Assembly (NCBI RefSeq): GCF_001456935.1 | Contig: NZ_KQ758482.1 | Coordinates: 662,249-726,248, forward strand | Source: [Bacillus] enclensis | Lineage (GTDB): Bacteria; Bacillota; Bacilli; Bacillales; Bacillaceae_B | Length of the DNA: 64,000 bases | Direction of reading: 5' to 3' | Shown: in pieces, positions 1 through 64,000 of the stretch | Position numbering within the stretch: position 1 is the stretch's first letter | Layout of the letters: each line of letters begins with the position of its first letter | Translations under genes and position numbers: made by a program | Notes under the pieces: generated by a model | Seen by the model: only the letters and a program-made list of their open reading frames with translations | The model's database searches: none | Told to the model about the DNA's origin: nothing

Positions 1-423
1 TTTTTCATTCATGGGTTCCTTAATATTCTGGTCCACTTTCGGCATGCTGATCAGGTGCATGTCTTTAGCGCCGTCTATTAATATCAGACAGTGGCCGTCC
101 ACCATGGCACTCAATGCTTCATCAATATCCGTTGCTTCAATGATCGAATTTGCACTGACTACATTCTCAAGCTTCCCTTCTCTTTTTTCATTGATGGGCT
201 GAATGACATAAGTTTGCAAATTCTTATTATCAATGACGGAATCCACAAATAAAACAAACAGAGATTTCTCATTGAAAGTGAGCTCTCTGATTTTCAGATC
301 ATCAGTATTATATAATCCTGTTTTTATTTTTTCTATTCTTTCATCCACGGGGAACGTCTGTCCTTCTTCAGCAGGAATAAGCTGTTTCAATTTCCTCTTA
401 TTCTTCTTATCAAAACCACTCAT
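1..423 (-). CDS. GerA-family spore germination protein, N-terminal part (runs off left edge)
   Basis: The reverse strand is open from an ATG at 421-423 to the window edge, giving 141 residues without a stop. The start has a good ribosome site (AAGGTG, about 7 bases upstream). The protein begins with a basic stretch and contains FVLFVDSVIDN near residues 57-67 and a region ending DGHCLILIDGAKD. This matches the cytoplasmic N-terminal domain of GerA/GerK-type A subunits, which form nutrient germinant receptors in the spore inner membrane. The membrane domain would lie outside the window. A GCATA at 481-485 (reverse strand) could be a sigma-G -35, but the matching -10 is weak. Family assignment is by recalled motif pattern and is not certain. 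Confidence 0.72.
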   Translation of the reverse strand, partial: MSGFDKKNKRKLKQLIPAEEGQTFPVDERIEKIKTGLYNTDDLKIRELTFNEKSLFVLFVDSVIDNKNLQTYVIQPINEKREGKLENVVSANSIIEATDIDEALSAMVDGHCLILIDGAKDMHLISMPKVDQNIKEPMNEK

Positions 424-512
424 TTTTTAACACCTTCATCTGGGCTTGTTTCTAAATATTGTCTCCATGAAGATATCAGTTATGCATTTCAGACATAAGG
501 GCTAACCGTTAA

Positions 513-1292
513 TCAGTCAATCCCCTCCCCTTTTCTACCCCAAATTCCTTCGAGAATATGGAGAAAAACATCATTGAATTCTTCAATGTCTCCTACCTTA
601 TCGACAAATCCCGATATATGTGTTTCTATTTCTCCGAGATCTTGTTTTATTTTTTTAACTGAATGAGAGAAATACTGACTGTCCATTTGTTCCTTGCCTT
701 GTATTTTCAGGTGCAGGATGTGTTCAATTTCTCTTCTGAGTGATTCTCCGAGATTCAACTCTTTCATTATGGCTGCGATTTGATTTGGAGGAAAAGTACG
801 CAGCTTTAAGAGCCATAAACTTGATAGGAATGGTCTGATGATATGAATATAGTCTTTTACTTGTGTATACGGCTCTTCCATCAGATTCAAATTCTTTTTT
901 GCCATTCTTACATAATGTTTAAGCACCTTATAAGCCGAGAAACTATGTTTCGACAGGTCCCTGATTTTTTTTATTGAATCATGTTTCAGATAAATGTTTT
1001 CCTCTGTTAACCATTCAAGAATGGAGGGGTTCGATCTGTGAAGGAGAGAAAGAGCTTTTTTCAGATCCCATCCCGCCAGTTCTAACTGGTAATCCACCTT
1101 CTTTTCTATTACATCCCTTTTCGTTTGAAGGGAGAGATAGTGACGTACTGGATGAACGTAAATGAACCTTACATCGTAATCGCTATGTTCTGACGCGTAT
1201 CCCCAGGCTCTGCTCCCTGCCTCCACTGCGTATAGGATTTTAATTCCGTACTGTTCCTCCAGTTCTAAAAGACTGCTGATTATTCGGTCCAT
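513..1292 (-). CDS. ycgL: YcgL/RlaP-type predicted nucleotidyltransferase
   Basis: This is a 259-residue protein with a nucleotidyltransferase fold signature at its N-terminus: GSRAWG at residues 26-31 followed by D38-Y-D40. The Gly-Ser and the two aspartates are the usual nucleotide- and metal-binding residues. Length and the conserved opening resemble Bacillus YcgL and the RlaP family, members of which are linked to RNA repair in some bacteria. The substrate is unknown. It stands alone between the BCCT transporter terminator and the germination gene, on the same strand. Confidence 0.75.
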   Translation of the reverse strand: MDRIISSLLELEEQYGIKILYAVEAGSRAWGYASEHSDYDVRFIYVHPVRHYLSLQTKRDVIEKKVDYQLELAGWDLKKALSLLHRSNPSILEWLTEENIYLKHDSIKKIRDLSKHSFSAYKVLKHYVRMAKKNLNLMEEPYTQVKDYIHIIRPFLSSLWLLKLRTFPPNQIAAIMKELNLGESLRREIEHILHLKIQGKEQMDSQYFSHSVKKIKQDLGEIETHISGFVDKVGDIEEFNDVFLHILEGIWGRKGEGID

Positions 1293-1375
1293 GGACGTTA
1301 TACATCCTTTCTTATCTTAGAATTTGCGAAGGGGTCATCCATTTCTTTATTATTTTTCTTATAAAAAATTAATTA

Positions 1376-1404
1376 CCCCCTGGTTCCCAAAGGTTTCCAG
1401 GGGG
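1376..1404 (-). terminator. Rho-independent terminator after the BCCT transporter
   Basis: An 8-bp perfect stem (CCCCCTGG at 1376-1383 with CCAGGGGG at 1397-1404) is followed on the reverse strand by a T-rich run. It lies 13 bases past the stop of the transporter gene. Confidence 0.85.
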
Positions 1405-1416
1405 CTTGGTTGTTAT

Positions 1417-2907
1417 CTATTTATTTTTTGCCCCATTTATTTCTTTCTGGAATGAAAGCAGCATCCCATATGTCATGACCAGAAGGATTACCCCGAGAGG
1501 AAGTGCGGTGATGATAGTCGCTGCCTGAAGCCCGCTTATCCCGCCTGTCCCCATAAGAATTGCCGCGATGGCAGCCAGAATGATACCCCAACTGAACTTT
1601 ACAAAAAACGGGGGATTCAGACTTCCATTTGAGGTTTGCATTCCAAGAACAAATGTTGCAGAGTCAGCAGATGTCACAAAGAATGTAATGATCAGAAACA
1701 GTGATATGACCGAAAGCAGAGCGCTTAATGGCATCTGGTCATAGACGTAAAACAGAGCGGTTTCAAGACTCTGCCCGGCTACATCCACTCCTTTGATCAC
1801 GTCAAAATATAATCCTGTCCCGCCGAACACACCAAACCATAGCGAACAAACCAGGGTAGGCACGATAATGACCGCGACAATGAATTCACGGACCGTCCTC
1901 CCTTTCGATACCCGTGCGATGAATGTTCCGACAAACGGAGTCCACGAGATCCACCATGCCCAGTAAAAGATGGTCCAGTCCTTGACCCATTGATTATCTT
2001 CCTTATTAAAAGGTGAAAATCTAAGCCCCATGCTTGGAAGCTTCTGCAAGTAACTTCCGAATGTGGTTAAAAATAATTCAAGCACGAACTGTGCCGGGCC
2101 CAATAACAAGAAACTGAAGAATAAGACAACAGCCAGTAGCATATTGACATTACTTAAATATTTTATTCCTTTTGAAAGTCCTGATGCAGCAGAAGTAATG
2201 AATAATATGGTGGCAATCCCCATAATGATCAGCTGTATAGTGAAGCTTACCGGGATATTCAATAGATAATTCAAGCCGCTGTTTATTTGCTGCGCTCCGA
2301 TTCCAAGCGAAATCGCCACTCCGAAAATCGTTGCAAATACTGCGATGATATCAACAATATACCCGATTGGCCCTTTGGTTCTGTCCCCGATGACTGGATA
2401 TAAAGTCGCACTCATCAGTCCAGGCAGACCTTTTCTGAACTTATAGTAAGCAAGCGCCAATGCGACTACTGCATAGATGGCCCATGCATGAAACCCCCAA
2501 TGAAGATACGTGTATCGCAGTCCGACTTTTGCAGATTCAATCGAGTTCCCTTTTCCGAATGGAGGAGAGGCATAATGGGAGACTGGTTCCGACACACCAT
2601 AAAATAAGAGGCCGATTCCCATACCTGCACTAAATAACATGGCAAACCAGGTCGGAGTCGAATAATCAGGCTTATCATCATCCTTGCCCAATTTGATCTT
2701 TCCGTATTTACTGAATGCAAAAAATAAAGCAACCACAAAAAAGAAAGTAGCCGAGAATTGATAGAACCATCCAAATTTATCAAGGAGCACCGCCTGCAGA
2801 TCTGTCATTACAGCAACCAGATTTTCAGGAAAGATCACTCCCCATAACACAAAAACGATACCAATCGAGATTGATATCCAAAACATTGATGTAAATTTCC
2901 TCAACAT
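1417..2907 (-). CDS. BCCT-family glycine betaine/choline-type transporter (OpuD-like)
   Basis: This 496-residue protein has about twelve hydrophobic segments and the hallmark BCCT motifs: GMGIG at residues 95-99 followed by LLFYGVSEP, and the tryptophan-rich WAWWISWTPF segment in the second half. The glycine-rich GMGIG form is typical of sodium-coupled betaine importers such as BetP and OpuD, which take up compatible solutes under osmotic stress. The ribosome site AAGGAGG is only 3 bases from the annotated ATG and 6 bases from a TTG at codon 2, so the true start may be that TTG. It is a single-gene unit with its own terminator. The exact substrate cannot be fixed from sequence. Confidence 0.88.
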   Translation of the reverse strand: MLRKFTSMFWISISIGIVFVLWGVIFPENLVAVMTDLQAVLLDKFGWFYQFSATFFFVVALFFAFSKYGKIKLGKDDDKPDYSTPTWFAMLFSAGMGIGLLFYGVSEPVSHYASPPFGKGNSIESAKVGLRYTYLHWGFHAWAIYAVVALALAYYKFRKGLPGLMSATLYPVIGDRTKGPIGYIVDIIAVFATIFGVAISLGIGAQQINSGLNYLLNIPVSFTIQLIIMGIATILFITSAASGLSKGIKYLSNVNMLLAVVLFFSFLLLGPAQFVLELFLTTFGSYLQKLPSMGLRFSPFNKEDNQWVKDWTIFYWAWWISWTPFVGTFIARVSKGRTVREFIVAVIIVPTLVCSLWFGVFGGTGLYFDVIKGVDVAGQSLETALFYVYDQMPLSALLSVISLFLIITFFVTSADSATFVLGMQTSNGSLNPPFFVKFSWGIILAAIAAILMGTGGISGLQAATIITALPLGVILLVMTYGMLLSFQKEINGAKNK

Positions 2908-3074
2908 TATCCTCCTTCTTTCTTCCTGATTGAAACGTACGGGTATAATGATACGAGCTTAGTATTTCCCCAACTATAATACGGCTAATCAAAAGATTGA
3001 AAGGTAAGATAAAATCCGCCTGGAGTGGATGGAATGCGAAGATAGAATGAGAAAGAGAAAAAAATAATTTTATA

Positions 3075-3103
3075 GAATAATTCTTTTGCAAACGGACATC
3101 TTA
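3075..3103 (+). promoter_or_regulatory. Candidate sigma-G promoter of the small spore-protein gene
   Basis: GAATA at 3075-3079 and CATCTTA at 3097-3103 are separated by 17 bases. This fits the forespore sigma-G pattern (GHATR, then CATNNTA). Transcription would start only a few bases before the ribosome site GGAGGTGAT, so the leader is very short. Confidence 0.55.
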
Positions 3104-3124
3104 AGATGGACGGAGGTGATAACC

Positions 3125-3256
3125 ATGACAAACAACAATCAAAAGCCACAACAACAAAAAAATGAAGCTGAATTCGCTCAAGAGCAAAACGCAGCTCAAA
3201 AAGCTCGTAAAGCTGCTCAACAGCAACAGCAGCAGCAAAACCAAAACAATAAGTAA
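3125..3256 (+). CDS. Small gamma-type acid-soluble spore protein (SspE-like, single repeat)
   Basis: A 43-residue ORF starts at an ATG 8 bases after GGAGGTGAT. The protein is almost entirely N, Q, K, E and A, ends in a seven-glutamine run, and carries EFAQEQNAAQKARKAAQ (residues 16-32). This resembles one copy of the EFASETxAQQVRKQNQ repeat of gamma-type SASPs. These proteins are made in the forespore as an amino-acid reserve and are cleaved by the germination protease. Classical SspE has two or three repeats, so this is a short version. A sigma-G-like promoter sits directly upstream. It is the only forward-strand gene in the first 7.6 kb. Confidence 0.72.
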   Translation: MTNNNQKPQQQKNEAEFAQEQNAAQKARKAAQQQQQQQNQNNK

Positions 3257-3291
3257 TCAGACATAGTATTCAAGAGCTGTATACTTAATAA

Positions 3292-3331
3292 AAAGAGCAA
3301 GAGACCTATTTTTTCGGGTCTCTTGCTCTTT
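3292..3331. terminator. Bidirectional terminator
   Basis: A 15-bp perfect stem (3292-3306 with 3317-3331) lies between the convergent spore-protein gene and the small membrane-protein gene. The reverse strand has the better T-run (CTCTTTTTATT). Confidence 0.85.
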
Positions 3332-3361
3332 GTCTTTCATTACTTATGTTATAAAAGGGAG

Positions 3362-3592
3362 TTATTTGATCTCCCCAGAATATCTCACCTTTTTATTAAA
3401 GGGTTTATAAGCAGCCAAAACAGCCACCCCCGCTGAAATCACGTTAATCAGTGTGCTTATCAATGGATGACCTGTAAAGCCGCCTTCTTCATAGAAATAG
3501 GTAAGTACCAATCCTGTGATGATGCTCAATACAATGCTCGTCCCGACAAATACTCCTGCAAAGATAAAAAACTTCTTAAAATATCCCCACAA
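3362..3592 (-). CDS. Small membrane protein, function unknown
   Basis: The 76-residue protein has two clear hydrophobic spans (about residues 8-32 and 44-62) with lysine-rich ends, so it is probably a two-pass membrane protein. The start used is TTG at 3590-3592, placed 9-10 bases after GGAGGGG. The nearby ATG at 3597-3599 is in another frame and meets a stop after seven codons. I do not recognise the family. It lies upstream of the cold-shock gene on the same strand but is separated from it by a terminator. Confidence 0.6.
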   Translation of the reverse strand: MWGYFKKFFIFAGVFVGTSIVLSIITGLVLTYFYEEGGFTGHPLISTLINVISAGVAVLAAYKPFNKKVRYSGEIK

Positions 3593-3681
3593 ATTCCATC
3601 ACCCCTCCGTTACGATTTTTGAAACAGACGTTACTATTTGTCACTTCTAGTATGTAGGCGTTTTTATATATTCATCAAAAA

Positions 3682-3707
3682 ACAGAGTACGCTAAAACGT
3701 ACTCTGT
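3682..3707 (-). terminator. Terminator of the cold-shock gene
   Basis: A 10-bp stem (ACAGAGTACG at 3682-3691 with CGTACTCTGT at 3698-3707) is followed on the reverse strand by TTTTTTG. Confidence 0.88.
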
Positions 3708-3726
3708 CTGCAGTTTTACTATTTAA

Positions 3727-3924
3727 TTACTTTTGAACGTTGGCTGCTTGTGGTCCACGAGCACCTTCAACGATTTCAAATGTAACGTCTTGTCCTTCTT
3801 CAAGTGACTTGTAGCCTTCACCTTGAATAGCAGAGAAGTGAACAAATACATCGTCTTGACCTTCAACTTCGATGAAACCGAAACCTTTTTCTGCGTTGAA
3901 CCATTTAACTTTACCTTGTAGCAT
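3727..3924 (-). CDS. csp: Cold-shock protein (CspB/CspD type)
   Basis: A 65-residue single CSD domain with both RNA-binding motifs: KGFGFI (RNP1, residues 13-18) and VFVHF (RNP2, about 26-30). It also has the typical KWFNAEKG opening and GPQAANV ending. It binds single-stranded RNA and DNA and acts as an RNA chaperone. The length is exactly that of the family. The gene is preceded by a leader of about 105 bases and followed by its own terminator, so it is monocistronic. Confidence 0.96.
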
Positions 3925-4037
3925 AAAACAAGTACCTCCCAGTGCAGTTGCACATAAAAATATTAATATTCTTGTTTCGATTAAGTTTCAAGACGAATGT
4001 TCTTCTGCCCGAACAGGATTAACCGAACAAAAATAAT

Positions 4038-4066
4038 TATATATACTATAACAGACAAACCACCAA
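4038..4066 (-). promoter_or_regulatory. Candidate promoter of the cold-shock gene, long 5' leader
   Basis: On the reverse strand TTGGTG (4061-4066) and TATATA (4038-4043) are 17 bases apart. The implied start near 4031 gives a leader of about 107 bases before the ATG. Long leaders are common in cold-shock genes and often mediate cold-dependent stability or translation; that role here is inferred. Confidence 0.5.
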
Positions 4067-4085
4067 AACTCAAGAACGGATCAAT

Positions 4086-4628
4086 TTATTCGACCGTTTC
4101 CTTTTCTTTGCTGAAGATCTTTTTTATCATGCGTATCTGTCCGCGGTGATTGATTTCATCCTCGAACACATGAAACCATTTAAAAAAGTTGTTTCCTTTC
4201 TTCCCATACCACCAATCCGTCTCTTCATAGAGCCATTCTTCCGGCAGCTCCCTGAACTTGCTGTATGTCCTGTCCCGGGTCCCGCTTAATTGCGCGAGAT
4301 ACTCACCGGCTTCCTTTCCTTTGATCACTTCAGCAGCTTTACCAAGGCTCAGTGCAGGCTCGAGCGAATCAGCGTAACGGTCCACCTCTTCATCACTTAC
4401 ATCTTCAAAGGTAAGCTTCTGATAAATTTTTTCAACTGCATCAAAATGAGCCAGTAGCATCCCGATTGAATTTGCCTCTTCGTGAACCCTGTAATCCAGT
4501 TCTTCCACGGAAAGATTTTCAACCTCCTGAATCGTTGTTAATCTCGCATAATCCATCATTGATGCAAGCAGTGAAAAGTCCTTTTTAAAATCCTTTTTTT
4601 CCTTAATCAAAAAGATTGAATCATCCAT
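4086..4628 (-). CDS. DinB-like (DUF664-type) four-helix protein
   Basis: This 180-residue protein is mostly helical. It has histidines in the spacing expected for a DinB-type metal site: LLAHFDAVEK (about residue 60) and HVFEDEINHRGQI near residues 150-162. DinB-like proteins form four-helix bundles that hold a divalent metal and include thiol-dependent transferases, but most have no known substrate. It is a separate transcription unit between the cold-shock promoter and a lipoprotein gene. Confidence 0.7.
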   Translation of the reverse strand: MDDSIFLIKEKKDFKKDFSLLASMMDYARLTTIQEVENLSVEELDYRVHEEANSIGMLLAHFDAVEKIYQKLTFEDVSDEEVDRYADSLEPALSLGKAAEVIKGKEAGEYLAQLSGTRDRTYSKFRELPEEWLYEETDWWYGKKGNNFFKWFHVFEDEINHRGQIRMIKKIFSKEKETVE

Positions 4629-4757
4629 CTCTATAACCCCTTTCGTATCCCACTACTAACTATTAGATAAAAATTGTTCAATTCCTTCCTTGATTGTAAA
4701 GAAAAAGCATGATACAGAATGGACAATATGGCTCCTTCAGTCCGCTTAATAGAAAAA

Positions 4758-4776
4758 AGAGCCGTAATCAGGCTCT
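4758..4776 (-). terminator. Terminator overlapping the lipoprotein stop
   Basis: AGAGCC (4758-4763) pairs with GGCTCT (4771-4776) and is followed on the reverse strand by TTTTTTC. The stop codon at 4775-4777 overlaps the stem. Confidence 0.75.
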
Positions 4777-5215
4777 ATTTCTCTTCCACTTTATGTATCA
4801 CTTTATCATCCAGCCGTCCGTTATCGTTAATCACTTCAATCGTGACCACTTTTTCGTCTTTATCCTTTATCGCTTTTATCAACTCGTCGATTTTGTCAGG
4901 CTGCTTCAATTCGATGGTCGTTTCCACCTCATACTCTTCAGATTTCTTTAAATCCGAATCGCTTTTCAATTCTTTATCTGTATAAATCAGATCCTTGCCA
5001 AGGGCGTTTCTGATCGTGCCGCCTTGAAGAAAAAAGCGAGCCTGGAAAGGTGTGTCTACATCCAGATTGCGGTCGGTTAGCATGCCTTTAAAAGTGACGG
5101 TGCTGTCTTCTTTGTTGATGATGACTTTACCATCCGTAATCATCTCAGCTGCGTTGCGATTACATCCTGATAAAATGATTAACAAGATCGTAAAGACTAG
5201 TATGTACTTTTTCAA
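4775..5215 (-). CDS. Putative lipoprotein, function unknown
   Basis: The 146-residue product begins with MKK, a hydrophobic core and the lipobox LSGC (cysteine 18), so it should be exported and lipid-anchored. The mature part is charged and beta-rich. Positions 40-110 read like a small immunoglobulin-like domain, but I do not recognise the family. The start codon is TTG with AGGAGG 10 bases upstream. It is a single gene with a terminator overlapping its stop. Confidence 0.7.
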   Translation of the reverse strand: MKKYILVFTILLIILSGCNRNAAEMITDGKVIINKEDSTVTFKGMLTDRNLDVDTPFQARFFLQGGTIRNALGKDLIYTDKELKSDSDLKKSEEYEVETTIELKQPDKIDELIKAIKDKDEKVVTIEVINDNGRLDDKVIHKVEEK

Positions 5216-5453
5216 TGTTCACTTTCCTCCTGCATATTGTCTATTGCTTCATCCCATCCCCGCAGGGACGGTGGTTGCTTCTGATATATTTTAACATAAG
5301 ATTGCCTGTGTAACTTCAAATATTGCGGGATCAGAAAAGGATGGTCGTTTTGGGGAATCAATGAGGAAGAGAGAATTCCATCGGGTGCAGATTCATATAT
5401 GGTAAATCAGTAAAATTCTCTCCGGTTGAATTAGTCCGTAATAGAATAGGATG

Positions 5454-5564
5454 TCATTTCACCGCGACTTTCCGGGGCTGATTGGTCTTATTACATACCG
5501 CCTTCAAAATAAACATTTTTTCCTGAACACTGAGCATTCTCCATGATTTAGCACGAATAATCAT
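5454..5564 (-). CDS. Possible 36-residue basic small protein
   Basis: A short ORF sits in a 524-base stretch otherwise without a gene. It starts at an ATG (5562-5564) placed 6 bases after a strong GGAGGT. The product is basic (MIIRAKSWRML at the start, RKVAVK at the end) with one cysteine at residue 24. I do not recognise it. The ribosome site is as good as that of any gene nearby, which is the main reason to list it. The rest of the interval (5216-5453 and 5565-5739) shows no convincing feature. Confidence 0.4.
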   Translation of the reverse strand: MIIRAKSWRMLSVQEKMFILKAVCNKTNQPRKVAVK

Positions 5565-5739
5565 GTAATTACCTCCAGTCATACATTTATTTGTTTACTA
5601 TTTACCTCTTTTTAAACGGAAACAAACCAAACAAATGCCGACAAGAACATATGGAAAAATACTTTCTCAGACAAAACTCTTGCTGTAAGAAAGTATATAT
5701 CGAATAAGTATGTCCAATTTGGTAATAAAGTGTTGAAAA

Positions 5740-6366
5740 TTATTTATTATCTGAGATGAGCTCAATAAAATGATGAAGAATCCTTGCCGTCAGTCCCCAA
5801 ATTACTTTGTCCTCATAATAATAAAAATGTTCCTTCATATTTCTTGCCTGAAAGTTATAATTTTCTCCCCCGGGAATGTTCTCATATGGAAACCCTTTTT
5901 CTGGCTCCATCTTAAATTCAATGTTATATAATTCAGGCTCTTTCATTTGAAGTTCTCTTAAAGGGGAGGTAAAGATCTCTTCAACTTCCGCCTTGTTCGG
6001 GTCCAGGTCCTTTACATCCACATTTAAGATTCCAGCAAAAGGATAGATAATTGTCCCAAAAGGAGATACCAGATAGTCCAGCGGTTGAACAGCTGAAATC
6101 ATCTTTCGATCAATCCCCAATTCTTCTGAGGTTTCTCGCAGGGCTGCACCCTCCGCATCTCTGTCGACGCGATCGATCTTACCTCCTGGAAAGCAGATTT
6201 CCCCCGGCTGCCTGCGCATATTAAAAGACCTGACTTCGAACAAAATATGTGTTTCCCCATCCACTTCAATCAAAGGCACAAAAATGGCAAATTCACTATA
6301 CTTTTCGCTGCCGAGGATTTTCGGGGTGCGCCCCATGATTGAATGCATGATATGCTCTGCGTCCAT
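5740..6366 (-). CDS. Nudix hydrolase, CoA pyrophosphatase type (YeaB/NudL-like)
   Basis: The 208-residue protein carries a Nudix box: GGK at 61-63, then RETSEELG at 77-84. Immediately before it is the extra CoA-pyrophosphatase signature, LFEVRS...RRQPGE..FPGG. Members hydrolyse CoA and its thioesters to 3',5'-ADP and 4'-phosphopantetheine derivatives. It is monocistronic, followed by the small ORF described at 5454-5564. Confidence 0.85.
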   Translation of the reverse strand: MDAEHIMHSIMGRTPKILGSEKYSEFAIFVPLIEVDGETHILFEVRSFNMRRQPGEICFPGGKIDRVDRDAEGAALRETSEELGIDRKMISAVQPLDYLVSPFGTIIYPFAGILNVDVKDLDPNKAEVEEIFTSPLRELQMKEPELYNIEFKMEPEKGFPYENIPGGENYNFQARNMKEHFYYYEDKVIWGLTARILHHFIELISDNK

Positions 6367-6488
6367 TCTTCTACCCCCAGTTTCACTTTTCTTACATTAT
6401 AATATGAATCTGAGGGTGGACCAAATGATAAGAAACTGCGAAGGATCATTAATTTGAAACACAGACGATACTGCAGAGTGATAGGAAT

Positions 6489-7472
6489 TCAATCAATATT
6501 GCTGCTCTTCCACTTCCTGATGCCGTCGTCTTCAAGGATGCCGAGAGTCGCATCAGAAATGTCAGGGTCCGAGGTTAACTGATCCTGTATCGCGAATTTA
6601 ATATCGTCAGCCTGCGATAACTGGAGACCTCTTTCAAGCTCAAGATACGCTTCGACATGATAATATCTTCCTTCCTGGATGATTCTCATCTTGTAAATAT
6701 CGACTACCTGTTCATGCTCGAGGATCATTTTACCTACTTTATCCTCTACGTCTTTAGGGGCTGCCACTCCGATTAAACCGACCATATTGTCATACCCAAC
6801 CCTGAAAGCAACAAATACCATCAGGCACCCTATGATGATGGTGACGATTCCATCCAATAATAAAAAGGAGGAATAATAAGAAACAATGACCGCAATGAGG
6901 GCAAAAACAGCTCCGCTTACAGCCACAATATCTTCATAAAAGACAAGCCTTGTAGGAGGGGACGCTTTCTTTACATTCTTGACCGCTCCTGTCACGACTC
7001 CTAAACCCTTCCTGATATCCCTGGATTCTTCCCCGATCTCTTTCATGACTTTCACTAAAATCGCTCCGTCGATGATGATATTCAACAGTAAAATGGATAC
7101 ATTGAGCAGGATTCCTTTTACTTTTGCCGGATGACTAATCAAATGGAAACCTTCTTTTATAGTTTCGTAAGCCATGATCGATACGACTATAACCGCAATC
7201 ATACAAAACAAGTTAATAACTCTTCCGAAACCTGTGGGGAATTTCCTTGTCGGTTCTTTTTCAGACAGGACACTGCCGATAAATACGAACCCCTGATTGA
7301 CTGAATCAGCCAGTGAGTGCATGGATGATGCAAACATAGCACCGCTTCCGCTGACAATATAAGCCCCGCCTTTTGCGATTGCCAGTACCGTATTGCCGAT
7401 CATCGCATACAAAGAGGACTTATTTCCTTTCTTAATCAGCTCCCATACTGATTGCTGTCCCATATCTTTCAC
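6489..7472 (-). CDS. Cation diffusion facilitator transporter (SLC30A9/ZnT9-like branch)
   Basis: A 327-residue protein with a CDF membrane domain (about six spans in residues 20-225) and a C-terminal cytoplasmic domain. The metal-site helix reads HSLADSVNQ (H52, D56, N59). The partner helix has YEDIVAVSGAV instead of the usual HxxxD, as in the ZnT9-like subgroup. CDF proteins export divalent metals by proton antiport. Which metal is moved is not evident. It is divergent from the DUF3900 gene at 7645. Confidence 0.85.
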   Translation of the reverse strand: MKDMGQQSVWELIKKGNKSSLYAMIGNTVLAIAKGGAYIVSGSGAMFASSMHSLADSVNQGFVFIGSVLSEKEPTRKFPTGFGRVINLFCMIAVIVVSIMAYETIKEGFHLISHPAKVKGILLNVSILLLNIIIDGAILVKVMKEIGEESRDIRKGLGVVTGAVKNVKKASPPTRLVFYEDIVAVSGAVFALIAVIVSYYSSFLLLDGIVTIIIGCLMVFVAFRVGYDNMVGLIGVAAPKDVEDKVGKMILEHEQVVDIYKMRIIQEGRYYHVEAYLELERGLQLSQADDIKFAIQDQLTSDPDISDATLGILEDDGIRKWKSSNID

Positions 7473-7644
7473 CTTCTTCCTTCCTGAAAATATCTACTTC
7501 GGTGTTAATAAGTCAGTTCCCCCTAGTATCCCTTAAATACTAAAATTCATTACTGAATTGACGAACGATATATGCTTACTTATACTGAAAAAACAGAGGA
7601 ATTCTTTAAAGAAAAAACATCCTCAAAGGAAATGGAGTTCAAAA

Positions 7645-8706
7645 ATGGAGTTCAAGATTCAATATTTATCTTTTTACTTAATTCAAGTCGACGGAAAAGG
7701 CGAAGAAGCAGAGAAACATGTTAAACACTTCCAAACCCTGACAACAGAACAATACGAAGAAAGTGATCTGAAAACATTCCTGGACGGTGAGTTGACAAAG
7801 ATCGTGAAAAGAAAGGTTGACCGTCACGCCAAGTCTGACTCAGCCCCTACGAAAATTGGCAGATTCATTGTTGAACCCGGACATGAATTAACCTCCAACC
7901 CAAATTACAATTTATTTCATAAAACAAGGTCCGCAGAAGACAAAGAAACATTCAGGGAAGCCTGTGACCAGCTGGCACAAATGTATATCGAAACCAGTGC
8001 GGTCAGGGGCGGGGCTCTGGTCATCGCTACAGCCAAATTAACCAAATTTTTCGATGACCCGTTTGTCTTCATCATGAAGTGCGATTTCGAACCAAAGGTT
8101 GCCCGGATCACCGATGCATCGACACTTATACATAACGTTGAAATGGCCATCACCACTAAAAATATGAAATCGGTCCAGTATCCCTTCATGCCTGAAGAAG
8201 GGATGATGGATGCCGCCGAACTAAAGATTCACCAGTCATCACATTCGCGTTACTTTGAAGATTTCCTGAAATGGGTGGAATTCGAGAAATCAATGCCTGA
8301 AATCGTTAAATCCCAGGTTTACGGTATGGTCAAAGAACATATTGAAGAGACATATAATGAAGAAAGTGACGAACGGGTCGAATTCGAGCAGGCAATGGAA
8401 GAATGGGCAATCAGTCCGAAGCGGGAACTGCAAGAACGCTTTTCCACCGATCAAGTAGTGGAAGCTGCCTCCCAGATCGTCGAACAGTCGCCCGAGGTGG
8501 AGCTGAAAGTGAAGCTTGACCATGTATCGGTGAAAGCCCTCCTCTCCGACTTCGGAGACAGCATTCATTTAGCAAAAGTCAACGGCAGGTATATTCTGAT
8601 GATTGAAAGCGATTCGGTTATGTTCGAAAAAGGATTCTCCCCTCTCGAATTTTTAAAACCGGATGATCTGCATGAAGTGATTCAGCGGATTCAAATGAAA
8701 GAGTGA
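7645..8706 (+). CDS. DUF3900-like protein, function unknown
   Basis: This 353-residue soluble, acidic protein opens MEFKIQYLSFYLIQVDGKG. I associate that opening with the Bacillus DUF3900 family; the overall build is reminiscent of nucleoid-associated NdpA-type proteins, but that is weak. The start chosen is the ATG at 7645, 7 bases after GGAG. A longer reading from 7558 adds 29 residues without a ribosome site. The start region is a 13-base tandem duplication (7630-7655), so the upstream copy supplies the ribosome site. A strong terminator follows at 8732. Confidence 0.6.
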   Translation: MEFKIQYLSFYLIQVDGKGEEAEKHVKHFQTLTTEQYEESDLKTFLDGELTKIVKRKVDRHAKSDSAPTKIGRFIVEPGHELTSNPNYNLFHKTRSAEDKETFREACDQLAQMYIETSAVRGGALVIATAKLTKFFDDPFVFIMKCDFEPKVARITDASTLIHNVEMAITTKNMKSVQYPFMPEEGMMDAAELKIHQSSHSRYFEDFLKWVEFEKSMPEIVKSQVYGMVKEHIEETYNEESDERVEFEQAMEEWAISPKRELQERFSTDQVVEAASQIVEQSPEVELKVKLDHVSVKALLSDFGDSIHLAKVNGRYILMIESDSVMFEKGFSPLEFLKPDDLHEVIQRIQMKE

Positions 8707-8731
8707 ACCAGTTGAGATTGTTTTTAGATAC

Positions 8732-8767
8732 ACCGTACCTAATTGGGGAATACAATTTAGGTACGGT
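8732..8767 (+). terminator. Rho-independent terminator
   Basis: ACCGTACCTAA (8732-8742) pairs with TTAGGTACGGT (8757-8767), followed by TTTTTTCG. Confidence 0.92.
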
Positions 8768-9058
8768 TTTTTCGTTCTAAACAAGCAGGCTTCTTGGAAA
8801 TGGTTTAAACAAAGCCGGGTACCAGCTTTCAAGACCGCCATTGCCGATGAGCAGGCGGATGGCACCTTCCCGCATGTGACATGACCATGTGCTTCAATCA
8901 ACCAATCAACCACTAGTTAAGAAAATGGTTGTGGCTGCTCTACCGGTTTGTGAAGCATTTTTTATAGAATTGGATATAACGGAGAGATCTCCTCTAAATA
9001 CCGGTACAGGTATATAGATGTTTACGGGTGTCGAATATTGTTGGAAAATCGGTAGTTC

Positions 9059-9126
9059 GCACATAAACTGAAGAATATAGCACTTATAATCAAAATTTAG
9101 CACTTATATTAAAAATACCGCACTTA
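9059..9126. repeat. Phased GCACTTA repeats (four copies, 20-21 base period)
   Basis: GCAC(A/T)TA begins at 9059, 9080, 9100 and 9120, each followed by AT-rich spacer. On the reverse strand the unit reads TAAGTGC. It lies in the gene-free interval 8770-9584. The part before it (8770-9058) and the part after the second array show nothing I can name. Confidence 0.75.
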
Positions 9127-9240
9127 AGTGAGAGGGGCCCTCTCATAAAATGATTGAATACCCCTGCCAGGTAGAAATATCCCTCTGATGTCCAAGCGCT
9201 TGAAGGTGCAGTGTTAGTCAACGTACTCTGGATTCGACAG

Positions 9241-9345
9241 TTCGAGCATAAAAGGGGAGTTTTCGAGCACAAATAACCTGATTTCGAGCACAATACAGAC
9301 AGGTTCGAGCAAAACCAACCGGTATTCGAGCACAAAATTGAAATC
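9241..9345. repeat. Phased TTCGAGCA repeats (five copies, exact 21-base period)
   Basis: TTCGAGC starts at 9241, 9262, 9283 and 9304, and TTCGAG again at 9325, always 21 bases apart, usually followed by A-rich bases. The period is a multiple of three, so a reverse-strand reading frame shows a spurious cysteine-serine repeat (CSN/CSK every seven residues). I take this as a DNA repeat and not a gene. Confidence 0.85.
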
Positions 9346-9584
9346 CAGATCAAAAGCTCAGATACATACCCTGATCCGTACGCTTAGCCGGACTACAAAA
9401 CAGTAAAAGGCCACCCTTCGAACGTGTAAAGATGACTGGACGGCCTACTCTTCACTTTATTGTTCGCCATCAGGGGAAGGTTCTTTACATATTTTTCACA
9501 ATCACTCCATAAAAAAATGTTGTGTAACCAAGCATTATCACATAAAATCAGTAAGAAAATTCCATCTTTTAACAGGAGGGTATT

Positions 9585-10409
9585 ATGCTGAATCAAAAAC
9601 AATTGGATGACATAAAAGCATTGCAGGATATTTGTGAAACACATGAGGGAATCAAACTTAAATTGAATTGGGATATGCTCCAACACCGCACAGCTGACCA
9701 TGATGACTTCTTTCATTATTCCAATAAAAATCTGCTTGGATTTCTGGCTCTATACGGTTTCGGAGTCCAATATGAATTATGTGGAATGGTCCATCCCGGC
9801 CATAGGGGAGAAGGGATATTTAAAGAGTTGTTTAAAAAGGCCATGATTTCTTTAAAAGACCGAAATGCCGGGTCCCTGCTGATCAATGTCCCGGGCACAT
9901 CTGGTTCGGGAAAAACATTTGTTGAAGCCATTGATGCTGATTATGATTTCACTGAATATGAAATGAAATGGGAGCCTGGCAGCGGAATAACACTGTCAAA
10001 GAGTGTGATGACCAGAGGAATGACTGAAGATGATATTCCTCAATGCATATCGCTGGATATCGACTGTTTCGGACAGAGCCGCACCGATGCGGAAGCCATG
10101 CTTAAACAAATGCTCACTGAGCAGGGACTGAAAAGCTTGATGATAGAGGCTGACGGGCAGACTGTCGGAAAAATCCGCGTGCAGCGCATCAAGGGGCAAA
10201 GCTTCATCTACGGGTTTGCCATCGACCCCAAATACCAACGGAGAGGAATCGGGCGGAAAGCACTTTCTTATGTCGTTTCTGAAGAATCAAAATGGACGGA
10301 TGACATCTTCCTGGATGTTGCAGCTGAAAACAGCCATGCTCTGAAACTTTATGAAACAAGCGGTTTTCGGACGATTTACAGTCAGGACTATTATCGATAT
10401 AAGCTGTAA
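9585..10409 (+). CDS. GNAT acetyltransferase with two tandem domains
   Basis: A 274-residue protein with two GNAT-like halves. The first has VHPGHRGEGIFKELF (about residues 68-82). The second has AIDPKYQRRGIGRKAL (about 210-225) with the R/Q-x-x-G-x-G/A acetyl-CoA loop, followed by the conserved ENSHALKLYETSGF segment. The substrate cannot be inferred. The start ATG follows AGGAGGG. The gene is monocistronic with a terminator at 10418. Confidence 0.82.
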   Translation: MLNQKQLDDIKALQDICETHEGIKLKLNWDMLQHRTADHDDFFHYSNKNLLGFLALYGFGVQYELCGMVHPGHRGEGIFKELFKKAMISLKDRNAGSLLINVPGTSGSGKTFVEAIDADYDFTEYEMKWEPGSGITLSKSVMTRGMTEDDIPQCISLDIDCFGQSRTDAEAMLKQMLTEQGLKSLMIEADGQTVGKIRVQRIKGQSFIYGFAIDPKYQRRGIGRKALSYVVSEESKWTDDIFLDVAAENSHALKLYETSGFRTIYSQDYYRYKL

Positions 10410-10417
10410 GCGAAGCA

Positions 10418-10445
10418 GGCGGAGAGGTGATGATATTTCTCCGCC
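10418..10445. terminator. Terminator between convergent genes
   Basis: GGCGGAGA (10418-10425) pairs with TCTCCGCC (10438-10445), then TTCTTTC on the forward strand. It lies between the acetyltransferase and the phosphodiesterase stop codons. Confidence 0.7.
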
Positions 10446-10453
10446 TTCTTTCA

Positions 10454-10948
10454 TCATGAATAAAACTTGTGCTGGATCGACCAGCTTCCACCATGTTCGA
10501 TTTCCATCAGCCCGTGTGAAAACACCGGCATCTTCCGCTTATCTGTGGGTGATCCGGGATTGAACAGCAGCACTCCATCATGGTAACGCAAATAAGGGAT
10601 ATGAGAGTGACCAAAAATGATCATATCGACTTCCTCATTATCGAAGGCTTCCCTTGCTCTCTTTTCAGTGGTTTTACCTTTGCCGTCACCATGTACGATC
10701 CCTATCTTTACACCATTAATCAAACATACCCTTCTTTTTGGCAATATGTTTCTTATCTCCCGGTCGTCTACATTTCCATAGACCCCCACCAACTCTCCGA
10801 ATCGCGCTATCTCTTTGTAAGACTCTGCACTCTGAAAATCCCCTGCATGGATGATGAACTCACTTTCCTGTATATCCTTGATGAGATTGTCGGGAAGCTT
10901 TCTTCTCCCCTTCGGCAGATGAGTATCAGAAAGCACTGTTATTTTCAT
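10454..10948 (-). CDS. YfcE/MJ0936-type metallophosphoesterase
   Basis: This 164-residue protein has the calcineurin-like phosphoesterase motifs in order: SDTHLP (residues 6-11), HAGD, GNVDD, HGD and GHSH. These residues bind the two-metal centre. The family hydrolyses phosphodiesters; physiological substrates in Bacillus are unclear. The start is the ATG at 10946-10948, preceded by AAGGAGGG. An upstream in-frame ATG at 10969 has no ribosome site. Confidence 0.85.
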   Translation of the reverse strand: MKITVLSDTHLPKGRRKLPDNLIKDIQESEFIIHAGDFQSAESYKEIARFGELVGVYGNVDDREIRNILPKRRVCLINGVKIGIVHGDGKGKTTEKRAREAFDNEEVDMIIFGHSHIPYLRYHDGVLLFNPGSPTDKRKMPVFSHGLMEIEHGGSWSIQHKFYS

Positions 10949-11052
10949 TGTTCTCCCTCCTTGCTTCATGTTCTAAAACTGTCCTTTAAACATGTTTCAA
11001 TATGTACATATGGTGGAATGATTGTATTATCAATCTTAAAAGAGGAGATCCT

Positions 11053-11652
11053 ATGACTTTTTCACTGCAAAAACAATTCAGACAGCCTAAAGGCATCCTG
11101 GGATGGATGGTTGGCAAGGTAATGGAAATAGATAATCGAAAAATCAATAAATGGTCCATCAACAAGATGCCGATCCGGAGGGGGGACCATATTCTTGAAA
11201 TAGGGTATGGACCGGGATATTGCATCCAGAAAATTATACAGAAATACCCCGGCTGCACGGTGGATGGTGTCGATATTTCCTCCACCATGAAGGAAGCCGC
11301 GGGTCAAAAGAATAAGGATGCAATCAAAAAAGAAAAGGTTCATCTCTTCGTACACGATATTTCTGAGTTCCAGCTTGAAGACAAACAATATGATCACATC
11401 TTTTCAGTAAACAACTACCCCCTGTGGTCTGACACGGACAAAGCCCTATCCCATTTATATCATATGTTGAAGCCGGGGGGAACGCTGGTGATAACGGTTC
11501 AGCCCCGAGGGGAAGAAGAAAAGGACAGCAGGGCGCGGGGCTATGGCAGGGAGATCAGTGAACGATTGACCTCCGCAGGATTTAAGAACATCGAGACATC
11601 CTACAAGAAAATACGTCCTTCATTAACTGTTTTGGTAAAATGCGAAAAATAA
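11053..11652 (+). CDS. Class I SAM-dependent methyltransferase
   Basis: A 199-residue protein with motif I ILEIGYGPG (about residues 51-59), an acidic residue after the second strand (DGVDIS), and the later GGTLVIT strand typical of Rossmann methyltransferases. The substrate is unknown. The ATG at 11053 follows AGAGGAG; a reading from 11002 lacks a ribosome site. It ends at a terminator shared with the convergent gene at 11730. Confidence 0.85.
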   Translation: MTFSLQKQFRQPKGILGWMVGKVMEIDNRKINKWSINKMPIRRGDHILEIGYGPGYCIQKIIQKYPGCTVDGVDISSTMKEAAGQKNKDAIKKEKVHLFVHDISEFQLEDKQYDHIFSVNNYPLWSDTDKALSHLYHMLKPGGTLVITVQPRGEEEKDSRARGYGREISERLTSAGFKNIETSYKKIRPSLTVLVKCEK

Positions 11653-11689
11653 TTTCTGCAATCTTTATCTTATCCATTAATCCATAAGA

Positions 11690-11730
11690 ATTTTAAAAGA
11701 GAAGGGAATAAGACCCTTCTCTTTTAAAAT
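11690..11730. terminator. Bidirectional terminator
   Basis: A 17-bp stem (11690-11706 with 11714-11730) with T-rich flanks on both sides separates the convergent methyltransferase and CoA-disulfide reductase genes. Confidence 0.88.
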
Positions 11731-13373
11731 CACTTACTTAACGCATATGTTTTATAACCGCCGCTTAGATTGCTTGCCTTAATTCCATTGTTTGTTAAGA
11801 TTTTAACTGCCAAATACCCTCTTAACCCAACTTGACAATTGACATAAATATGCATTTCATCAGGCAGTTCCTTTAACCGTTCTCTTAGTTCCCCTAATGG
11901 GATATTAATTGAGCCTGAAATAAATCCAACTTCCCTTTCTTCAGGTTCTCTTACATCTATAAGAACGCCCCCATTGTTAACAATCTCATCAATTTCATGA
12001 TGATGTACGAGACTCAAATCTCCACTCACTACATTTCCGGCAATATAACCCGCGATATTAACAGGGTCCTTCGCAGAAGAGTAAGGAGGAGCATATGCCA
12101 ACTCAAGGTCGGCAAGATCCCATACTTTTAATTTCCCTTTGATGGCTGTCGCTATCACATCGATGCGCTTTTCAACACCTTTATATCCAACCGCTTGTGC
12201 ACCGAATATTTCACCTGTTTTAGGGTGAAATAGCATCTTTATTGAGAGCTGGCTGCCTCCTGGATAATAGGAAGCATTGGAATATGGGTGTATATGCAGA
12301 GCTTCATATTCTACACCCAGACGTTTAAGTGATTTTTCATTATTCCCTGTAGAAGCAACGGTCAGTTCGAATACTTTTGCTACAGACGTACCCAGGGTCC
12401 CTTTATATTCCGCTTTTCTGCCATTTATATGATCTGCGGCGAGGCGTCCCTGCCGGTTGGCAGGCCATGCTAGTGGAATCATTGCCGGTGTTCCTTGTAT
12501 ATAGTCTTTTACTTCAATCACGTCGCCAATGGCGTAAATATCCGGATCCTCTGTTTGAAGATGATTATTTACTGCAATTCCTCCACGCTCTCCTAATGTC
12601 AAACCTGCATTAATGGCAAGTTCATTTTCCGGACGCACTCCGATAGAGAGGATGGTGATATCACTTTTTAGTTCCTTTCCGCTCTGAAGTATGATTGTGC
12701 GCCCTTGATCTTTTATCGCTTTCACTCCATCATTGAGGTATAATTCGACCCCATTGATTTCAAGTTCACGGTTTACAATTGACGCCATCTCATAATCAAT
12801 CGGAGCCATTACCTGACTTCCCAATTCAATCACGGAAACATTCATTCCGCGCTGTTGAAGATTTTCCGCCATCTCCAGACCAATGAATCCACCGCCTACG
12901 ATCACTGCATATTCAGGCTTCTTGTCGTCGACCCAGGATTTTATTCTATCTGTATCCGGGATATTCCTTAGAGTAAACACATTTCCTGCATCAGTAAGAC
13001 CTTCCAAGGAAGGAACGATTGGGCGCGCTCCCGGGGACAGGATTAATTTATCGTAGCTTTCCTCATATGTTTCACCAGTTTTAACTTTTCTCACGATTAT
13101 CTTCTTTTGATCACGATCAATCTCTCTGACCTCATTGAAATTACGGATATCGAGGTTGAATTTTTTTGCCATCCCTTCTACAGATTGAATTAATAGTGCC
13201 TCCCGGCTGGAGATGACCCCACCGATATAATAAGGAAGTCCGCAATTTGCGAAGGAGATGTATTCCCCCTTCTCGATGATAATAATTTCATCTTCTTCAC
13301 TTAACCGGCGCAATCTAGCTGCAGCTGTGGCCCCTCCGGCAACTCCACCCACGATGACAATTTTTTTCTTCAT
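11730..13373 (-). CDS. CoA-disulfide reductase / persulfide reductase with C-terminal rhodanese domain
   Basis: This 547-residue flavoprotein has an N-terminal FAD motif (IVGGVAGGATAAARLR), the redox cysteine in FANCGLPYY (Cys44), an NAD(P) motif (VIVGGGFIGLEMAE) and the FAD-closing AIGDVIEV. It ends in a rhodanese domain from about residue 450, with DVREPEE and active-site loop CQVGLR. CoADR-Rhod enzymes reduce CoA disulfide or CoA persulfide and handle reactive sulfur. The start ATG at 13371-13373 lies 7 bases after GAGGAG. A promoter with a CsoR/CstR-type palindrome lies upstream, consistent with induction by sulfane sulfur. Confidence 0.92.
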   Translation of the reverse strand: MKKKIVIVGGVAGGATAAARLRRLSEEDEIIIIEKGEYISFANCGLPYYIGGVISSREALLIQSVEGMAKKFNLDIRNFNEVREIDRDQKKIIVRKVKTGETYEESYDKLILSPGARPIVPSLEGLTDAGNVFTLRNIPDTDRIKSWVDDKKPEYAVIVGGGFIGLEMAENLQQRGMNVSVIELGSQVMAPIDYEMASIVNRELEINGVELYLNDGVKAIKDQGRTIILQSGKELKSDITILSIGVRPENELAINAGLTLGERGGIAVNNHLQTEDPDIYAIGDVIEVKDYIQGTPAMIPLAWPANRQGRLAADHINGRKAEYKGTLGTSVAKVFELTVASTGNNEKSLKRLGVEYEALHIHPYSNASYYPGGSQLSIKMLFHPKTGEIFGAQAVGYKGVEKRIDVIATAIKGKLKVWDLADLELAYAPPYSSAKDPVNIAGYIAGNVVSGDLSLVHHHEIDEIVNNGGVLIDVREPEEREVGFISGSINIPLGELRERLKELPDEMHIYVNCQVGLRGYLAVKILTNNGIKASNLSGGYKTYALSK

Positions 13374-13446
13374 TATCATTCTCCTCTTTTCCCTTTCTTT
13401 TTGTTCAACATTTCACAAATTTAATTTAAATTCTGCTTACATCTTC

Positions 13447-13494
13447 ATTATATGAAGATAGATAAGAAAAAACAATATACCCCTAGGTGTATAT
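13447..13494 (-). promoter_or_regulatory. Promoter and CsoR/CstR-like operator of the CoADR-rhodanese gene
   Basis: On the reverse strand TTGTTT (13470-13475) and a perfect TATAAT (13447-13452) are 17 bases apart. Next to the -35 lies a near-perfect 20-base palindrome, ATATACCCCTAGGTGTATAT (13475-13494), in which nine of ten base pairs match. Its TACCCC-core form resembles operators of the CsoR family. The persulfide sensor CstR of that family controls sulfur-detoxification genes including CoADR-like and rhodanese enzymes. No csoR/cstR gene is in the window. Confidence 0.7.
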
Positions 13495-13549
13495 TTTGTG
13501 ACAAATGTTTGCTTGTATTGGGATAAAAATTATCAAGTGCCTTAAAAAC

Positions 13550-13991
13550 GAGATTGGGACAAAACTTAAAAGCCAATGTCTAAAGACGAACTTTTTAGAA
13601 CGGAGTCTAAACAACGCTAATGATTTCCGTGCAAGACTTCGCTTTCCGCGGGTAGCCCGTGAGCCTCCTCGGTCGTACCTCCCTGCCGGAAGAAAAGCGG
13701 AAGGGCTTTGAAGAGAGGCGTGTGGCATAAGACGAATCAGCCACGAAGGCGTTCTTTGCCTTCTTGGTCGGTTTGGCTTATGACACGTGCCTCTAAGCCC
13801 TGTAGCTGGAAAGGTCTCACGTCCGCTACTTTCCCCGCAGGAGTGTTTTCGTCTTGCACTCCAATCAACCGCTGTAATTAGCTATATTCTAAATGCACAG
13901 TGAACAAATTAAAAAACCCGAACTAATTTGCTTAATCTCATACAAATTAGTTCGAGTTATACAAAGACTAAATCACTTTTGTCCCATCATC
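13550..13991. repeat. Composite modular repeat, copy A (full-length)
   Basis: This fills the 653-base gap between the CoADR promoter and trpA. The ends are short inverted repeats built on TGGGACAAAA (left near 13554, right near 13976-13985). The GC-rich core is 13621-13874, with an inner hairpin module at about 13691-13810 (hairpin arms 13714-13794). A terminator hairpin sits at 13915-13958. Related copies occur at 21246, 26842, 55262, 59189 and, more distantly, 60735. Confidence 0.85.
13915..13958 (-). terminator. Terminator downstream of trpA, part of the repeat
   Basis: AACCCGAACTAATTTG (13915-13930) pairs with CAAATTAGTTCGAGTT (13943-13958), with one mismatch. On the reverse strand it is followed by TTTTTTAATT. 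No other terminator is seen after trpA, so the repeat probably ends the trp transcript. Confidence 0.75.
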
Positions 13992-14026
13992 GCATCTTTA
14001 ATGCCGCGGAAGTACTTACATTATGA

Positions 14027-14821
14027 TTATTTTTTCAACAGAGGGTTCTCTTTCACAGCATCGATCAATTCTTTTATTTCATCAAGCTTATTCTCCTGAA
14101 GAAGGTCAATGACCCTGCTCCCCACAATGACACCGTCGCAGTTACGGGTCATCTCCCTCACATGGTCAGGTGTCGAGATGCCGAAGCCGGCGAGCACAGG
14201 CACCTTACTATGCCGTTTTAATACTTGCAGATGCTTTCCGATGTTCTGATTGACTTCGTTTCTTGCACCGGTCGTACCGTTAATCGTTACGGCATATAAA
14301 AATCCTTCCGATAGTCCGGCAAGCTCCCGGATCCTTTTTTCAGAACTCGTCAGCGTAGCGAGCTGGATGATAGCGATGCCATGTTCCTCGGCCGGGGAAG
14401 AAACCAGGTCCCTGTGCTCTGCGGGAAGGTCCGGAATGATAAGCCCGTCGACACCGGCTTCTTCACATTGAAGGAAGAAACGATCAATGCCATATTTGAA
14501 AATGGGATTGATGTAGCTCATGAACACTAGTGGTACCCCGATTTCTTCTCTTCTAGTAACGAGTTCATCCAGTACCTGTTGCAGATTCACACCATGTTCC
14601 AGGGCCCTATTACCCGCTTTCTGAATCGTAGGACCGTCAGCCACAGGGTCCGAAAAAGGAATCCCAACTTCAATTGCAGAAGCCCCGGCTTCTTCCAGGC
14701 GCTTCAACGTCTCTATGAAACTCTCGATTCCCCCGTCTCCAGCCATAATATAAGGGACGAAGAGTTTGTTCCCTTTATCCAGTTCATATTGGAATGTCTG
14801 TTCTAAAAACACCTTACCCAT
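14027..14821 (-). CDS. trpA: Tryptophan synthase alpha subunit
   Basis: A 264-residue TIM barrel with the catalytic acids in [16 protein letters not shown] (Glu51, Asp62). It cleaves indole-3-glycerol phosphate to indole and glyceraldehyde-3-phosphate, passing indole to TrpB. The gene is last in the operon and overlaps trpB by 8 bases, which suggests translational coupling. The length is normal for the family. Confidence 0.97.
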
Positions 14822-16016
14822 TCAGATGACCTCCTAACATTTCCTTCACTTGTTCTACATCCTTGTCTCCCCGGCCAGATAGGCAAATGACGACTGACTC
14901 ATCCCGTTCCATCATCCCTGCCAATTTGACAGCGTAGGCAACTGCATGAGAGCTTTCAAGGGCCGGGATGATTCCTTCGGTCTGGGACAGTAATTGGAAT
15001 GCTTCGAGTGCTTCCTGATCTGTGATAGATGTATACTTTACCCGCTCGATTTCTTTCAGGTAACTATGTTCAGGTCCCACACCAGGATAATCAAGCCCCG
15101 CTGAAACGGAGTGCGCTTCCTGGATCTGGCCATCCCCATCCTGAAGGAGATACATCAGACTTCCATGCAAAATACCTGGGGTCCCAAGCGTAAGGGTAGC
15201 CGCATGTTTATCTGTCTCGAGACCTGATCCTGCAGCTTCAACCCCGTAAAGATCCACACCCTGATCTTCGATGAACGGATGGAACATCCCGGCTGCATTG
15301 CTCCCTCCTCCTACGCATGCAACGATGGCGTCTGGAAGTGAATGTTCTACCTTGAAAAATTGCTCCTTTGTTTCCTTCCCAATCACACTTTGAAAATCTC
15401 TGACCATTTTCGGGAATGGGTGCGGACCGAGGACCGAACCGATGATGTAATGGGTGTCCTCCACGTTCGCCACCCAGTAGCGGAGAGCTTCATTCACTGC
15501 ATCCTTCAGAGTTGCGCTTCCTGACGTGACACTGACCACCTTCGCCCCTAGCAGCTCCATGCGGAATACATTCAATTTCTGCCGCCTGATGTCCTCTTCG
15601 CCCATGAAAATCACACATTCAAGGTTCATTAACGCACAGACCGTGGCAGTCGCTACACCGTGCTGCCCTGCGCCGGTTTCCGCGACGATTTTTCTTTTAC
15701 CCATCCGTTCTGCAAGCAGCGCCTGCCCAATCGTGTTATTGATTTTATGGGCACCGGTATGATTGAGGTCCTCCCTTTTCAGGTACAGTTTTGCCCCGCC
15801 TAACCGGTTTGTTAAGTTTTCTGCAAAATAGAGCGGATTTTCCCTGCCGACATAATCCTTTAAATAATATTGAAGTTTCTTTTGGAACGCTTCATCCTGG
15901 GATGCCTCCTCATATGCCGTCTCCAACTCTTTTACTGCTGTCATCAATGTTTCAGGTACATATCTCCCGCCGAATTGACCGAATGATCCTTTTTGATCCG
16001 GTTGTGCGTAAGTCAT
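14814..16016 (-). CDS. trpB: Tryptophan synthase beta subunit
   Basis: A 400-residue PLP enzyme with the lysine that binds the cofactor in [10 protein letters not shown] (Lys91), the GGGSNA phosphate loop, and the family opening [14 protein letters not shown]. It condenses indole with serine to give tryptophan, in an alpha2-beta2 complex with TrpA. It overlaps trpF by 4 bases and trpA by 8. Confidence 0.98.
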
Positions 16017-16648
16017 GAATATTCCCCGCTTTCTTCTTTTTGGAATGATTTTACTTCTTCAATGAATGCTTTGATCATTTTGCAGTCTTTTCTGCCGTTC
16101 CGTTCCACACCGCTCGAAACATCCACCATATATGGTTCCGTTTTCTTGATTGCTTCCGTGACATTCTCTTTCTTTAAACCGCCGGCAAGGATAATGTTAT
16201 CCTTTAGGGATTCATAGTCTGATAGATATTCCCAGTCGAAAGTGGTACCATTTCCTCCCCTGAATGGTCCCTTTCCGCTGTCCACCAAAAGAAGTCCGCT
16301 GCCGTATCTCTGCAAGGCTTGCAGATCGCTTTTTTCCCTGATTGAGATGGCTTTAATAAATGGAATGGTAAGCTCCCTGCAAAATTCCGGTGTTTCATCC
16401 CCGTGCAGCTGGACATAATCGAGCTTCACCACATCCATCGCATATTGAAGTTCGCTCTCAGAAGCATTGACGAAGACCCCGATCTTCAGAATATCCTTCG
16501 GAAGTGAATCTGCTATGTCAGCAGCCTTCTCGAGCGTCACCCTCCGTTTACTTTCGGCAAATACGAATCCGACGGCATCGGCGCCTGCGTCTGCAGCCCA
16601 TTTTGCTTCCTCCCGTTCCCGGATGCCGCACACTTTGACTTTTGTCAT
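16013..16648 (-). CDS. trpF: Phosphoribosylanthranilate isomerase
   Basis: A 211-residue TIM barrel with catalytic Cys7 in KVCGIR and the aspartate in LLVDSGKG. It also has the phosphate-binding LAGGL and VSSGVE segments. It isomerises phosphoribosylanthranilate to CdRP. It overlaps trpC by 4 bases (ATGA) and trpB by 4 bases. Confidence 0.96.
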
Positions 16649-17436
16649 CGTCCTTCCCCCTTTTTCACCTGCAGGGAAGCCAGCACTCTGCCTGTATCAT
16701 CACTTCTCATTAACGTTTCTCCTACGAGTACGCCATGTGCGCCAGCGTTAGCAGCCCGGATACAATCCTCGTCATGCCGGATCCCGCTTTCGCTGATCAG
16801 CACAACCTCCTCATTGTGAATCATTCCAGCCAGCCTTTCCGTCACATCAAGGCTGACTTCGAATGTCTTAAGATTTCGGTTGTTAATTCCTATGATTTTT
16901 GCACCGAGATCGAGTGCAGTCTTCATTTCTTCCTCATCATGAACTTCCACGAGTACTTCGAGCCCCTGACTTTCGGCGTAGTGGAAAAGCGACCGAAGAA
17001 TAGGGCGTTCAAGGGCTGCCACAATCAGGAGGATGATAGTTGCACCCGCGTCCTTTGCGCGGTCAATCTGGATGGGATCAAGAATGAAATCCTTACAGAG
17101 GATCGGAATCGATACTTCCTCCCTGACCCTTGCCAGGTCTTCCATTTGCCCCTTAAAGAAAAGGGTGTCGGTCAAGACCGAAATGGCAGCCGCTCCGGCC
17201 CTTTCATATTCTTTTGCCTGCACGGGGGGATCCACCTCTGTCCTTATATCCCCCTTCGAAGGCGATGCACGCTTAATTTCCGCTATCACCCCAAGCTTTT
17301 CAGCCTTAAGCAATGCATCATATAACTTGTTAACATGAGGATTATCCGCGTTTTCATACCGTTTATATCCTGATTGTTTAAGGCTTTTGATTTCTTCCGC
17401 TTTCTTTTCTATTATTCTCTCAAGTATGTCAGCCAC
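16645..17436 (-). CDS. trpC: Indole-3-glycerol phosphate synthase
   Basis: A 263-residue TIM barrel with AEIKRASPSKG (catalytic lysine region, residues 52-62), CKDFILDPIQI and the ending SESGIRHDED...GVLVGETLM. It closes the indole ring from CdRP. It is a separate protein, not fused to TrpF. The gene directly abuts trpD upstream and overlaps trpF downstream. Confidence 0.97.
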   Translation of the reverse strand: MADILERIIEKKAEEIKSLKQSGYKRYENADNPHVNKLYDALLKAEKLGVIAEIKRASPSKGDIRTEVDPPVQAKEYERAGAAAISVLTDTLFFKGQMEDLARVREEVSIPILCKDFILDPIQIDRAKDAGATIILLIVAALERPILRSLFHYAESQGLEVLVEVHDEEEMKTALDLGAKIIGINNRNLKTFEVSLDVTERLAGMIHNEEVVLISESGIRHDEDCIRAANAGAHGVLVGETLMRSDDTGRVLASLQVKKGEGR

Positions 17437-18462
17437 TTAGATCACCTGCTTCCTTTTCGATTGACTGTACTCCACGAGGGCCTGAAGGGCATTTATAGCT
17501 TTACCTGAGGCAATGCTGTCCCGTGCCGCTTTGACTCCCTCGGCAACACTTGACACACTGCCGTGGGCAAAAAGCGCAATCCCCGCATTGAATACCACGG
17601 TATCCAGATGGGCCCCTTCTTTTCCTTCCAGTACATCGCGAAGGATGGCGGCATTCTCGGAAGATCCCGCTCCCTTGATCATGCTGTTCGGATAATGAGG
17701 CATGCCAACATCTTCAGCTGTCAGCGTAAAGGACGTGATCCTGCCATTTTCAAGGAGGACAAGATGATTCTCACCTGCAAGGGAAGCTTCATCCATGTAG
17801 TCCGCTCCGTTCAGTACGACCGCCCTCCTTCTGCCAAGTTCATGGAGAACCCTTGCCATCGTCTCCAGTCGATCTCTCCTGTACACCCCGATCAATTGAG
17901 TCTCCAGCTCCACAGGGTTCGTCAACGGGCCGATCAAATTGAAGATGGTCGGTATTTTCAGTTCTTTTCTCACCTTCATGATCCTCTTAAGCCCGGAATG
18001 GATGTGAGGGGCGTAAAGAAACGCAATATTGCATTCAGATAGGAGATCATTGATCTCATCCGCCCTAAAATCCAGGGATATTCCTAAATGCTCAAGCACA
18101 TCTGCACTTCCGGTTCTGCTTGAAATGCTCCTGTTTCCATGTTTGGCAACCTTAATCCCTGCCCCGGCCAGCACAAACGCGCTCGTCGTGCTGATATTGA
18201 AGCTGTGGGAACCGTCCCCTCCCGTCCCGCAGTTATCAAGGACGCCGCTCATGCTGCTTTTAACTGGCAGTGCTTTTTCTCTCAGCACTTCGACAAGCCC
18301 GGTGATTTCTTCAACCGATTCACCTTTCATTTTCAGGAGTGTCAGGAAACATGCAATCTGACTATCAGTCGTTTCCTCATTGAATAGCTGGTGTGCTGCT
18401 CTTCTCATCTCATCTTTTTCTAAAGAATGTCCGTTAGATAGCTTTTGCAGAAACTCTTTCAC
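17437..18462 (-). CDS. trpD: Anthranilate phosphoribosyltransferase
   Basis: A 341-residue protein with the PRPP-binding GTGGDGSHSFNIST motif (about residues 82-95), KHGNRSISSRTGSAD and the later NGADYMDEAS. It transfers phosphoribosyl to anthranilate. The start overlaps the end of trpG by 29 bases, so TrpG and TrpD are separate but tightly coupled. Confidence 0.97.
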   Translation of the reverse strand: MKEFLQKLSNGHSLEKDEMRRAAHQLFNEETTDSQIACFLTLLKMKGESVEEITGLVEVLREKALPVKSSMSGVLDNCGTGGDGSHSFNISTTSAFVLAGAGIKVAKHGNRSISSRTGSADVLEHLGISLDFRADEINDLLSECNIAFLYAPHIHSGLKRIMKVRKELKIPTIFNLIGPLTNPVELETQLIGVYRRDRLETMARVLHELGRRRAVVLNGADYMDEASLAGENHLVLLENGRITSFTLTAEDVGMPHYPNSMIKGAGSSENAAILRDVLEGKEGAHLDTVVFNAGIALFAHGSVSSVAEGVKAARDSIASGKAINALQALVEYSQSKRKQVI

Positions 18463-19045
18463 GGTTATTCCCCTTTCTCATCTCTTCTAAAAAGTTACTG
18501 AGTATTTTTTTCCCTGTCTCGGTGCCGATTGATTCCGGATGAAATTGAACACCGAACAGCGGATATCGTCTGTGCTTGATCGCCATGATCTGATTGTCAT
18601 CCATAGAGGATGCGGTGACCTGGAACTGCTGCGGAAGGGATTCCTTTTCGACGACCAGCGAGTGGTACCTCATCACGGTGAGCGGCTGGGACAGATATTG
18701 GAACACCCCATCACCTTCATGTCTGATCAGTGATGTCTTTCCATGCATGATCCTTTCTGCAATCACCACTTTCGCGCCGAATGCAGCAGCTATTGCCTGA
18801 TGACCCAGACATACCCCGAGAATCGGCGCACTAGCGTGAAGATTCTGTATAATTTCTATGCAGATGCCCGCATCTACAGGTGTTCCGGGTCCTGGAGATA
18901 AGATGATTCCCTCCGGCTTTAATTCCTGTATTCCCTCTAAGGTGATTTCATCGTTTCTTTTTATCAGGACATCCTCACCCAGCTCCAGTAAATATTGATA
19001 CAGGTTATATGTGAAGGAATCGTAGTTGTCGATGAGCAGGATCAT
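18434..19045 (-). CDS. trpG: Anthranilate synthase glutamine amidotransferase subunit
   Basis: A 203-residue class I amidotransferase with the nucleophile in GVCLGHQ (Cys79) and the partner HPES (His/Glu) near residue 170. It supplies ammonia to TrpE. In Bacillus subtilis this subunit lies in the folate operon and is shared with PabB; here it sits inside the trp operon between trpE and trpD. It may still serve folate synthesis if no other copy exists. It overlaps trpE by 4 bases. Confidence 0.95.
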   Translation of the reverse strand: MILLIDNYDSFTYNLYQYLLELGEDVLIKRNDEITLEGIQELKPEGIILSPGPGTPVDAGICIEIIQNLHASAPILGVCLGHQAIAAAFGAKVVIAERIMHGKTSLIRHEGDGVFQYLSQPLTVMRYHSLVVEKESLPQQFQVTASSMDDNQIMAIKHRRYPLFGVQFHPESIGTETGKKILSNFLEEMRKGNNRERVSAKAI

Positions 19046-20427
19046 TTTCCCACCTCCAATAAAGATTTTGCTTTATTCATCGTTTCCTCGTATTCACTTT
19101 TGGGGTCTGAGTCATATACAATGCCTGCACCTGCCTGGACATAAGCTGTGTGATCCTTCAAAACGAGCGTCCTGATGGCCAGTGCGAAGTCCAGGTTTCC
19201 GTTGACTCCGAGATAGCCGATCGCTCCTGAATACACCCCTCTTTTCCTGCCTTCGAGCTCATTGATGATTTGCATTGCCCTGATTTTTGGTGCTCCGCTC
19301 ACCGTCCCTGCGGGCAGACAGCTTACGAGTGCTTCCAGAGGTGTGATGCCATCTTTCAGAATCCCTTTTACTTCCGATACAAGGTGCATCACATACTTGT
19401 AACGCTCGACCAGCATATACTTCGTGAGCATGATGGATCCCCCCTCGCACACTTTTCCCAAGTCGTTCCTCCCCAGGTCGACCAGCATCCTGTGCTCCGC
19501 TAGTTCTTTTTCATCCGCAGACAATTCATGCTCCAAACGAAGGTCTTCATCGTCATTCGTCCCCCGCCTCCTTGTGCCTGCAATCGGGTTTGTCGTGATC
19601 TTCTTGCCCTGGACCTTGACCAGGCTTTCAGGCGAAGCCCCAAGGACGACATAATCCCCAAAATCGATATAAAACATATAGGGAGAAGGATTGGACTGTC
19701 GCAGGCGCCGGTAAAAAGTGAAGGAATCCCCCTTAAATGCGGCACGCATCCTCTGGGAAAGGACGACCTGGAAGATGTCTCCCTTCCTGATATGTTCCTT
19801 CGCTGATTTCACTTGCTGGATATAGTCCTCTTCTGAAATCTGGGATTCAAATGTCAGCCCGTTTAGCTCGACACTGTGGACCTCAAGAAAGACATTCGTT
19901 ATTTCCTTCTCCACTTGAGTCAACTTCTCCTCAAGCTTCTCTTTGGACTCATCCTGAACCACCACAACCATTTTCTGCTCTGCATGATCAAACACGATGA
20001 CCTTTTCATAAAACATCAGATGGATATCGGGCATATCCAGTTCATCCTCTGGAACGGATCCGATCTTTTCGTATTGGCGGATCACATCATATCCTAGATA
20101 TCCGACCGCTCCCCCGGTGAACGGGAGGTCAATGTCCATTTGCTCAACATGCGGAATCAAATCCTGGATGATTTTAATCGGATCGCCTTCCCTCTCTTCC
20201 CTTTCTCCTGTTCGGTGTTTTAAGATCTCCACCCGGCTTCCGGCCGCTTTACATTCAAGATAGGGATCACAACCAACGAAGGAATATCTGCCTGACTGTT
20301 CATGCTTCAGGGAGCTCTCAAGCAGAAATTTCTTGGATCCCTTCAATGATTGAAAAAGCGAAATCGGTGTATACAAGTCGCCGTTCAATTCCTTCGCTGC
20401 ATAATGTATTTCTCTCTGCTGGTTCAC
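19042..20427 (-). CDS. trpE: Anthranilate synthase component I
   Basis: This 461-residue chorismate-binding enzyme includes the feedback-site element LLES near its start, the active-site SPSPYMFY...GASPES region, and GTVSGAPKIRAM plus YSGAIGYLG near the end. It makes anthranilate from chorismate and TrpG-derived ammonia. The start chosen is GTG at 20425-20427, 8 bases after GGAGG. The in-frame ATG at 20442 has no ribosome site. It is first in the seven-gene operon, behind two T-boxes. Confidence 0.95.
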   Translation of the reverse strand: MNQQREIHYAAKELNGDLYTPISLFQSLKGSKKFLLESSLKHEQSGRYSFVGCDPYLECKAAGSRVEILKHRTGEREEREGDPIKIIQDLIPHVEQMDIDLPFTGGAVGYLGYDVIRQYEKIGSVPEDELDMPDIHLMFYEKVIVFDHAEQKMVVVVQDESKEKLEEKLTQVEKEITNVFLEVHSVELNGLTFESQISEEDYIQQVKSAKEHIRKGDIFQVVLSQRMRAAFKGDSFTFYRRLRQSNPSPYMFYIDFGDYVVLGASPESLVKVQGKKITTNPIAGTRRRGTNDDEDLRLEHELSADEKELAEHRMLVDLGRNDLGKVCEGGSIMLTKYMLVERYKYVMHLVSEVKGILKDGITPLEALVSCLPAGTVSGAPKIRAMQIINELEGRKRGVYSGAIGYLGVNGNLDFALAIRTLVLKDHTAYVQAGAGIVYDSDPKSEYEETMNKAKSLLEVGK

Positions 20428-20458
20428 TTGCCATTCCTCCATTCAAAATAAAAGAGTA

Positions 20459-20570
20459 AGCTCCTTGTTCAGCCCCGACAAACGCTTCTGGACTGACCGG
20501 TGAAGTCGACCTTTGACTTCAACGGGCAGACCTAAACGTCTCGAGGGTCCAGGCGCTGAAGCTGGACAAA
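20459..20570. repeat. Bacillaceae-type interspersed repeat in the trp leader
   Basis: The stretch contains GCCCCGACAAACGCTTCTGG, CCGGTGAAGTCGACC and a GTCCAGGCG...CTGGAC hairpin (about 20547-20567). I recall this combination from many Bacillus intergenic regions. Here it lies inside the transcribed trp leader, between the second T-box terminator and the trpE ribosome site. The dispersed-repeat identity is from memory; no second copy is in this window. Confidence 0.5.
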
Positions 20571-20571
20571 T

Positions 20572-20870
20572 AAAAAAGTCCCCTATAAGCACAATAGTAT
20601 TGTGCTTATAGAGGACGATGCTGACCGCGGTGCCACCTCAGGTTGGAGTAAGAAACTTACTCCCTCTTCTTTTCGAATACGGGGTCATGAAAACCCGATA
20701 TTCTATCCTTATAACGGAGGAAACCCGTATGACCCTACTGCATTGTTCAAGTCATCTCTCATAAGTCCATTCATCTTAAGCTATCCTGCCAGGGTCTCAC
20801 CTTTCCCGGGCTCTCTGTAAAGCTTCACTTAAGCTTACTACTCTTATTCTTCGATTTTCACGATTAAGTT
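20572..20870 (-). promoter_or_regulatory. T-box riboswitch 2 (tryptophan), proximal to trpE
   Basis: On the reverse strand there is a Stem I region with GAAGAATAAGAGUAGUAA-like elements and a specifier loop GAAUGGACUUAU containing UGG (Trp). The conserved T-box sequence AGGTGGCACCGCGG is at 20625-20638. The terminator hairpin at 20578-20616 ends in TTTTTT. Uncharged tRNA-Trp would favour the antiterminator and transcription into trpE. Confidence 0.93.
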
Positions 20871-20876
20871 TTTTGA

Positions 20877-21168
20877 AATAAAAAAAGGGCATCCCTATCC
20901 TTATAAAAAGGACGGGATACCCGTGGTGCCACCTTTGTTGACTGCTTCTCGCAGTCCACTCATCCGCATCGAAGCCGGCCGGCTTGAATGCGTGTCTTTT
21001 GTAACGATAAGACATTCGCCAAAGCCTACTCTCCCTAAAGGATTTCGGTTTGGAGGCTCGGAAGTCCATTCCCTGACGCATCCACACTGGTTCACACCAC
21101 CCACCAGCTCTCTTCAGTGTCTGCAAAAGGTACTCCTCTTCGTCGAAGCCGTTCGCTCATTGAATTAT
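20877..21168 (-). promoter_or_regulatory. T-box riboswitch 1 (tryptophan), distal to trpE
   Basis: The first of two T-boxes in series. It has GAAGAGGAGUACC and GGUGGUGUGAACC Stem I elements and a specifier loop GGAAUGGACUUCC with UGG. The T-box sequence AGGTGGCACCACGG is at 20921-20934. Its own terminator (GGGTATCCC...GGGATGCCC, 20887-20922) is followed by TTTTTTT. Both units read the same codon. Confidence 0.93.
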
Positions 21169-21173
21169 TGTTT

Positions 21174-21205
21174 ATTATACTAATTTGTTTTACACCGGAT
21201 GTCAA
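21174..21205 (-). promoter_or_regulatory. trp operon promoter
   Basis: A perfect TTGACA (21200-21205) is followed on the reverse strand by TAGTAT at 17-base spacing (21177-21182), overlapping TATAAT at 20-base spacing (21174-21179). It lies just before T-box 1. Confidence 0.75.
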
Positions 21206-21245
21206 CAAAAAAATCTAATTTTGTTCAGCTTCTTAATTCCGCTTA

Positions 21246-21373
21246 TGATTTCCGTGCAAGACTCCGCTTTCCGCGGGCAGCCCGTGAGCCTCCTCGTCAC
21301 TGCGTTCCTGCGGGGTCTCACATTAGCTACTCTTCCCGCAGGAGTCTGCGTCTTGCACTCCAATCAACCGCTG
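21246..21373. repeat. Modular repeat, copy B (core only, no inner module)
   Basis: A 128-base core with the same edges as the longer copies (TGATTTCCGTGCAAGAC ... GTCTTGCACTCCAATCAACCG), but the inner hairpin module is absent. It serves as an empty-site reference for the family. It lies between the trp promoter and the GNAT gene. Confidence 0.85.
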
Positions 21374-21421
21374 GATATTTCCAGAATTAATTATAAAAAC
21401 AAGACAAATAGAGTGCAAACT

Positions 21422-22291
21422 TTATTTAATATTCACCATTAATGAATCACAGACTGGAACGTATCCAATATCCATGTAAATTTTGTTGGAAGTTGGATTC
21501 TCCAGGTCTGTGTAGAGGGTACAGAATTTATACTCCTCCAGCAGTTTGCTGCTTAAGCCTGCTACGACTGCGGAGGCATATCCTTTTTTCCTGAAGGGCT
21601 TTGGTGTGTAGACAAAATTTACGGTTATACCGTTGTCCGTCCATCGTCCGCCCCTTGCCATGGAAACAGGTTTTCCGTCAGTTTCCCAAAAGTACAGATA
21701 GTTTTCATTTGCAATCATATCTTCAGCACGTTCGAGTGCCTCACTTTCGGTGAGGGGACGCACTCCGGTTTCTACAGTGAAACATTTGATCCAATCAGAA
21801 AGGAGTGTAAGATGCCTTTCATCAGGCTGTATCAATTTTCCTTCAGGGATCTCGATTTCATTGACATGATCCAGTTTATAAATGCGCTGATCCATGCCGA
21901 TCTCATGCTCGCAGCCTTTCAAATTGCACCAGGCCTGCGTAAGTTTTTCTGCAGAAACTTTTTCAGAGACGAACCCGGGTACCTCGATTCCTTCTTCACT
22001 GAGCAGTGTATTCAGCTCTTGTGCAATGGTGCTGTATTCATTGTCATTTATTTGGAGTACAGACACCAGGTTGTGCGGCGGTGTCATAATGAAGGCTCCT
22101 TTTATACTGCCGTCTTCATTCTCTGCGCTCACAAGAAGCGGGTTATTGTATCTGCTCCCCGATTTTATACTGTTCAACAGTCCAAGCGGCAGATTATTTT
22201 CAGCTTCCTTTTTTATCAGAAACGGATAGACTCTTTTGTAAAACTCATTGATATCCTTATATTTTGTCAGTTTCAATGTCAATTTCCTCAC
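21422..22291 (-). CDS. GNAT-family acetyltransferase
   Basis: This 289-residue protein has a C-terminal GNAT domain with VNFVYTPKPFRKKGYASAVV (about residues 228-247, acetyl-CoA loop) and a following NPTSNKIYMDIGY segment. The N-terminal 120 residues form a second, degenerate GNAT-like half. The substrate is unknown. The annotated GTG start is very close to AGAGGGG, so a TTG at codon 4 or 6 may be the real start. Confidence 0.75.
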   Translation of the reverse strand: MRKLTLKLTKYKDINEFYKRVYPFLIKKEAENNLPLGLLNSIKSGSRYNNPLLVSAENEDGSIKGAFIMTPPHNLVSVLQINDNEYSTIAQELNTLLSEEGIEVPGFVSEKVSAEKLTQAWCNLKGCEHEIGMDQRIYKLDHVNEIEIPEGKLIQPDERHLTLLSDWIKCFTVETGVRPLTESEALERAEDMIANENYLYFWETDGKPVSMARGGRWTDNGITVNFVYTPKPFRKKGYASAVVAGLSSKLLEEYKFCTLYTDLENPTSNKIYMDIGYVPVCDSLMVNIK

Positions 22292-22372
22292 CCCTCTTTT
22301 AAAATTCTCTTTTACTATCTGAAATTCCTTTTATTCTCAGGAACATCGCTTTTTTAGTTCCGTTCAAGACCT

Positions 22373-22403
22373 AAAAAAATGGACAGCCTTTGAAAGACTG
22401 TCC
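22373..22403 (-). terminator. Terminator after panF
   Basis: GGACAG (22381-22386) pairs with CTGTCC (22398-22403), followed on the reverse strand by ATTTTTTT. Confidence 0.88.
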
Positions 22404-22411
22404 GGAAGTAC

Positions 22412-23842
22412 TCATTGAATACGTTTTTGTTTCGTCATCAATGATACTGATACGTAGACGATGAACGATATCAGGATCGGGATGACGACTGTGTTCATGT
22501 CCAGGTAGTTGGGCAGGAAGCTGTGGAACAGGATATAGGAAATCATCCCTGAAAGCATGGAAGCAAGTGCTCCATAGGCATTTCCTGTCTTCCAGTACAG
22601 CCCGAGGACGATCGGCCAGATGAATACGGCTTCCAGCCCCCCGAATGAGAATAAATTCAGCCAGATGATCAATTCTGGCGGGCTCAATGCCATTAGGAAC
22701 ACGGCAATCCCGATTAGCGACGTAACCGTCAAGCTCATCCTTTTCACCTTTTTTTCATCCGCATCCTTATTGATGAAATTCATGTATACATCTTTTACGA
22801 TGGCTGAAGAGACAATCAGAAGAAGCGAGTCTACGGTGGACATGATCGCAGCCATCGGAGCCGCGAGGACGATGCCGGCAAGCCACGGAGGAAGTACTTC
22901 CAGGGCAAGCAGCGGCATGACTTTGTCGGCCACTTCCACCCCGGGCATCACCGCACGTGCCAGCACCCCGATCAGGTGCATACCGAGCATGATAGTCCCG
23001 ACTACGATTGTCCCGATTACGAGGGCACGGTGCATAGAGCGGGAATTCTTATAACTCATCGCCCTGACAGCCACTTGCGGAAGACCGACAACCCCGACTC
23101 CGACCAGGATCCAAAATGATGATATATATCTTGCACTCAGCTCGCCATTCGCTCCATTTGGAGTCAGCAGGTTAGGATTTTCCGCCTTCAGATCCATCAT
23201 GATGTTTTCCATTCCCCCGCCTGCAATGATCGTCGCAATCAACAGGATGATCGTTCCCACTAGCATGACGACTCCCTGAATTGCATCTGTCACAGCCACA
23301 GCCCTGAAGCCGCCGACGATGACATAAATCAATACGGAAGCGGCAAAGAGGAACAAGGCACTCTTATAAGACAGACCCGTCAACGATTCGATCAATCTCG
23401 CTCCCCCGACCCATTGGGCAATCATCGCAGAGAACAGGAAAATGATGATGGCGAGAGCGGAAAGAATCGTTATGTAATGGCTTTGATAACGTCCTTGCAA
23501 ATAATCCACCAGGGTCACAGCGTTATATTTGCGTGACATGATGGCAAACTTTTTTCCGAGGACAAGCAGGACGAAATATCCGGTGACCACTTGGGACATC
23601 GCAAGAAGTACCCAGGATAAACCGTATGAGTAAGCAGCCCCGGGGCCGCCTATGAAACTGCTTGCGCTTCCATACGTTGCAATCATGGTCATGGCGAGGA
23701 TGAAACCGCCAAGCTGCCTGCTGCCCAGGAAATAATCCTGAACGAAGGAATCTGCCTTTCGTATGTTTCTTGAGGAATAAACTCCCACAATAAAAATAAT
23801 GACTAAAAATAAGATCATTGGCAATATGGCCATGCTATTCAT
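22412..23842 (-). CDS. panF: Sodium/pantothenate symporter
   Basis: A 476-residue sodium:solute symporter with about thirteen spans and the family signature around ATYGSASSFIGGPG (about residues 50-63) and the GGFRAVAVTDAIQG segment. It is assigned to pantothenate because the gene overlaps an upstream DUF997/YhdT gene by 8 bases, the same pairing as yhdT-panF in Escherichia coli. The start is the ATG at 23840-23842, just after GGAGGAATATC; a longer reading lacks a ribosome site. Confidence 0.85.
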   Translation of the reverse strand: MNSMAILPMILFLVIIFIVGVYSSRNIRKADSFVQDYFLGSRQLGGFILAMTMIATYGSASSFIGGPGAAYSYGLSWVLLAMSQVVTGYFVLLVLGKKFAIMSRKYNAVTLVDYLQGRYQSHYITILSALAIIIFLFSAMIAQWVGGARLIESLTGLSYKSALFLFAASVLIYVIVGGFRAVAVTDAIQGVVMLVGTIILLIATIIAGGGMENIMMDLKAENPNLLTPNGANGELSARYISSFWILVGVGVVGLPQVAVRAMSYKNSRSMHRALVIGTIVVGTIMLGMHLIGVLARAVMPGVEVADKVMPLLALEVLPPWLAGIVLAAPMAAIMSTVDSLLLIVSSAIVKDVYMNFINKDADEKKVKRMSLTVTSLIGIAVFLMALSPPELIIWLNLFSFGGLEAVFIWPIVLGLYWKTGNAYGALASMLSGMISYILFHSFLPNYLDMNTVVIPILISFIVYVSVSLMTKQKRIQ

Positions 23843-24113
23843 GATATTCCTCCTCTTCATCATCAAAAGGAATATCTGTGAGCATATATCTGACAACGAA
23901 AATCACCAGCAGCACCATAAGCAGAAAACCAGCTACACAGCTGTAAAAAAACCATGCGGGCATTCCCAAAATCCAATCATATTCAGAAACGGGGCCGCCC
24001 CCGAGTCCAAACGCAAAGCCAAACCACCATAGAAAATTTATCACTGCCAGGACAATACCGATTATTGCTTCACGATGAGCGATATGAAATCTTTTGTCTT
24101 CTTTTTCACTCAC
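23835..24113 (-). CDS. yhdT: YhdT/DUF997 small membrane protein
   Basis: The 92-residue protein has two membrane spans (about residues 17-37 and 52-74), the FGFAFGLG loop and WILGMPAWFFYSC, which are typical of DUF997, and an acidic tail. It is probably an accessory subunit of the pantothenate symporter encoded by the overlapping next gene. The start codon is GTG with AAAGGAG about 10 bases upstream. Confidence 0.85.
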   Translation of the reverse strand: MSEKEDKRFHIAHREAIIGIVLAVINFLWWFGFAFGLGGGPVSEYDWILGMPAWFFYSCVAGFLLMVLLVIFVVRYMLTDIPFDDEEEEYHE

Positions 24114-24189
24114 TCTCTTTTCACTCCTTTATGATTAAGGCATACGCATCCATTTACAATTTACGACAGGGCAAAGTGAATTGCAATAA

Positions 24190-24322
24190 AAAAAGACAAT
24201 CCCGGATTCTGCACTCCGGGATTGTCTTTTTGCAATTTATTAAAGGGGGGTAATCATGAACCATTCTCCAATATAAAAGAAAGAGGGGGAAACTCTTGTG
24301 TTTTTAATTGAGAATGATTTTC
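24190..24322 (-). ncRNA. Candidate Fur-regulated C-rich small RNA (FsrA-like)
   Basis: A promoter on the reverse strand would start an RNA near 24322. The RNA has no real ORF (only a five-codon MITPL) and contains two single-stranded C-runs (CCCCC opposite 24285-24289, CCCCCC opposite 24245-24250). It ends in a 16-bp terminator hairpin (24191-24206 with 24215-24230) plus a T-run. The total is about 130 bases. A Fur box overlaps the start. This is the build of Bacillus FsrA, an iron-sparing small RNA that pairs through C-rich loops. Identity with FsrA is inferred. Confidence 0.65.
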
Positions 24323-24357
24323 AATATCATTGTAATTCTTATCAACTTCTTTGTCAA
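24309..24357 (-). promoter_or_regulatory. Promoter with overlapping Fur box
   Basis: On the reverse strand a perfect TTGACA (24352-24357) and TACAAT (24329-24334) are 17 bases apart. TGAGAATGATTTTCA (24309-24323) matches the 7-1-7 Fur box TGATAATNATTATCA at all but two positions and covers the start site, a typical repressor position. Confidence 0.82.
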
Positions 24358-24371
24358 CACAAAATATTCAT

Positions 24372-25118
24372 TTATTTTTCTTGATTCCGTTCATTAACCA
24401 TAAGTGATGAATCTTTTTCATTCCCCCTTATCCCCCCCAGTCTCTTGAATAATAGATAATTGACCGTAAAGACGATTACAGCGGCGATTTCCAGATTGAT
24501 AATATATACGGCGTCATCCCCGAACCATAACAGCGGAGTTGTTCCTTCAGGCGGGCCTGCCAGGAAGAAATAGTTCGATCCGCTGACTTTGTTCAGGATG
24601 AATATAGGGACGGCCAGACAGTTGAGCAGTCCCAGTCCAAAAAAGATTGATGATTTCCTCACCTGATAATGATCGTGATAAAACAAAAACAGCACCATTA
24701 AAGGAATGGCCATATGATGAAGGAAGTATTTGATATATCGATAGTGCGGGAAAGAATATGGATTATCGGGAGTGATGAGTGCAAGAATGGGAGGGATAAA
24801 ACCAATATAAAGAAATAGATAGAAGATTTTGCTGTCCCGTTTGAAGTAAAGGTAGATGCCGACAAACGTGCTGATACTGCAGAGATGAAGAGGCAGTGTG
24901 GACTGAATTGTCCAGTTCCCGGTGACGAGCGACCATATTTGATAACTGATTTCTGAAGCACATAATATACATAACAAGACAGTTCCGATCCATTTACTAT
25001 TCCTGCTCTTTCCGTACCATCTTACCAAGCCCGCGGCTGACAGGAAAAACAGCAGCAGCGTCAATACATGTGTGAGTGAAAATAGTTGAAAGTCCATCAT
25101 CTTATCCGGTGAAAACAT
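24372..25118 (-). CDS. YwaF/TIGR02206-type membrane protein
   Basis: This 248-residue protein has six or seven membrane spans and the STLPLHLCSIS motif in the middle, which I associate with the TIGR02206/YwaF family. Function is unknown. The start is the ATG at 25116-25118, 8 bases after GGGAG; a GTG three codons earlier has no spacing for a ribosome site. The candidate small-RNA promoter begins 15 bases past its stop. Confidence 0.75.
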   Translation of the reverse strand: MFSPDKMMDFQLFSLTHVLTLLLFFLSAAGLVRWYGKSRNSKWIGTVLLCILCASEISYQIWSLVTGNWTIQSTLPLHLCSISTFVGIYLYFKRDSKIFYLFLYIGFIPPILALITPDNPYSFPHYRYIKYFLHHMAIPLMVLFLFYHDHYQVRKSSIFFGLGLLNCLAVPIFILNKVSGSNYFFLAGPPEGTTPLLWFGDDAVYIINLEIAAVIVFTVNYLLFKRLGGIRGNEKDSSLMVNERNQEK

Positions 25119-25268
25119 AAGAACCACTCCCTGCTTTCCATAAAGTCATGAATTTTTAAATCACGTCGGATCACTGGAAGGAAATATTTGGTGTCAACAG
25201 AAAGGAATTGTGGTAAAATTCTAAATTGAAATAAAAATATAGATAGAGAAAGATTGAGGGGGATTTTG

Positions 25269-26819
25269 GTGAAAGAAAAACTAAAGTCATTCGGTGTACC
25301 TTTATTAATCATGCTTCTGCTGATTGGTGCGCTATTTATCCACCAGTTACTGGAGGTCAAGAAACAGCCTCAGCCTGATTGGAGCCGTTCGGTACCGCTT
25401 GGTTTCACTTCTGAAGAACGCCCGCAGGCATTCTTCAATGATGATACCCTTTTCCTGACTGACAACGGAAAAGTACATGGGCTGAAATTCGATGAACAAC
25501 TGAATCTCCAGGAAGATTCTGCAGTGAATACAAAAATTACAAGGGGAAATCCTTTCTGGACTGATGGATCCGTCTTCATCCAAAAGAAATCAGACCGTCT
25601 GGTTGCAACTGAAAATAATAAAGATACCGTCATCACGCAAGAAGTGGACGGCATTAGCACTGGAAAGGAACGGGTATATTATTGGAGTAAGAATGAGCTT
25701 TTTTCATTGAATACAGCTGATTTATCCTATAACAAGATACACACGTTCCCAAAAGATATAATGGAGATTTATCAAGGGGATAATGGCAGCGCGATTGTAC
25801 AGGTTCATCAAAATGATGCGAATGCTGTTCTACAGTATATGGATGAAAACGAACAAATAGTAGGGGATCCTTTTGCATCGGTCAAAATCTCGACTAATCA
25901 ACACATTGACGGTTTGACCTATGGGGTGAAGGATGACAAGATGACCATCCTTTACAATGAACAGATGAGGGCTCAGGGTGCTTTAAGTTACAAGATATTA
26001 AAGCTGCAATCCCCACTTCAGGAAATTGGAACAAAGACACTCAAACCTGAAACCCTTTCATTTTTAAACGTTGATTCCGGAGAGAAGCTTCAAGGACCCC
26101 GATCTGCTAAATTGGTGACCATTGAAGGCAAGCCCTCTGTGTTATTCACTTCAGAAGGCCACAAAGCCAGCGATCAAAACTCGGTACGTGTATACCTGGC
26201 TCCCCTAGAAGATGAATCACAACTTGATGCAAAAACAATCGGCACCACCAAACATTATTCTTACCTGCCTTTCCAGTTAAACTCGAACAGCATTGCCTGG
26301 CTGGATTACGGCGGGGATACGTATGAATTATTCGGTGCATCTAAAGACCCGACAATGATTTCGGCAAGCGTCGAACTGAATAAAAGGAGTGTTAAGGAGG
26401 CTGTGAATAACACTGTAATGATGATTTTCAGCAGTGTCATAACGATCCTGATTTCCTTCTATTGGGTGCTGCCATCTTTGTTCCTGTTGATCGTTTTATA
26501 TATGATCAAGCCCAACATCTTTGAAAAAGACGGCATTAACTGGGTCGAATATGCTTCTATCCTGATCTTTTTGATCATGCCCCTTACATTCATGGGCAAG
26601 GCATTGAATGGATATTTTTATTTTGCAGCCCCGGAATACCTCACCTTTACCGGGAGCGGATATGTAGGTGTCACGGTCATCAGTCTGTTGACCGCTCTTA
26701 TTTGGAAGTTTGGACGAAATCCTGACTGGGGTACGTTCGGTGGAGTCTTTTATTTCATGGGGGTATATATCCTTCTCTATGTCTCTTCGTTCGGTCCATA
26801 TGTCTTCAATTTATTTTGA
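25269..26819 (+). CDS. Membrane-anchored protein with extracellular domain, function unknown
   Basis: A 516-residue protein: one N-terminal span (about residues 7-26), a long beta-rich extracytoplasmic region (30-375) with repeating blade-like segments (RVYYWSKNELFSL, PSVLFTSEG, SIAWLDYGG), then four C-terminal spans. The middle part looks like a beta-propeller. I do not recognise the family. The start is GTG at 25269, 6 bases after AGGGGG; an extended -10 (TGGTAAAAT) ends at 25219. The gene is monocistronic. Confidence 0.65.
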   Translation: MKEKLKSFGVPLLIMLLLIGALFIHQLLEVKKQPQPDWSRSVPLGFTSEERPQAFFNDDTLFLTDNGKVHGLKFDEQLNLQEDSAVNTKITRGNPFWTDGSVFIQKKSDRLVATENNKDTVITQEVDGISTGKERVYYWSKNELFSLNTADLSYNKIHTFPKDIMEIYQGDNGSAIVQVHQNDANAVLQYMDENEQIVGDPFASVKISTNQHIDGLTYGVKDDKMTILYNEQMRAQGALSYKILKLQSPLQEIGTKTLKPETLSFLNVDSGEKLQGPRSAKLVTIEGKPSVLFTSEGHKASDQNSVRVYLAPLEDESQLDAKTIGTTKHYSYLPFQLNSNSIAWLDYGGDTYELFGASKDPTMISASVELNKRSVKEAVNNTVMMIFSSVITILISFYWVLPSLFLLIVLYMIKPNIFEKDGINWVEYASILIFLIMPLTFMGKALNGYFYFAAPEYLTFTGSGYVGVTVISLLTALIWKFGRNPDWGTFGGVFYFMGVYILLYVSSFGPYVFNLF

Positions 26820-26841
26820 TTAATCGCTGCAATAAAAATTT

Positions 26842-27284
26842 AAGAGGCTGGGACATAACTTAATATCCCATGTCTAAAGACGAACAATATAGAGTGGACT
26901 CTAAACAACGCTAATGATTTCCGTGCAAGACTTCGCTTTCCGCGGGTAGCCCGTGAGCCTCCTCGGAGCTAAAGGTCCTGCGGGGTCTCACTTGTCTAGC
27001 TGCAGGGCTTAGAGGCACATGTCATAAGTCAAACCGACCACGAAGGCATAGAACGCCTTCGTGGCCGATTCGTCTTATGCCACACGCCTCTGAGCAAAGC
27101 CCTTCCGCTTTTCTTATAAGCTACTCTTCCCGCAGGAGTCTTCGTCTTGCACTCCAATCACCCGCTGAATGAGCTAAACCCTAAATGAGCAATGAAAAAA
27201 TTAAAAACCCGAACTAATTTGCCTTATCTCAGCCAAATTAGTTCGGGTTTTACTTAGACTAAATCACTTTTGTCCTAGCCTCTT
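26842..27284. repeat. Composite modular repeat, copy C (full-length, inner module inverted)
   Basis: It fills the whole 466-base gap before the PAP2 gene. The terminal inverted repeats are clear: AAGAGGCTGGGACA at 26842-26855 versus the complement of TGTCCTAGCCTCTT at 27271-27284. The core is 26915-27167, the inner module about 26998-27115 (hairpin 27011-27091) in the opposite orientation to copies A and D, and the terminator hairpin 27205-27250. Confidence 0.88.
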
Positions 27285-27285
27285 T

Positions 27286-27954
27286 TCATTCATCTATATA
27301 CTTCCAATCACTGCGTTTGTAGAAATAGATATAGACGGACATGCAAAGTGTGAGCCAGGCTCCCCCGGCTGTAAATCCTGCGATGATGTCACTGGGATAG
27401 TGCACGCCGAGATAAACCCTGCTCAGTCCGATCGATATAATCAATAGTGATAGGAAGACTACACAGATCCATTTATACAAGCGTTTATCCAAGGCGCGGA
27501 ACAGCATAAATGCCGCGGCACCGTAAAAAATGAACGATCCCATTGAATGTCCGCTCGGAAAGCTGTATCCTCCCTGCTCAATCAGTGCTTCTATATCAGG
27601 CCGGTCCCGTTTGAATATCCACTTCAGCAGCCAATTGAAAGCCGCTCCAAGGCCGACAGTCAAAGCTACAAATAAAGCCAGAGGATATTTTTTCATGAAT
27701 AACAAGACAATGACAATACCGACTGTACATATGCTCAGCCATTTCACCCCGCCTAAAAACGTGATGGATGTCATCAATGTCGTCAGCTTTGGTGAAATGA
27801 AAGAATGGACGATATCGAAGACACCGTTGTCGAAACCGGCAATTTCGTTCTCCTTCCACTCTTCCAGGATCGAAACGAATCCCCAGGTAAATATACTTAA
27901 ACAGATCAACGAAATGATAAAAAATACTGCTTTTTTCTTCTGCCTTTCCTCCAC
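27286..27954 (-). CDS. PAP2-family membrane phosphatase
   Basis: This 222-residue protein with six spans carries all three PAP2 motifs: KWIFKRDRP, YSFPSGHSMGS and SRVYLGVHYPSDIIAG, with the catalytic histidines present. Such enzymes dephosphorylate phosphatidylglycerol phosphate, undecaprenyl diphosphate or phosphatidate. The start is GTG, 7 bases after AGGAG. It lies 28 bases after ku and is probably cotranscribed with it. Confidence 0.88.
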   Translation of the reverse strand: MEERQKKKAVFFIISLICLSIFTWGFVSILEEWKENEIAGFDNGVFDIVHSFISPKLTTLMTSITFLGGVKWLSICTVGIVIVLLFMKKYPLALFVALTVGLGAAFNWLLKWIFKRDRPDIEALIEQGGYSFPSGHSMGSFIFYGAAAFMLFRALDKRLYKWICVVFLSLLIISIGLSRVYLGVHYPSDIIAGFTAGGAWLTLCMSVYIYFYKRSDWKYIDE

Positions 27955-27982
27955 CTAATATCTCCTGCCCTTTTACTGATAA

Positions 27983-28846
27983 TTATTGTGCTTTTTTCTT
28001 TGTAGTTGTTGCTTTCTTTTTTGCGGGTTTCTTTTTTTCTGTCTTCTTCTTTTCTTTCTTTTCCTGTTTATCCGGCTTCGTTGAATCGATTGATGCCTGC
28101 AGTGCTGCCATCAAATCTGTCACATTTTCTCTTGGAGCTTTCTCCTTGGCGGTTACAACCTTTTCCCCTGTCTGCTTCGATTCGATCAGCTGACTAAGCC
28201 TTTCACGGTATTCATCGTGGTAGTTTTCAGGCTGAAACTCGGCAGTCAGTTGTTCGATCAGCATGGTTGCGGTCTCCAATTCCTTTTCTGAAATGTCATC
28301 GTTCTCGGGTACATTCGGAACGTCTTTCGAGGGTCTTACTTCATCAGGATAATGAATCGTTTCCATCACAAGTGTATTATTATAAACCCTTACTACGGAC
28401 AACTGCTCTTTCGATCTCATCGTAATTTTGGCAATCCCGACTTTCCCTGAAGTCACCAATGCTTTCCTGAGAAGTGAATAAGCCTTTTTCCCGCCGTCAT
28501 TAGGGGAAACGAAATAACTTCTGTCATAGAAGATCGGATCGATTTCGTCAATTTTAATAAAATCCAATATCTCAACAGCCTTTTCGTCATTTGCTTCTTT
28601 TATTGCATTCAGCTCGTCCTCTTCCAATACTACAAATTTTCCTTTTGTCACCTCATACCCTTTTACAATGTCTTTATTATCGATTTCCTTATCACAGACC
28701 GGGCAGACTTTTTCATATTTGATGGGTGTGTGGCATTCTTTATGAAGAGATCGGAGTTTAACATCCCGGTCCTCGGTTGCGGAATGCAATTTGATCGGGA
28801 TGTTCACCAACCCGAAACTGATGGAACCTTTCCAAACTGTATGCAT
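27983..28846 (-). CDS. ku: DNA end-binding protein Ku
   Basis: A 287-residue bacterial Ku with MHTVWKGSISFGLVNIPIKL at the start, a CPVC pair near residues 47-50, the central ring-forming beta-barrel domain and a lysine-rich C-terminal tail (KKTEKKKPAKKK). It binds DNA ends and recruits LigD for non-homologous end joining, important for dry or heat-damaged spores. It is divergent from ligD across a 140-base promoter region. Confidence 0.96.
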   Translation of the reverse strand: MHTVWKGSISFGLVNIPIKLHSATEDRDVKLRSLHKECHTPIKYEKVCPVCDKEIDNKDIVKGYEVTKGKFVVLEEDELNAIKEANDEKAVEILDFIKIDEIDPIFYDRSYFVSPNDGGKKAYSLLRKALVTSGKVGIAKITMRSKEQLSVVRVYNNTLVMETIHYPDEVRPSKDVPNVPENDDISEKELETATMLIEQLTAEFQPENYHDEYRERLSQLIESKQTGEKVVTAKEKAPRENVTDLMAALQASIDSTKPDKQEKKEKKKTEKKKPAKKKATTTKKKAQ

Positions 28847-28986
28847 TACAATACCCTCCTTTATATATAGTAAATCCTGTTAGCTTTATCTTTTAATTAC
28901 TTTCAGTGCTTCATTCACTAAAACATCTGGAAATAATCTGCGGGTTTACCGGCAACACTAAACAAAAACATTCAAGGAGATGCCTA

Positions 28987-30825
28987 ATGAGACCGATGCT
29001 GCCGACTCTCACCACTGAAGCTCCGAACAAAGGTAAATGGAACTATGAAGTAAAATATGATGGATTCAGAGGGATTTTAAAAATTGATGCTTCAGGCGTC
29101 ATTTCACTCACCAGCAGGAACAACAAAGATTTACTGCCTCATTTCCCCGAAATAAAAGCATACATAACGGATTTGCTTCAAACAGCTTCCCTTTCCCTCC
29201 CACTCGTTCTGGATGGTGAGGTGGCCATTCTGCGTTCTGCGTATTGCAGTGAGTTCTTTGAATTGCAGATCAGGGGAAGGATGAAGAACAATCAAAAAGT
29301 CAAAGAGGCAGCAGCCGCAAGACCGGTCAAATTCTTAGCGTTCGACCTATTGCGAAGCGGGAATGAACGATGGCAGGATTCTCCCTATAAGGAACGGAAA
29401 GAGGCGCTAAAGAAACTTTTTACAGTTGAAGGCATCCCCATTATTCCAGATCCTGCAAACCCGGCTGCCTTGCAGATGATTCCCTCTTATAAAGAGTGGA
29501 ATAAAGTATGGGGGGGAGTCGTAAAAGAAGAAGGTGAAGGGGTAGTTGCAAAACTGGTGGACAGCAATTGGGAAGAAGGAAAACGGAGTCCGGCATGGCT
29601 GAAAATAAAAAACTGGAAAAAATGCTTATGTTTTATCACTTCGGTCGATGTATCCAATGATTATTTTCACATAGGCGTATTTGAAGGAAAAGAAATTAAG
29701 AAAATCGGATTGTTTCATTTTGGTATTTCACCCGATGAGAAAAGGACGCTGAAAGAAATCATCAAAGCAAATCATTCGCTCAAAGAGGACAGTCATTATT
29801 ATATCGACCCGTCTATCTGCGTTGAGGTTCTCTATCTGAATTGGCATGAAAATCAATTAAGGGAGCCGCATTTCAAACAGTTCATGTTCTCAACCCGGCC
29901 AGAAGAGTGTACGATGGAAAGATTTTTACTGGATGAAGCAAGCCTTCCCCAAAACGTAGACATCACGCACCCGGACAAGCCTCTTTGGGAAGAACCTCCT
30001 GTTACCAAGTTAGATTTTATCCGGTACCTTCGCCGGGTTTCAGCTGTCATGCTTCCTTTCCTGGATAACCGGCCATTGACGTGTATCCGCTACCCCCATG
30101 GGATGTATGGAGACTCTTTTTATCAAAAAAATGTCCCTGAATATGCTCCTGAATATGTAGAGACTTATGGACAGGATGGGATTGAATATATCATCTGCAA
30201 TGGCTTGGAGACTCTTATTTGGCTTGGAAACCAGCTGGCACTGGAATTTCACGTCCCTTTTCAGAAAGCGGGGCAAGGAGATGTCAATGAGATTGTCTTT
30301 GACTTAGATCCCCCAAGCAGGGCGGAGTTTTCTCTCGCGGTGAAGGCAGCCCTTGTCATGAAAGATTTGTTTGAGGGACTGAACTTAAGGAGCTTTGTTA
30401 AAACTTCAGGAAACAAAGGCCTTCAGGTCTATATTCCGCTGCCCCGGGGTTATTCATGGAAAGACACTGGGGTTTTCACGGAATTCATTGCTCATTACCT
30501 TGTATCCAATTATCCTGATGATTTCACAATCGAGAGGTTAAAAAAGAACAGGAAAGGCCGGCTGTACGTGGATTACATTCAGCATGCTGAAGGAAAAACG
30601 ATCATCGCTCCTTACTCATTGAGAGGGAACGACAAAGCCCTGGTGGCTGCACCACTCTGGTGGCATGAAGTAAATGAAGAGCTGACTCCTGAGAAGTTTA
30701 CCATGAAGGAAGTGTTAAAGCGGTTAACAAAGCTCGGCTGTCCCTTCCGCGAGTTCGACCATGCCAAGGCTCAGCAGCCCTTTAATGATGTGATCACATT
30801 CCTGAATGGAAACGCCAAAAAGTAA
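28987..30825 (+). CDS. ligD: Multifunctional DNA ligase LigD (ligase-polymerase)
   Basis: The 612-residue protein has an N-terminal ATP-dependent ligase domain with the adenylation lysine in KYDGFR (Lys23), GEVAILR and the EGVVAKL motif. A C-terminal primase-like polymerase domain carries FDLDPPS and SGNKGLQVYIPL. It lacks the nuclease domain found in Pseudomonas LigD and matches the length of the Bacillus subtilis enzyme. The start ATG at 28987 follows AAGGAG; an earlier reading from 28906 lacks one. Confidence 0.95.
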   Translation: MRPMLPTLTTEAPNKGKWNYEVKYDGFRGILKIDASGVISLTSRNNKDLLPHFPEIKAYITDLLQTASLSLPLVLDGEVAILRSAYCSEFFELQIRGRMKNNQKVKEAAAARPVKFLAFDLLRSGNERWQDSPYKERKEALKKLFTVEGIPIIPDPANPAALQMIPSYKEWNKVWGGVVKEEGEGVVAKLVDSNWEEGKRSPAWLKIKNWKKCLCFITSVDVSNDYFHIGVFEGKEIKKIGLFHFGISPDEKRTLKEIIKANHSLKEDSHYYIDPSICVEVLYLNWHENQLREPHFKQFMFSTRPEECTMERFLLDEASLPQNVDITHPDKPLWEEPPVTKLDFIRYLRRVSAVMLPFLDNRPLTCIRYPHGMYGDSFYQKNVPEYAPEYVETYGQDGIEYIICNGLETLIWLGNQLALEFHVPFQKAGQGDVNEIVFDLDPPSRAEFSLAVKAALVMKDLFEGLNLRSFVKTSGNKGLQVYIPLPRGYSWKDTGVFTEFIAHYLVSNYPDDFTIERLKKNRKGRLYVDYIQHAEGKTIIAPYSLRGNDKALVAAPLWWHEVNEELTPEKFTMKEVLKRLTKLGCPFREFDHAKAQQPFNDVITFLNGNAKK

Positions 30826-30848
30826 GCCTGGACAAATGTGTCCAGGCT
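30825..30848. terminator. Terminator between convergent ligD and dapF
   Basis: AGCCTGGACA (30825-30834) pairs with TGTCCAGGCT (30839-30848). The T-run is better on the reverse strand (TTACTTTTTGG). The stem overlaps the ligD stop. Confidence 0.72.
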
Positions 30849-30855
30849 CACTTCT

Positions 30856-31851
30856 TTATGCATTTGTAAATATCTTACGATCGACGACTTTTTTGGCGTG
30901 ATCTTGGAGAAGTCCATAGGCCGCTTCTTCATTAAGATCGGTTTGTGATAATATCTCGAAGTTTTCCGGCTCCGATAAGGTTAATTGGAGTTCAGCTTCG
31001 AATAGATAGGTGGCATTACCGATTAATTCCATGAAGTACTCACCGGTATCTTTACGATTCACCACCACCCGTACCTTTCCGCCGTTATTAAAAACATCGA
31101 TTTCTTCGCCAGGTTCATTAAGGCCGAGCAGGCATGTGACCAGACTTGAGGCGGACATTGCTGTACCGCACGCATTTGTGAAACCTACCCCTCTTTCAAA
31201 TGTACGGACATAGATGGACCCTTTTTCAATCTCGTGAACAAAACTTACATTCACCCCGTCCGGAAACAGATTGTTTGGACCGTTGACCGTTTCTGAAATC
31301 TGTTTCTGTTCATTTGATATGATACTGCCTGCCTTCACCATACTGATTAGATGCGGGTTCGGAACAGCCAGTACCGTAAATTGGAGGCGATCGGATATTT
31401 CAGGGATCTTTTGATCGATCACTTGCGAATGTTCCATATTCATCGGTACTTTATCCAGATCGAAATAAACCGGTGAAATTTCCACATTATAAGTGGGGAT
31501 GTCGTCATAGATGCTGGGTGCTGATGCAACTTTCAAATCAGCCTTCATCGTTTCAATGACGATTGAATCCCTGCCTGTTAATTCACACACATACCTTCCA
31601 ACGCACCTCAGTCCATTACCGCACATGGAAGCTTCGGAACCGTCTGCATTAAAGACCCTCATGACAGCATCGCACCGCTTGCTCTCAAGTACGAACAGGA
31701 TCCCATCAGCACCAATCCCTTTTTGTCGGTCACATAACGACAATGCCAAGTTCTGTCTTTCCTCTTCTGTAAAAGTGCAGGGATTGGATAGTTCATCAAT
31801 CAATAAAAAGTCATTCCCGGAACCATGGCATTTAAGTACATTTAGTTTCAT
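30856..31851 (-). CDS. dapF: Diaminopimelate epimerase (long form)
   Basis: This 331-residue protein contains KCHGSGNDF at the start, the catalytic-cysteine motif MCGNGLRC (about residues 75-82) and FERGVGFTNACGTA (second cysteine). It converts LL- to meso-diaminopimelate for lysine and peptidoglycan. It is about 45 residues longer than usual at the C-terminus, and the second motif reads ACGTAMS instead of ACGTGA. It may therefore be a divergent form or a related epimerase. The start ATG at 31851 is 7 bases after GGGGGG. Confidence 0.85.
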   Translation of the reverse strand: MKLNVLKCHGSGNDFLLIDELSNPCTFTEEERQNLALSLCDRQKGIGADGILFVLESKRCDAVMRVFNADGSEASMCGNGLRCVGRYVCELTGRDSIVIETMKADLKVASAPSIYDDIPTYNVEISPVYFDLDKVPMNMEHSQVIDQKIPEISDRLQFTVLAVPNPHLISMVKAGSIISNEQKQISETVNGPNNLFPDGVNVSFVHEIEKGSIYVRTFERGVGFTNACGTAMSASSLVTCLLGLNEPGEEIDVFNNGGKVRVVVNRKDTGEYFMELIGNATYLFEAELQLTLSEPENFEILSQTDLNEEAAYGLLQDHAKKVVDRKIFTNA

Positions 31852-32085
31852 CTCGAAGCCCCCCGTTACTTGCAATCTGCCAAACTATTCATTATCATTT
31901 GGATAAGTCCAGAATCCGAAGGGAAATCCTTTGTAATCAACAGCCGGCAGCGATTTTTAAAATAATTTATACTAAGCTTGCCACAAACGAATACATTTGG
32001 CAACGCACTGTTCAATTCTTTATCAGTTTACTAAGTTGAATGCTCAAATGTGAAACGGAAAGATTATGAGCGGGGTGTAAGTGAC

Positions 32086-32379
32086 ATGGAGGAATTACAA
32101 TTCAGATTTCAAGTGAAGCAGGTAAGTGATGCCGGGGATGAGTATGACTCCCTCGACGTTCTTACCTTCTGCAGGATCTTCAACGAAAAAAAAGACCTTC
32201 TTCATGAAGGCCTTTTCAGGGTCAGATTTAATTCAATGGGCATATACCCGTTTCCTGCTGACATCGCGAAGCAAGTCAGCTCAAGAAAAATCCAGCGACT
32301 CCTGCTTATGGAGTTAAAGCGTTATATCAAACCGCAGAGGAAATTCCTGAAGCCGGGCACTTATAAATCTGTATGGTGA
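32086..32379 (+). CDS. Small cytoplasmic protein, function unknown
   Basis: The 97-residue basic protein opens MEELQFRFQVKQV and contains LFRVRFNSMGIYPFP followed by a basic helix. I do not recognise it. The start ATG at 32086 is 8 bases after GGGGTG; the upstream in-frame Met has no ribosome site. It is convergent with the EAL/HDOD gene, whose stop is only 4 bases away. Confidence 0.6.
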   Translation: MEELQFRFQVKQVSDAGDEYDSLDVLTFCRIFNEKKDLLHEGLFRVRFNSMGIYPFPADIAKQVSSRKIQRLLLMELKRYIKPQRKFLKPGTYKSVW

Positions 32380-32383
32380 GTAC

Positions 32384-33625
32384 TTAATGGGTAAGTTCAT
32401 GTGTAAGCAGCTCTTCTGCCCAATGGCATGCCTGCTGATAGCTTTCTGAAATTTCCTGCTGTGTCAGATTTAACTCAGCCATTTTTCCATCAAGGTCCTT
32501 CCATTCAGCCTTCTCGACAGAAATGACCAATTCAAGCATATCCTTCAACTCATTGGAGTTTCCTATCAATGCATCGCATATTTCATCGTTCAATGGCAAA
32601 TCCTCCAGGATCTTCTTCATCGGAACAGACAGGATGGCATCCATTAGGGAGAACATCCCGGTCAGAAAATAGCTTGACGCATTGACTTTTCCAGTTAACT
32701 TCTTTGCTGTGAGCTCACACATCTTTGCCCTTATCAGGCATAAGGATATCACCTCATTCTTCATCTTTTCCTTATGCGTTGCCTGTTCCCTGACTGCCAG
32801 GACATATATCCACCGTTTTATTTCCATCAAACCAAGCAGTACAATCGCCTGCCGTATAGAATGAATTTTATGCTTCGGTCTGTAAGCAGGTGAATTGATC
32901 AATTTCAACAGTTTATAAGAAAGCGAGAGATCCTGTTCGATCAGGCCGCTGATGACATCAATGCTTGGTTCTGCCATCTCCAGGCTCTGAATGATGGAAT
33001 AGTAGGAATGAAAATATACCGGAACATCATGTGATGCGATGACCTTCGGTTTGCTGAAAAAGTACCCTTGGAAGTAATGATATCCCCTTTCCCTTGCCTC
33101 CCGGTACTGCTGCTCGGTTTCCAATTTTTCCGCGATCAGCTTATAACCAAGAAGCGGAGACAACACTTCAATCCTTCTTCTCATCTCCCCGGTTGTTGCA
33201 AGAAAATCGACCTTTACATAGTCAGCTGCCTTCATAAGCGCCTTGCAATAAGGATTCGATTCATTAAAGATAAAATCATCCAATGCAATCTTGTATCCCA
33301 GTCTTTTAAGTTCCAGACAGATGTCCACTACATTCCTGCTCGGTTCTACCGATTCCAGAATCTCCACCACAATCTGACTTGGATTAAAATATGTAGGTAC
33401 TTTTAAATTCAATAGATTTTCAGTGAAATTGATAAAACATGGTTTACCTGAGGACAATGAATCTATCCCTATGTTCAGGAAACTGTTAATGATGACATCG
33501 GCTGTTGCTGTATCCCCATCTATATCAGGAAACAAATTCATTTGACTTTGTCTATATAGAAGCTCGTAGGCTGCCTTTTCCTCATTCACATCAAAAATAG
33601 GCTGCCTCGCCACAAACACTTCCAT
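32384..33625 (-). CDS. EAL-HDOD signalling protein (YuxH-like), EAL degenerate
   Basis: This 413-residue protein opens MEVFVARQPIFDV and has an EAL-like N-terminal half (residues 1-200) and an HDOD C-terminal half. The signature E-A-L position reads YELLYR, and metal-binding motifs such as the DDFGTG equivalent are altered (LDDFIFNE), so c-di-GMP hydrolysis is unlikely. HDOD proteins usually act as adaptors in signalling or motility. The start ATG at 33625 has AGGGG 8 bases upstream; a GTG at 33634 is too close to it. Confidence 0.85.
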   Translation of the reverse strand: MEVFVARQPIFDVNEEKAAYELLYRQSQMNLFPDIDGDTATADVIINSFLNIGIDSLSSGKPCFINFTENLLNLKVPTYFNPSQIVVEILESVEPSRNVVDICLELKRLGYKIALDDFIFNESNPYCKALMKAADYVKVDFLATTGEMRRRIEVLSPLLGYKLIAEKLETEQQYREARERGYHYFQGYFFSKPKVIASHDVPVYFHSYYSIIQSLEMAEPSIDVISGLIEQDLSLSYKLLKLINSPAYRPKHKIHSIRQAIVLLGLMEIKRWIYVLAVREQATHKEKMKNEVISLCLIRAKMCELTAKKLTGKVNASSYFLTGMFSLMDAILSVPMKKILEDLPLNDEICDALIGNSNELKDMLELVISVEKAEWKDLDGKMAELNLTQQEISESYQQACHWAEELLTHELTH

Positions 33626-33800
33626 TTTTTCCACCCCTGCCCTTTAACCATACAGGACCAATATATGTAATAAAAATGGTCATTTTGATATATTTTTTCT
33701 TCATAGTATCAAGAAAATCGTGGAAAGTCTACATCATTTGTATATTTATGGGTTTATTGCAGTTCCTTTGTCATATTGAGTATCTTTCGGTATTATCGGG

Positions 33801-33835
33801 AAAAAAAGAGACGGCAGGATGCCGTCTCTTTTTTT
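33801..33835 (-). terminator. Terminator after the NCS2 permease
   Basis: A 16-bp stem with an AGAGACGGCA core (33801-33816 with 33820-33835), and T-run, sits directly after the permease stop on the reverse strand. Confidence 0.9.
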
Positions 33836-33844
33836 GGTAATCTA

Positions 33845-35134
33845 TCAATGTATAGAATGAACAAAGAAGTTCATCAGGAATAACCCGGCAATGATGTAAA
33901 GTGGGATGGATACTTCCCTTGCTTTACCGGTAGCCATTTTTAAGATCGGATACATAATGAATCCGATGGCTATTCCGTCTGCAATGCTATAAGTGAAAGG
34001 AATCATCGCAATGATGAAGATGGCCGGAAATGCTTCCGTCAGATCCCTGAGATCCATATGACGGATATTCTGGATCATCAATCCGCCGATGATAATGAGG
34101 ATCGGAGCGATTGCATGGTCCGGAATCCATTTTAAATAAGGAATGAACAAAACGGATCCAAGGAATAATACCCCTGTCGTCAGAGACGTCAATCCTGTCC
34201 TTCCCCCGGCTGTCATAGCTGCTGCACTTTCAACAGTGGAAACGGTCGGACTCGTTCCGAAGAAGCCCGATGTGAATGCTGAAAAAGCATTTGCCTGGAA
34301 GGCTTTTGGATACTTTTGAGGCTGGCCGATCATGTCTACATGACCGTGGATCAGACCAATATTCTCAAATACCAAAACCATTGTCACTGAGAACACTGCA
34401 ATCCAAAACGGGATTTTCATGATCGAATCAAATGAAATCTGTCCAAATACCTGCCCGTATTCACTCCAGTGAAATGTGCTGCCGGATATGGACGGCTCGA
34501 TTCCAAACAGGAAACCAAGCAATGTACCAAAAGCGATACTCCATAAAAATTGTCCTTTTACGTTGCGGATGAAAAGGAAAATCGTAACCAGAAAGGTGAG
34601 CACGGTAGCTAACACCTTAAGTTCCCCAAAGTCACCGATCGTGATGAGGGCTGAGTCCCCTCTTTGGATCAGACCGCCTTTTTCAAGGCCGATAAACATT
34701 AAAAACATTCCGAGACCGACCGTGATGGCCTCTTTCAATGTTTTTGGGATGGCTTCCGATAATACTTTTGAAAGCTTTGTAAACGCAATAATCATGAAGA
34801 GTATCCCGGAAACAACAACGACAGCTAAAGCTTCCTGCCACATCAAACCAGAAGATTTCACCAGCGTAAATGTAAACATCGCATTGATGCCCATTCCCGG
34901 AACCAGAAGAATTGGCGCATTCGCCCAGAAGGCCATGACCACACACCCGACAAAGGAAGCCAGTATGGTCGCCATGACTGCCCCTTCGAATGGAATTCCA
35001 GCTTCAGAAAGAATGAGTGCATTTACTGCGATAATGTACACAATCGTAAAATAACCGATTGCACCAGCCATTATCTCCTGCTTGAACGAGGTACCATGAT
35101 CCTTTAACTGAAAAATACCTTTACGTTCCTTCAT
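33845..35134 (-). CDS. NCS2-family purine permease (AzgA/PbuG-like)
   Basis: A 429-residue protein with about 13 spans and AzgA-branch features: QEIMAGAIGYFTIVYIIAVN near the start, LVPGMGINAMFTF, and GLEKGGL. Relatives take up hypoxanthine, guanine or adenine with protons. The upstream region (35135-35314) shows no purine riboswitch, so regulation is not visible here. It is a single gene with its own terminator. Confidence 0.88.
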   Translation of the reverse strand: MKERKGIFQLKDHGTSFKQEIMAGAIGYFTIVYIIAVNALILSEAGIPFEGAVMATILASFVGCVVMAFWANAPILLVPGMGINAMFTFTLVKSSGLMWQEALAVVVVSGILFMIIAFTKLSKVLSEAIPKTLKEAITVGLGMFLMFIGLEKGGLIQRGDSALITIGDFGELKVLATVLTFLVTIFLFIRNVKGQFLWSIAFGTLLGFLFGIEPSISGSTFHWSEYGQVFGQISFDSIMKIPFWIAVFSVTMVLVFENIGLIHGHVDMIGQPQKYPKAFQANAFSAFTSGFFGTSPTVSTVESAAAMTAGGRTGLTSLTTGVLFLGSVLFIPYLKWIPDHAIAPILIIIGGLMIQNIRHMDLRDLTEAFPAIFIIAMIPFTYSIADGIAIGFIMYPILKMATGKAREVSIPLYIIAGLFLMNFFVHSIH

Positions 35135-35314
35135 ATAATCTTCCTATAAAACTGCCCTCTCCCTACCCGCTCAATCCCCAAAAGGGTGAGCCACAAGATA
35201 TTATTGTAGCAAAAAGGCGGGGGTTTGCCAATAAATACTTTATTCTTTGATGATATCAAGAGAATTGAGATATATAGCTGCTATAAAAAATATTTTTTAC
35301 CTCCCTTCAAATTA

Positions 35315-35367
35315 AAACCCGAACAAATTTAAGTTCTACTTAAAGAACCAAATAATTGTTCGGGTTT
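35315..35367 (-). terminator. Terminator of the tautomerase/TRAP unit (stand-alone copy of the repeat hairpin)
   Basis: AAACCCGAACAA (35315-35326) pairs with TTGTTCGGGTTT (35356-35367), followed on the reverse strand by TAATTT. The stem is the same AACCCGAAC hairpin found at the end of repeat copies A, C and E, but here without the rest of the repeat. Confidence 0.75.
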
Positions 35368-35436
35368 CCCTGGTTAAACTGCCTTAATATTTTTCTCACG
35401 AAAGATCGCAGTGGACACCTTACTGGGTTGATAAAT

Positions 35437-35619
35437 TTATTCCTCCTTTGTAATCCCCCCAACACCCCAATATCTTCGAGGAATTGGGTGTATGATAACC
35501 CTGACCTGATCAGGTTTTACATTAAGTGTTTGAACAGTGATTTTTGTAATCCCATTAATTAACTCCCTAACTTTCTCATCACTCCGCCCCTCAAGTATCT
35601 CTATGTGGATAATAGGCAT
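35437..35619 (-). CDS. dmpI: 4-oxalocrotonate tautomerase
   Basis: A 60-residue protein starting MPIIHIEILEGRSDEK, with the catalytic N-terminal proline exposed after Met removal, Arg11 and the later VRVIIHPIPRRYWGVGG segment. It interconverts enol and keto 2-oxohexenedioate (4-oxalocrotonate), feeding the decarboxylase DmpH. It is last in the TRAP transporter unit, 59 bases after dctM and apart from the other lower-pathway genes. Confidence 0.9.
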   Translation of the reverse strand: MPIIHIEILEGRSDEKVRELINGITKITVQTLNVKPDQVRVIIHPIPRRYWGVGGITKEE

Positions 35620-35678
35620 AGGACATCACCTTTCGATAAATGCAGTGGATGTCACCGGGCAGGTGCCATCCACTGCTT

Positions 35679-36959
35679 TTAAAATCCTAATAATCTTGGA
35701 ATAAATAATGTAGTTTGTTCCCAATAAGTAACTATTAAGAGCATGGCAATTCCCAATAAAAGCATTGGCATTACTGCTCTTATTAATCGTTCAAATTTCA
35801 CTTCAGCAATGGAAGATACGATGAATAACCCCGTGCCAACTGGAGGTGTCAGCAGGCCAATTGTCAGGTTAATACAAATGATCACCCCGAAATGGATAGG
35901 GTCAATTTGAAACGCCGTAACTAACGGCATAAAAACGGGTACCAGGATAATGAGCGCAGCAATCCCATCCAGAAGAGTTCCAATTACTAAAAGAAAGATA
36001 TTGACCAACAAGAGAAATACAAACGGGTTATCAGATATAGAAAGCATTGAATTTGCAATCATCTGTGGAATCTGTTCAAAGGCAATCAGCCAGCCAAACA
36101 AGTTTGCCATTGCAATCAAGAATGTAACCGTAGCAGTACCGATAACCGTATTCACTAAAATTCCGGGGAAACTTCTCCACTTCAACTCTCTATAAAAAAA
36201 CTTCCCTACCCCAAACGCAATCACACTTGCTACTGCCGCAGACTCTGTAGCGGTAAACGCTCCGCTAAGGATACCGACAGTAATGACAAAAGGAACCAGA
36301 AGGGCGGGCAGCACTTTTACAAATGAAGACCAGATGACTGCAAAACTTGCTCTTTCACTCCTAGGGAAGTTATTTTTATAACCTAAATACGCAATCAATG
36401 CCACAAATCCTATCCCAAAAATTGTTCCAGGGATAATACCAGCCATAAAAAGACCGCCAATTGACGTACCAGACAAGGTTCCATAAATGATAAAAATCAT
36501 ACTAGGCGGAATGATCGGCGCTACAATTGAGGAAGCCAGCGTTAAAGCAGATGAGAACTCACGATTGTAACCTTCTTTTTCCATCTCGGGGACCATGACC
36601 TTGCTCATCATCGCCGCCTGGGCATTTGCCGATCCCAGAATTGAAGCCAGGAACATATTGGAGATTACCGTAACATAAGCAAGTCCTCCTCTAACATGCC
36701 CGACAAGCTTTCTTGCGAAGACAACAAGCCTGTTAGTGATACCACCGCTATTCATCAGCTCTCCTGTCAACATGAACAATGGAATTGCAAGCAGCCCAAA
36801 ATTCTCCATACCTGAGTACAACCTTTGTGGTGTTGACTCGAGCAGCATTGTGTTGCCGGTAACCAGAAAATATACAATTGTCGTCATACCCAGTACCAAT
36901 GATATTGGAATCCCCATCAATAAAAAGACGACAAATGCCAATATGACAAGTGCTATCAT
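35679..36959 (-). CDS. dctM: TRAP transporter large permease subunit
   Basis: A 426-residue DctM-type protein with about 12 spans and motifs such as LLAIPLFMLTGELMNSGGIT, SPIVAPIIPPSMIFIIYG-like and GLLTPPVGTGLF. It forms the ion-coupled channel with DctQ. It overlaps dctQ by 4 bases (ATGA). Its position in the anthranilate cluster suggests uptake of an aromatic acid or a pathway intermediate. Confidence 0.93.
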   Translation of the reverse strand: MIALVILAFVVFLLMGIPISLVLGMTTIVYFLVTGNTMLLESTPQRLYSGMENFGLLAIPLFMLTGELMNSGGITNRLVVFARKLVGHVRGGLAYVTVISNMFLASILGSANAQAAMMSKVMVPEMEKEGYNREFSSALTLASSIVAPIIPPSMIFIIYGTLSGTSIGGLFMAGIIPGTIFGIGFVALIAYLGYKNNFPRSERASFAVIWSSFVKVLPALLVPFVITVGILSGAFTATESAAVASVIAFGVGKFFYRELKWRSFPGILVNTVIGTATVTFLIAMANLFGWLIAFEQIPQMIANSMLSISDNPFVFLLLVNIFLLVIGTLLDGIAALIILVPVFMPLVTAFQIDPIHFGVIICINLTIGLLTPPVGTGLFIVSSIAEVKFERLIRAVMPMLLLGIAMLLIVTYWEQTTLFIPRLLGF

Positions 36960-37486
36960 TTTTCTTCACTCTCCTTTGCTGCAGCGTGGAGGTTATTCAT
37001 CATTTCACTATCAAACCGTTGATTATTTGTAATGTCTATCATATTACTGATTAGATGGATTGATGCACATAGCAGTCCAACTGGCAGAATCGCATAAGGA
37101 ATCCACATGGGCATCAAGATTGCGCTCGATTTTTGAATTGCAACTGAAGGTGAAGTAATCCATGAGAAACAATAGAATAATAGAATGGACATGAATAGGA
37201 GCATAAATATATGTGCCAAAATCGCCACCCATTTATTCACCTTTTCCGGAAGATAATCCGTAATAAGCGTCATGGATGCCTGTGTCTTATATTTAAGCCC
37301 GAGGCTCCCGCCTATGAATGTTATGTAAATCAATAGAAATACAGATACTTCCCCTGCCCAGAACAGGGGCTCTTTAAATACGTATCTAAAAAGTACTGCA
37401 GCGGCAACAATGACAGCCATGGCGAACATTAGGATAATAGCCAGTTTCTTTTCGAAACTGGCTACTATATTACTAACGTATTTCAC
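36956..37486 (-). CDS. dctQ: TRAP transporter small permease subunit
   Basis: The 176-residue protein has four spans and the DctQ pattern RYVFKEPLFWAGEVSVFLLIYITFIGG (in the first half), with the family's conserved E..R/W region. It pairs with DctM. The gene is 18 bases after dctP and overlaps dctM. Confidence 0.9.
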   Translation of the reverse strand: MKYVSNIVASFEKKLAIILMFAMAVIVAAAVLFRYVFKEPLFWAGEVSVFLLIYITFIGGSLGLKYKTQASMTLITDYLPEKVNKWVAILAHIFMLLFMSILLFYCFSWITSPSVAIQKSSAILMPMWIPYAILPVGLLCASIHLISNMIDITNNQRFDSEMMNNLHAAAKESEEK

Positions 37487-37504
37487 TTATTTCCCTCCAC
37501 TAGG

Positions 37505-38518
37505 TTATTTTCGGAAAGTATCTATGAACTCCTGGATCAACGGGTCAGTTGGCCCATACTTTTCATCAAACTCCTTGATATAAGGCTCGAATAGCTTTTG
37601 GTCGATTTCATAGATTTTCATTCCTTCATCACTGAGCGTCTTCTTAAATTCTTCCTCTTGTGAGGAACGTGTTTTTACTGCATATTCTGCAGCAGCTTTA
37701 ATGGACTCATCTATAATCTTTTTGTCATTATCAGACATTTTTTCATATTTTTCTTTATTCATCATAGCCACTGCCGGCCACACCATGTGATTCGTCACAG
37801 CACCATATTTAGCAACTTCATGATATTTATTGGTGATGGTCGCGTCTAGATCCATATCCATACCATCAATTACACCGGTTTGGATTGCTGCATATACCTC
37901 AGGAAGCGGCAGCGATTCAGGTGAAGCGCCAAGTGATTTGTAAAAATCCTGGAGCGGAGGGCTTGGAGTTACGCGGAAGGAAAGTCCCTTCATGTCTTCC
38001 GGCTTCTTGACTTCCTTATCCTTGAAAAGCATAACGCGGTTACCTGCAAACAAATAATCCAACCCTTTAATGCCCTGGTCATCCAATGTGGCAAGGATTT
38101 TCTTAGCAATTTCCGTATCACGTGAAGCATTCGCAGCTTCCAAATCTTTGAAAGCATATGGGGCAAACCAGGCTGTAAAAGCGGGAGCCCGTGAACTCAT
38201 ATATGCCGCAGTTATAAAGCCAAAGTCTACAGAGCCTGCAGAAATTTGCTGAACCATATCAGCTTCTGTTCCCAGTTGGCTTGCAGGATAAATTTCAACT
38301 TTCATTCTTCCTTCAGAACGCTTGTCCAGTTCTTCTTTGAATTTTTCTGCGGCCTTGTGCCACATATGATCTGTTGGGGTAATGTGCGCCAGCTTGAATG
38401 TATATTTCTTTTCAGATCCTGAAGCGGGCTCTGCTTCCGTGTTGTTACTGCATGCTACAGTTGTTAACAAGAGTAATAAAATTAAAATTGTCAGCCCTGA
38501 TTTCCTTAAATGAATCAT
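37505..38518 (-). CDS. dctP: TRAP transporter substrate-binding lipoprotein
   Basis: A 337-residue DctP-family protein with a signal peptide and lipobox TVAC, so it is anchored to the outer face of the membrane. The mature part has KLAHITPTDHMWHKAAEKF, LGTEADMVQQISAGSVDFGF and the ligand-site arginine region LSFRVTPSPP. The start is the ATG at 38518, 8 bases after AGGGG. A consensus cre site lies 29 bases upstream. The ligand is unknown, but an aromatic carboxylate is likely from context. Confidence 0.92.
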   Translation of the reverse strand: MIHLRKSGLTILILLLLLTTVACSNNTEAEPASGSEKKYTFKLAHITPTDHMWHKAAEKFKEELDKRSEGRMKVEIYPASQLGTEADMVQQISAGSVDFGFITAAYMSSRAPAFTAWFAPYAFKDLEAANASRDTEIAKKILATLDDQGIKGLDYLFAGNRVMLFKDKEVKKPEDMKGLSFRVTPSPPLQDFYKSLGASPESLPLPEVYAAIQTGVIDGMDMDLDATITNKYHEVAKYGAVTNHMVWPAVAMMNKEKYEKMSDNDKKIIDESIKAAAEYAVKTRSSQEEEFKKTLSDEGMKIYEIDQKLFEPYIKEFDEKYGPTDPLIQEFIDTFRK

Positions 38519-38546
38519 TTCCCGCACCCCTTTTTATCCCATTTTT

Positions 38547-38560
38547 TGAAAGCGTTATCA
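38547..38560 (-). promoter_or_regulatory. cre site (CcpA operator) in front of dctP
   Basis: TGAAAGCGTTATCA at 38547-38560 matches TGWAANCGNTNWCA at every position. Upstream on the reverse strand TTTACA is followed by TAATTA/TATAAT (about 38590-38620). The cre would therefore lie downstream of the promoter and could act as a roadblock. This 183-base gap separates the transporter unit from the degradation operon. Confidence 0.8.
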
Positions 38561-38701
38561 TATTAATGCCTAAACCGCCTCTATCTGTGATTATAATTAC
38601 TTTTACCTAGCAAAAGTGTAAAGTAGTTAACGTTGAATGTGATTATTTATCTATAAATTTAGAATATTCAGTTTTACAAGAAGGCACTTATTAGTCACAT
38701 A

Positions 38702-39499
38702 CTATGTGCTTGAATCGCATGTGAAAGATACACTGCCAAGCTCCGCGAATTGTACAATAACTGTGTCATTTGGTTCGAAACTGATTGCTTCTGACACTGC
38801 TCCACTCAATATTACTTCTCCCTTTTTAATGCCTTTTCCAGCTTCCCCAAGCTTATTGACCGCCCACGCAACAGAAGTTGCCGGATGCCCGAGTACCGCT
38901 GCACTCGACCCCGTTTGAACAACCTGGCCGTTTTTCGACATCACCATTCCAAGCTGTCCCAAGTCTAAATCCTTTGGCGACATCCACTTGCTTCCGATGA
39001 GGAATTTTGAGGAAGAGCAGTTATCTGCAATAACATCAGCCAGAGTGAATTTGAAGTTTAAATAGCGGCTGTCGATAATTTCGATTGCTGGAGCTACAAA
39101 TTTTGTCACTCGCAGTACATCCTCGGCCGTTACATTTGTTCCTTCTAGATCTTTTTCGATAAAAAAAGCAACTTCTGGCTCTGCTTTTGGATGGATAAAA
39201 GCTGAAAAATCAAGGGGTTCCCACTCTAACCCGAGCATATCATCCGTCAGATGTCCATATATTGCTTCATGAACCCCCATCATTTGCTGCTTCGCTTTAC
39301 TCGTTAAACCAAGCTTTAGACCAATTTTCCGAGCTCCGTCCCTCTGACGTCTTTCAATCAATTTTTCCTGGATCGAATATGCTTCCTCAAAACTCAGTTC
39401 CGGGTAACGGTCGGTTACTTTTACAACTTCACGGCGTTCTCTTTCTGCGGAATATAAGTATTCTACGATTTCAAGGTCGACACCTTTTGTAATTGCCAT
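38702..39499 (-). CDS. dmpH: 4-oxalocrotonate decarboxylase (DmpH-like)
   Basis: This 265-residue protein belongs to the hydratase/decarboxylase family. It is closer to DmpH than to DmpE: it has VTDRYPELSFEEAY near the start and IDSRYLNFKFTLADVIADN with a following SSSKFLIG. The GLTSKAK and AEPEVAFF segments hold metal-site acids. It decarboxylates 2-oxo-3-hexenedioate to 2-hydroxypenta-2,4-dienoate. The gene order hydratase-AcDH-aldolase-this gene copies the dmpEFGH order. GGAGGTG precedes the ATG. Confidence 0.85.
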   Translation of the reverse strand: MAITKGVDLEIVEYLYSAERERREVVKVTDRYPELSFEEAYSIQEKLIERRQRDGARKIGLKLGLTSKAKQQMMGVHEAIYGHLTDDMLGLEWEPLDFSAFIHPKAEPEVAFFIEKDLEGTNVTAEDVLRVTKFVAPAIEIIDSRYLNFKFTLADVIADNCSSSKFLIGSKWMSPKDLDLGQLGMVMSKNGQVVQTGSSAAVLGHPATSVAWAVNKLGEAGKGIKKGEVILSGAVSEAISFEPNDTVIVQFAELGSVSFTCDSST

Positions 39500-39502
39500 T
39501 TA

Positions 39503-40540
39503 TTACACCTCCAATTTCTTGGTTTTTGCCAATTCAGCAGCAACATCAAGGATCATATCCTCCTGGCCGCCAACCACTTTCCGTTTGCCCAACTCTATTA
39601 ATATATCTCTAGAATCAATACCGAATCTCTGACCGGCACGTTCAGCATGCAGCAGGAAACTGGAATACACACCCGCATATCCAAGGACCAGGCTCCCTCT
39701 ATTAATTTCCTGTGGTTTTGGAATTAGTGGGCCTACTGTATTTTCAGCCAAGTCCATCATCTTATAAATATCGATACCCAGGTCTAATCCCATACGATCC
39801 AACACGGATAATAGAACTTCGGTTTGTGCGTTCCCTGCACCGGCACCCAGACAGCGAATGCTTCCATCAATCCTCGTCGCCCCCTCTTCAATAGCAGCCA
39901 GTGTATTGGAAACTGCCAATGAAAGATTATTATGAGCATGGAAACCCACTTCAATAGACAAGGAGTCTCTCAGAGCGGCAATTCTTTCTTTTACTTCATG
40001 GGGCAAGAGAGCACCTGCGGAATCAGTCACATATACTGCTTGGGCGCCATAGCTTTCCATCAGTTTCGCCTGCTCAACCAATTTTTCTGTCGGGGCCATA
40101 TGTGCCATCATCAGAAATCCAAGTGCTTCCATACCAAGGTCCCGCGCCATGGTGATATGTTGAGCAGAAACATCTGCTTCAGTAACATGCGTTGCTATCC
40201 TTACCAGACTCGCTCCTGCCTGATGAGCCTTCTTGAGCTCGTGTACCGTACCGATTCCAGGTATAAGAAGCACAGCCACCTTTGAGTCTTTACATTCATC
40301 AACAGCTGCTTCAATCAGTTTCATTTCATCAACGAGAGACTTTCCATACTGCAGGGTGGATCCGCCTAAACCATCGCCATGGCTGACTTCGATATAATGC
40401 ATCCCTGCTTCATCAAGCTCACGTGTGACGCGCCGAACCTGCTCTTCAGTAAATTGATGCTGCATGACATGACTGCCGTCACGCAGACAAACTTCGGTAA
40501 CTTTAATAGGCTTATCACTTTTGCGATTCAAAAAATTCAC
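39503..40540 (-). CDS. dmpG: 4-hydroxy-2-oxovalerate aldolase
   Basis: A 345-residue DRE-TIM aldolase with EVCLRDGSHVMQHQF (metal-binding Asp and catalytic Arg), EVSHGDGLGGSTLQYG, and the HAHNNL histidine pair. It splits 4-hydroxy-2-oxovalerate into pyruvate and acetaldehyde and channels acetaldehyde to its dehydrogenase partner. It abuts the dehydrogenase gene without a gap. Confidence 0.96.
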   Translation of the reverse strand: MNFLNRKSDKPIKVTEVCLRDGSHVMQHQFTEEQVRRVTRELDEAGMHYIEVSHGDGLGGSTLQYGKSLVDEMKLIEAAVDECKDSKVAVLLIPGIGTVHELKKAHQAGASLVRIATHVTEADVSAQHITMARDLGMEALGFLMMAHMAPTEKLVEQAKLMESYGAQAVYVTDSAGALLPHEVKERIAALRDSLSIEVGFHAHNNLSLAVSNTLAAIEEGATRIDGSIRCLGAGAGNAQTEVLLSVLDRMGLDLGIDIYKMMDLAENTVGPLIPKPQEINRGSLVLGYAGVYSSFLLHAERAGQRFGIDSRDILIELGKRKVVGGQEDMILDVAAELAKTKKLEV

Positions 40541-41431
40541 CTAGCCTTTCGATTTGACACTCTGCTTTTCAAGCATTTGAATTGCAAAATCCTCTGCAAC
40601 CCGGGTCGCAGCAGCAGTCATGATATCAAGATTTCCTGCATAAACCGGGAAATAGTCTCCCGCTCCCTCCACCTCAATGAATACAGTAACTTTCTTTCCA
40701 TCAAACAAAGGGTCCTGCTTAAGACGATATCCCGGAACGTATTGCTTCACCTTATCTACCATCTGCTCTATCGATTTCGTTATCGCACCTTCGTCCATAT
40801 TTTTCACTTCACAATAAATCGTGTCCCTCATCAAAATCGGAGGGTCTGCGGGATTCAGAATAATCAGTGCCTTCCCATTGTCAGCACCTCCCACATCTTC
40901 AATGCCCCGGCGAGTTGTAATTGTGAATTCATCAATGTTTGCACGTGTCCCAGGTCCTGCACTTTTGGACGAAATGGTTGCTACAATTTCCGCATAACTA
41001 ACATCAGCTACGGAGTTGATTGCATGGACGATTGGAATTGTCGCCTGCCCTCCGCAGGTTATCATGTTGACATTTTTCTCGCTAAGGTAATCCCCTGTTT
41101 TTACTGCTGGTGAAACGAATGGCCCCCGGGCTGCCGGCGTCAGGTCAATGGCCAACTTTCCCAACTCAGCGAGAATCTTGGCATGCCTTACATGTGTTTT
41201 TGCGGAGGTCGCATCAAATACAATGTCTGCGACTTCAGGATGTTCCTTCAACGCCTGGATGCCATTATCGAAGGCAAGATATCCTCGTTCCTTCGCGCGT
41301 TTCAATCCATCTGACTCTGAGTCAATCCCAATCATCGCCTTTAACTCAATGAACTTACTTCGCTCAAGCTTATACATCAAATCTGTTCCGATATTTCCGG
41401 ACCCAATGATGGCTGCTTTGATTTTCTCCAA
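40541..41431 (-). CDS. dmpF: Acetaldehyde dehydrogenase (acylating)
   Basis: A 296-residue protein with an NAD-binding start ([17 protein letters not shown]) and the catalytic cysteine in [14 protein letters not shown] (about residue 128). It converts acetaldehyde and CoA to acetyl-CoA. The short form without a fused alcohol dehydrogenase is the one that complexes with DmpG. Confidence 0.96.
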
Positions 41432-41434
41432 CTT

Positions 41435-42223
41435 TTATACCCCCTGCTCAAACGTAACTGATACAGATCCCAACGGTCCGAACTGTGCTGTTATTGTATC
41501 TCCTTCAGATACACTTACGGCAGCAGATAATGCTCCAGGCAAAATCAGTTCCCCAGCCCTAAGTGGAATCCCGAACTCATGAAGCTTATTTGCCAGCCAG
41601 GCAATCGCATGGGCCGGATGGCCAAGAGCAGCAGCTCCGGAACCTGTTGCGATCATCTCACCATTTTTGGATAAAATCATTCCAACACTGCGGAGGTCTA
41701 ATCCATTAATGTCTGTCACCTGTTCTCCAACTACAACCTTTGCGGAAGACCCATTATCAGCCACAGTATCTACCAGACCAATCTTCCAATCTGCTATCCG
41801 GCTGTCAATAATTTCGAGGGTTGGTACCACATATTTCGTAGCCATAAGTACATCCAGGAAAGTGACATTCGGTCCATTTAAGTCATCGGCTAATACGAAG
41901 CCGATTTCCGCCTCGATTTTTGGACTTAAGAAATTTGACATCATGACAGCTCCGCCATTTTCCACCTTCATGTCATCAAGTAAATGACCATAATCAGGCT
42001 CTTCAACTCCAAGCATCTTTTGCATCGCCACACTCGTTAACCCGACCTTCTTGCCTATGATTGCACGCCCTTCTTTAAGCTTTGTCTTTACAATTTCGAG
42101 CTGGACGTTGTAGGCATCTGTTACACTGATATCTGTGAATTGTGAGGTTATGGGAGGGACGGCTATTTTGCTTTTTTCCGCATTTAAAAGGGTTGCAGCA
42201 ATATTTCCAACTGTTGCATCCAT
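41435..42223 (-). CDS. dmpE: 2-oxopent-4-enoate hydratase (DmpE-like)
   Basis: The 262-residue protein is a paralogue of the decarboxylase at 38702 and has the DmpE-type segment IDSRIADWKIGLVDTVADNGSSAK. KKVGLTS and EAEIGFVLADD carry the metal-binding acids. It hydrates 2-hydroxypenta-2,4-dienoate to 4-hydroxy-2-oxovalerate. Which paralogue does hydration and which decarboxylation is inferred from these segments and from gene order. It is 3 bases from dmpF and 62 bases after the aldehyde dehydrogenase gene. Confidence 0.85.
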   Translation of the reverse strand: MDATVGNIAATLLNAEKSKIAVPPITSQFTDISVTDAYNVQLEIVKTKLKEGRAIIGKKVGLTSVAMQKMLGVEEPDYGHLLDDMKVENGGAVMMSNFLSPKIEAEIGFVLADDLNGPNVTFLDVLMATKYVVPTLEIIDSRIADWKIGLVDTVADNGSSAKVVVGEQVTDINGLDLRSVGMILSKNGEMIATGSGAAALGHPAHAIAWLANKLHEFGIPLRAGELILPGALSAAVSVSEGDTITAQFGPLGSVSVTFEQGV

Positions 42224-42285
42224 GTAATCACCAGCCTTTTTTACAATTTAAATAGATGTATTTATAGGATTGAAACGTTTAATCG

Positions 42286-43746
42286 TTATAGCTTCATCGT
42301 AATTGTCTTCGCTTCAGTATAAAACTCGAAACTGTGTCTGCCTCCTTCACGTCCAATACCGCTCGCTTTCGATCCGCCGAACGGTGTACGGAGGTCTCTA
42401 TAATACCAGCAGTTTATCCATAATAGACCTGTATTCACATTAGCTGCTACACGATGTGCCCTGCGAAGATCATTTGTCCAGACAACACCCGCCAGTCCAT
42501 ACATTGAATCATTTGCGATTCGAACCGCATCATCCTCCGTTTTAAAAGGAATTACAGTCAGCACAGGACCAAAAATCTCTTCCTGGGCCACGCGCATCTT
42601 ATTGTCTACATCATATAGAACAGTAGGTTCATAAAAATTACCTTCTCCCAGGCCTCTGACACGCTTTCCACCAGTCGCAAGTTTCGCTCCTTCTTTCACC
42701 CCGATTTGAACATATTCATCAACACTATCGAGATGGGCTTTCGAAACGAGAGCCCCCATATCTGTATTTTCATCCAGAGGATTACCGACCTTAATAGAAC
42801 GTGCAGATTTAACGAACTTTTCTAAAAATTTATCGTAAATGCTTTCCTGCACAAGCAAGCGCGAACCAGCCAAACAAATCTCACCTTGATTTCTGAATAT
42901 CGCTTCAACCGAGCCAGTAACCGCTTCATCCAGATCAGCATCCTCAAACACAATATTCGCAGACTTCCCTCCAAGCTCCAAAGAAACCGGAATCAGCTGT
43001 GATGCAGCATTCTGCATCACCGTTCGGCCAGTCGTACTGTCGCCTACAAACGAAATTCGCCTGACGGAAGGATTTCTGGTCATCTCCGTTCCGACTGTAC
43101 TTCCAGGTCCAGTGATAATGTTCAACACCCCCGGCGGCAATCCCGCCTCATTGGCAATATCGCCAAGCATCACAGCGCTCAATGGAGTATATGATGCCGG
43201 CTTAACCACCACTGTATTGCCTGCAGCCATTGCCGCCGATGCCTTCCATGTCATCTGCATGAATGGCAGGTTCCATGGTATGATCAAGCTTGTCACCCCG
43301 GCAGGAGCATATTTTGAATAAGACATGTATCTTGCCTGATCATAATGCTCATGATTTACATAGTTAGCCATCTCTGCGAAGAAGCGCAAATTCGCAGCCG
43401 CCCGCGGAATATCAAACCCTCGGCTTTCCTTGATCGGCTTACCGACATCAAGGGTTTCGACGAGCGCTAATTCATCCACTTTTTCCATGATCAGATCAGA
43501 CATTCTGCACAAAATTTTAGATCTTTCGGCAACCGGCAGCTCGCTCCAAACACCGCTTTCAAACGTTTTTTGCGCTGCATCGATTGCGTGTTTTGCATCC
43601 TCAACACCAGCCATTGCAACAGTGGCCAGTTTTTTATTTGTCGACGGATCGAATGTATCAAATGTTTCACTTGTCAACGCATCACGATATTCACCATTAA
43701 TAAACAGTCTGGCATCTTTTATTTTCAGTGATTGAGTCAGATTCAT
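42286..43746 (-). CDS. 2-aminomuconate 6-semialdehyde dehydrogenase (ALDH family)
   Basis: A 486-residue aldehyde dehydrogenase with the oxyanion Asn in IIPWNLPF, the general-base Glu in LELGGKS and the nucleophile in GEICLAGSR. Its overall type is that of 2-hydroxymuconic/2-aminomuconic semialdehyde dehydrogenases. From its place between the decarboxylase and deaminase genes it should oxidise 2-aminomuconate semialdehyde to 2-aminomuconate. It overlaps the deaminase gene by 4 bases. Confidence 0.88.
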
Positions 43747-44222
43747 CCTAAATCAGCCTCCTCTTCCTCTACTTCAACTACCATTTCAACCTCTACTGCA
43801 TTGTTAAGCGGCAGCTGTGCCATACCTACAGCGGAACGGCCATGCTTCCCGCGCTCGCCAAATACCTGGACGAGCAGGTCCGATGCACCATTCATCACAT
43901 TCGGCTGATCGGTAAAGTCAGGGGCGCTATTCACGAACCCAAGTACTTTTACAACTCTCTTCACTTTGCTCAACTCACCAAGCTCCTGCTTCAAAACGGT
44001 CAATAAGTTCAACATGCACTGCTTGGCTGCATTGTACCCAATCTCAATCGAAACATCCTCTCCCAGCCGTCCTCGGAATTCATTCGTACCCTGTCCGGAT
44101 GTAAAAATCAGATTACCCGTCCTCACACAGCTCACATAATTCCCTGCAGCATGACGTGGATCAGGCAAGTTCAGACCCAATTCCTTCAAACGTGCTTCTG
44201 GTGACACCTGTACTTGTTTCAT
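43743..44222 (-). CDS. 2-aminomuconate deaminase (RidA/YjgF family)
   Basis: This 159-residue RidA-fold protein has [18 protein letters not shown] near the start and [21 protein letters not shown] near the end, where the RidA active-site arginine lies. RidA-family AmnD/NbaF enzymes deaminate 2-aminomuconate to 4-oxalocrotonate. Assignment rests on family and position. It overlaps the dehydrogenase gene and lies 4 bases after the decarboxylase gene. Confidence 0.85.
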
Positions 44223-44226
44223 AAGA

Positions 44227-45237
44227 TCAACTCCCCACTTTAACAGGAATATTCAAGAAACGCAGCGCATTTTTACCGAGCATCGCTTCCGTCTGTTCCT
44301 TGGACAACCCGACCGTTTCATCAATTATCTTACCTGGAGGCACCTCTCTTAGCAGAAATGGATAATCAGAGCCCATTATGATTCGTTCATGGCCGAAATT
44401 CTGTATTAAGTAGTTCAGGTTTACAGGCTCATTCACCAGCGAATCAAAGTAAAATTGTTTCGCGTAATGACTAGGCGGTTTATCGAGAAGACGGAGGTGT
44501 GGCCAGACTTTCCAGCCTTGATCCAGACGGGGGAGTAAATAAGGCAGTGCGCCCCCGCCATGTGCCAGGCATATTTTCAGCCTGGGGAACTTATCCATAA
44601 TTCCCCCAAGAATCAAGCTTGCTCCGGCCAGAGCTGTTTCACTTGGCATTCCAACGGTGTACATCAGGTTATGACGCGGCATCCGCTCCTTGCCAAGTGT
44701 TTCCCACGGGTGGATAAACAAAGGCACCTCCCATTTTTCTGCCATTTCAAAGAACTCTATAAAACAAGGGTCATCAAGATTAACCCCATTAATATTTGTA
44801 CCGATCTCAATTCCGCTCAAGCCTAACTCATGCTTACAGCGGTCCATTTCTCTGATTGCGACTTCTACATTCTGCATTGGTACAGCACCCATGCCAATGA
44901 ATCTAGAGGGGTACTGATTTACTATATCAGCAATGAAATCATTCTGTACGCGAGCCAAAGTTTCTGCCTCTTCAGCTGGAGCCCAATATGAGAAGGTCAC
45001 AGGGATTGGAGAAAGAACTTGCATATCCACGCCTTCCCTCTCCATATCCTTAATCCGCTTTTCTGCACTCCACACCTGGTCGGTTACTTCACGAAACACA
45101 TTACCTGCAATCATGATATTTGCACCGCACGCACATGTCCGTTCAAGGGTTGGCCATTTTTCCCCGCTAAAACGCTTTGTCAGTTCGCTGAAATTTTCTG
45201 GGATGATATGTGTATGAAAGTCTATTCGCATTTCCAT
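44227..45237 (-). CDS. nbaD: 2-amino-3-carboxymuconate-6-semialdehyde decarboxylase
   Basis: A 336-residue amidohydrolase-fold decarboxylase with all expected metal ligands: HTH (residues 8 and 10), HPW (FIHPWETLG), the AHGGG histidine and the aspartate in MGSDYPF. It also has MERLGVDMQVLSPIPV-like substrate-loop residues. It removes the carboxylate from ACMS, diverting it from quinolinate formation. It overlaps the dioxygenase gene by 16 bases; an ATG two codons later (45231) is an alternative start. Confidence 0.92.
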   Translation of the reverse strand: MEMRIDFHTHIIPENFSELTKRFSGEKWPTLERTCACGANIMIAGNVFREVTDQVWSAEKRIKDMEREGVDMQVLSPIPVTFSYWAPAEEAETLARVQNDFIADIVNQYPSRFIGMGAVPMQNVEVAIREMDRCKHELGLSGIEIGTNINGVNLDDPCFIEFFEMAEKWEVPLFIHPWETLGKERMPRHNLMYTVGMPSETALAGASLILGGIMDKFPRLKICLAHGGGALPYLLPRLDQGWKVWPHLRLLDKPPSHYAKQFYFDSLVNEPVNLNYLIQNFGHERIIMGSDYPFLLREVPPGKIIDETVGLSKEQTEAMLGKNALRFLNIPVKVGS

Positions 45238-45761
45238 TCACTCGCTTCCGGAGGCATCATATAACCGCAATTTTTGCACTTACGAAGTTCCTCATTGCCA
45301 TTAAAGCTCGCGATCGCTTCCTTCACCTGCTGTTCAATATTTGTCAACTGAATTGTTGCCCGGTGCATTTCGTGGTCGCATTCATCACAGAACCAAACAA
45401 AGTCTTCCAATTCACCTTCAGCACGATTACGCTCTATTACAAGTCCGATTGTGTTTTCAATACGGTGTGGAGAGTGAGGCACATTAGCAGGCAGATGGAA
45501 CATTTCCCCTTCTTTTACTTCCACTACTTCGCGCTTTCCTTCATAATTGATCACCTCTACATAACAGCTTCCCTGTATTTGATAGAAAACCTCTTCAGAG
45601 GGATCAACGTGAAAATCCCGTCTTTTGTTAGGTCCGCCTAATAGCATCACCATCAGTTCAGCATCTTTCCAGATGACCTTATTATTAACCGGGGGCTTAA
45701 GCTGATCTCTATTTTCCTCAATAAATTTCATAAGATTAATTGGAGTAAATTGGCTTTTCAT
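45222..45761 (-). CDS. nbaC: 3-hydroxyanthranilate 3,4-dioxygenase
   Basis: This 179-residue cupin has Fe ligands His51, Glu57 and His96 (FHVDPSEE, LPANVPHSPHR). It also has the second iron site of the bacterial enzyme, with Cys125/Cys128 (FCDEC) and Cys162/Cys165 (CKNC), matching the numbering I recall for the Cupriavidus enzyme. It opens the ring of 3-hydroxyanthranilate to ACMS. The start is the ATG at 45761 after AAGGGAG; a TTG seven codons earlier is less likely. Confidence 0.96.
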   Translation of the reverse strand: MKSQFTPINLMKFIEENRDQLKPPVNNKVIWKDAELMVMLLGGPNKRRDFHVDPSEEVFYQIQGSCYVEVINYEGKREVVEVKEGEMFHLPANVPHSPHRIENTIGLVIERNRAEGELEDFVWFCDECDHEMHRATIQLTNIEQQVKEAIASFNGNEELRKCKNCGYMMPPEASEWKCE

Positions 45762-45844
45762 TATATTCTCTTCTCCCTTCAATTCTAGAAAATCATTAAA
45801 TAAACTTTAGTAGGGCAACCGTGCTATCACGTTTACTTTTAAAA

Positions 45845-46402
45845 TCATTCCACAATCTTTACAGGGTTAACTTTTAACGACTTATGCATATGGACTACTT
45901 CGTCTGCGAGATATGAAATCCGGTTCAATAAACCCTCATCCACTATTTCATTTTCCATATTAAAATGATCGTAGTTTGCGTATACATAGGCAGGGGCTAC
46001 AAATGCCCGGAAGTAGCTGGCAATTGGTTTCAACTGATTTTCGATTACAAGAAAATGCTGATAAGTTCCGCCATTAGCGACAAACCCCATCACTTTATTG
46101 CGGAAAGCATCAGGATGGATCAAATCAAAGAGGTTTTTCAGCACCCCTGGAATCGACCCTTGAAAAATAGGTGTCCCGATCACATAAAAATCTGCTGAAG
46201 AAACTTTCTCAATTACAGCCCTTGTATCATCAGAATATTTCTCAAGCGGGCGGCCATCACAGAACTCAACGTTATAATCCATCATATCCAGCATTTCCAC
46301 TTCGATATCCGGGTGGTTTTTTCTTACCTCTTCCAGCACCTTACGAATAACGATTCCTGTCTTCGCACCTATGATCGTGCCTGAAATCCCCAGTAATTTC
46401 AT
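45845..46402 (-). CDS. NAD(P)H-dependent flavin reductase, partner of the monooxygenase
   Basis: A 185-residue flavodoxin-fold protein of the NADPH-dependent FMN reductase family, with ISGTIIGAKTG (phosphate loop), GTPIFQGSIPGVLKNLFDLI and ANGGTYQH. It should supply reduced FAD to the HpaB-type oxygenase encoded upstream. In Geobacillus thermodenitrificans NG80-2 a three-gene set of monooxygenase, FAD reductase and FAD synthetase hydroxylates anthranilate. The ribosome site AGGAGGGG precedes the ATG. Confidence 0.85.
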   Translation of the reverse strand: MKLLGISGTIIGAKTGIVIRKVLEEVRKNHPDIEVEMLDMMDYNVEFCDGRPLEKYSDDTRAVIEKVSSADFYVIGTPIFQGSIPGVLKNLFDLIHPDAFRNKVMGFVANGGTYQHFLVIENQLKPIASYFRAFVAPAYVYANYDHFNMENEIVDEGLLNRISYLADEVVHMHKSLKVNPVKIVE

Positions 46403-46414
46403 ACAATACCCCTC

Positions 46415-46993
46415 CTATTCTTGTAAAATATGATTATTGGTAAAGTCTGCATTAAATGCAGGACTGAAATCCCAGCCTAGAAGTGCATTAGAGAGGTTGA
46501 CCTCCCCCTCTGATATAAGCTGACGTATCCGGGTAGAAGATATGATGCTTCCTTGTGAGCATAACACCGGCTTTGTTACGCTTACTTTGAAATATTTTTC
46601 GAGAAGTGAAATATCTCCAATTCTGTCTTTACCAAAGCGAAAATCTCCGCCAACCATAATCTCTACCGGATTAAGTTTTTCTAAACTATGGATAAATTCG
46701 GACGCGCTTTTCTTTGCATAAACTTCATCAAATTGCGTAACCACTGTATGTTGGACACCTAATTTCTTGAGCTTCCATAACTTTTCGTCCACCGTGGTCA
46801 ACATTTTTGCGCCTTGAAAAAACACACGCGGGGGAGGGTCAAATGTATACACCACACTTGGGACCTTCAATTTCCTGCTTCTCTGCACTGACTGCCGGAT
46901 CACGGCTTGATGCCCTCTGTGGACTCCGTCAAAAGCGCCAATGGCAACCACAGATCCAGGCAATTCCAACGATGAATAAACATGTGCTTCCAT
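46415..46993 (-). CDS. Stand-alone FMN adenylyltransferase (RibF N-terminal domain)
   Basis: The 192-residue protein contains GAFDGVHRGH (residues 19-28), the nucleotidylyl-transfer motif, and ISSTRIRQLI near residue 155. These are the FAD-synthetase half of RibF. It stops before the riboflavin-kinase domain (normal RibF is about 310 residues) and shows no PTAN-like kinase motif. It should make FAD from FMN for the monooxygenase. The usual bifunctional RibF should lie elsewhere in the genome. Confidence 0.87.
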   Translation of the reverse strand: MEAHVYSSLELPGSVVAIGAFDGVHRGHQAVIRQSVQRSRKLKVPSVVYTFDPPPRVFFQGAKMLTTVDEKLWKLKKLGVQHTVVTQFDEVYAKKSASEFIHSLEKLNPVEIMVGGDFRFGKDRIGDISLLEKYFKVSVTKPVLCSQGSIISSTRIRQLISEGEVNLSNALLGWDFSPAFNADFTNNHILQE

Positions 46994-47022
46994 TTGACTT
47001 TCTCCTCCTGTTTATTTGAAGT

Positions 47023-48504
47023 CTATTTTGTAAGCGCTTCCTTATTGTCCGGCAATGCGCCCCGAAGTGCTTCATCAACCATCGTAAGTGGTGTCAGGCG
47101 TTTATAGTTGTTATAGAAAATACCTCTCTTGCGGATAGGGTCACCAGTATAATAGCGCTCATACTGGAGCAATCGCTGGCCGAAAGCTTCACCGCATAAA
47201 TCCCATGCAAGTTTAAATATGCTGACTCTTTCCAGTGAAGAGACACCTTCACGGCCGACATAGTAATTGTCAATTGATTTTCTTAATTCAGCATTTTCAA
47301 AATCAGCTCCCGTAGGGGACATCAGCAAACCTCCGGCTCCAACTATCTGAATGACCTCGATCGCTCTAGGATACAGTTTAGGAAGTAAACCACGGATTGT
47401 TTCTAATGCTACATAATCCGGCATTGCCTCTCCATGCTCGGTTAATGTATGCTCATATTCAGCTACTTTTAATAACGCTCTGATCGATTCAAGAGACTGG
47501 GCAAGCTCGCCTAGCTGCTCCTGAACATTTAAATATCCATCAACCCCAATCGTATCTGCAACCTTCATTGCAACCTGAGTTGCGAATTCCAGCTTAACGA
47601 GGCCTCTGACACCTGATTGATGAGCCGGCTGCTGGCCTGCACCTGTCATTGGATAAAGTTTATTGGCTGCTTCTACATTGTTATATAAGAAAACTCTGTC
47701 CCATGGTACGACAACATCATCAAAAACAAGCAAAGCATCCATTTCTTCGAATCTGGAAGCAAGGGGATGATCAAAGAACGAACGTGTACCATCCTGCATC
47801 GGCTCCCTGCAGATAATACGCAGCCCCGGTGTATCAATCGGAATCGCAAAAGCCAGTGCATATTTTTCATCACCAGGCGCAAATCCCGGGAATGAGTAAA
47901 TGATCACTTCATCTGTCACCGGTGCAAGCGTCGCAAGCATTTTTGCTCCCCTTACAACCAGCCCATCCGGAGTCTCCTTGACTGCACCTAGATGCGTGTA
48001 AGTATCTTTTTGCTCATGCGAAGTTTTACTCCGGTCATTTTGAGGATTAATGATTGCATGCGTCAGAAAAATGTCGTTGTCCCGAATGTATTTATAATAA
48101 TTGCGGACATTTTCTGCCCAGTTTTTATTGTATTTTTCGAAGAACCAAGAATTGTAGTACATGGACGTAACTACAACATTCAAGAAATCTGGAGTTCTCC
48201 CCATCAATCCAAAAGTTGCCTTCGCATATGCTTCGAAAACATTTCGGCGTTTGACTAAATCTTCATAACTTTTCGGAGTAAGAAACGCATTATTCACCCT
48301 CTCGCCAGTTTCCTCACAAACATGTGTGATCTTATCTTGGAATTCTGGATCATGCTGCATGTCATACAGCTTAGCGATTTCAAGGATCGGCTGCTTAAAA
48401 ACCGGCATTTCAAACAAATTTTCAACCTTTTTACCTGAAAGCCAAACCTCAGGTTTTCGTGCTTTAACTGCTTCAATATATTGAGCTCCAGTCCTGATTC
48501 CCAT
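47023..48504 (-). CDS. FADH2-dependent anthranilate 3-monooxygenase (HpaB family)
   Basis: A 493-residue HpaB/4-hydroxyphenylacetate 3-hydroxylase-type oxygenase, with [19 protein letters not shown] at the start, the flavin-site segments [13 protein letters not shown] and [15 protein letters not shown], and [14 protein letters not shown]. Context (3-hydroxyanthranilate dioxygenase, flavin reductase and FAD synthetase downstream) points to anthranilate hydroxylation, as described for Geobacillus thermodenitrificans NG80-2. The start is the ATG at 48504, 6 bases after AGGAGG. It is first in the degradation operon. Confidence 0.82.
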
Positions 48505-48603
48505 ATACACCCTCCTGAAAATTTTATAGGAAATTTCATAATGAATTGTAATACTAATTTTTCAACATAACTGTAGCCTATTTAACGTTTTTTTCAGATT
48601 AGT

Positions 48604-48619
48604 TTTAGAAAAGTCTAAA
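48604..48619. promoter_or_regulatory. Candidate Crp/Fnr-type operator between divergent genes
   Basis: TTTAGAAAAGTCTAAA is a perfect 6-4-6 inverted repeat (TTTAGA/TCTAAA) in the 200-base region between the monooxygenase operon and the regulator at 48705. The FNR-like N4 spacing suits a Crp/Fnr dimer. TTTAGA half-sites also occur at 49995 and 50016 upstream of the second regulator. Confidence 0.55.
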
Positions 48620-48704
48620 TTATCTAACTTTTATATAGAATTTTTGCTTAAACTCTCCTATGATTATGTTAAATATTGACTTCACTTTTTTGGGAGGTAA
48701 TATA

Positions 48705-49331
48705 ATGGCCACAGTTTATGAAGAAATTTTTCATTGGGAGGATTATTTAAAGTATGGTACACGTCAATTTTTCAGAAAAAAAGAATGTATCTACAGGCAG
48801 GGTAATCAGGGCGAAGGGTTTTATTATTTACAGAAAGGGCTGATTAGAATTGTTACCGAAACAGCATCCGGTAAAGAAAATATGCTTAACATTGTCATAC
48901 CAAATCAACTATTGGGTGTTCAATCACTCGACCATCAAACTCATTTCACCACAGCAATTGCAGTAAAAAATTCTGTGGTCTATCATTTCTCCTCAGATGA
49001 ATTCCGAAAACTTATGATTCTACACCCGGAGCTCTTCAAACTCTTTTCAAAAAGTGTCATTCATAAGATGAAAATCCTTTTGGATCGGATTAATTTGAAT
49101 GCGCTTACATCAGAGCAAAAACTTGCCGTATTGCTTCACAATATTTGTGATGAATTTAAAAATTTCGAGATTCCTATTTCCCAGCAAGACCTCGCCTGCT
49201 GCACAGGTCTCACAAGAGTCACTGTTTATAAAGTATTAAAACAATGGAGGGAAGCGGGCATCATAGGAGTAGATAAACGAAAATACTATATAAAAAAACC
49301 AGATTCCCTTAGAAACCTGGTTCGTTGTTAA
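48705..49331 (+). CDS. Crp/Fnr-family transcriptional regulator 1
   Basis: A 208-residue protein with a cyclic-nucleotide-binding-like beta-roll (IYRQGNQGEGFYYLQKGLIRI), a dimer helix and a C-terminal winged helix (ISQQDLACCTGLTRVTVYKVLKQW). The N-terminal cysteine cluster of oxygen-sensing FNR is missing. It is divergent from the degradation operon, so it is the best candidate for its regulator. The start is the ATG at 48705 after GGGAGGTAATATA. Its 3' end overlaps the next gene tail to tail by 4 bases. Confidence 0.88.
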   Translation: MATVYEEIFHWEDYLKYGTRQFFRKKECIYRQGNQGEGFYYLQKGLIRIVTETASGKENMLNIVIPNQLLGVQSLDHQTHFTTAIAVKNSVVYHFSSDEFRKLMILHPELFKLFSKSVIHKMKILLDRINLNALTSEQKLAVLLHNICDEFKNFEIPISQQDLACCTGLTRVTVYKVLKQWREAGIIGVDKRKYYIKKPDSLRNLVRC

Positions 49332-49951
49332 TCATTATTCGCATTATTAGCAATCATACTGATTTTAGCATGGTCATTAATAATGATTTTACGCTTGTGC
49401 AGCTCTATATATCCTTTATGTTTCCATTTCTGTACGATTTTGTTCACTGTAATTCGAGAAGTACCAATGTATTTTGAAAAAGCAGTCTGGTTCAGAGAAG
49501 TATTCCCGTTTTCTTGTACGAGCTTTAGCAAATAAAAAGCCATCTGCTGTTCAACCGGGCTGTCTAAATGAGCAATGATTTCAGCAAGAGTTCTGAATTT
49601 GTATATTAATGAATCCGTATAAATTTCACCTGCAGCTGGTTGGTCCTTACAGATTGAAGCAATTGTATCATTTGAAAAAAAATAAATTATTGAGGGGCAG
49701 GTCGTTGTCCCGCTTGTCAAATATGGCTCACCATAAATTCCATGCTCGCCAAACAGCATCCCAGGGGGAACCATGTTAATAATCCGCTCATCCCCTTTGT
49801 CGGATAAAAGAGTAACTTTTATTTCCCCCTTTTTCAAATAATAGATTCCTCTCCCGGCTTGTCCCTGATGATACACCACTTTGTTTTTAGCAAACTTGAA
49901 TAACTGCCCATATGATAAATATGGCTCCCATTTATAACGAAGATTGTCCAC
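49328..49951 (-). CDS. Crp/Fnr-family transcriptional regulator 2
   Basis: This 207-residue protein has the same domain order as its neighbour: beta-roll with VVYHQGQAGRGIYYLKKGEIKV, then winged helix with LNQTAFSKYIGTSRITVNKIVQKW. It lacks FNR cysteines. It is convergent with regulator 1 and overlaps it by 4 bases, so mutual antisense transcription is possible. Two TTATTTAGATA repeats 21 bases apart (49992 and 50013) lie just upstream. Confidence 0.87.
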   Translation of the reverse strand: MDNLRYKWEPYLSYGQLFKFAKNKVVYHQGQAGRGIYYLKKGEIKVTLLSDKGDERIINMVPPGMLFGEHGIYGEPYLTSGTTTCPSIIYFFSNDTIASICKDQPAAGEIYTDSLIYKFRTLAEIIAHLDSPVEQQMAFYLLKLVQENGNTSLNQTAFSKYIGTSRITVNKIVQKWKHKGYIELHKRKIIINDHAKISMIANNANND

Positions 49952-50107
49952 CCATTCACCTTCCTCTTTTATTCCCCACTTGCAATTTTGATTATTTAGA
50001 TAATTATAACATTTATTTAGATATTCATACTAATAGTGAAAACAAGAAGTACATATACTTCACTTGGTCTATTACTGCCCTCAATGATAAAAAACGATAA
50101 TTACAAC

Positions 50108-50138
50108 AAAAAAACCGATTCCCTATGGAACCGGTTTT
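50108..50138 (-). terminator. Terminator of the rib operon
   Basis: AAAACCGATTCC (50111-50122) pairs with GGAACCGGTTTT (50127-50138), with one mismatch, then TTTGTTG on the reverse strand. Confidence 0.82.
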
Positions 50139-50157
50139 TTTGTTGTTTGGGATGATT

Positions 50158-50628
50158 TTATTGATCAATCGCACGAACCAGATTCGCCATTTCAATCGCC
50201 GACACTGCCGCTTCCCATCCTTTGTTTCCTGCCTTTGTACCAGCTCGCTCGATTGCCTGCTCGATCGTGTCAGTGGTAAGGACACCGAAGATGACCGGGA
50301 TATCTTCCTGCAATGCAAGACCAGCCACTCCTTTGGCTACTTCTCCGCTTACATATTCAAAGTGGGCAGTTGCTCCGCGGATGACCGTACCAAGGGTGAT
50401 GACGGCATCATATTTACCGGAACGAGCCAGTTTCTTGGCAATCATCGGGATTTCAAATGCACCCGGAACCCATGTTACCGAGATATCATTTTCTTCGATG
50501 CCATGGCGCTTCAGTGCATCTTCAGCCCCGCCAAGCAGCTTGGATGTGATGAATTCATTGAATCTGGATACCACGATTGCCACTTTCAGGCCTGTTCCGA
50601 CTAAATTACCTTCGTAAATTGTTTTCAT
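50158..50628 (-). CDS. ribH: 6,7-dimethyl-8-ribityllumazine synthase
   Basis: A 156-residue lumazine synthase with [30 protein letters not shown] (substrate site) and [14 protein letters not shown] carrying the catalytic histidine. It condenses the RibD product with dihydroxybutanone phosphate. It forms icosahedral shells with RibE in Bacillus. It is last in the operon, 30 bases after ribBA. Confidence 0.97.
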
Positions 50629-50658
50629 TTTTCATTCCTCCAATTAGATAATATAATA

Positions 50659-51852
50659 TTAGAATTTTAATAAATGACCCAGTTTTACATGTTTTGTTTT
50701 TAGATACTTTTCATTTTCCAGTTTGGCCGGGATCTGGATCGGCACACGATCGACGATATCCAATCCATACCCTTTTATGCCTGCGATTTTCCGGGGGTTA
50801 TTCGTTAACAGCTTGATGCGCTTTATGTTCAAATCCCTGAGAATCTGGGCACCAATGCCATATTCCCTCAGGTCTGCCCCGAAGCCGAGTTTATGGTTGG
50901 CTTCAACCGTGTCAAAACCCTCTTCCTGCAGCTTATACGCTTTCAGTTTGTTGATCAGGCCGATGCCCCGTCCTTCCTGCCGCATATACAGCAGGACCCC
51001 CTGCCCTGCTTCTTCGATCTGGGCAAGTGCCGTGGCGAGCTGCGGCCCGCAGTCGCATCGGTTCGAACCGAAGACATCACCTGTAAGGCATTCAGAATGA
51101 ACCCTGACCAGGACGTCTTCATTTTCTTTCCACTCACCTTTGACAAGTGCGATATGTTCTTTTCCAGTCAGGTTCTCCGTATAGGCAACCGCTTTAAATT
51201 GACCGAACTCAGTCGGCAGTTCGATTTCGACCTCTCTTGTGACAAGTTTTTCTTTGCTGCGCCGGTAACGGATCAATTCTTCGATTGTAATGATTTTTAA
51301 ATCCCATTTTTCAGCAATCTTCATTAATTCAGGGACTCTTGCCATTGTGCCGTCTTCATTCATGATTTCACAAATGACACCGGCCGGTTTGGATCCGGCA
51401 ATCGTTGCGAGATCAATGGCTGCTTCCGTGTGACCTGCCCGTTTCAACACCCCGCCTTTTTTTGCAACCAGCGGGAAAACATGTCCCGGGCGCTTGAAAT
51501 CATCCGGCTGTGACAACGGGTTCAGAAGCTGTTGAATGGTTTCCGACCTTTCGAAAGCACTGATCCCTGTCGTCGAAGACCGGTGATCAATACTGATTGT
51601 AAACGCCGTTCCGTGTGGATCTGTATTTTCATCCGTCATCGGAGAAAGTTTCAGACGGGTTGAGAGTTCTTCTGATATGGGAGCGCAGATAAGGCCCCTT
51701 CCTTCTTTCGCCATGAAATTTATGACTTCAGGCGCCGCTTTTTCAGCAAGGGCAATGAAGTCTCCTTCATTTTCACGATTTTCATCGTCAACTACGATGA
51801 CGACCTTCCCGTTTCTCAAATCTTCTACTGCTTCTTCGATTGTATGAAACAT
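50659..51852 (-). CDS. ribBA: Bifunctional DHBP synthase / GTP cyclohydrolase II
   Basis: The 397-residue fusion has the DHBP synthase half at residues 1-200 ([27 protein letters not shown]) and the cyclohydrolase II half at 205-397. The second half carries zinc ligands in [17 protein letters not shown], and RQEGRGIGL. It opens both branches of riboflavin synthesis. The ATG lies 17 bases after the ribE stop. Confidence 0.97.
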
Positions 51853-51869
51853 CTGGAGTTCCTCCTCGG

Positions 51870-52526
51870 TTAATCAGCAAATCCGTGATTGTTCAAGAAT
51901 TCATAGCTGATTTTACTTGTACTTCTTTCTTTTCGCTGTGCCTGTTCATAAAATCGGTGAAAATACTTGGCCATGACATCGCATTCCACGTTGACCTTAT
52001 CTCCTGTCTTCTTTTGACCCAGGACCGTATCTCCCCTCGTTTGCGGGATGAGTGATACCGTGATGGAATCATCGCTCAGTCCAAATACAGTCAGGGATGT
52101 GCCGTCGATCGCAACGGACCCCTTCATAATGAAATAAGGTGAAAGTTCTTTTGGTACAGAAATATCTACATAGACGGCATTTTCAACTTGTTCGAGCCTC
52201 GTGATCGTTCCTATACCGTCAACGTGTCCATTGACAAAATGGCCGCCGAAACGTCCGCCTGCTGCCATTGCTCTCTCGAGATTCACACGAGACCCGGCCG
52301 TCAAATCCCTGAGTGTCGTCGCCTCGAATGTTTCCGGCATCACGTCGACTTGAAACCTGCTGTCAGTAAAAGACGTAACCGTCAAACAAACTCCGTTTAT
52401 GCTTATGCTGTCCCCGATATGGACATCTTTCAGAATTTTGCGGGCAGATATGGAAAGCACCATCGATGCCGCAGCTTTATTAATTTGATCGATTTTCCCG
52501 ATTTCCTCTATGATTCCGGTAAACAA
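51870..52526 (-). CDS. ribE: Riboflavin synthase alpha chain
   Basis: A 218-residue protein with two internal lumazine-binding repeats: [12 protein letters not shown] at the N-terminus, and a second copy starting near residue 98 with [20 protein letters not shown] and DGTSLTV occur in equivalent positions. It dismutates two lumazines to riboflavin. It starts 4 bases after the ribD stop. Confidence 0.96.
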
Positions 52527-52530
52527 TTCA

Positions 52531-53637
52531 TCAGCCTTCTTTCATATTGGAGTGTTTTTTTGGGTGAGCCGTTATTTTTATATCAGGCCCGATTGTTTTC
52601 ACCGAAACGATATTCATCTCAAGACCTTCTTTAATGGCAGATACTCCACTCCCGCCAAAACTGGTATGAGCATCCCAGCCGCCGATGAGCTTCGGCGCCA
52701 TATAGATGATGAGTTCCTGAAAAGCTTTCTGTTCAAGAAAAGATCCATGGACCGATGATCCGCCTTCTACATAAACGGACTGGATTGAATTCTTGCCTAA
52801 TTCTTTTAACACTGATTGCAAATCGATCCGTTTATCCGGGAGAGTTATGACTTCACAACCTTCTTGCAGGTAAGGGACCTTGTCCTCTTCCGTAATTGAA
52901 TCACTCGTCATGATGATCGTCTTACTTTCTTTATCTCTTACAACATTGGACTCAAGTGGAGTTCTAAGGGTATTATCTAAAATAATTCGAATGGGGTTTT
53001 TTCCACCTTGGGGCAAACGGGTGGTAAGGTGCGGGTTATCGCGGATGATTGTATTGACTCCAACTAATATCGCGTCATGCCGGTGACGATCATAGTGGAC
53101 ATCGAGCCTTGATTCTTCAGATGTAATCCATTTGCTGTCTCCTGAAGCAACAGCAGTCTTGCCGTCAAGGGTAACGGCGGTTTTCAGCGTCACATAGGGG
53201 GTTTGATACTTCATATAATGAAAGAAATGTTTATTGAGTTCCAGTGCTTCTTCCCTGCCTTCCCCTATATGAACCTCCACACCGGCCTGCCGGAGCTGCT
53301 CTATTCCCTTGCCGGCTACCAGCGGGTTCGGATCTGTCGTGGCAATGAACACCCTTTTGATTCCGCTCTTAATGATAAGCTGTGAACACGGCGGAGTTCT
53401 GCCATAATGAGAACAAGGTTCCAGTGTGACGTATATGTCTGCACCATCTGCCTTTTCACCTGCTGCAGTAATGGCAAGGACTTCAGCATGTCCTTCTCCA
53501 GCCTTTAAATGGGCACCCATCCCTGCAATTTCACCGTTTTTAACAACGACGGCTCCCACTGCCGGGTTCGGTGATGTCTGTCCCTTGGTGGCCGCGGCCA
53601 TCGTAAGTGCAAGCTGCATATAATCCTTGTGCTCCAT
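52531..53637 (-). CDS. ribD: Riboflavin deaminase/reductase RibD
   Basis: The 368-residue fusion has an N-terminal zinc deaminase (His50-x-Glu52, and PCSHYGRTPPC with Cys75 and Cys84) and a C-terminal NADPH reductase from about residue 150 (TLKTAVTLDGKTA, VEGGSSVHGSFL). It catalyses the second and third steps from GTP. The start ATG at 53637 follows GAGGAGGTATACTT; a longer reading into the riboswitch is spurious. It is first in the operon. Confidence 0.96.
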   Translation of the reverse strand: MEHKDYMQLALTMAAATKGQTSPNPAVGAVVVKNGEIAGMGAHLKAGEGHAEVLAITAAGEKADGADIYVTLEPCSHYGRTPPCSQLIIKSGIKRVFIATTDPNPLVAGKGIEQLRQAGVEVHIGEGREEALELNKHFFHYMKYQTPYVTLKTAVTLDGKTAVASGDSKWITSEESRLDVHYDRHRHDAILVGVNTIIRDNPHLTTRLPQGGKNPIRIILDNTLRTPLESNVVRDKESKTIIMTSDSITEEDKVPYLQEGCEVITLPDKRIDLQSVLKELGKNSIQSVYVEGGSSVHGSFLEQKAFQELIIYMAPKLIGGWDAHTSFGGSGVSAIKEGLEMNIVSVKTIGPDIKITAHPKKHSNMKEG

Positions 53638-53670
53638 AAGTATACCTCCTCTCTCTATATAAAAATAAAA

Positions 53671-53692
53671 CCCCAAGAAAAATAACTTGGGG
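53671..53692 (-). terminator. FMN riboswitch expression-platform terminator
   Basis: CCCCAAG (53671-53677) pairs with CTTGGGG (53686-53692), then TTTTATTTTT on the reverse strand, between the aptamer and ribD. It would form when FMN is bound. Confidence 0.82.
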
Positions 53693-53788
53693 AGATTGGC
53701 ATGACAAATAAACATATTTAATGATACTATTCAGAAAAATCCAATCAATATGGTTCTCTGCTTTCCCATCAATAAATACTGCCTTTCC

Positions 53789-53921
53789 TTCTCCCATCCA
53801 GACTATCACTGTCGGCTTTGGAATTTCACCAAATCCACCGTCTGACCTTAGTCAGCCGGGTCACGGACTGAGAGCTCTTTGCTCATCACCGCCGGTAGGG
53901 AATTTCACCCTGCCCCGAAGG
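53789..53921 (-). promoter_or_regulatory. FMN riboswitch (RFN element)
   Basis: On the reverse strand the classical RFN blocks appear in order: CTTCGGGGCAGGGTGAAATT, CCCTACCGGCGGTGAT, AGTCCGTGACCCG, GACGGTGGATTTGGTGAAATT, CCGACAGTGATAGTCTGGATGG and GAGAAGG. It senses FMN and controls the rib operon. A possible extended -10 (TGATAGAAT) lies upstream at 53944-53949. Confidence 0.97.
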
Positions 53922-54024
53922 AAACCATATTCGATTAACATTATTCTATCATAGTTTTCTACCAGAGTTCACTTCTGATACTCATCTCATTAAAAATTTG
54001 AATCATTTGGACCAAAAAATCAAA

Positions 54025-54059
54025 AAAGGAATGTCCCTTCTTTAAGGAATCATTCCTTT
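54025..54059 (-). terminator. Terminator after the copper-storage gene
   Basis: AAAGGAATG (54025-54033) pairs with CATTCCTTT (54051-54059), then TTTGATTTTTTGG on the reverse strand. Confidence 0.75.
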
Positions 54060-54062
54060 CAT

Positions 54063-54380
54063 TCAAACAAGTTTCCTGCATTCCTCGGCACAGTCGAAGC
54101 ATGCTGCGGCACAGTCCTTGCAATGCCTGTGGTCGTGTGTATCACACTCTTTTCCGCATGCCTCGCAGATTTCAGCACAAAGTGTAAGAATGCCGGACAC
54201 AAATTTGCTGCTTCTTTGAATCGCATTTATAGCATATGAACAAATGTCGGCGCATTCACGATCAAGTTCGATGCATTGCATCATACGTTGTTCTTCCTTT
54301 AATGACGCATGATAGCAGACATTGCATGCCTCCATGCAGTTCCTCAAGGCAGTCAGGCATTGTTTATAACTTGCATTCAT
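54063..54380 (-). CDS. yhjQ: Cysteine-rich four-helix copper storage protein (Csp3/YhjQ-like)
   Basis: A 105-residue helical protein with 16 cysteines, mostly in CxxxC or CxxC spacing facing one side of the helices, and a short histidine patch (CDTHDHRHC). This is the layout of DUF326/Csp proteins, which store many Cu(I) ions inside a four-helix bundle. There is no signal peptide, so it is cytosolic. The start ATG at 54380 follows GGAGGTGAGAAG. Confidence 0.88.
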   Translation of the reverse strand: MNASYKQCLTALRNCMEACNVCYHASLKEEQRMMQCIELDRECADICSYAINAIQRSSKFVSGILTLCAEICEACGKECDTHDHRHCKDCAAACFDCAEECRKLV

Positions 54381-54431
54381 CTTCTCACCTCCAGTACCTG
54401 AATAGGATTCCCCATCTCTTTCAAACAATGA

Positions 54432-55130
54432 CTAAGAAGTAAGAAAATAATCTGAATCAACAAGCCATAGGAAAATCAGCAGCCAATCATCCGCTTCTGA
54501 ATAGGCTTCAAAAAACGTTACATGGCTGTGATGACTGTCGAACAGTCTCTGAAAGCTTTGTGGGAGGAAGCCTTTTTGCAGGGATAGACGGTTTTTTCCT
54601 TTATAATTCAAAACCCACCTCTTATTCCCTTTATACAAAAGGATCGTCTCTCCATCTTCTTCATTTACCCATTCAATCGCAGTCAAGCTGTGATATTTGA
54701 GTCTATATTCTATGTTTTTTTTCTCATTGGCAATGATGACCCGTCTGCTCCACTTATAAAGTGTTAGAGGTAATTTATCTTTTCGCTGAAAAACATAATG
54801 CTTGGGACTATTGATGAGGGAGGTCCTCTGAAGTGAATAACTGGACCAGCCATTTGATTTTAAGTAATAGAAGGCTTCTTTGGTCTTGACTCCTATGAGA
54901 GAGTGGCTCGAAACCGGGATTTCTTCATAAAACAGCCGGGTTGACTTCCTGATTTCCTTCTTGATGCTGCGGCTTAAATAGAGGTTCGTCATGGCAGGTA
55001 TAAACAGCAGCAGCGGAAAGTAAAAAAGTTCTTCTACCACCAGGAGCATACCGACGCCAATCAGCAAATACATAATACCATGATAAAGCAATGTGTGCTG
55101 TTCGTTCCTGTATATATGATAAAGGTTCAT
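54432..55130 (-). CDS. Membrane-anchored protein, function unknown
   Basis: This 232-residue protein has a hydrophobic hairpin near the N-terminus (about residues 17-50) followed by a basic cytoplasmic region with beta-rich segments resembling a PH-like fold (SLIGVKTKEAFYYLKSNG, NIEYRLKYHSLTAIEWVNE). I do not recognise the family. It lies upstream of the copper-storage gene on the same strand with 51 bases between coding regions, so the two may be cotranscribed. Confidence 0.6.
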   Translation of the reverse strand: MNLYHIYRNEQHTLLYHGIMYLLIGVGMLLVVEELFYFPLLLFIPAMTNLYLSRSIKKEIRKSTRLFYEEIPVSSHSLIGVKTKEAFYYLKSNGWSSYSLQRTSLINSPKHYVFQRKDKLPLTLYKWSRRVIIANEKKNIEYRLKYHSLTAIEWVNEEDGETILLYKGNKRWVLNYKGKNRLSLQKGFLPQSFQRLFDSHHSHVTFFEAYSEADDWLLIFLWLVDSDYFLTS

Positions 55131-55261
55131 GAATGCTCGTCCTTTCCACGAATCATTACCATATGTATGTTTGGAGGATAAAAAAAAGACCCTTTAAAGT
55201 AATCGGTTCTGTTTAAAAGCGAAGACCCCTATTTAATAAGCAGGGTTCTAAACGCCGCTAT

Positions 55262-55468
55262 TGATTTCCGTGGAAGACTTCGCTTTCCATCCGAAAAGCG
55301 GAAGGGCTTTGGTCAGAGGCGTGTGGCATAAGACGAATCGGCCACGAAGGCGCTCTTTGCCTTCTTGGTCGGTTTGGCTTATGACATGTGCCTCTAAGCC
55401 GTGAAGCTGGACAATTATCCCCAGTAAGGAAATGAGGAGACTTCGTCTTGCACTGCAATCAACCGCTG
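55262..55468. repeat. Modular repeat, copy D (core damaged, inner module forward)
   Basis: The left edge (TGATTTCCGTGGAAGAC) and right edge (GTCTTGCACTGCAATCAACCG) are present, but the CCGCGGG and GAGCCTCC parts of the core are deleted. The inner hairpin module (55315-55395) has the same orientation as in copy A. The stretch before it (55131-55261) shows nothing else. Confidence 0.8.
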
Positions 55469-55601
55469 GAATGGCCTAAAACCCACCTGTAATTTCAAAC
55501 AAACACTAGATAAAGTAACTTTAACTTATTAATCTTGAAATAGGAGAGCGAAGGTTAGCGGGGAGGTAGGAACAAACATGGCTTAAATATTGAGCGTTTT
55601 T

Positions 55602-55750
55602 AGCTTTTGCAAAAGCTCTATTGAATGAAAAATGAAAAATGAAAAACCAAAACAGCCTCGATTTCAATATAGAAATACTTTCAGGTTAATTTTCAGTACT
55701 TGGTTTTTTATGAAGGATGGGGGGTCTATCACATGCGCTAACATCATGTG
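55602..55750. repeat. Gene-free stretch with a palindrome and short tandem repeat
   Basis: Between copy D and the patatin gene there is a perfect 16-base palindrome AGCTTTTGCAAAAGCT (55602-55617), three tandem ATGAAAA units (55625-55645) and an inverted CACATG/CATGTG pair (55730-55735, 55745-55750). No gene is evident in 55469-55777. Confidence 0.5.
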
Positions 55751-55777
55751 AACTTTCGGCAAGAAAGATTGTCAAAT

Positions 55778-55819
55778 AAAAAAGAGCGACAAAATCAACT
55801 TGATTTGGCACTCTTTTTT
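55778..55819. terminator. Terminator after the patatin gene
   Basis: AAAAAAGAG (55778-55786) pairs with CTCTTTTTT (55811-55819), with a further ATCAA/TTGAT pairing inside. It lies 52 bases past the patatin stop. Confidence 0.75.
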
Positions 55820-55871
55820 ACATTGCTATATTTGATTCTACACTCGTCAGCCTCAAGCATGAAATCACTTT

Positions 55872-56753
55872 TTATGAGGGGGTTGCTTCAGCGGGAGCGA
55901 TTTCGGCCCATTTCAGGATTTCGCTATGCTTGTTCTTTGCATCCTCATATCCCTGCTCATACAATTCATCCAGCTTATTGGGGTCCTTTTCAATCCTGCT
56001 TACCTTTAATGGCAGCCGCGGCTGGATGATGAGGACCTTTCCTTCTTTCTCTTTTTCCTCGAGCTCTTTTACCGTCTGGTTGTAAACCAGATAGCGATTC
56101 ATGAGGGTTTTATGAAGTTCCGGGTAGTGCGGGTATTTTCTTTTGATGAAGAAAGAGAACCGGGACGGCTTCTTGTAATAGCCTTTATTCCGGGTGAGAA
56201 CCACGATATTCTTCTTGAAACCATCTTCTTCCGCTTTGTGAATTGGGATCGGATCGCTGATTCCCCCGTCAAGGAGATGATGCCCGCCGTATTCCACAAC
56301 TGGCGCAAAAAAAGGAAGAGAGCTTGATGCCCTTATGATCGTTAATATGTCTTCCCCGTAATCATTTCGTGAAAAGTAACGCGGTTCCCCGCTGTGACAA
56401 TCCGTGGTGCCAATGACAAACTCGGTTTCACTGGATTGAAAAGCTTTATAATCATAAGGAACCAGTTTATTCGGGATTTCATCAAAAACATAATCCATAC
56501 CGAATAATTCACCGGTCTTCCAATAATTTTTCCAGCTCAGGTATCTCGGATCCCGTATGAAACCTATATTCACCTTTTTATTTCTCCCTGCCTGCCTGGA
56601 AATATAAGACGCCGCATTGCAGGCTCCTGCAGAAACGCCCGTAACATAAGGAAAATGCAAATCGTTTTCCAGAAAGTACTCAAGGACCCCTGCAGTGTAA
56701 ATGCCTCTCATTCCTCCGCCTTCAAGCACAAGTCCTGTTTGGTCAATCATCAT
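55872..56753 (-). CDS. Patatin-like phospholipase
   Basis: This 293-residue protein has the patatin oxyanion loop LEGGGMRG (residues 10-17), the nucleophile elbow GVSAG (Ser41) and the catalytic aspartate in LLDGGISDP. It resembles the YjjU-type single-domain patatins. It probably hydrolyses acyl chains of phospholipids in the cytoplasm. The ribosome site AGGAGG is 8 bases before the ATG. It lies 16 bases after the Nudix gene and is probably cotranscribed. Confidence 0.9.
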   Translation of the reverse strand: MMIDQTGLVLEGGGMRGIYTAGVLEYFLENDLHFPYVTGVSAGACNAASYISRQAGRNKKVNIGFIRDPRYLSWKNYWKTGELFGMDYVFDEIPNKLVPYDYKAFQSSETEFVIGTTDCHSGEPRYFSRNDYGEDILTIIRASSSLPFFAPVVEYGGHHLLDGGISDPIPIHKAEEDGFKKNIVVLTRNKGYYKKPSRFSFFIKRKYPHYPELHKTLMNRYLVYNQTVKELEEKEKEGKVLIIQPRLPLKVSRIEKDPNKLDELYEQGYEDAKNKHSEILKWAEIAPAEATPS

Positions 56754-56769
56754 GAATAATGCCTCCTGG

Positions 56770-57153
56770 TCACTGTTGTAACAGGTATAACTTCACTTCC
56801 TCCGGATAAAGCACCACATCTTTCAGTCGATGCAGATCAATCCAGCACGGAAGATAAGTTCCTCTACCGGACCGGTATTCTTCCCCTGTCCCACGGCCCA
56901 ATTCACCTATATATTTTCCTCCAAAAAAATACTTTTGGGAACCATTTTGCTCAAATTCCAGCGCAAGGTAAAGTTCTTTCACTTCAATTCCAAGCTCTTC
57001 TTCTGCTTCACGCACGGCTGCCTCTTCGAATGATTCACCCTCATCCACCCCGCCGCCGGGAATGACAAAATATTTATCTTTTCCAATGGTCCTTTTAATC
57101 ACAGCAATTTTATTCTGCTCGATTATCAGTATCCCTGCCCGGTTCCTCGTCAT
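56770..57153 (-). CDS. Nudix hydrolase
   Basis: A 127-residue protein with a complete Nudix box, GGGVDEGESFEEAAVREAEEELGI split at residues 33-56, where the EExEE acids bind magnesium. The substrate class (nucleoside diphosphate derivative) cannot be narrowed. It lies between the ABC transporter genes and the patatin gene on the same strand. Confidence 0.88.
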   Translation of the reverse strand: MTRNRAGILIIEQNKIAVIKRTIGKDKYFVIPGGGVDEGESFEEAAVREAEEELGIEVKELYLALEFEQNGSQKYFFGGKYIGELGRGTGEEYRSGRGTYLPCWIDLHRLKDVVLYPEEVKLYLLQQ

Positions 57154-57176
57154 ATAATGTCCCCTTATTCATTGAA

Positions 57177-57953
57177 TTACGTAAGTTCTTTCCGTCTAAA
57201 TAGATTTGGAGTCAATATCAATAATAACAGACATAATCCCCCTGTACCCAGCATGGCAATGGTAAGATCGCCGGCCCACCCCTGACCGCTCACTATTTCC
57301 GGAATGTAGGAAGAAAGCCGTGAAGGAGACCATTTCATCTTTTCTGGCAGCGACCCGGATAAAAAGCTGAGGATAATGGAAACCGCTACCGCAGAAAAAG
57401 CTGCTGCCCCGGATGCTTTAACCATTGAACTGAAGAATAAGAGCATCGTCAATAAGAACGTCAGCCACATGCCGTATACGGCCAGTGACTGAAAGAAGGC
57501 AGCCGGGGATATATTCTCAAACAATAAATTAATATAATACCAGGTTGAAGCGAGACCAAGGATATAAGAAGTCCATATAAGAAGGAGTGCCGCTGCCCAT
57601 TTCGAGTATATATAAGCATGAAAGGACACCGGCTTAACAAGAATCATCGCTGCATTACCGCTTTTCCTCTCGCCTGAGACAATCCCCATGAAAGCAAGGA
57701 TGATTACAAGCACTCCAAGTGTATTCATCTGGCCGATGGAGGACATAAGAATTTCTGCGGAAGAAGGAGGCGGAATCTCTATTACTGCCCCCTCGGGCAG
57801 ATCCCCCAAGGACTGTAGAATATCGGGCAGATAATAAGCCGTCAAAGGTTCGGTGACCCCGAACAGGATGAATACGATCGGCATCCAGAGCCACTTGAAA
57901 TTACGGGCAGATTCCATCATCTCTTTTTTAAATAAAACCCATGTGATCTTCAT
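57177..57953 (-). CDS. ABC-2 type permease (YxlG-like)
   Basis: The 258-residue protein has six spans: one near the N-terminus (WLWMPIVFILFGVTEPLTAY), then a large external loop and five more. LVKPVSFHAYIYSKW after GERKSGNAAMI is typical of ABC-2 permeases. It directly abuts the ATPase gene and completes an exporter. The order PLDc_N protein - ATPase - permease matches yxlE-yxlF-yxlG of the Bacillus subtilis sigY operon, but no sigY or yxlC/D gene is here. Confidence 0.85.
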   Translation of the reverse strand: MKITWVLFKKEMMESARNFKWLWMPIVFILFGVTEPLTAYYLPDILQSLGDLPEGAVIEIPPPSSAEILMSSIGQMNTLGVLVIILAFMGIVSGERKSGNAAMILVKPVSFHAYIYSKWAAALLLIWTSYILGLASTWYYINLLFENISPAAFFQSLAVYGMWLTFLLTMLLFFSSMVKASGAAAFSAVAVSIILSFLSGSLPEKMKWSPSRLSSYIPEIVSGQGWAGDLTIAMLGTGGLCLLLLILTPNLFRRKELT

Positions 57954-58853
57954 TTATCTCATCACCTTCATAAATAATTCCTCTAAACTTTGATCGCTGC
58001 TTCCAAGCCGTACCACCGGCCAGTTGCCCTCGGCAATGATGCGGAATAACCGGCTTCTTCCTTCTTCTATATCTTCCACTTCAAAAATCAGAGACTCTTT
58101 TTCTACTTTTATCTGGTTGACCCACGGTAAGTCCTGAAGAATATTCTTGTAATGTACTGCACTTCCTTTGAATTCTATCTTCATGGTTGAGGTCTGATGC
58201 TTCGCCTTAATATCGGACAATGGCCCCTGCTCGATCAATTTGCCGTCGTAAAGAAAAAGCACATCGTCACATACTTGCTCTGCATCATTCAGTATGTGGG
58301 TTGAAAACAGGATGGTCGTGTGTTTTTTTAATTCGTTCAGAAGATCAAGTACCTCCCTGCGTCCAAACGGATCAAGTGCGGAAACCGGTTCATCGAGGAT
58401 CACGAGTTTAGGTTGATGAATAAGAGCCTGGGCAATCCCCAGCCTTTGCTTCATTCCCCCTGAATATTGGCTGATCTTTCTGTTTTTTCCTTCATTCAAG
58501 TTGACGAGCGTGAGTAATTCTTCACTTCTTTGACGTGAATCGACCCTTGACAGCCCGGTGATTTCACCTGAAAAAGTTAAATATTCCATTCCTGTCATCC
58601 ACTCGAAGAATGAAGGATATTGAGGGAGATACCCAATGATTGACCGGATATCACCAGAATGCTCTGGCGTCGTGAAGCTTCCGCTTGTAGGCGGCGTCAG
58701 TCCTGTCAGTATATTTAAAGTGGTCGTTTTGCCTGCGCCATTCGGACCGATGAGAGCTGTACAATTCCCTTTCTCAAGTTGAAATGAAATCCCTTTGACT
58801 GCATGCTTTTCTTTATACTTCTTTTCAAGAGCTGTCACTTCAAGTACATTCAT
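57954..58853 (-). CDS. ABC transporter ATPase (YxlF-like)
   Basis: A 299-residue ATPase with Walker A GPNGAGKTT, signature YSGGMKQRLG, Walker B LVILDEPVSALD and the switch histidine in STH. A C-terminal extension of about 90 residues is typical of drug- or lipid-exporting ABC-2 systems. The start is the ATG at 58853, 9 bases after AAGGAG, overlapping the stop of the preceding gene (ATGA). Confidence 0.9.
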   Translation of the reverse strand: MNVLEVTALEKKYKEKHAVKGISFQLEKGNCTALIGPNGAGKTTTLNILTGLTPPTSGSFTTPEHSGDIRSIIGYLPQYPSFFEWMTGMEYLTFSGEITGLSRVDSRQRSEELLTLVNLNEGKNRKISQYSGGMKQRLGIAQALIHQPKLVILDEPVSALDPFGRREVLDLLNELKKHTTILFSTHILNDAEQVCDDVLFLYDGKLIEQGPLSDIKAKHQTSTMKIEFKGSAVHYKNILQDLPWVNQIKVEKESLIFEVEDIEEGRSRLFRIIAEGNWPVVRLGSSDQSLEELFMKVMR

Positions 58854-59065
58854 CCATTTTGTCTCCTTCCGAAAATGAAATAAATGATCGGACCGATCAG
58901 GTTTATGAACAATACGACCAGAAGCCACATCCATTTGGGTCCGTTTGTGTGCTTTATCCTGATCAGGTCGATGACTGCTGTGACCATAAGGATAAGTTGT
59001 AATATGATGAGCGGGGCAATCAGCCCCCAGTTTATCGTTTGTAATGCTTGTTGTAGTTCCTGCAT
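58850..59065 (-). CDS. PLDc_N-domain small membrane protein (YxlE-like)
   Basis: The 71-residue protein has two membrane spans (about residues 13-34 and 44-65) with the PLDc_N pattern VIDLIRI...WMWLLVVLFINLIGPIIYFIFGR. The domain occurs as a small partner of ABC-2 exporters and sigma/anti-sigma systems. It overlaps the ATPase gene by 4 bases, so the three genes form one unit. Confidence 0.87.
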   Translation of the reverse strand: MQELQQALQTINWGLIAPLIILQLILMVTAVIDLIRIKHTNGPKWMWLLVVLFINLIGPIIYFIFGRRQNG

Positions 59066-59188
59066 GTTTGTTTCCTCCTTTTGTTTTTCTATAGATAAGA
59101 CGCAGAGGAAGGTAAATCGTTCAAAAAAATTTTTCTAGACACAAAATGAAAAAGCTACCGTATAAAGACGACCACTTTATACCGCTAA

Positions 59189-59518
59189 TGATTTCCGTGC
59201 AAGACTTCGCTTTCCGCGGGTAGCCCGTGAGCCTCCTCGGCTTTGCCTCCGGGGTCTCACCTGTCCAGCTGCAGGGCTTAGAGGCACATGTCATAAATCA
59301 AACCGTCCAAGAAGGCAAAGAACGCCTTCCAGGCCGATTCGTCTTATGCCACACGCCTCTGAGCAAAGCCCTTCCGCTTTTCTTATAAGCTACTCTTCCC
59401 GCAGGAGTCTTCGTCTTGCACTCCAATCAACCGCTGGAAAGAGCTAAATCCTAAATGCTCATTAAAAATTAATAACCCGAACCAATTTGCCTTATCTCAT
59501 GGAAATTAGTTCGGGTTT
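59189..59518. repeat. Modular repeat, copy E (inner module inverted, terminator present)
   Basis: The core is 59189-59437 with the inner hairpin at 59280-59360 in the same orientation as copy C. The AACCCGAAC terminator hairpin is at 59474-59518. The outer TGGGACA inverted repeats have decayed. It occupies most of the gap between the YxlE-like gene and the WYL regulator. Confidence 0.85.
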
Positions 59519-59551
59519 ATAGAGAACAAATAACTTTAGTCTCAACATTTT

Positions 59552-60544
59552 TCAGTATTCATATAGGTTGTTCATCTTGGTTACTTCTTCTTTTACGGTT
59601 TGGAACAGTGAATTGGGGGAAATCACTTTTGCCTGGGAGCCGAAGTTCAGGATCCAGTTGACGAGTCCGCCGCTGATCCTTGCTTTGGTTGATAGTATGA
59701 AGTGCTCATCATCATATTTACGGATGTCTGCTTCCTTGCCGAACTTATCGATGATGACATTGATCAATCCGTTATGGAATTTAACCTTGATCCATTCTTC
59801 ATCGCCGGCAAACATTTGAAAGGTGGATTGAACGTATTTAGAAACATCAAATGATTCATATGGAAAGGATTCCTCCAGGATGGAGACATTCCGCAGACGA
59901 TCTACCCGGTAATGACGGATTTCGCCCGCCTCATAATAGTAGGCGATTAAATAATAAAAATCATTTGCCCACGTAAGTGCGTATGGCTTTACTTTGTAAA
60001 GGCTGCCTTCGTGACTCAGGTTGAAATTCTTGTCAATGTCATACCGGCCGTATTGAAAGGTGATGACGCGGCGTTCTGAGATGGCCTGGTGAAGGTCGTG
60101 AATCGCCAATCTAATGTAGGGGCTTTCACTCTTTATGGAAGAATCGACTTGAATTTCATTTTGAAGCTTCTTTCCCTGGTGGTTGCTTGTCAATTTTCTA
60201 ATTTTACCAATCAGCTGCCTTGTTTCTTGTTTTGTAATGAATTTTGCGGATACTACGGCATCGACCAGCATGCGGAGTTCATATAATTCAAACAGACGAT
60301 ATTGATGACTGTAGTATTTCGGAAGTCCGTCTTTTTCCTGGTTGATGGTCACATCGAACGAGTGATTGATAAGGTGATTGATATCATCTTTCAAGGAGTT
60401 TTTATTCAGCTTTACGTCAGGGCCGTAAATTTGTTGGAAACGGTGAATGATTTCATCGAGGCTGAGTTCATGGTCTTCATCTGTTTCCTGGCTGAAGATG
60501 GTCATGAGTCTGAGCAGTCTTTCTTTGTTATCGATCCGTGTCAT
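59552..60544 (-). CDS. WYL-domain transcriptional regulator
   Basis: A 330-residue protein with an N-terminal helix-turn-helix (NKERLLRLMTIF, LSLDEIIHRFQQIYG) and a C-terminal WYL domain (about residues 140-215) holding ITFQYGRYD and ALTWANDFYYLIAYY. A WCX-like C-terminal extension follows. WYL proteins sense ligands, often nucleic-acid or stress signals. The targets are unknown; no neighbour is an obvious partner. Confidence 0.88.
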   Translation of the reverse strand: MTRIDNKERLLRLMTIFSQETDEDHELSLDEIIHRFQQIYGPDVKLNKNSLKDDINHLINHSFDVTINQEKDGLPKYYSHQYRLFELYELRMLVDAVVSAKFITKQETRQLIGKIRKLTSNHQGKKLQNEIQVDSSIKSESPYIRLAIHDLHQAISERRVITFQYGRYDIDKNFNLSHEGSLYKVKPYALTWANDFYYLIAYYYEAGEIRHYRVDRLRNVSILEESFPYESFDVSKYVQSTFQMFAGDEEWIKVKFHNGLINVIIDKFGKEADIRKYDDEHFILSTKARISGGLVNWILNFGSQAKVISPNSLFQTVKEEVTKMNNLYEY

Positions 60545-60663
60545 GTTTTTCTTCCCTTCTTCCTTATGCCTTGGCGTCTATCAAATTATGTATTTGAGAA
60601 GTTATTTTTATATAAACTATCAAGTTTGGGCTGTAAATGTCAATAGAATTCCAGATAAATGGG

Positions 60664-60698
60664 TAAGAGCTCACGGTTTGTTTGACCATGAGCTCTTA
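60664..60698. repeat. Inverted repeat, probably not a terminator
   Basis: TAAGAGCTCA (60664-60673) pairs with TGAGCTCTTA (60689-60698) and an inner GGT/ACC. Neither side has a T-run. It lies between the WYL gene and repeat copy F. Confidence 0.6.
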
Positions 60699-60734
60699 AC
60701 GTATAAAAATTATATTGCTGAACTCAGACCGTTC

Positions 60735-60855
60735 CTTTTCGCTTCAGGCACTTGCTTTCCGCGGGGAGGAAGTCGAGCCTCTTCGGCGTTCCGCCTGCGG
60801 GGTCTCGACTTTTCCTCTATTTCCCGTCGGAGTCAAGTGCCTTACGCTCCAATCC
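60735..60855. repeat. Modular repeat, diverged copy F
   Basis: The conserved blocks GCTTTCCGCGGGG, GAGCCTC, GCGGGGTCTC, TTCCCG.CGGAGTC and CTCCAATCC are in the same order as in copies A-E. The stem sequences differ in a paired way: GGCACTTG/CAAGTGCC replaces GCAAGAC/GTCTTGC, and GTCGAG/CTCGAC replaces GTGAG/CTCAC. There is no inner module. Confidence 0.75.
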
Positions 60856-60949
60856 ACTCTGAATTTTCAACCAAGTGAAAGCTACTTAACTCAATATCAC
60901 CATTTTCAAACATTACATCAAGAAAAGCCAAAGTCAAAACTGAATTTAC

Positions 60950-61273
60950 CTACTTAATAAAATGTATGACTGTCGGGATTCGGTAGGTTTCTCCTTCGTA
61001 GGCTTTGATGGCTGCCAGGATTGTGAAGACAAGGGCCAGGATTCCTACGATCGGGGCAATGACGAGTCCGATCAGTACGATCACGAGTATGGAGCTGACG
61101 ATTCCGTAGATTGTATAGGAAATGAGGAAGTTAAGGTATTCTTTCCCGTGGTAATCAATGAATTCGGAGTCATCTCTTTTCCAGAGCCATAGGATGATTG
61201 GTCCAATGAAGACTGTGAAAAAGCTTATTACATAGATAAGTGCTGCCAGTAATCTTTCGTCTTTCGAGGGCAT
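60950..61273 (-). CDS. DUF4870 membrane protein
   Basis: This 107-residue protein has three spans and the DUF4870 pattern: LLAALIYVISFF at the start, GPIILWLWKRDDSEFIDYHGKEYLNF in the middle (residues 24-49), and IKAYEGE near the end. Function is unknown. It is divergent from uppP. Confidence 0.85.
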   Translation of the reverse strand: MPSKDERLLAALIYVISFFTVFIGPIILWLWKRDDSEFIDYHGKEYLNFLISYTIYGIVSSILVIVLIGLVIAPIVGILALVFTILAAIKAYEGETYRIPTVIHFIK

Positions 61274-61440
61274 CTTATTCCCTCCTTTAAAATGATAATA
61301 AATGCCTCTTCTATATTTACGTTTTCCCTTTATAAAAGTTTCATCATATGGCGAACTTTTTCATGAAATCCGGCGCTTATGAATATACGTTAAGTGAGGT
61401 GGTTTGTCCAACGTAATTCAAATGAAAGGTTCGATGCTAA

Positions 61441-62220
61441 ATGGATAAATTTGAAGCTTTTGTGCTCGGAATCATACAGGGATTGACCGAGTTCCTTCCG
61501 ATTTCAAGCACCGGACATCTTTTTCTGGGAAGGTTCGCTTTTGGTCTTGAGGAAGCAGGGTTATTCCTTGATACGATGCTGCATATCGGGACTCTTGTGG
61601 CGGTGCTGGTCTTTTATCAGAAAGAACTTCACCACATGATCAGGCACCCTTTCAGTAAACTGACATGGATCCTGGTACTCGGAACAGTCCCAGCAGTGAT
61701 CATCGGCTTGTCTTTTGAGGATTTTTTCGACTCAATATCGAAAAGCGGCTCTACGATCGGATGGGAATTCCTTGCGACGGGATTGATCATGTTCATGGCG
61801 GATGGGGTGAAGAACGGACATAAGAAGCTGGATGATATCAGCTATACGGATGCCCTTGTGATCGGAAGCTTTCAGGCCGCGGCCATTTTTCCTGCCTTAT
61901 CACGGTCCGGGCTTACCATAGCAGCGGGGCTTTTCCGGAAGCTCGACAGGGAAACGGCGGCTTATTTTTCATTCCTTCTCTCAACACCGGCGATCCTGGG
62001 TGGAATTGTCTTTCAGGGCAAGGAAATGATGAGCGGCCATGTGGAGGCGATTTCGTTTTCTAGCCTTGCAGTTGGCACGGTTACAGCGGCTGTCTTCGGG
62101 TACCTCGCCATTGTTTCGATGGTTAATTTCTTAAAAAAGCATTCTTTAAAAATCTTTTCTTATTATGTGTGGGCATTGGGGATCTTGATTCTCATTCTGC
62201 AATTCTCAGGAGTCATGTAG
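61441..62220 (+). CDS. uppP: Undecaprenyl-diphosphatase
   Basis: A 259-residue BacA/UppP protein with both active-site motifs: GLTEFLPISSTGHL (residues 14-27) and PALSRSG (about 159-165). It removes a phosphate from undecaprenyl diphosphate on the outer face of the membrane so the carrier can be reused for wall synthesis, and gives bacitracin tolerance. It ends 10 bases before the dedA gene, so the two are cotranscribed. Confidence 0.95.
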   Translation: MDKFEAFVLGIIQGLTEFLPISSTGHLFLGRFAFGLEEAGLFLDTMLHIGTLVAVLVFYQKELHHMIRHPFSKLTWILVLGTVPAVIIGLSFEDFFDSISKSGSTIGWEFLATGLIMFMADGVKNGHKKLDDISYTDALVIGSFQAAAIFPALSRSGLTIAAGLFRKLDRETAAYFSFLLSTPAILGGIVFQGKEMMSGHVEAISFSSLAVGTVTAAVFGYLAIVSMVNFLKKHSLKIFSYYVWALGILILILQFSGVM

Positions 62221-62230
62221 GAGGTATAGG

Positions 62231-62830
62231 ATGAATCACGAGTGGTTGACTGATATTCTGACAATGTTAACGGATTGGGGATATATAGGAGTCGCACTTG
62301 CCCTCATGATCGAAGTCATTCCAAGTGAGCTTGTTTTAAGTTATGCGGGCTTTATGGTCAGTTCGGGGAAATTTTCTTTTATAGGGGCATTTCTGGCAGG
62401 GGTGATCGGAGGGACTGTCGCCCAGCTCTTTCTTTACTGGCTTGGGTATTACGGCGGCAGGCCATTTTTCAAGAAATACGGGAAATACTTGTTCATATCT
62501 GAAAAACATATCGAATCAGCAGAGTCATGGTTCAGGCGTTATGGCACCATCGTTATTTTCACTGCGAGGTTCATTCCGGTAGTGCGCCATGCAATCAGCA
62601 TCCCGGCAGGAATAAGCCGTATGTCCCTGCCTGCTTTCACTCTGTATACATTTGCAGCCATGCTTCCATGGACACTGTTATTCATGGTCATTGGAATGGA
62701 ACTTGGAACCCACTGGGAACATATAGAAGTGATCGGGGTCAGATACATAAAGCCTCTCAGCTTCATTGCCATCGCAGCCACATGTGGGTATCTGTTCTAC
62801 TCATTTATTCGAAATAAAAAGAATGCCTGA
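62231..62830 (+). CDS. DedA-family membrane protein
   Basis: The 199-residue protein has the DedA features: acidic residue in the first helix region (LMIEVIPSELVLSYAGF), GGTVAQLFLYWLGYYGGRPF, and the FTARFIPVVRHAISIPAGISRM arginine-rich segment (two blocks). DedA proteins include undecaprenyl-phosphate flippases (UptA). Linkage to uppP supports a role in carrier-lipid recycling here. AGGAGG lies before the ATG. Confidence 0.9.
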   Translation: MNHEWLTDILTMLTDWGYIGVALALMIEVIPSELVLSYAGFMVSSGKFSFIGAFLAGVIGGTVAQLFLYWLGYYGGRPFFKKYGKYLFISEKHIESAESWFRRYGTIVIFTARFIPVVRHAISIPAGISRMSLPAFTLYTFAAMLPWTLLFMVIGMELGTHWEHIEVIGVRYIKPLSFIAIAATCGYLFYSFIRNKKNA

Positions 62831-62898
62831 CTTCTTTTTTTAGGGAAAATTGATTAAAATAGGAGTAATATACCACTCGGAAAATGAAAGGATTAGCC

Positions 62899-64000
62899 AT
62901 GAATTCCATACTATTAATAAACGCGGTCATCTATCCGGTCACTTCCCAGCCGATAGCCAATGGTTCCATATACATTTCAGACGGGAAAATTAAGCAAATC
63001 TACAATCAAAAAATCGATGTCCCTCCTAATATTAAAGTGATTGACTGCAGGGGGAAGTATGTATTTCCAGGCTTCATCGATGCTCACACCCATCTGGGGC
63101 TATACGATGAAGGAACTGGATGGGCAGGTAACGATGCAAATGAAACAATCGAACCTATGACCCCCCATATCCGTGCTTTCGATGGCGTCTACCCGCTCGA
63201 CCCAGGATTTACGGATGCACTGAAGTACGGGGTCACTGCCGTGAACGTAATGCCAGGGAGTGCCAATGTAATCGGCGGCACGACCTCCGTCATCAAGACA
63301 CACGGTTCCTCCATCCGTAAGATGATGCTGAAGGAAACGTCAGGATTGAAATTGGCTTTGGGCGAAAATCCAAAACGAATTCACAGTAACGGGAATAATG
63401 ATTCGATCACCAGAATGGGGATCATGGGTATGTTGAGAGAAGCTTTCTTTTCAGCTAAATATTGTGACCAGCCTGAAGAGCTGAGAGTGGCCCCCCTCGT
63501 TTCCGCATTGAAAAGAGAAATTCCTGTAAGGATTCATGCCCACCGGGCGGACGACATCCTGTCGGCCATCCGCTTTGCAGAAGAATTCAATCTCGACTTG
63601 CGGATTGAACATTGTACTGAGGGGCACCTTATCGCTGATGAATTAAAAGGGAAAAAGCTGATGGTCTCGGTCGGTCCGACTTTTACCCGCCGGTCTAAAG
63701 TCGAATTGAAAAACAAGAGCTGGATCACGTATCAAAAATTGACCGAAGCTGGTGTTGGGGTCTCCATTACCACCGACCACCCTTATACCCCTATCCAGTA
63801 TCTGAATATGTGTGCAGCAATCTCTGTTCGTGAAGGTCTGGATGAGCAGAAAGCATTGGAAGGGATAACGATTTCGCCAGCCAGAAACCTCGGGGTCGAC
63901 GATAGAATCGGCTCTCTTGAGACCGGTAAAGATGCAGATTTGGTCATTTGGAGCCACCATCCTTTCCACTTCATGGCAAAGCCTGTCATGACCTTGGTCA
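62899..64000 (+). CDS. Amidohydrolase, imidazolonepropionase-like (runs off right edge)
   Basis: An open frame runs from the ATG at 62899 (6 bases after AAAGGA) to the window end: 367 residues without a stop. It begins with a composite-domain strand (LLINAVIYPVTSQP), then FPGFIDAHTHLG with the HxH metal site. Later come RIHAHRADD, RIEHCTEG (second and third histidines) and the aspartate in ITTDHP, then KDADLVIWS. The fold and motifs are those of metal-dependent amidohydrolases. The substrate is unknown. The frame is complete up to the edge, so only the C-terminus is missing. Confidence 0.88.
   Translation, partial: MNSILLINAVIYPVTSQPIANGSIYISDGKIKQIYNQKIDVPPNIKVIDCRGKYVFPGFIDAHTHLGLYDEGTGWAGNDANETIEPMTPHIRAFDGVYPLDPGFTDALKYGVTAVNVMPGSANVIGGTTSVIKTHGSSIRKMMLKETSGLKLALGENPKRIHSNGNNDSITRMGIMGMLREAFFSAKYCDQPEELRVAPLVSALKREIPVRIHAHRADDILSAIRFAEEFNLDLRIEHCTEGHLIADELKGKKLMVSVGPTFTRRSKVELKNKSWITYQKLTEAGVGVSITTDHPYTPIQYLNMCAAISVREGLDEQKALEGITISPARNLGVDDRIGSLETGKDADLVIWSHHPFHFMAKPVMTLV

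Follow-up and report, generated by a model that had tools for sequence, protein, structure and literature searches.

The reverse strand of the window (the 64,000-nucleotide stretch of [Bacillus] enclensis DNA that was analyzed) probably encodes a conserved, Fur-repressed small RNA, which resembles IsrR rather than FsrA and would block the translation of iron-enzyme mRNAs via its C-runs. A promoter, a Fur-like operator, C-runs and a terminator were confirmed at positions 24357–24190 (Table 1). In its passages on this subject, a 2026 review describes IsrR as being without homology to iron-regulated RNAs elsewhere, including those of the related Bacillales, and interprets this as evolutionary convergence (PMC13343841). 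That Bacillaceae contain a family of the same layout, and the isrR locus of a second genus a bridging form, makes the question of IsrR convergence directly testable. If the reading is true, those Bacillales that lack a detected FsrA gain a candidate iron-sparing regulator, and the gene is an example of one sequence constrained as both DNA operator and RNA stem. In the titles and abstract beginnings of the open PMC papers listed, neither this RNA nor an IsrR relative from outside Staphylococcus is mentioned.

Architecture of the RNA Gene

The two promoter boxes agree with the consensus at 11 of 12 letters, and this promoter ranked top of the 10 promoter-like sites found between 23500 and 25000 (shuffled sequences: mean of 4.1). 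The 15-mer TGAAAATCATTCTCA deviates by two mismatches from the 7-1-7 Fur consensus. Since 33 Fur-like sites with at most two mismatches were found versus about 15 expected in the 1.6 Mb scanned, i.e., 36% of this genome, the Fur box alone is no proof. A segment lying about 40 nt downstream is complementary to the operator; thus, the same letters can serve as DNA operator and RNA stem.

Table 1. Features of the small RNA gene in the window.
Feature	Positions	Strand	Basis and remarks
Sigma-A type promoter, TTGACA-17-TACAAT	24329..24357	-	Sequence; within 3 mismatches in 42/42 loci; -35 box 24357-24352, -10 box 24334-24329
Fur-like operator TGAAAATCATTCTCA, over the predicted start site (RNA 5' end)	24309..24323	-	Sequence, conservation
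Predicted small RNA, ~133 nt	24190..24322	-	Fold, conservation; ends inferred from promoter and terminator
H1 stem, 5' arm, inside the Fur operator	24310..24319	-	Pairing in the alignment
Inner hairpin AAGAG-UUUCCCC-CUCUU, displaying C-run 1	24281..24297	-	Fold, alignment
C-run 1	24285-24289	-	Inside the inner hairpin
H1 stem, 3' arm GAGAATGGTT	24259..24268	-	Alignment
CAUGAUUACCCCCCUUU, C-run 2 plus CAU	24242..24258	-	Sequence, alignment, predicted pairings
C-run 2, six C	24245-24250	-	Sequence
Intrinsic terminator	24190..24231	-	12/19 pairs with compensated changes

The terminator consists of a 17-pair inverted repeat with trailing T's on the minus strand. In the pattern scan this repeat appeared on the plus strand only, probably because the T's of the minus strand were counted into the stem. 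The 133-nt RNA was predicted to fold with -41.3 kcal/mol (z = -6.2; equalled by 0 of 200 shuffles), while the 92 nt upstream of the terminator, folded alone, yielded a z of -1.8. The fold stability comes chiefly from the terminator, and the 92-nt part is modestly better than shuffles. At gathering level, Rfam showed no RNA family at 24190–24357. The strong promoter, the Fur box over the start site and the long terminator hairpin of the original prediction were all recovered, and its proposal of a C-rich RNA gene with a Fur-like operator and with promoter and terminator of its own, overlooked by ORF-based annotation, was supported.

Elsewhere in the window, Rfam identified tandem T-box leaders at 20608–20860 and 20905–21155 (minus strand; 135.3 and 120.2 bits) and an FMN riboswitch at 53782–53926 (minus strand; 117.1 bits).

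Conservation in Rossellomorea

A 191-base DNA query matched in all 36 Rossellomorea genomes, some of the matches being short. The covariance model R2, built on 25 long forms, detected the RNA in 35 of the 36 at E ≤ 0.01; as 25 of these genomes had supplied its rows, the independent matches amount to 10 of 11. In the remaining genome (G011), model R3 gave E 0.028 at the same place as the DNA match. R2 and R3 replaced a first model, R1 (29 rows), in which three short forms disturbed the alignment so that nothing but the 5-pair inner stem was retained.

The locus was read in 33 of the 36 Rossellomorea genomes (all except G011, G019 and G033). The 15-base Fur box was identical and the loop run read CCCCC in all 33. 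The promoter lay within three mismatches of the consensus in all 42 tabulated loci, i.e., these 33 and nine others. C-run 2 comprised at least five C in 29 of the 33, was reduced to CCC in G013 and was absent from three short forms of the R. vietnamensis type; two genomes (G010, G012) carried compact forms of the RNA. Loss of the C-runs in close relatives had been named in advance as evidence against the RNA; both runs proved to be conserved, the first in all 33 and the second in most, and the RNA withstood this check.

In the 25-sequence alignment, 99.2% of the cells of H1 and 100% of those of the inner hairpin were paired. No two-sided changes were found in either of them; the changes in H1 were one-sided only, probably because the operator fixes the 5' arm. 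The terminator exhibited compensated two-sided changes at 12 of its 19 pairs in the same alignment.

Genomic Neighbourhood

The neighbours of the RNA gene were compared in 37 loci, with about 1.5 kb on each side. Genes for DUF997 and PanF followed downstream on the same strand in 27 loci and were not found there in 10 (G013, G014, G015, G016, G027, G034 and four outside Rossellomorea), and six loci had none of the query genes on either side. The ywaF-like gene (TMEM164 family), beside which the RNA had originally been placed, is an incidental neighbour, lying upstream of the RNA in 7 loci only. Since the neighbours vary, the RNA gene is tied to no single one, as would be expected of a free-standing trans-acting RNA. 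Synteny with isrR via a PAP2 phosphatase (37% identity to PgpB) was considered and rejected, since order and strand differ.

The divergent gene at 25254–26819 (plus strand) encodes 521 amino acids and had no Pfam or NCBIfam match. In 20 of 23 genomes, its G-rich ribosome site reached a predicted pairing energy with the RNA of -19.7 kcal/mol or lower, a figure without a control for G-rich sites generally; the gene is a possible target.

Comparison with FsrA

The RNA had originally been likened to FsrA, which works together with FbpA, FbpB and FbpC. This identity was not borne out. With the Rfam model RF02273 (FsrA; cut-off of 80 bits), nothing above the cut-off was found in this genome or in a scan of the window; its best place in the genome, with 28.7 bits, was a different locus. 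Among 299 genomes of the order, 7 had an RF02273 score over the cut-off, and these share a single genus code. The covariance comparison with FsrA, proposed along with the identity, gave nothing significant either: at the seven FsrA loci, R2, R3 and a profile without the Fur box all lacked a significant match at fsrA, the best R3 match overlapping it reaching 11.7 bits (E 2.5).

FsrA of the B. subtilis group has its Fur box upstream of the RNA, whereas the operator here lies inside the predicted RNA; FsrA also has a short 5' hairpin and differs in sequence and fold from the Rossellomorea RNA. According to passages of PMC12871923, FsrA is 84 nt long, compared with about 133 nt here; a shared trait is that both are Fur-linked with C-rich segments able to pair with ribosome sites. 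The same passages claim FsrA homologues across Bacilli, Staphylococci and Listeria, a spread not seen with the Rfam model in the genomes covered here.

RsaE/RoxS (RF01820) is likewise described, in the sections consulted, as having C-rich anti-Shine-Dalgarno motifs and as occurring in Bacillales and staphylococci; it is described as regulated by nitric oxide (PMC4409812), and the Rossellomorea RNA scored 19.1 bits against a cut-off of 79. Weak Rfam matches to microRNA families were taken as hairpin artefacts.

Probable Relationship to Staphylococcal IsrR

IsrR is induced by iron limitation and represses iron-enzyme mRNAs. The Rossellomorea RNA is likely a distant relative of this RNA, which has been described so far in staphylococci only. 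As depicted in parts of PMC9410917, IsrR (S596, Tsr25; RF02578) has a Fur box at the start site that forms the 5' arm of a long stem, a C-run in the apical loop, a C-run after the stem and a terminator. The same layout was found here: one C-run sits in the loop at the tip of a long stem near the 5' end, a second follows that stem, and the terminator comes last. As far as these passages go, IsrR differs in length (174 nt versus about 133 nt), in the number of C-runs (three versus two) and in having two Fur boxes, one at the promoter and one after the start, versus one conserved box at the start site. Its locus lies between arlR and pgpB, whereas the Rossellomorea RNA has other neighbours.

That the tsr25 model of Rfam represents IsrR was confirmed by name in portions of PMC9410917 and PMC13343841. 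This model scored 22.7 bits here, below its cut-off of 63. Its best matches in the Rossellomorea genomes lay elsewhere, with one of 36 genomes matching at this locus (13.3 bits), and among 250 genomes of the class it scored over the cut-off in 14, which belong to a single genus. Downstream of the -10 box, the isrR loci have the Fur box TTGAAAATGATTATCAAT, the left half of which pairs with a later TCATTTTC; a C-run occupies the loop, and in most of the loci CCCCTTTTATA comes next.

R3, which contains neither staphylococcal rows nor the terminator, recovered isrR on the correct strand at each of the 10 Staphylococcus loci (17.0–34.2 bits); at one of them (L103) the opposite strand scored above isrR. 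Over 23 whole genomes, its two best matches were isrR (E 1.7e-4 and 0.0026). The unfiltered R3 score of isrR exceeded that of the best other listed place in 8 of 10 genomes (not G514 and G610), a rough comparison because the whole-genome search scored 150 candidates per genome. With R2, other places in whole Staphylococcus genomes ranked above isrR. The profile without the Fur box had no significant match in the ten Staphylococcus isrR loci (best 4.7 bits, E 0.59); by this measure, much of the R3 score at isrR comes from the Fur box. As to sequence homology, the R3 matches and the second-genus RNAs described next speak for it, and the R2 ranking and the profile without the Fur box against it.

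When R3 was run over 40 genomes of the staphylococcal order, two genomes sharing the family code of Staphylococcus under another genus code were detected, G534 (E 0.003) and G492 (E 0.006). Their RNAs (loci L245 and L246) are located between pgpB and arlR, the interval in which isrR is reported in part of PMC9410917, on the opposite strand relative to pgpB compared with Staphylococcus isrR. They have two Fur-like boxes and share the outer stem with IsrR, but their inner hairpin AAGAGTTCCCCCTCT is that of Rossellomorea; it is followed by 5 or 6 C plus GCCC and then a terminator. The C-loop hairpin is the same as in Rossellomorea over 15 bases. In a search of 18 loci, the profile without the Fur box found this hairpin in both genomes (E 0.0045 and 0.0068), and for each of them 0 of 400 shuffles matched as well. 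A bridging RNA at the isrR locus offers moderate evidence of common descent with IsrR, the bridge being two genomes of one genus and about 15–20 nt.

Alternative Explanations

It is rather unlikely that an iron-sparing RNA arose here independently of IsrR, with shared selective pressure leading to convergence in the Fur operator at +1, the stem and the anti-Shine-Dalgarno C-runs. Such an origin would agree with the finding that, without the Fur box, Staphylococcus isrR is no longer matched significantly, with the different gene neighbourhood and with the IsrR papers, which in the relevant passages treat such RNAs as unrelated (PMC9410917, PMC13343841). It fits poorly with the identical order of parts and with the RNA of the second genus, which at the isrR locus carries the Rossellomorea inner hairpin, detectable without the Fur box. 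That the gene is a diverged FsrA orthologue is highly improbable: the Fur-like operator, the unpaired C-rich segments, the place of GltAB among the FsrA targets in parts of the literature and the claim of widespread homologues (PMC12871923) favour it, but RF02273 stayed below its cut-off, the position of the Fur box and the fold differ, and none of the three models was significant at the seven fsrA loci.

The downstream DUF997-panF operon suggests that the element might be its Fur-controlled leader or attenuator. We give this very little credence, as the operon was not found within about 1.5 kb in 10 of the 37 loci, a strong terminator lies in between and the C-runs directed against ribosome sites are conserved. 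In most long forms, an AUG after a GAGAG-like sequence precedes C-run 2, as if a short peptide (MITPL or MKNPLY, for example) were encoded by a small mRNA; a coding role is nevertheless exceedingly improbable, given predicted peptides of 5 to 27 residues, C-runs varying in length from 5 to 7 and no such AUG found either in the short and compact forms or in G013, G111, G137 and G341. A Fur operator with a two-way terminator and no functional RNA would accord with the fact that no transcript is known to us, yet neither Fur binding nor termination requires the C-runs, the inner hairpin or the H1 3' arm, all of which are conserved; this explanation has next to no probability.

Turning to kinship with IsrR, it is quite possible, though somewhat less likely than not, that IsrR is not a staphylococcal invention. 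An ancestral iron-sparing RNA of Bacillales, with a transcribed Fur operator forming the stem that presents a C-loop directed against ribosome sites, would then survive in Rossellomorea, several related families and staphylococci, and FsrA would have replaced it in the B. subtilis group.

Related RNAs in Other Families

R2 and R3 revealed related RNAs in eight genomes with five family codes: f19 (G053), f26 (G341, G103, G187 and G237), f27 (G061), f30 (G137) and f38 (G111). These relatives were drawn from the matches examined as loci, as distinct from lower-ranked weak ones, and four of them (G061, G137, G111 and G341) were added to R3 as rows following their detection with R2. In f26, all four genomes retained the Fur-box stem and the C-loop; a second C-run and an evident terminator were not found at their loci, and the distance from the -10 box to the operator was larger where tabulated. 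The f26 members are the least certain relatives. The copy in G237 was printed on the strand opposite to its C-run, and L077, L092 and L124 showed different stems around the C-run. At the f26 loci L121 and L124, both H1 arms resemble Fur boxes; these genes may carry two operators 55–70 bp apart.

The R2 matches L080–L091 and L093 outside the genus were dropped as terminator-like or as lacking a Fur box with C-loop, and the R3 matches L123, L127, L128, L130–L133, L247, L248 and L250 because they showed a Fur box alone, an inverted repeat alone or neither of the two. A cobalamin riboswitch (118.4 bits) adjoins the RNA homologue at L076:1120–1317 (minus strand).

Predicted Mechanism and Targets

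In the presence of iron, Fur would cover the start site, and the RNA would be made when iron is scarce. H1 would then hold C-run 1 in its apical loop and leave CAUGAUUACCCCCCUUU free, and the two exposed C-runs would keep iron-enzyme mRNAs from being translated. The reverse complement of CAUGAUUACCCCCCUUU reads as an ideal ribosome site, i.e., AAAGGGGGG, 5–6 nt and AUG; CAUGAUUACCCCCCUUU could thus cover the Shine-Dalgarno sequence and the start codon together. Its spacer letters vary among the relatives, and the distance stays at 5–6 nt in the long forms.

Pairing was predicted for 1365 sites in 1.6 Mb (36% of the genome), using duplex energies that ignore mRNA structure. The predicted targets include glutamate synthase GltB and GltD (ranks 14 and 4), dihydropyrimidine dehydrogenase PreT and PreA (ranks 35 and 9) and, more weakly, MiaB. 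The genes of GltB, GltD, PreT and PreA, four Fe-S genes from two operons, stood among the 40 best sites; with the C-runs kept and the flanks shuffled, a mean of 1.3 Fe-S genes was obtained and at least four were reached in 1 of 100 shuffles, although three genes of the Fe-S set had entered it because of their high rank. NCBIfam was applied to 40 of the 43 best-ranked sites, the other three being duplicates or crossing a stretch border. In addition, 27 genes with iron-type motifs were collected, 21 of which were named with NCBIfam; 15 were kept as Fe proteins (GlcF and a radical SAM protein among them being below the NCBIfam cut-offs) and 12 were dropped. These 15 were not enriched, 19 of 100 shuffles being as good, and the ferredoxin-motif genes alone (5 of 1365) showed no enrichment.

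For MiaB, a published IsrR target according to part of PMC11448259, the predicted pairing spans the Shine-Dalgarno sequence and the start codon, at rank 170 of 1365. Of the 29 relatives whose start could be read, 7 retained the AGAGGGGG of the gltB site; the gltB pairing is not genus-wide. Because of the picks by high rank, the lack of enrichment in the motif set and the rarely kept gltB site, the targets are given as predictions; target prediction favours some Fe-S genes (gltB, gltD, preT and preA) and is not decisive.

Five genomes (G015, G016, G019, G033 and G034) have a distant GltB only (33% identity), and the three of them whose loci were examined (G015, G016 and G034) carry the short RNA without C-run 2. 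Two Fur-like boxes, at G000:C1:54748 and 54853, precede a YumC-like gene, presumably that of the ferredoxin-NADP reductase YumC.
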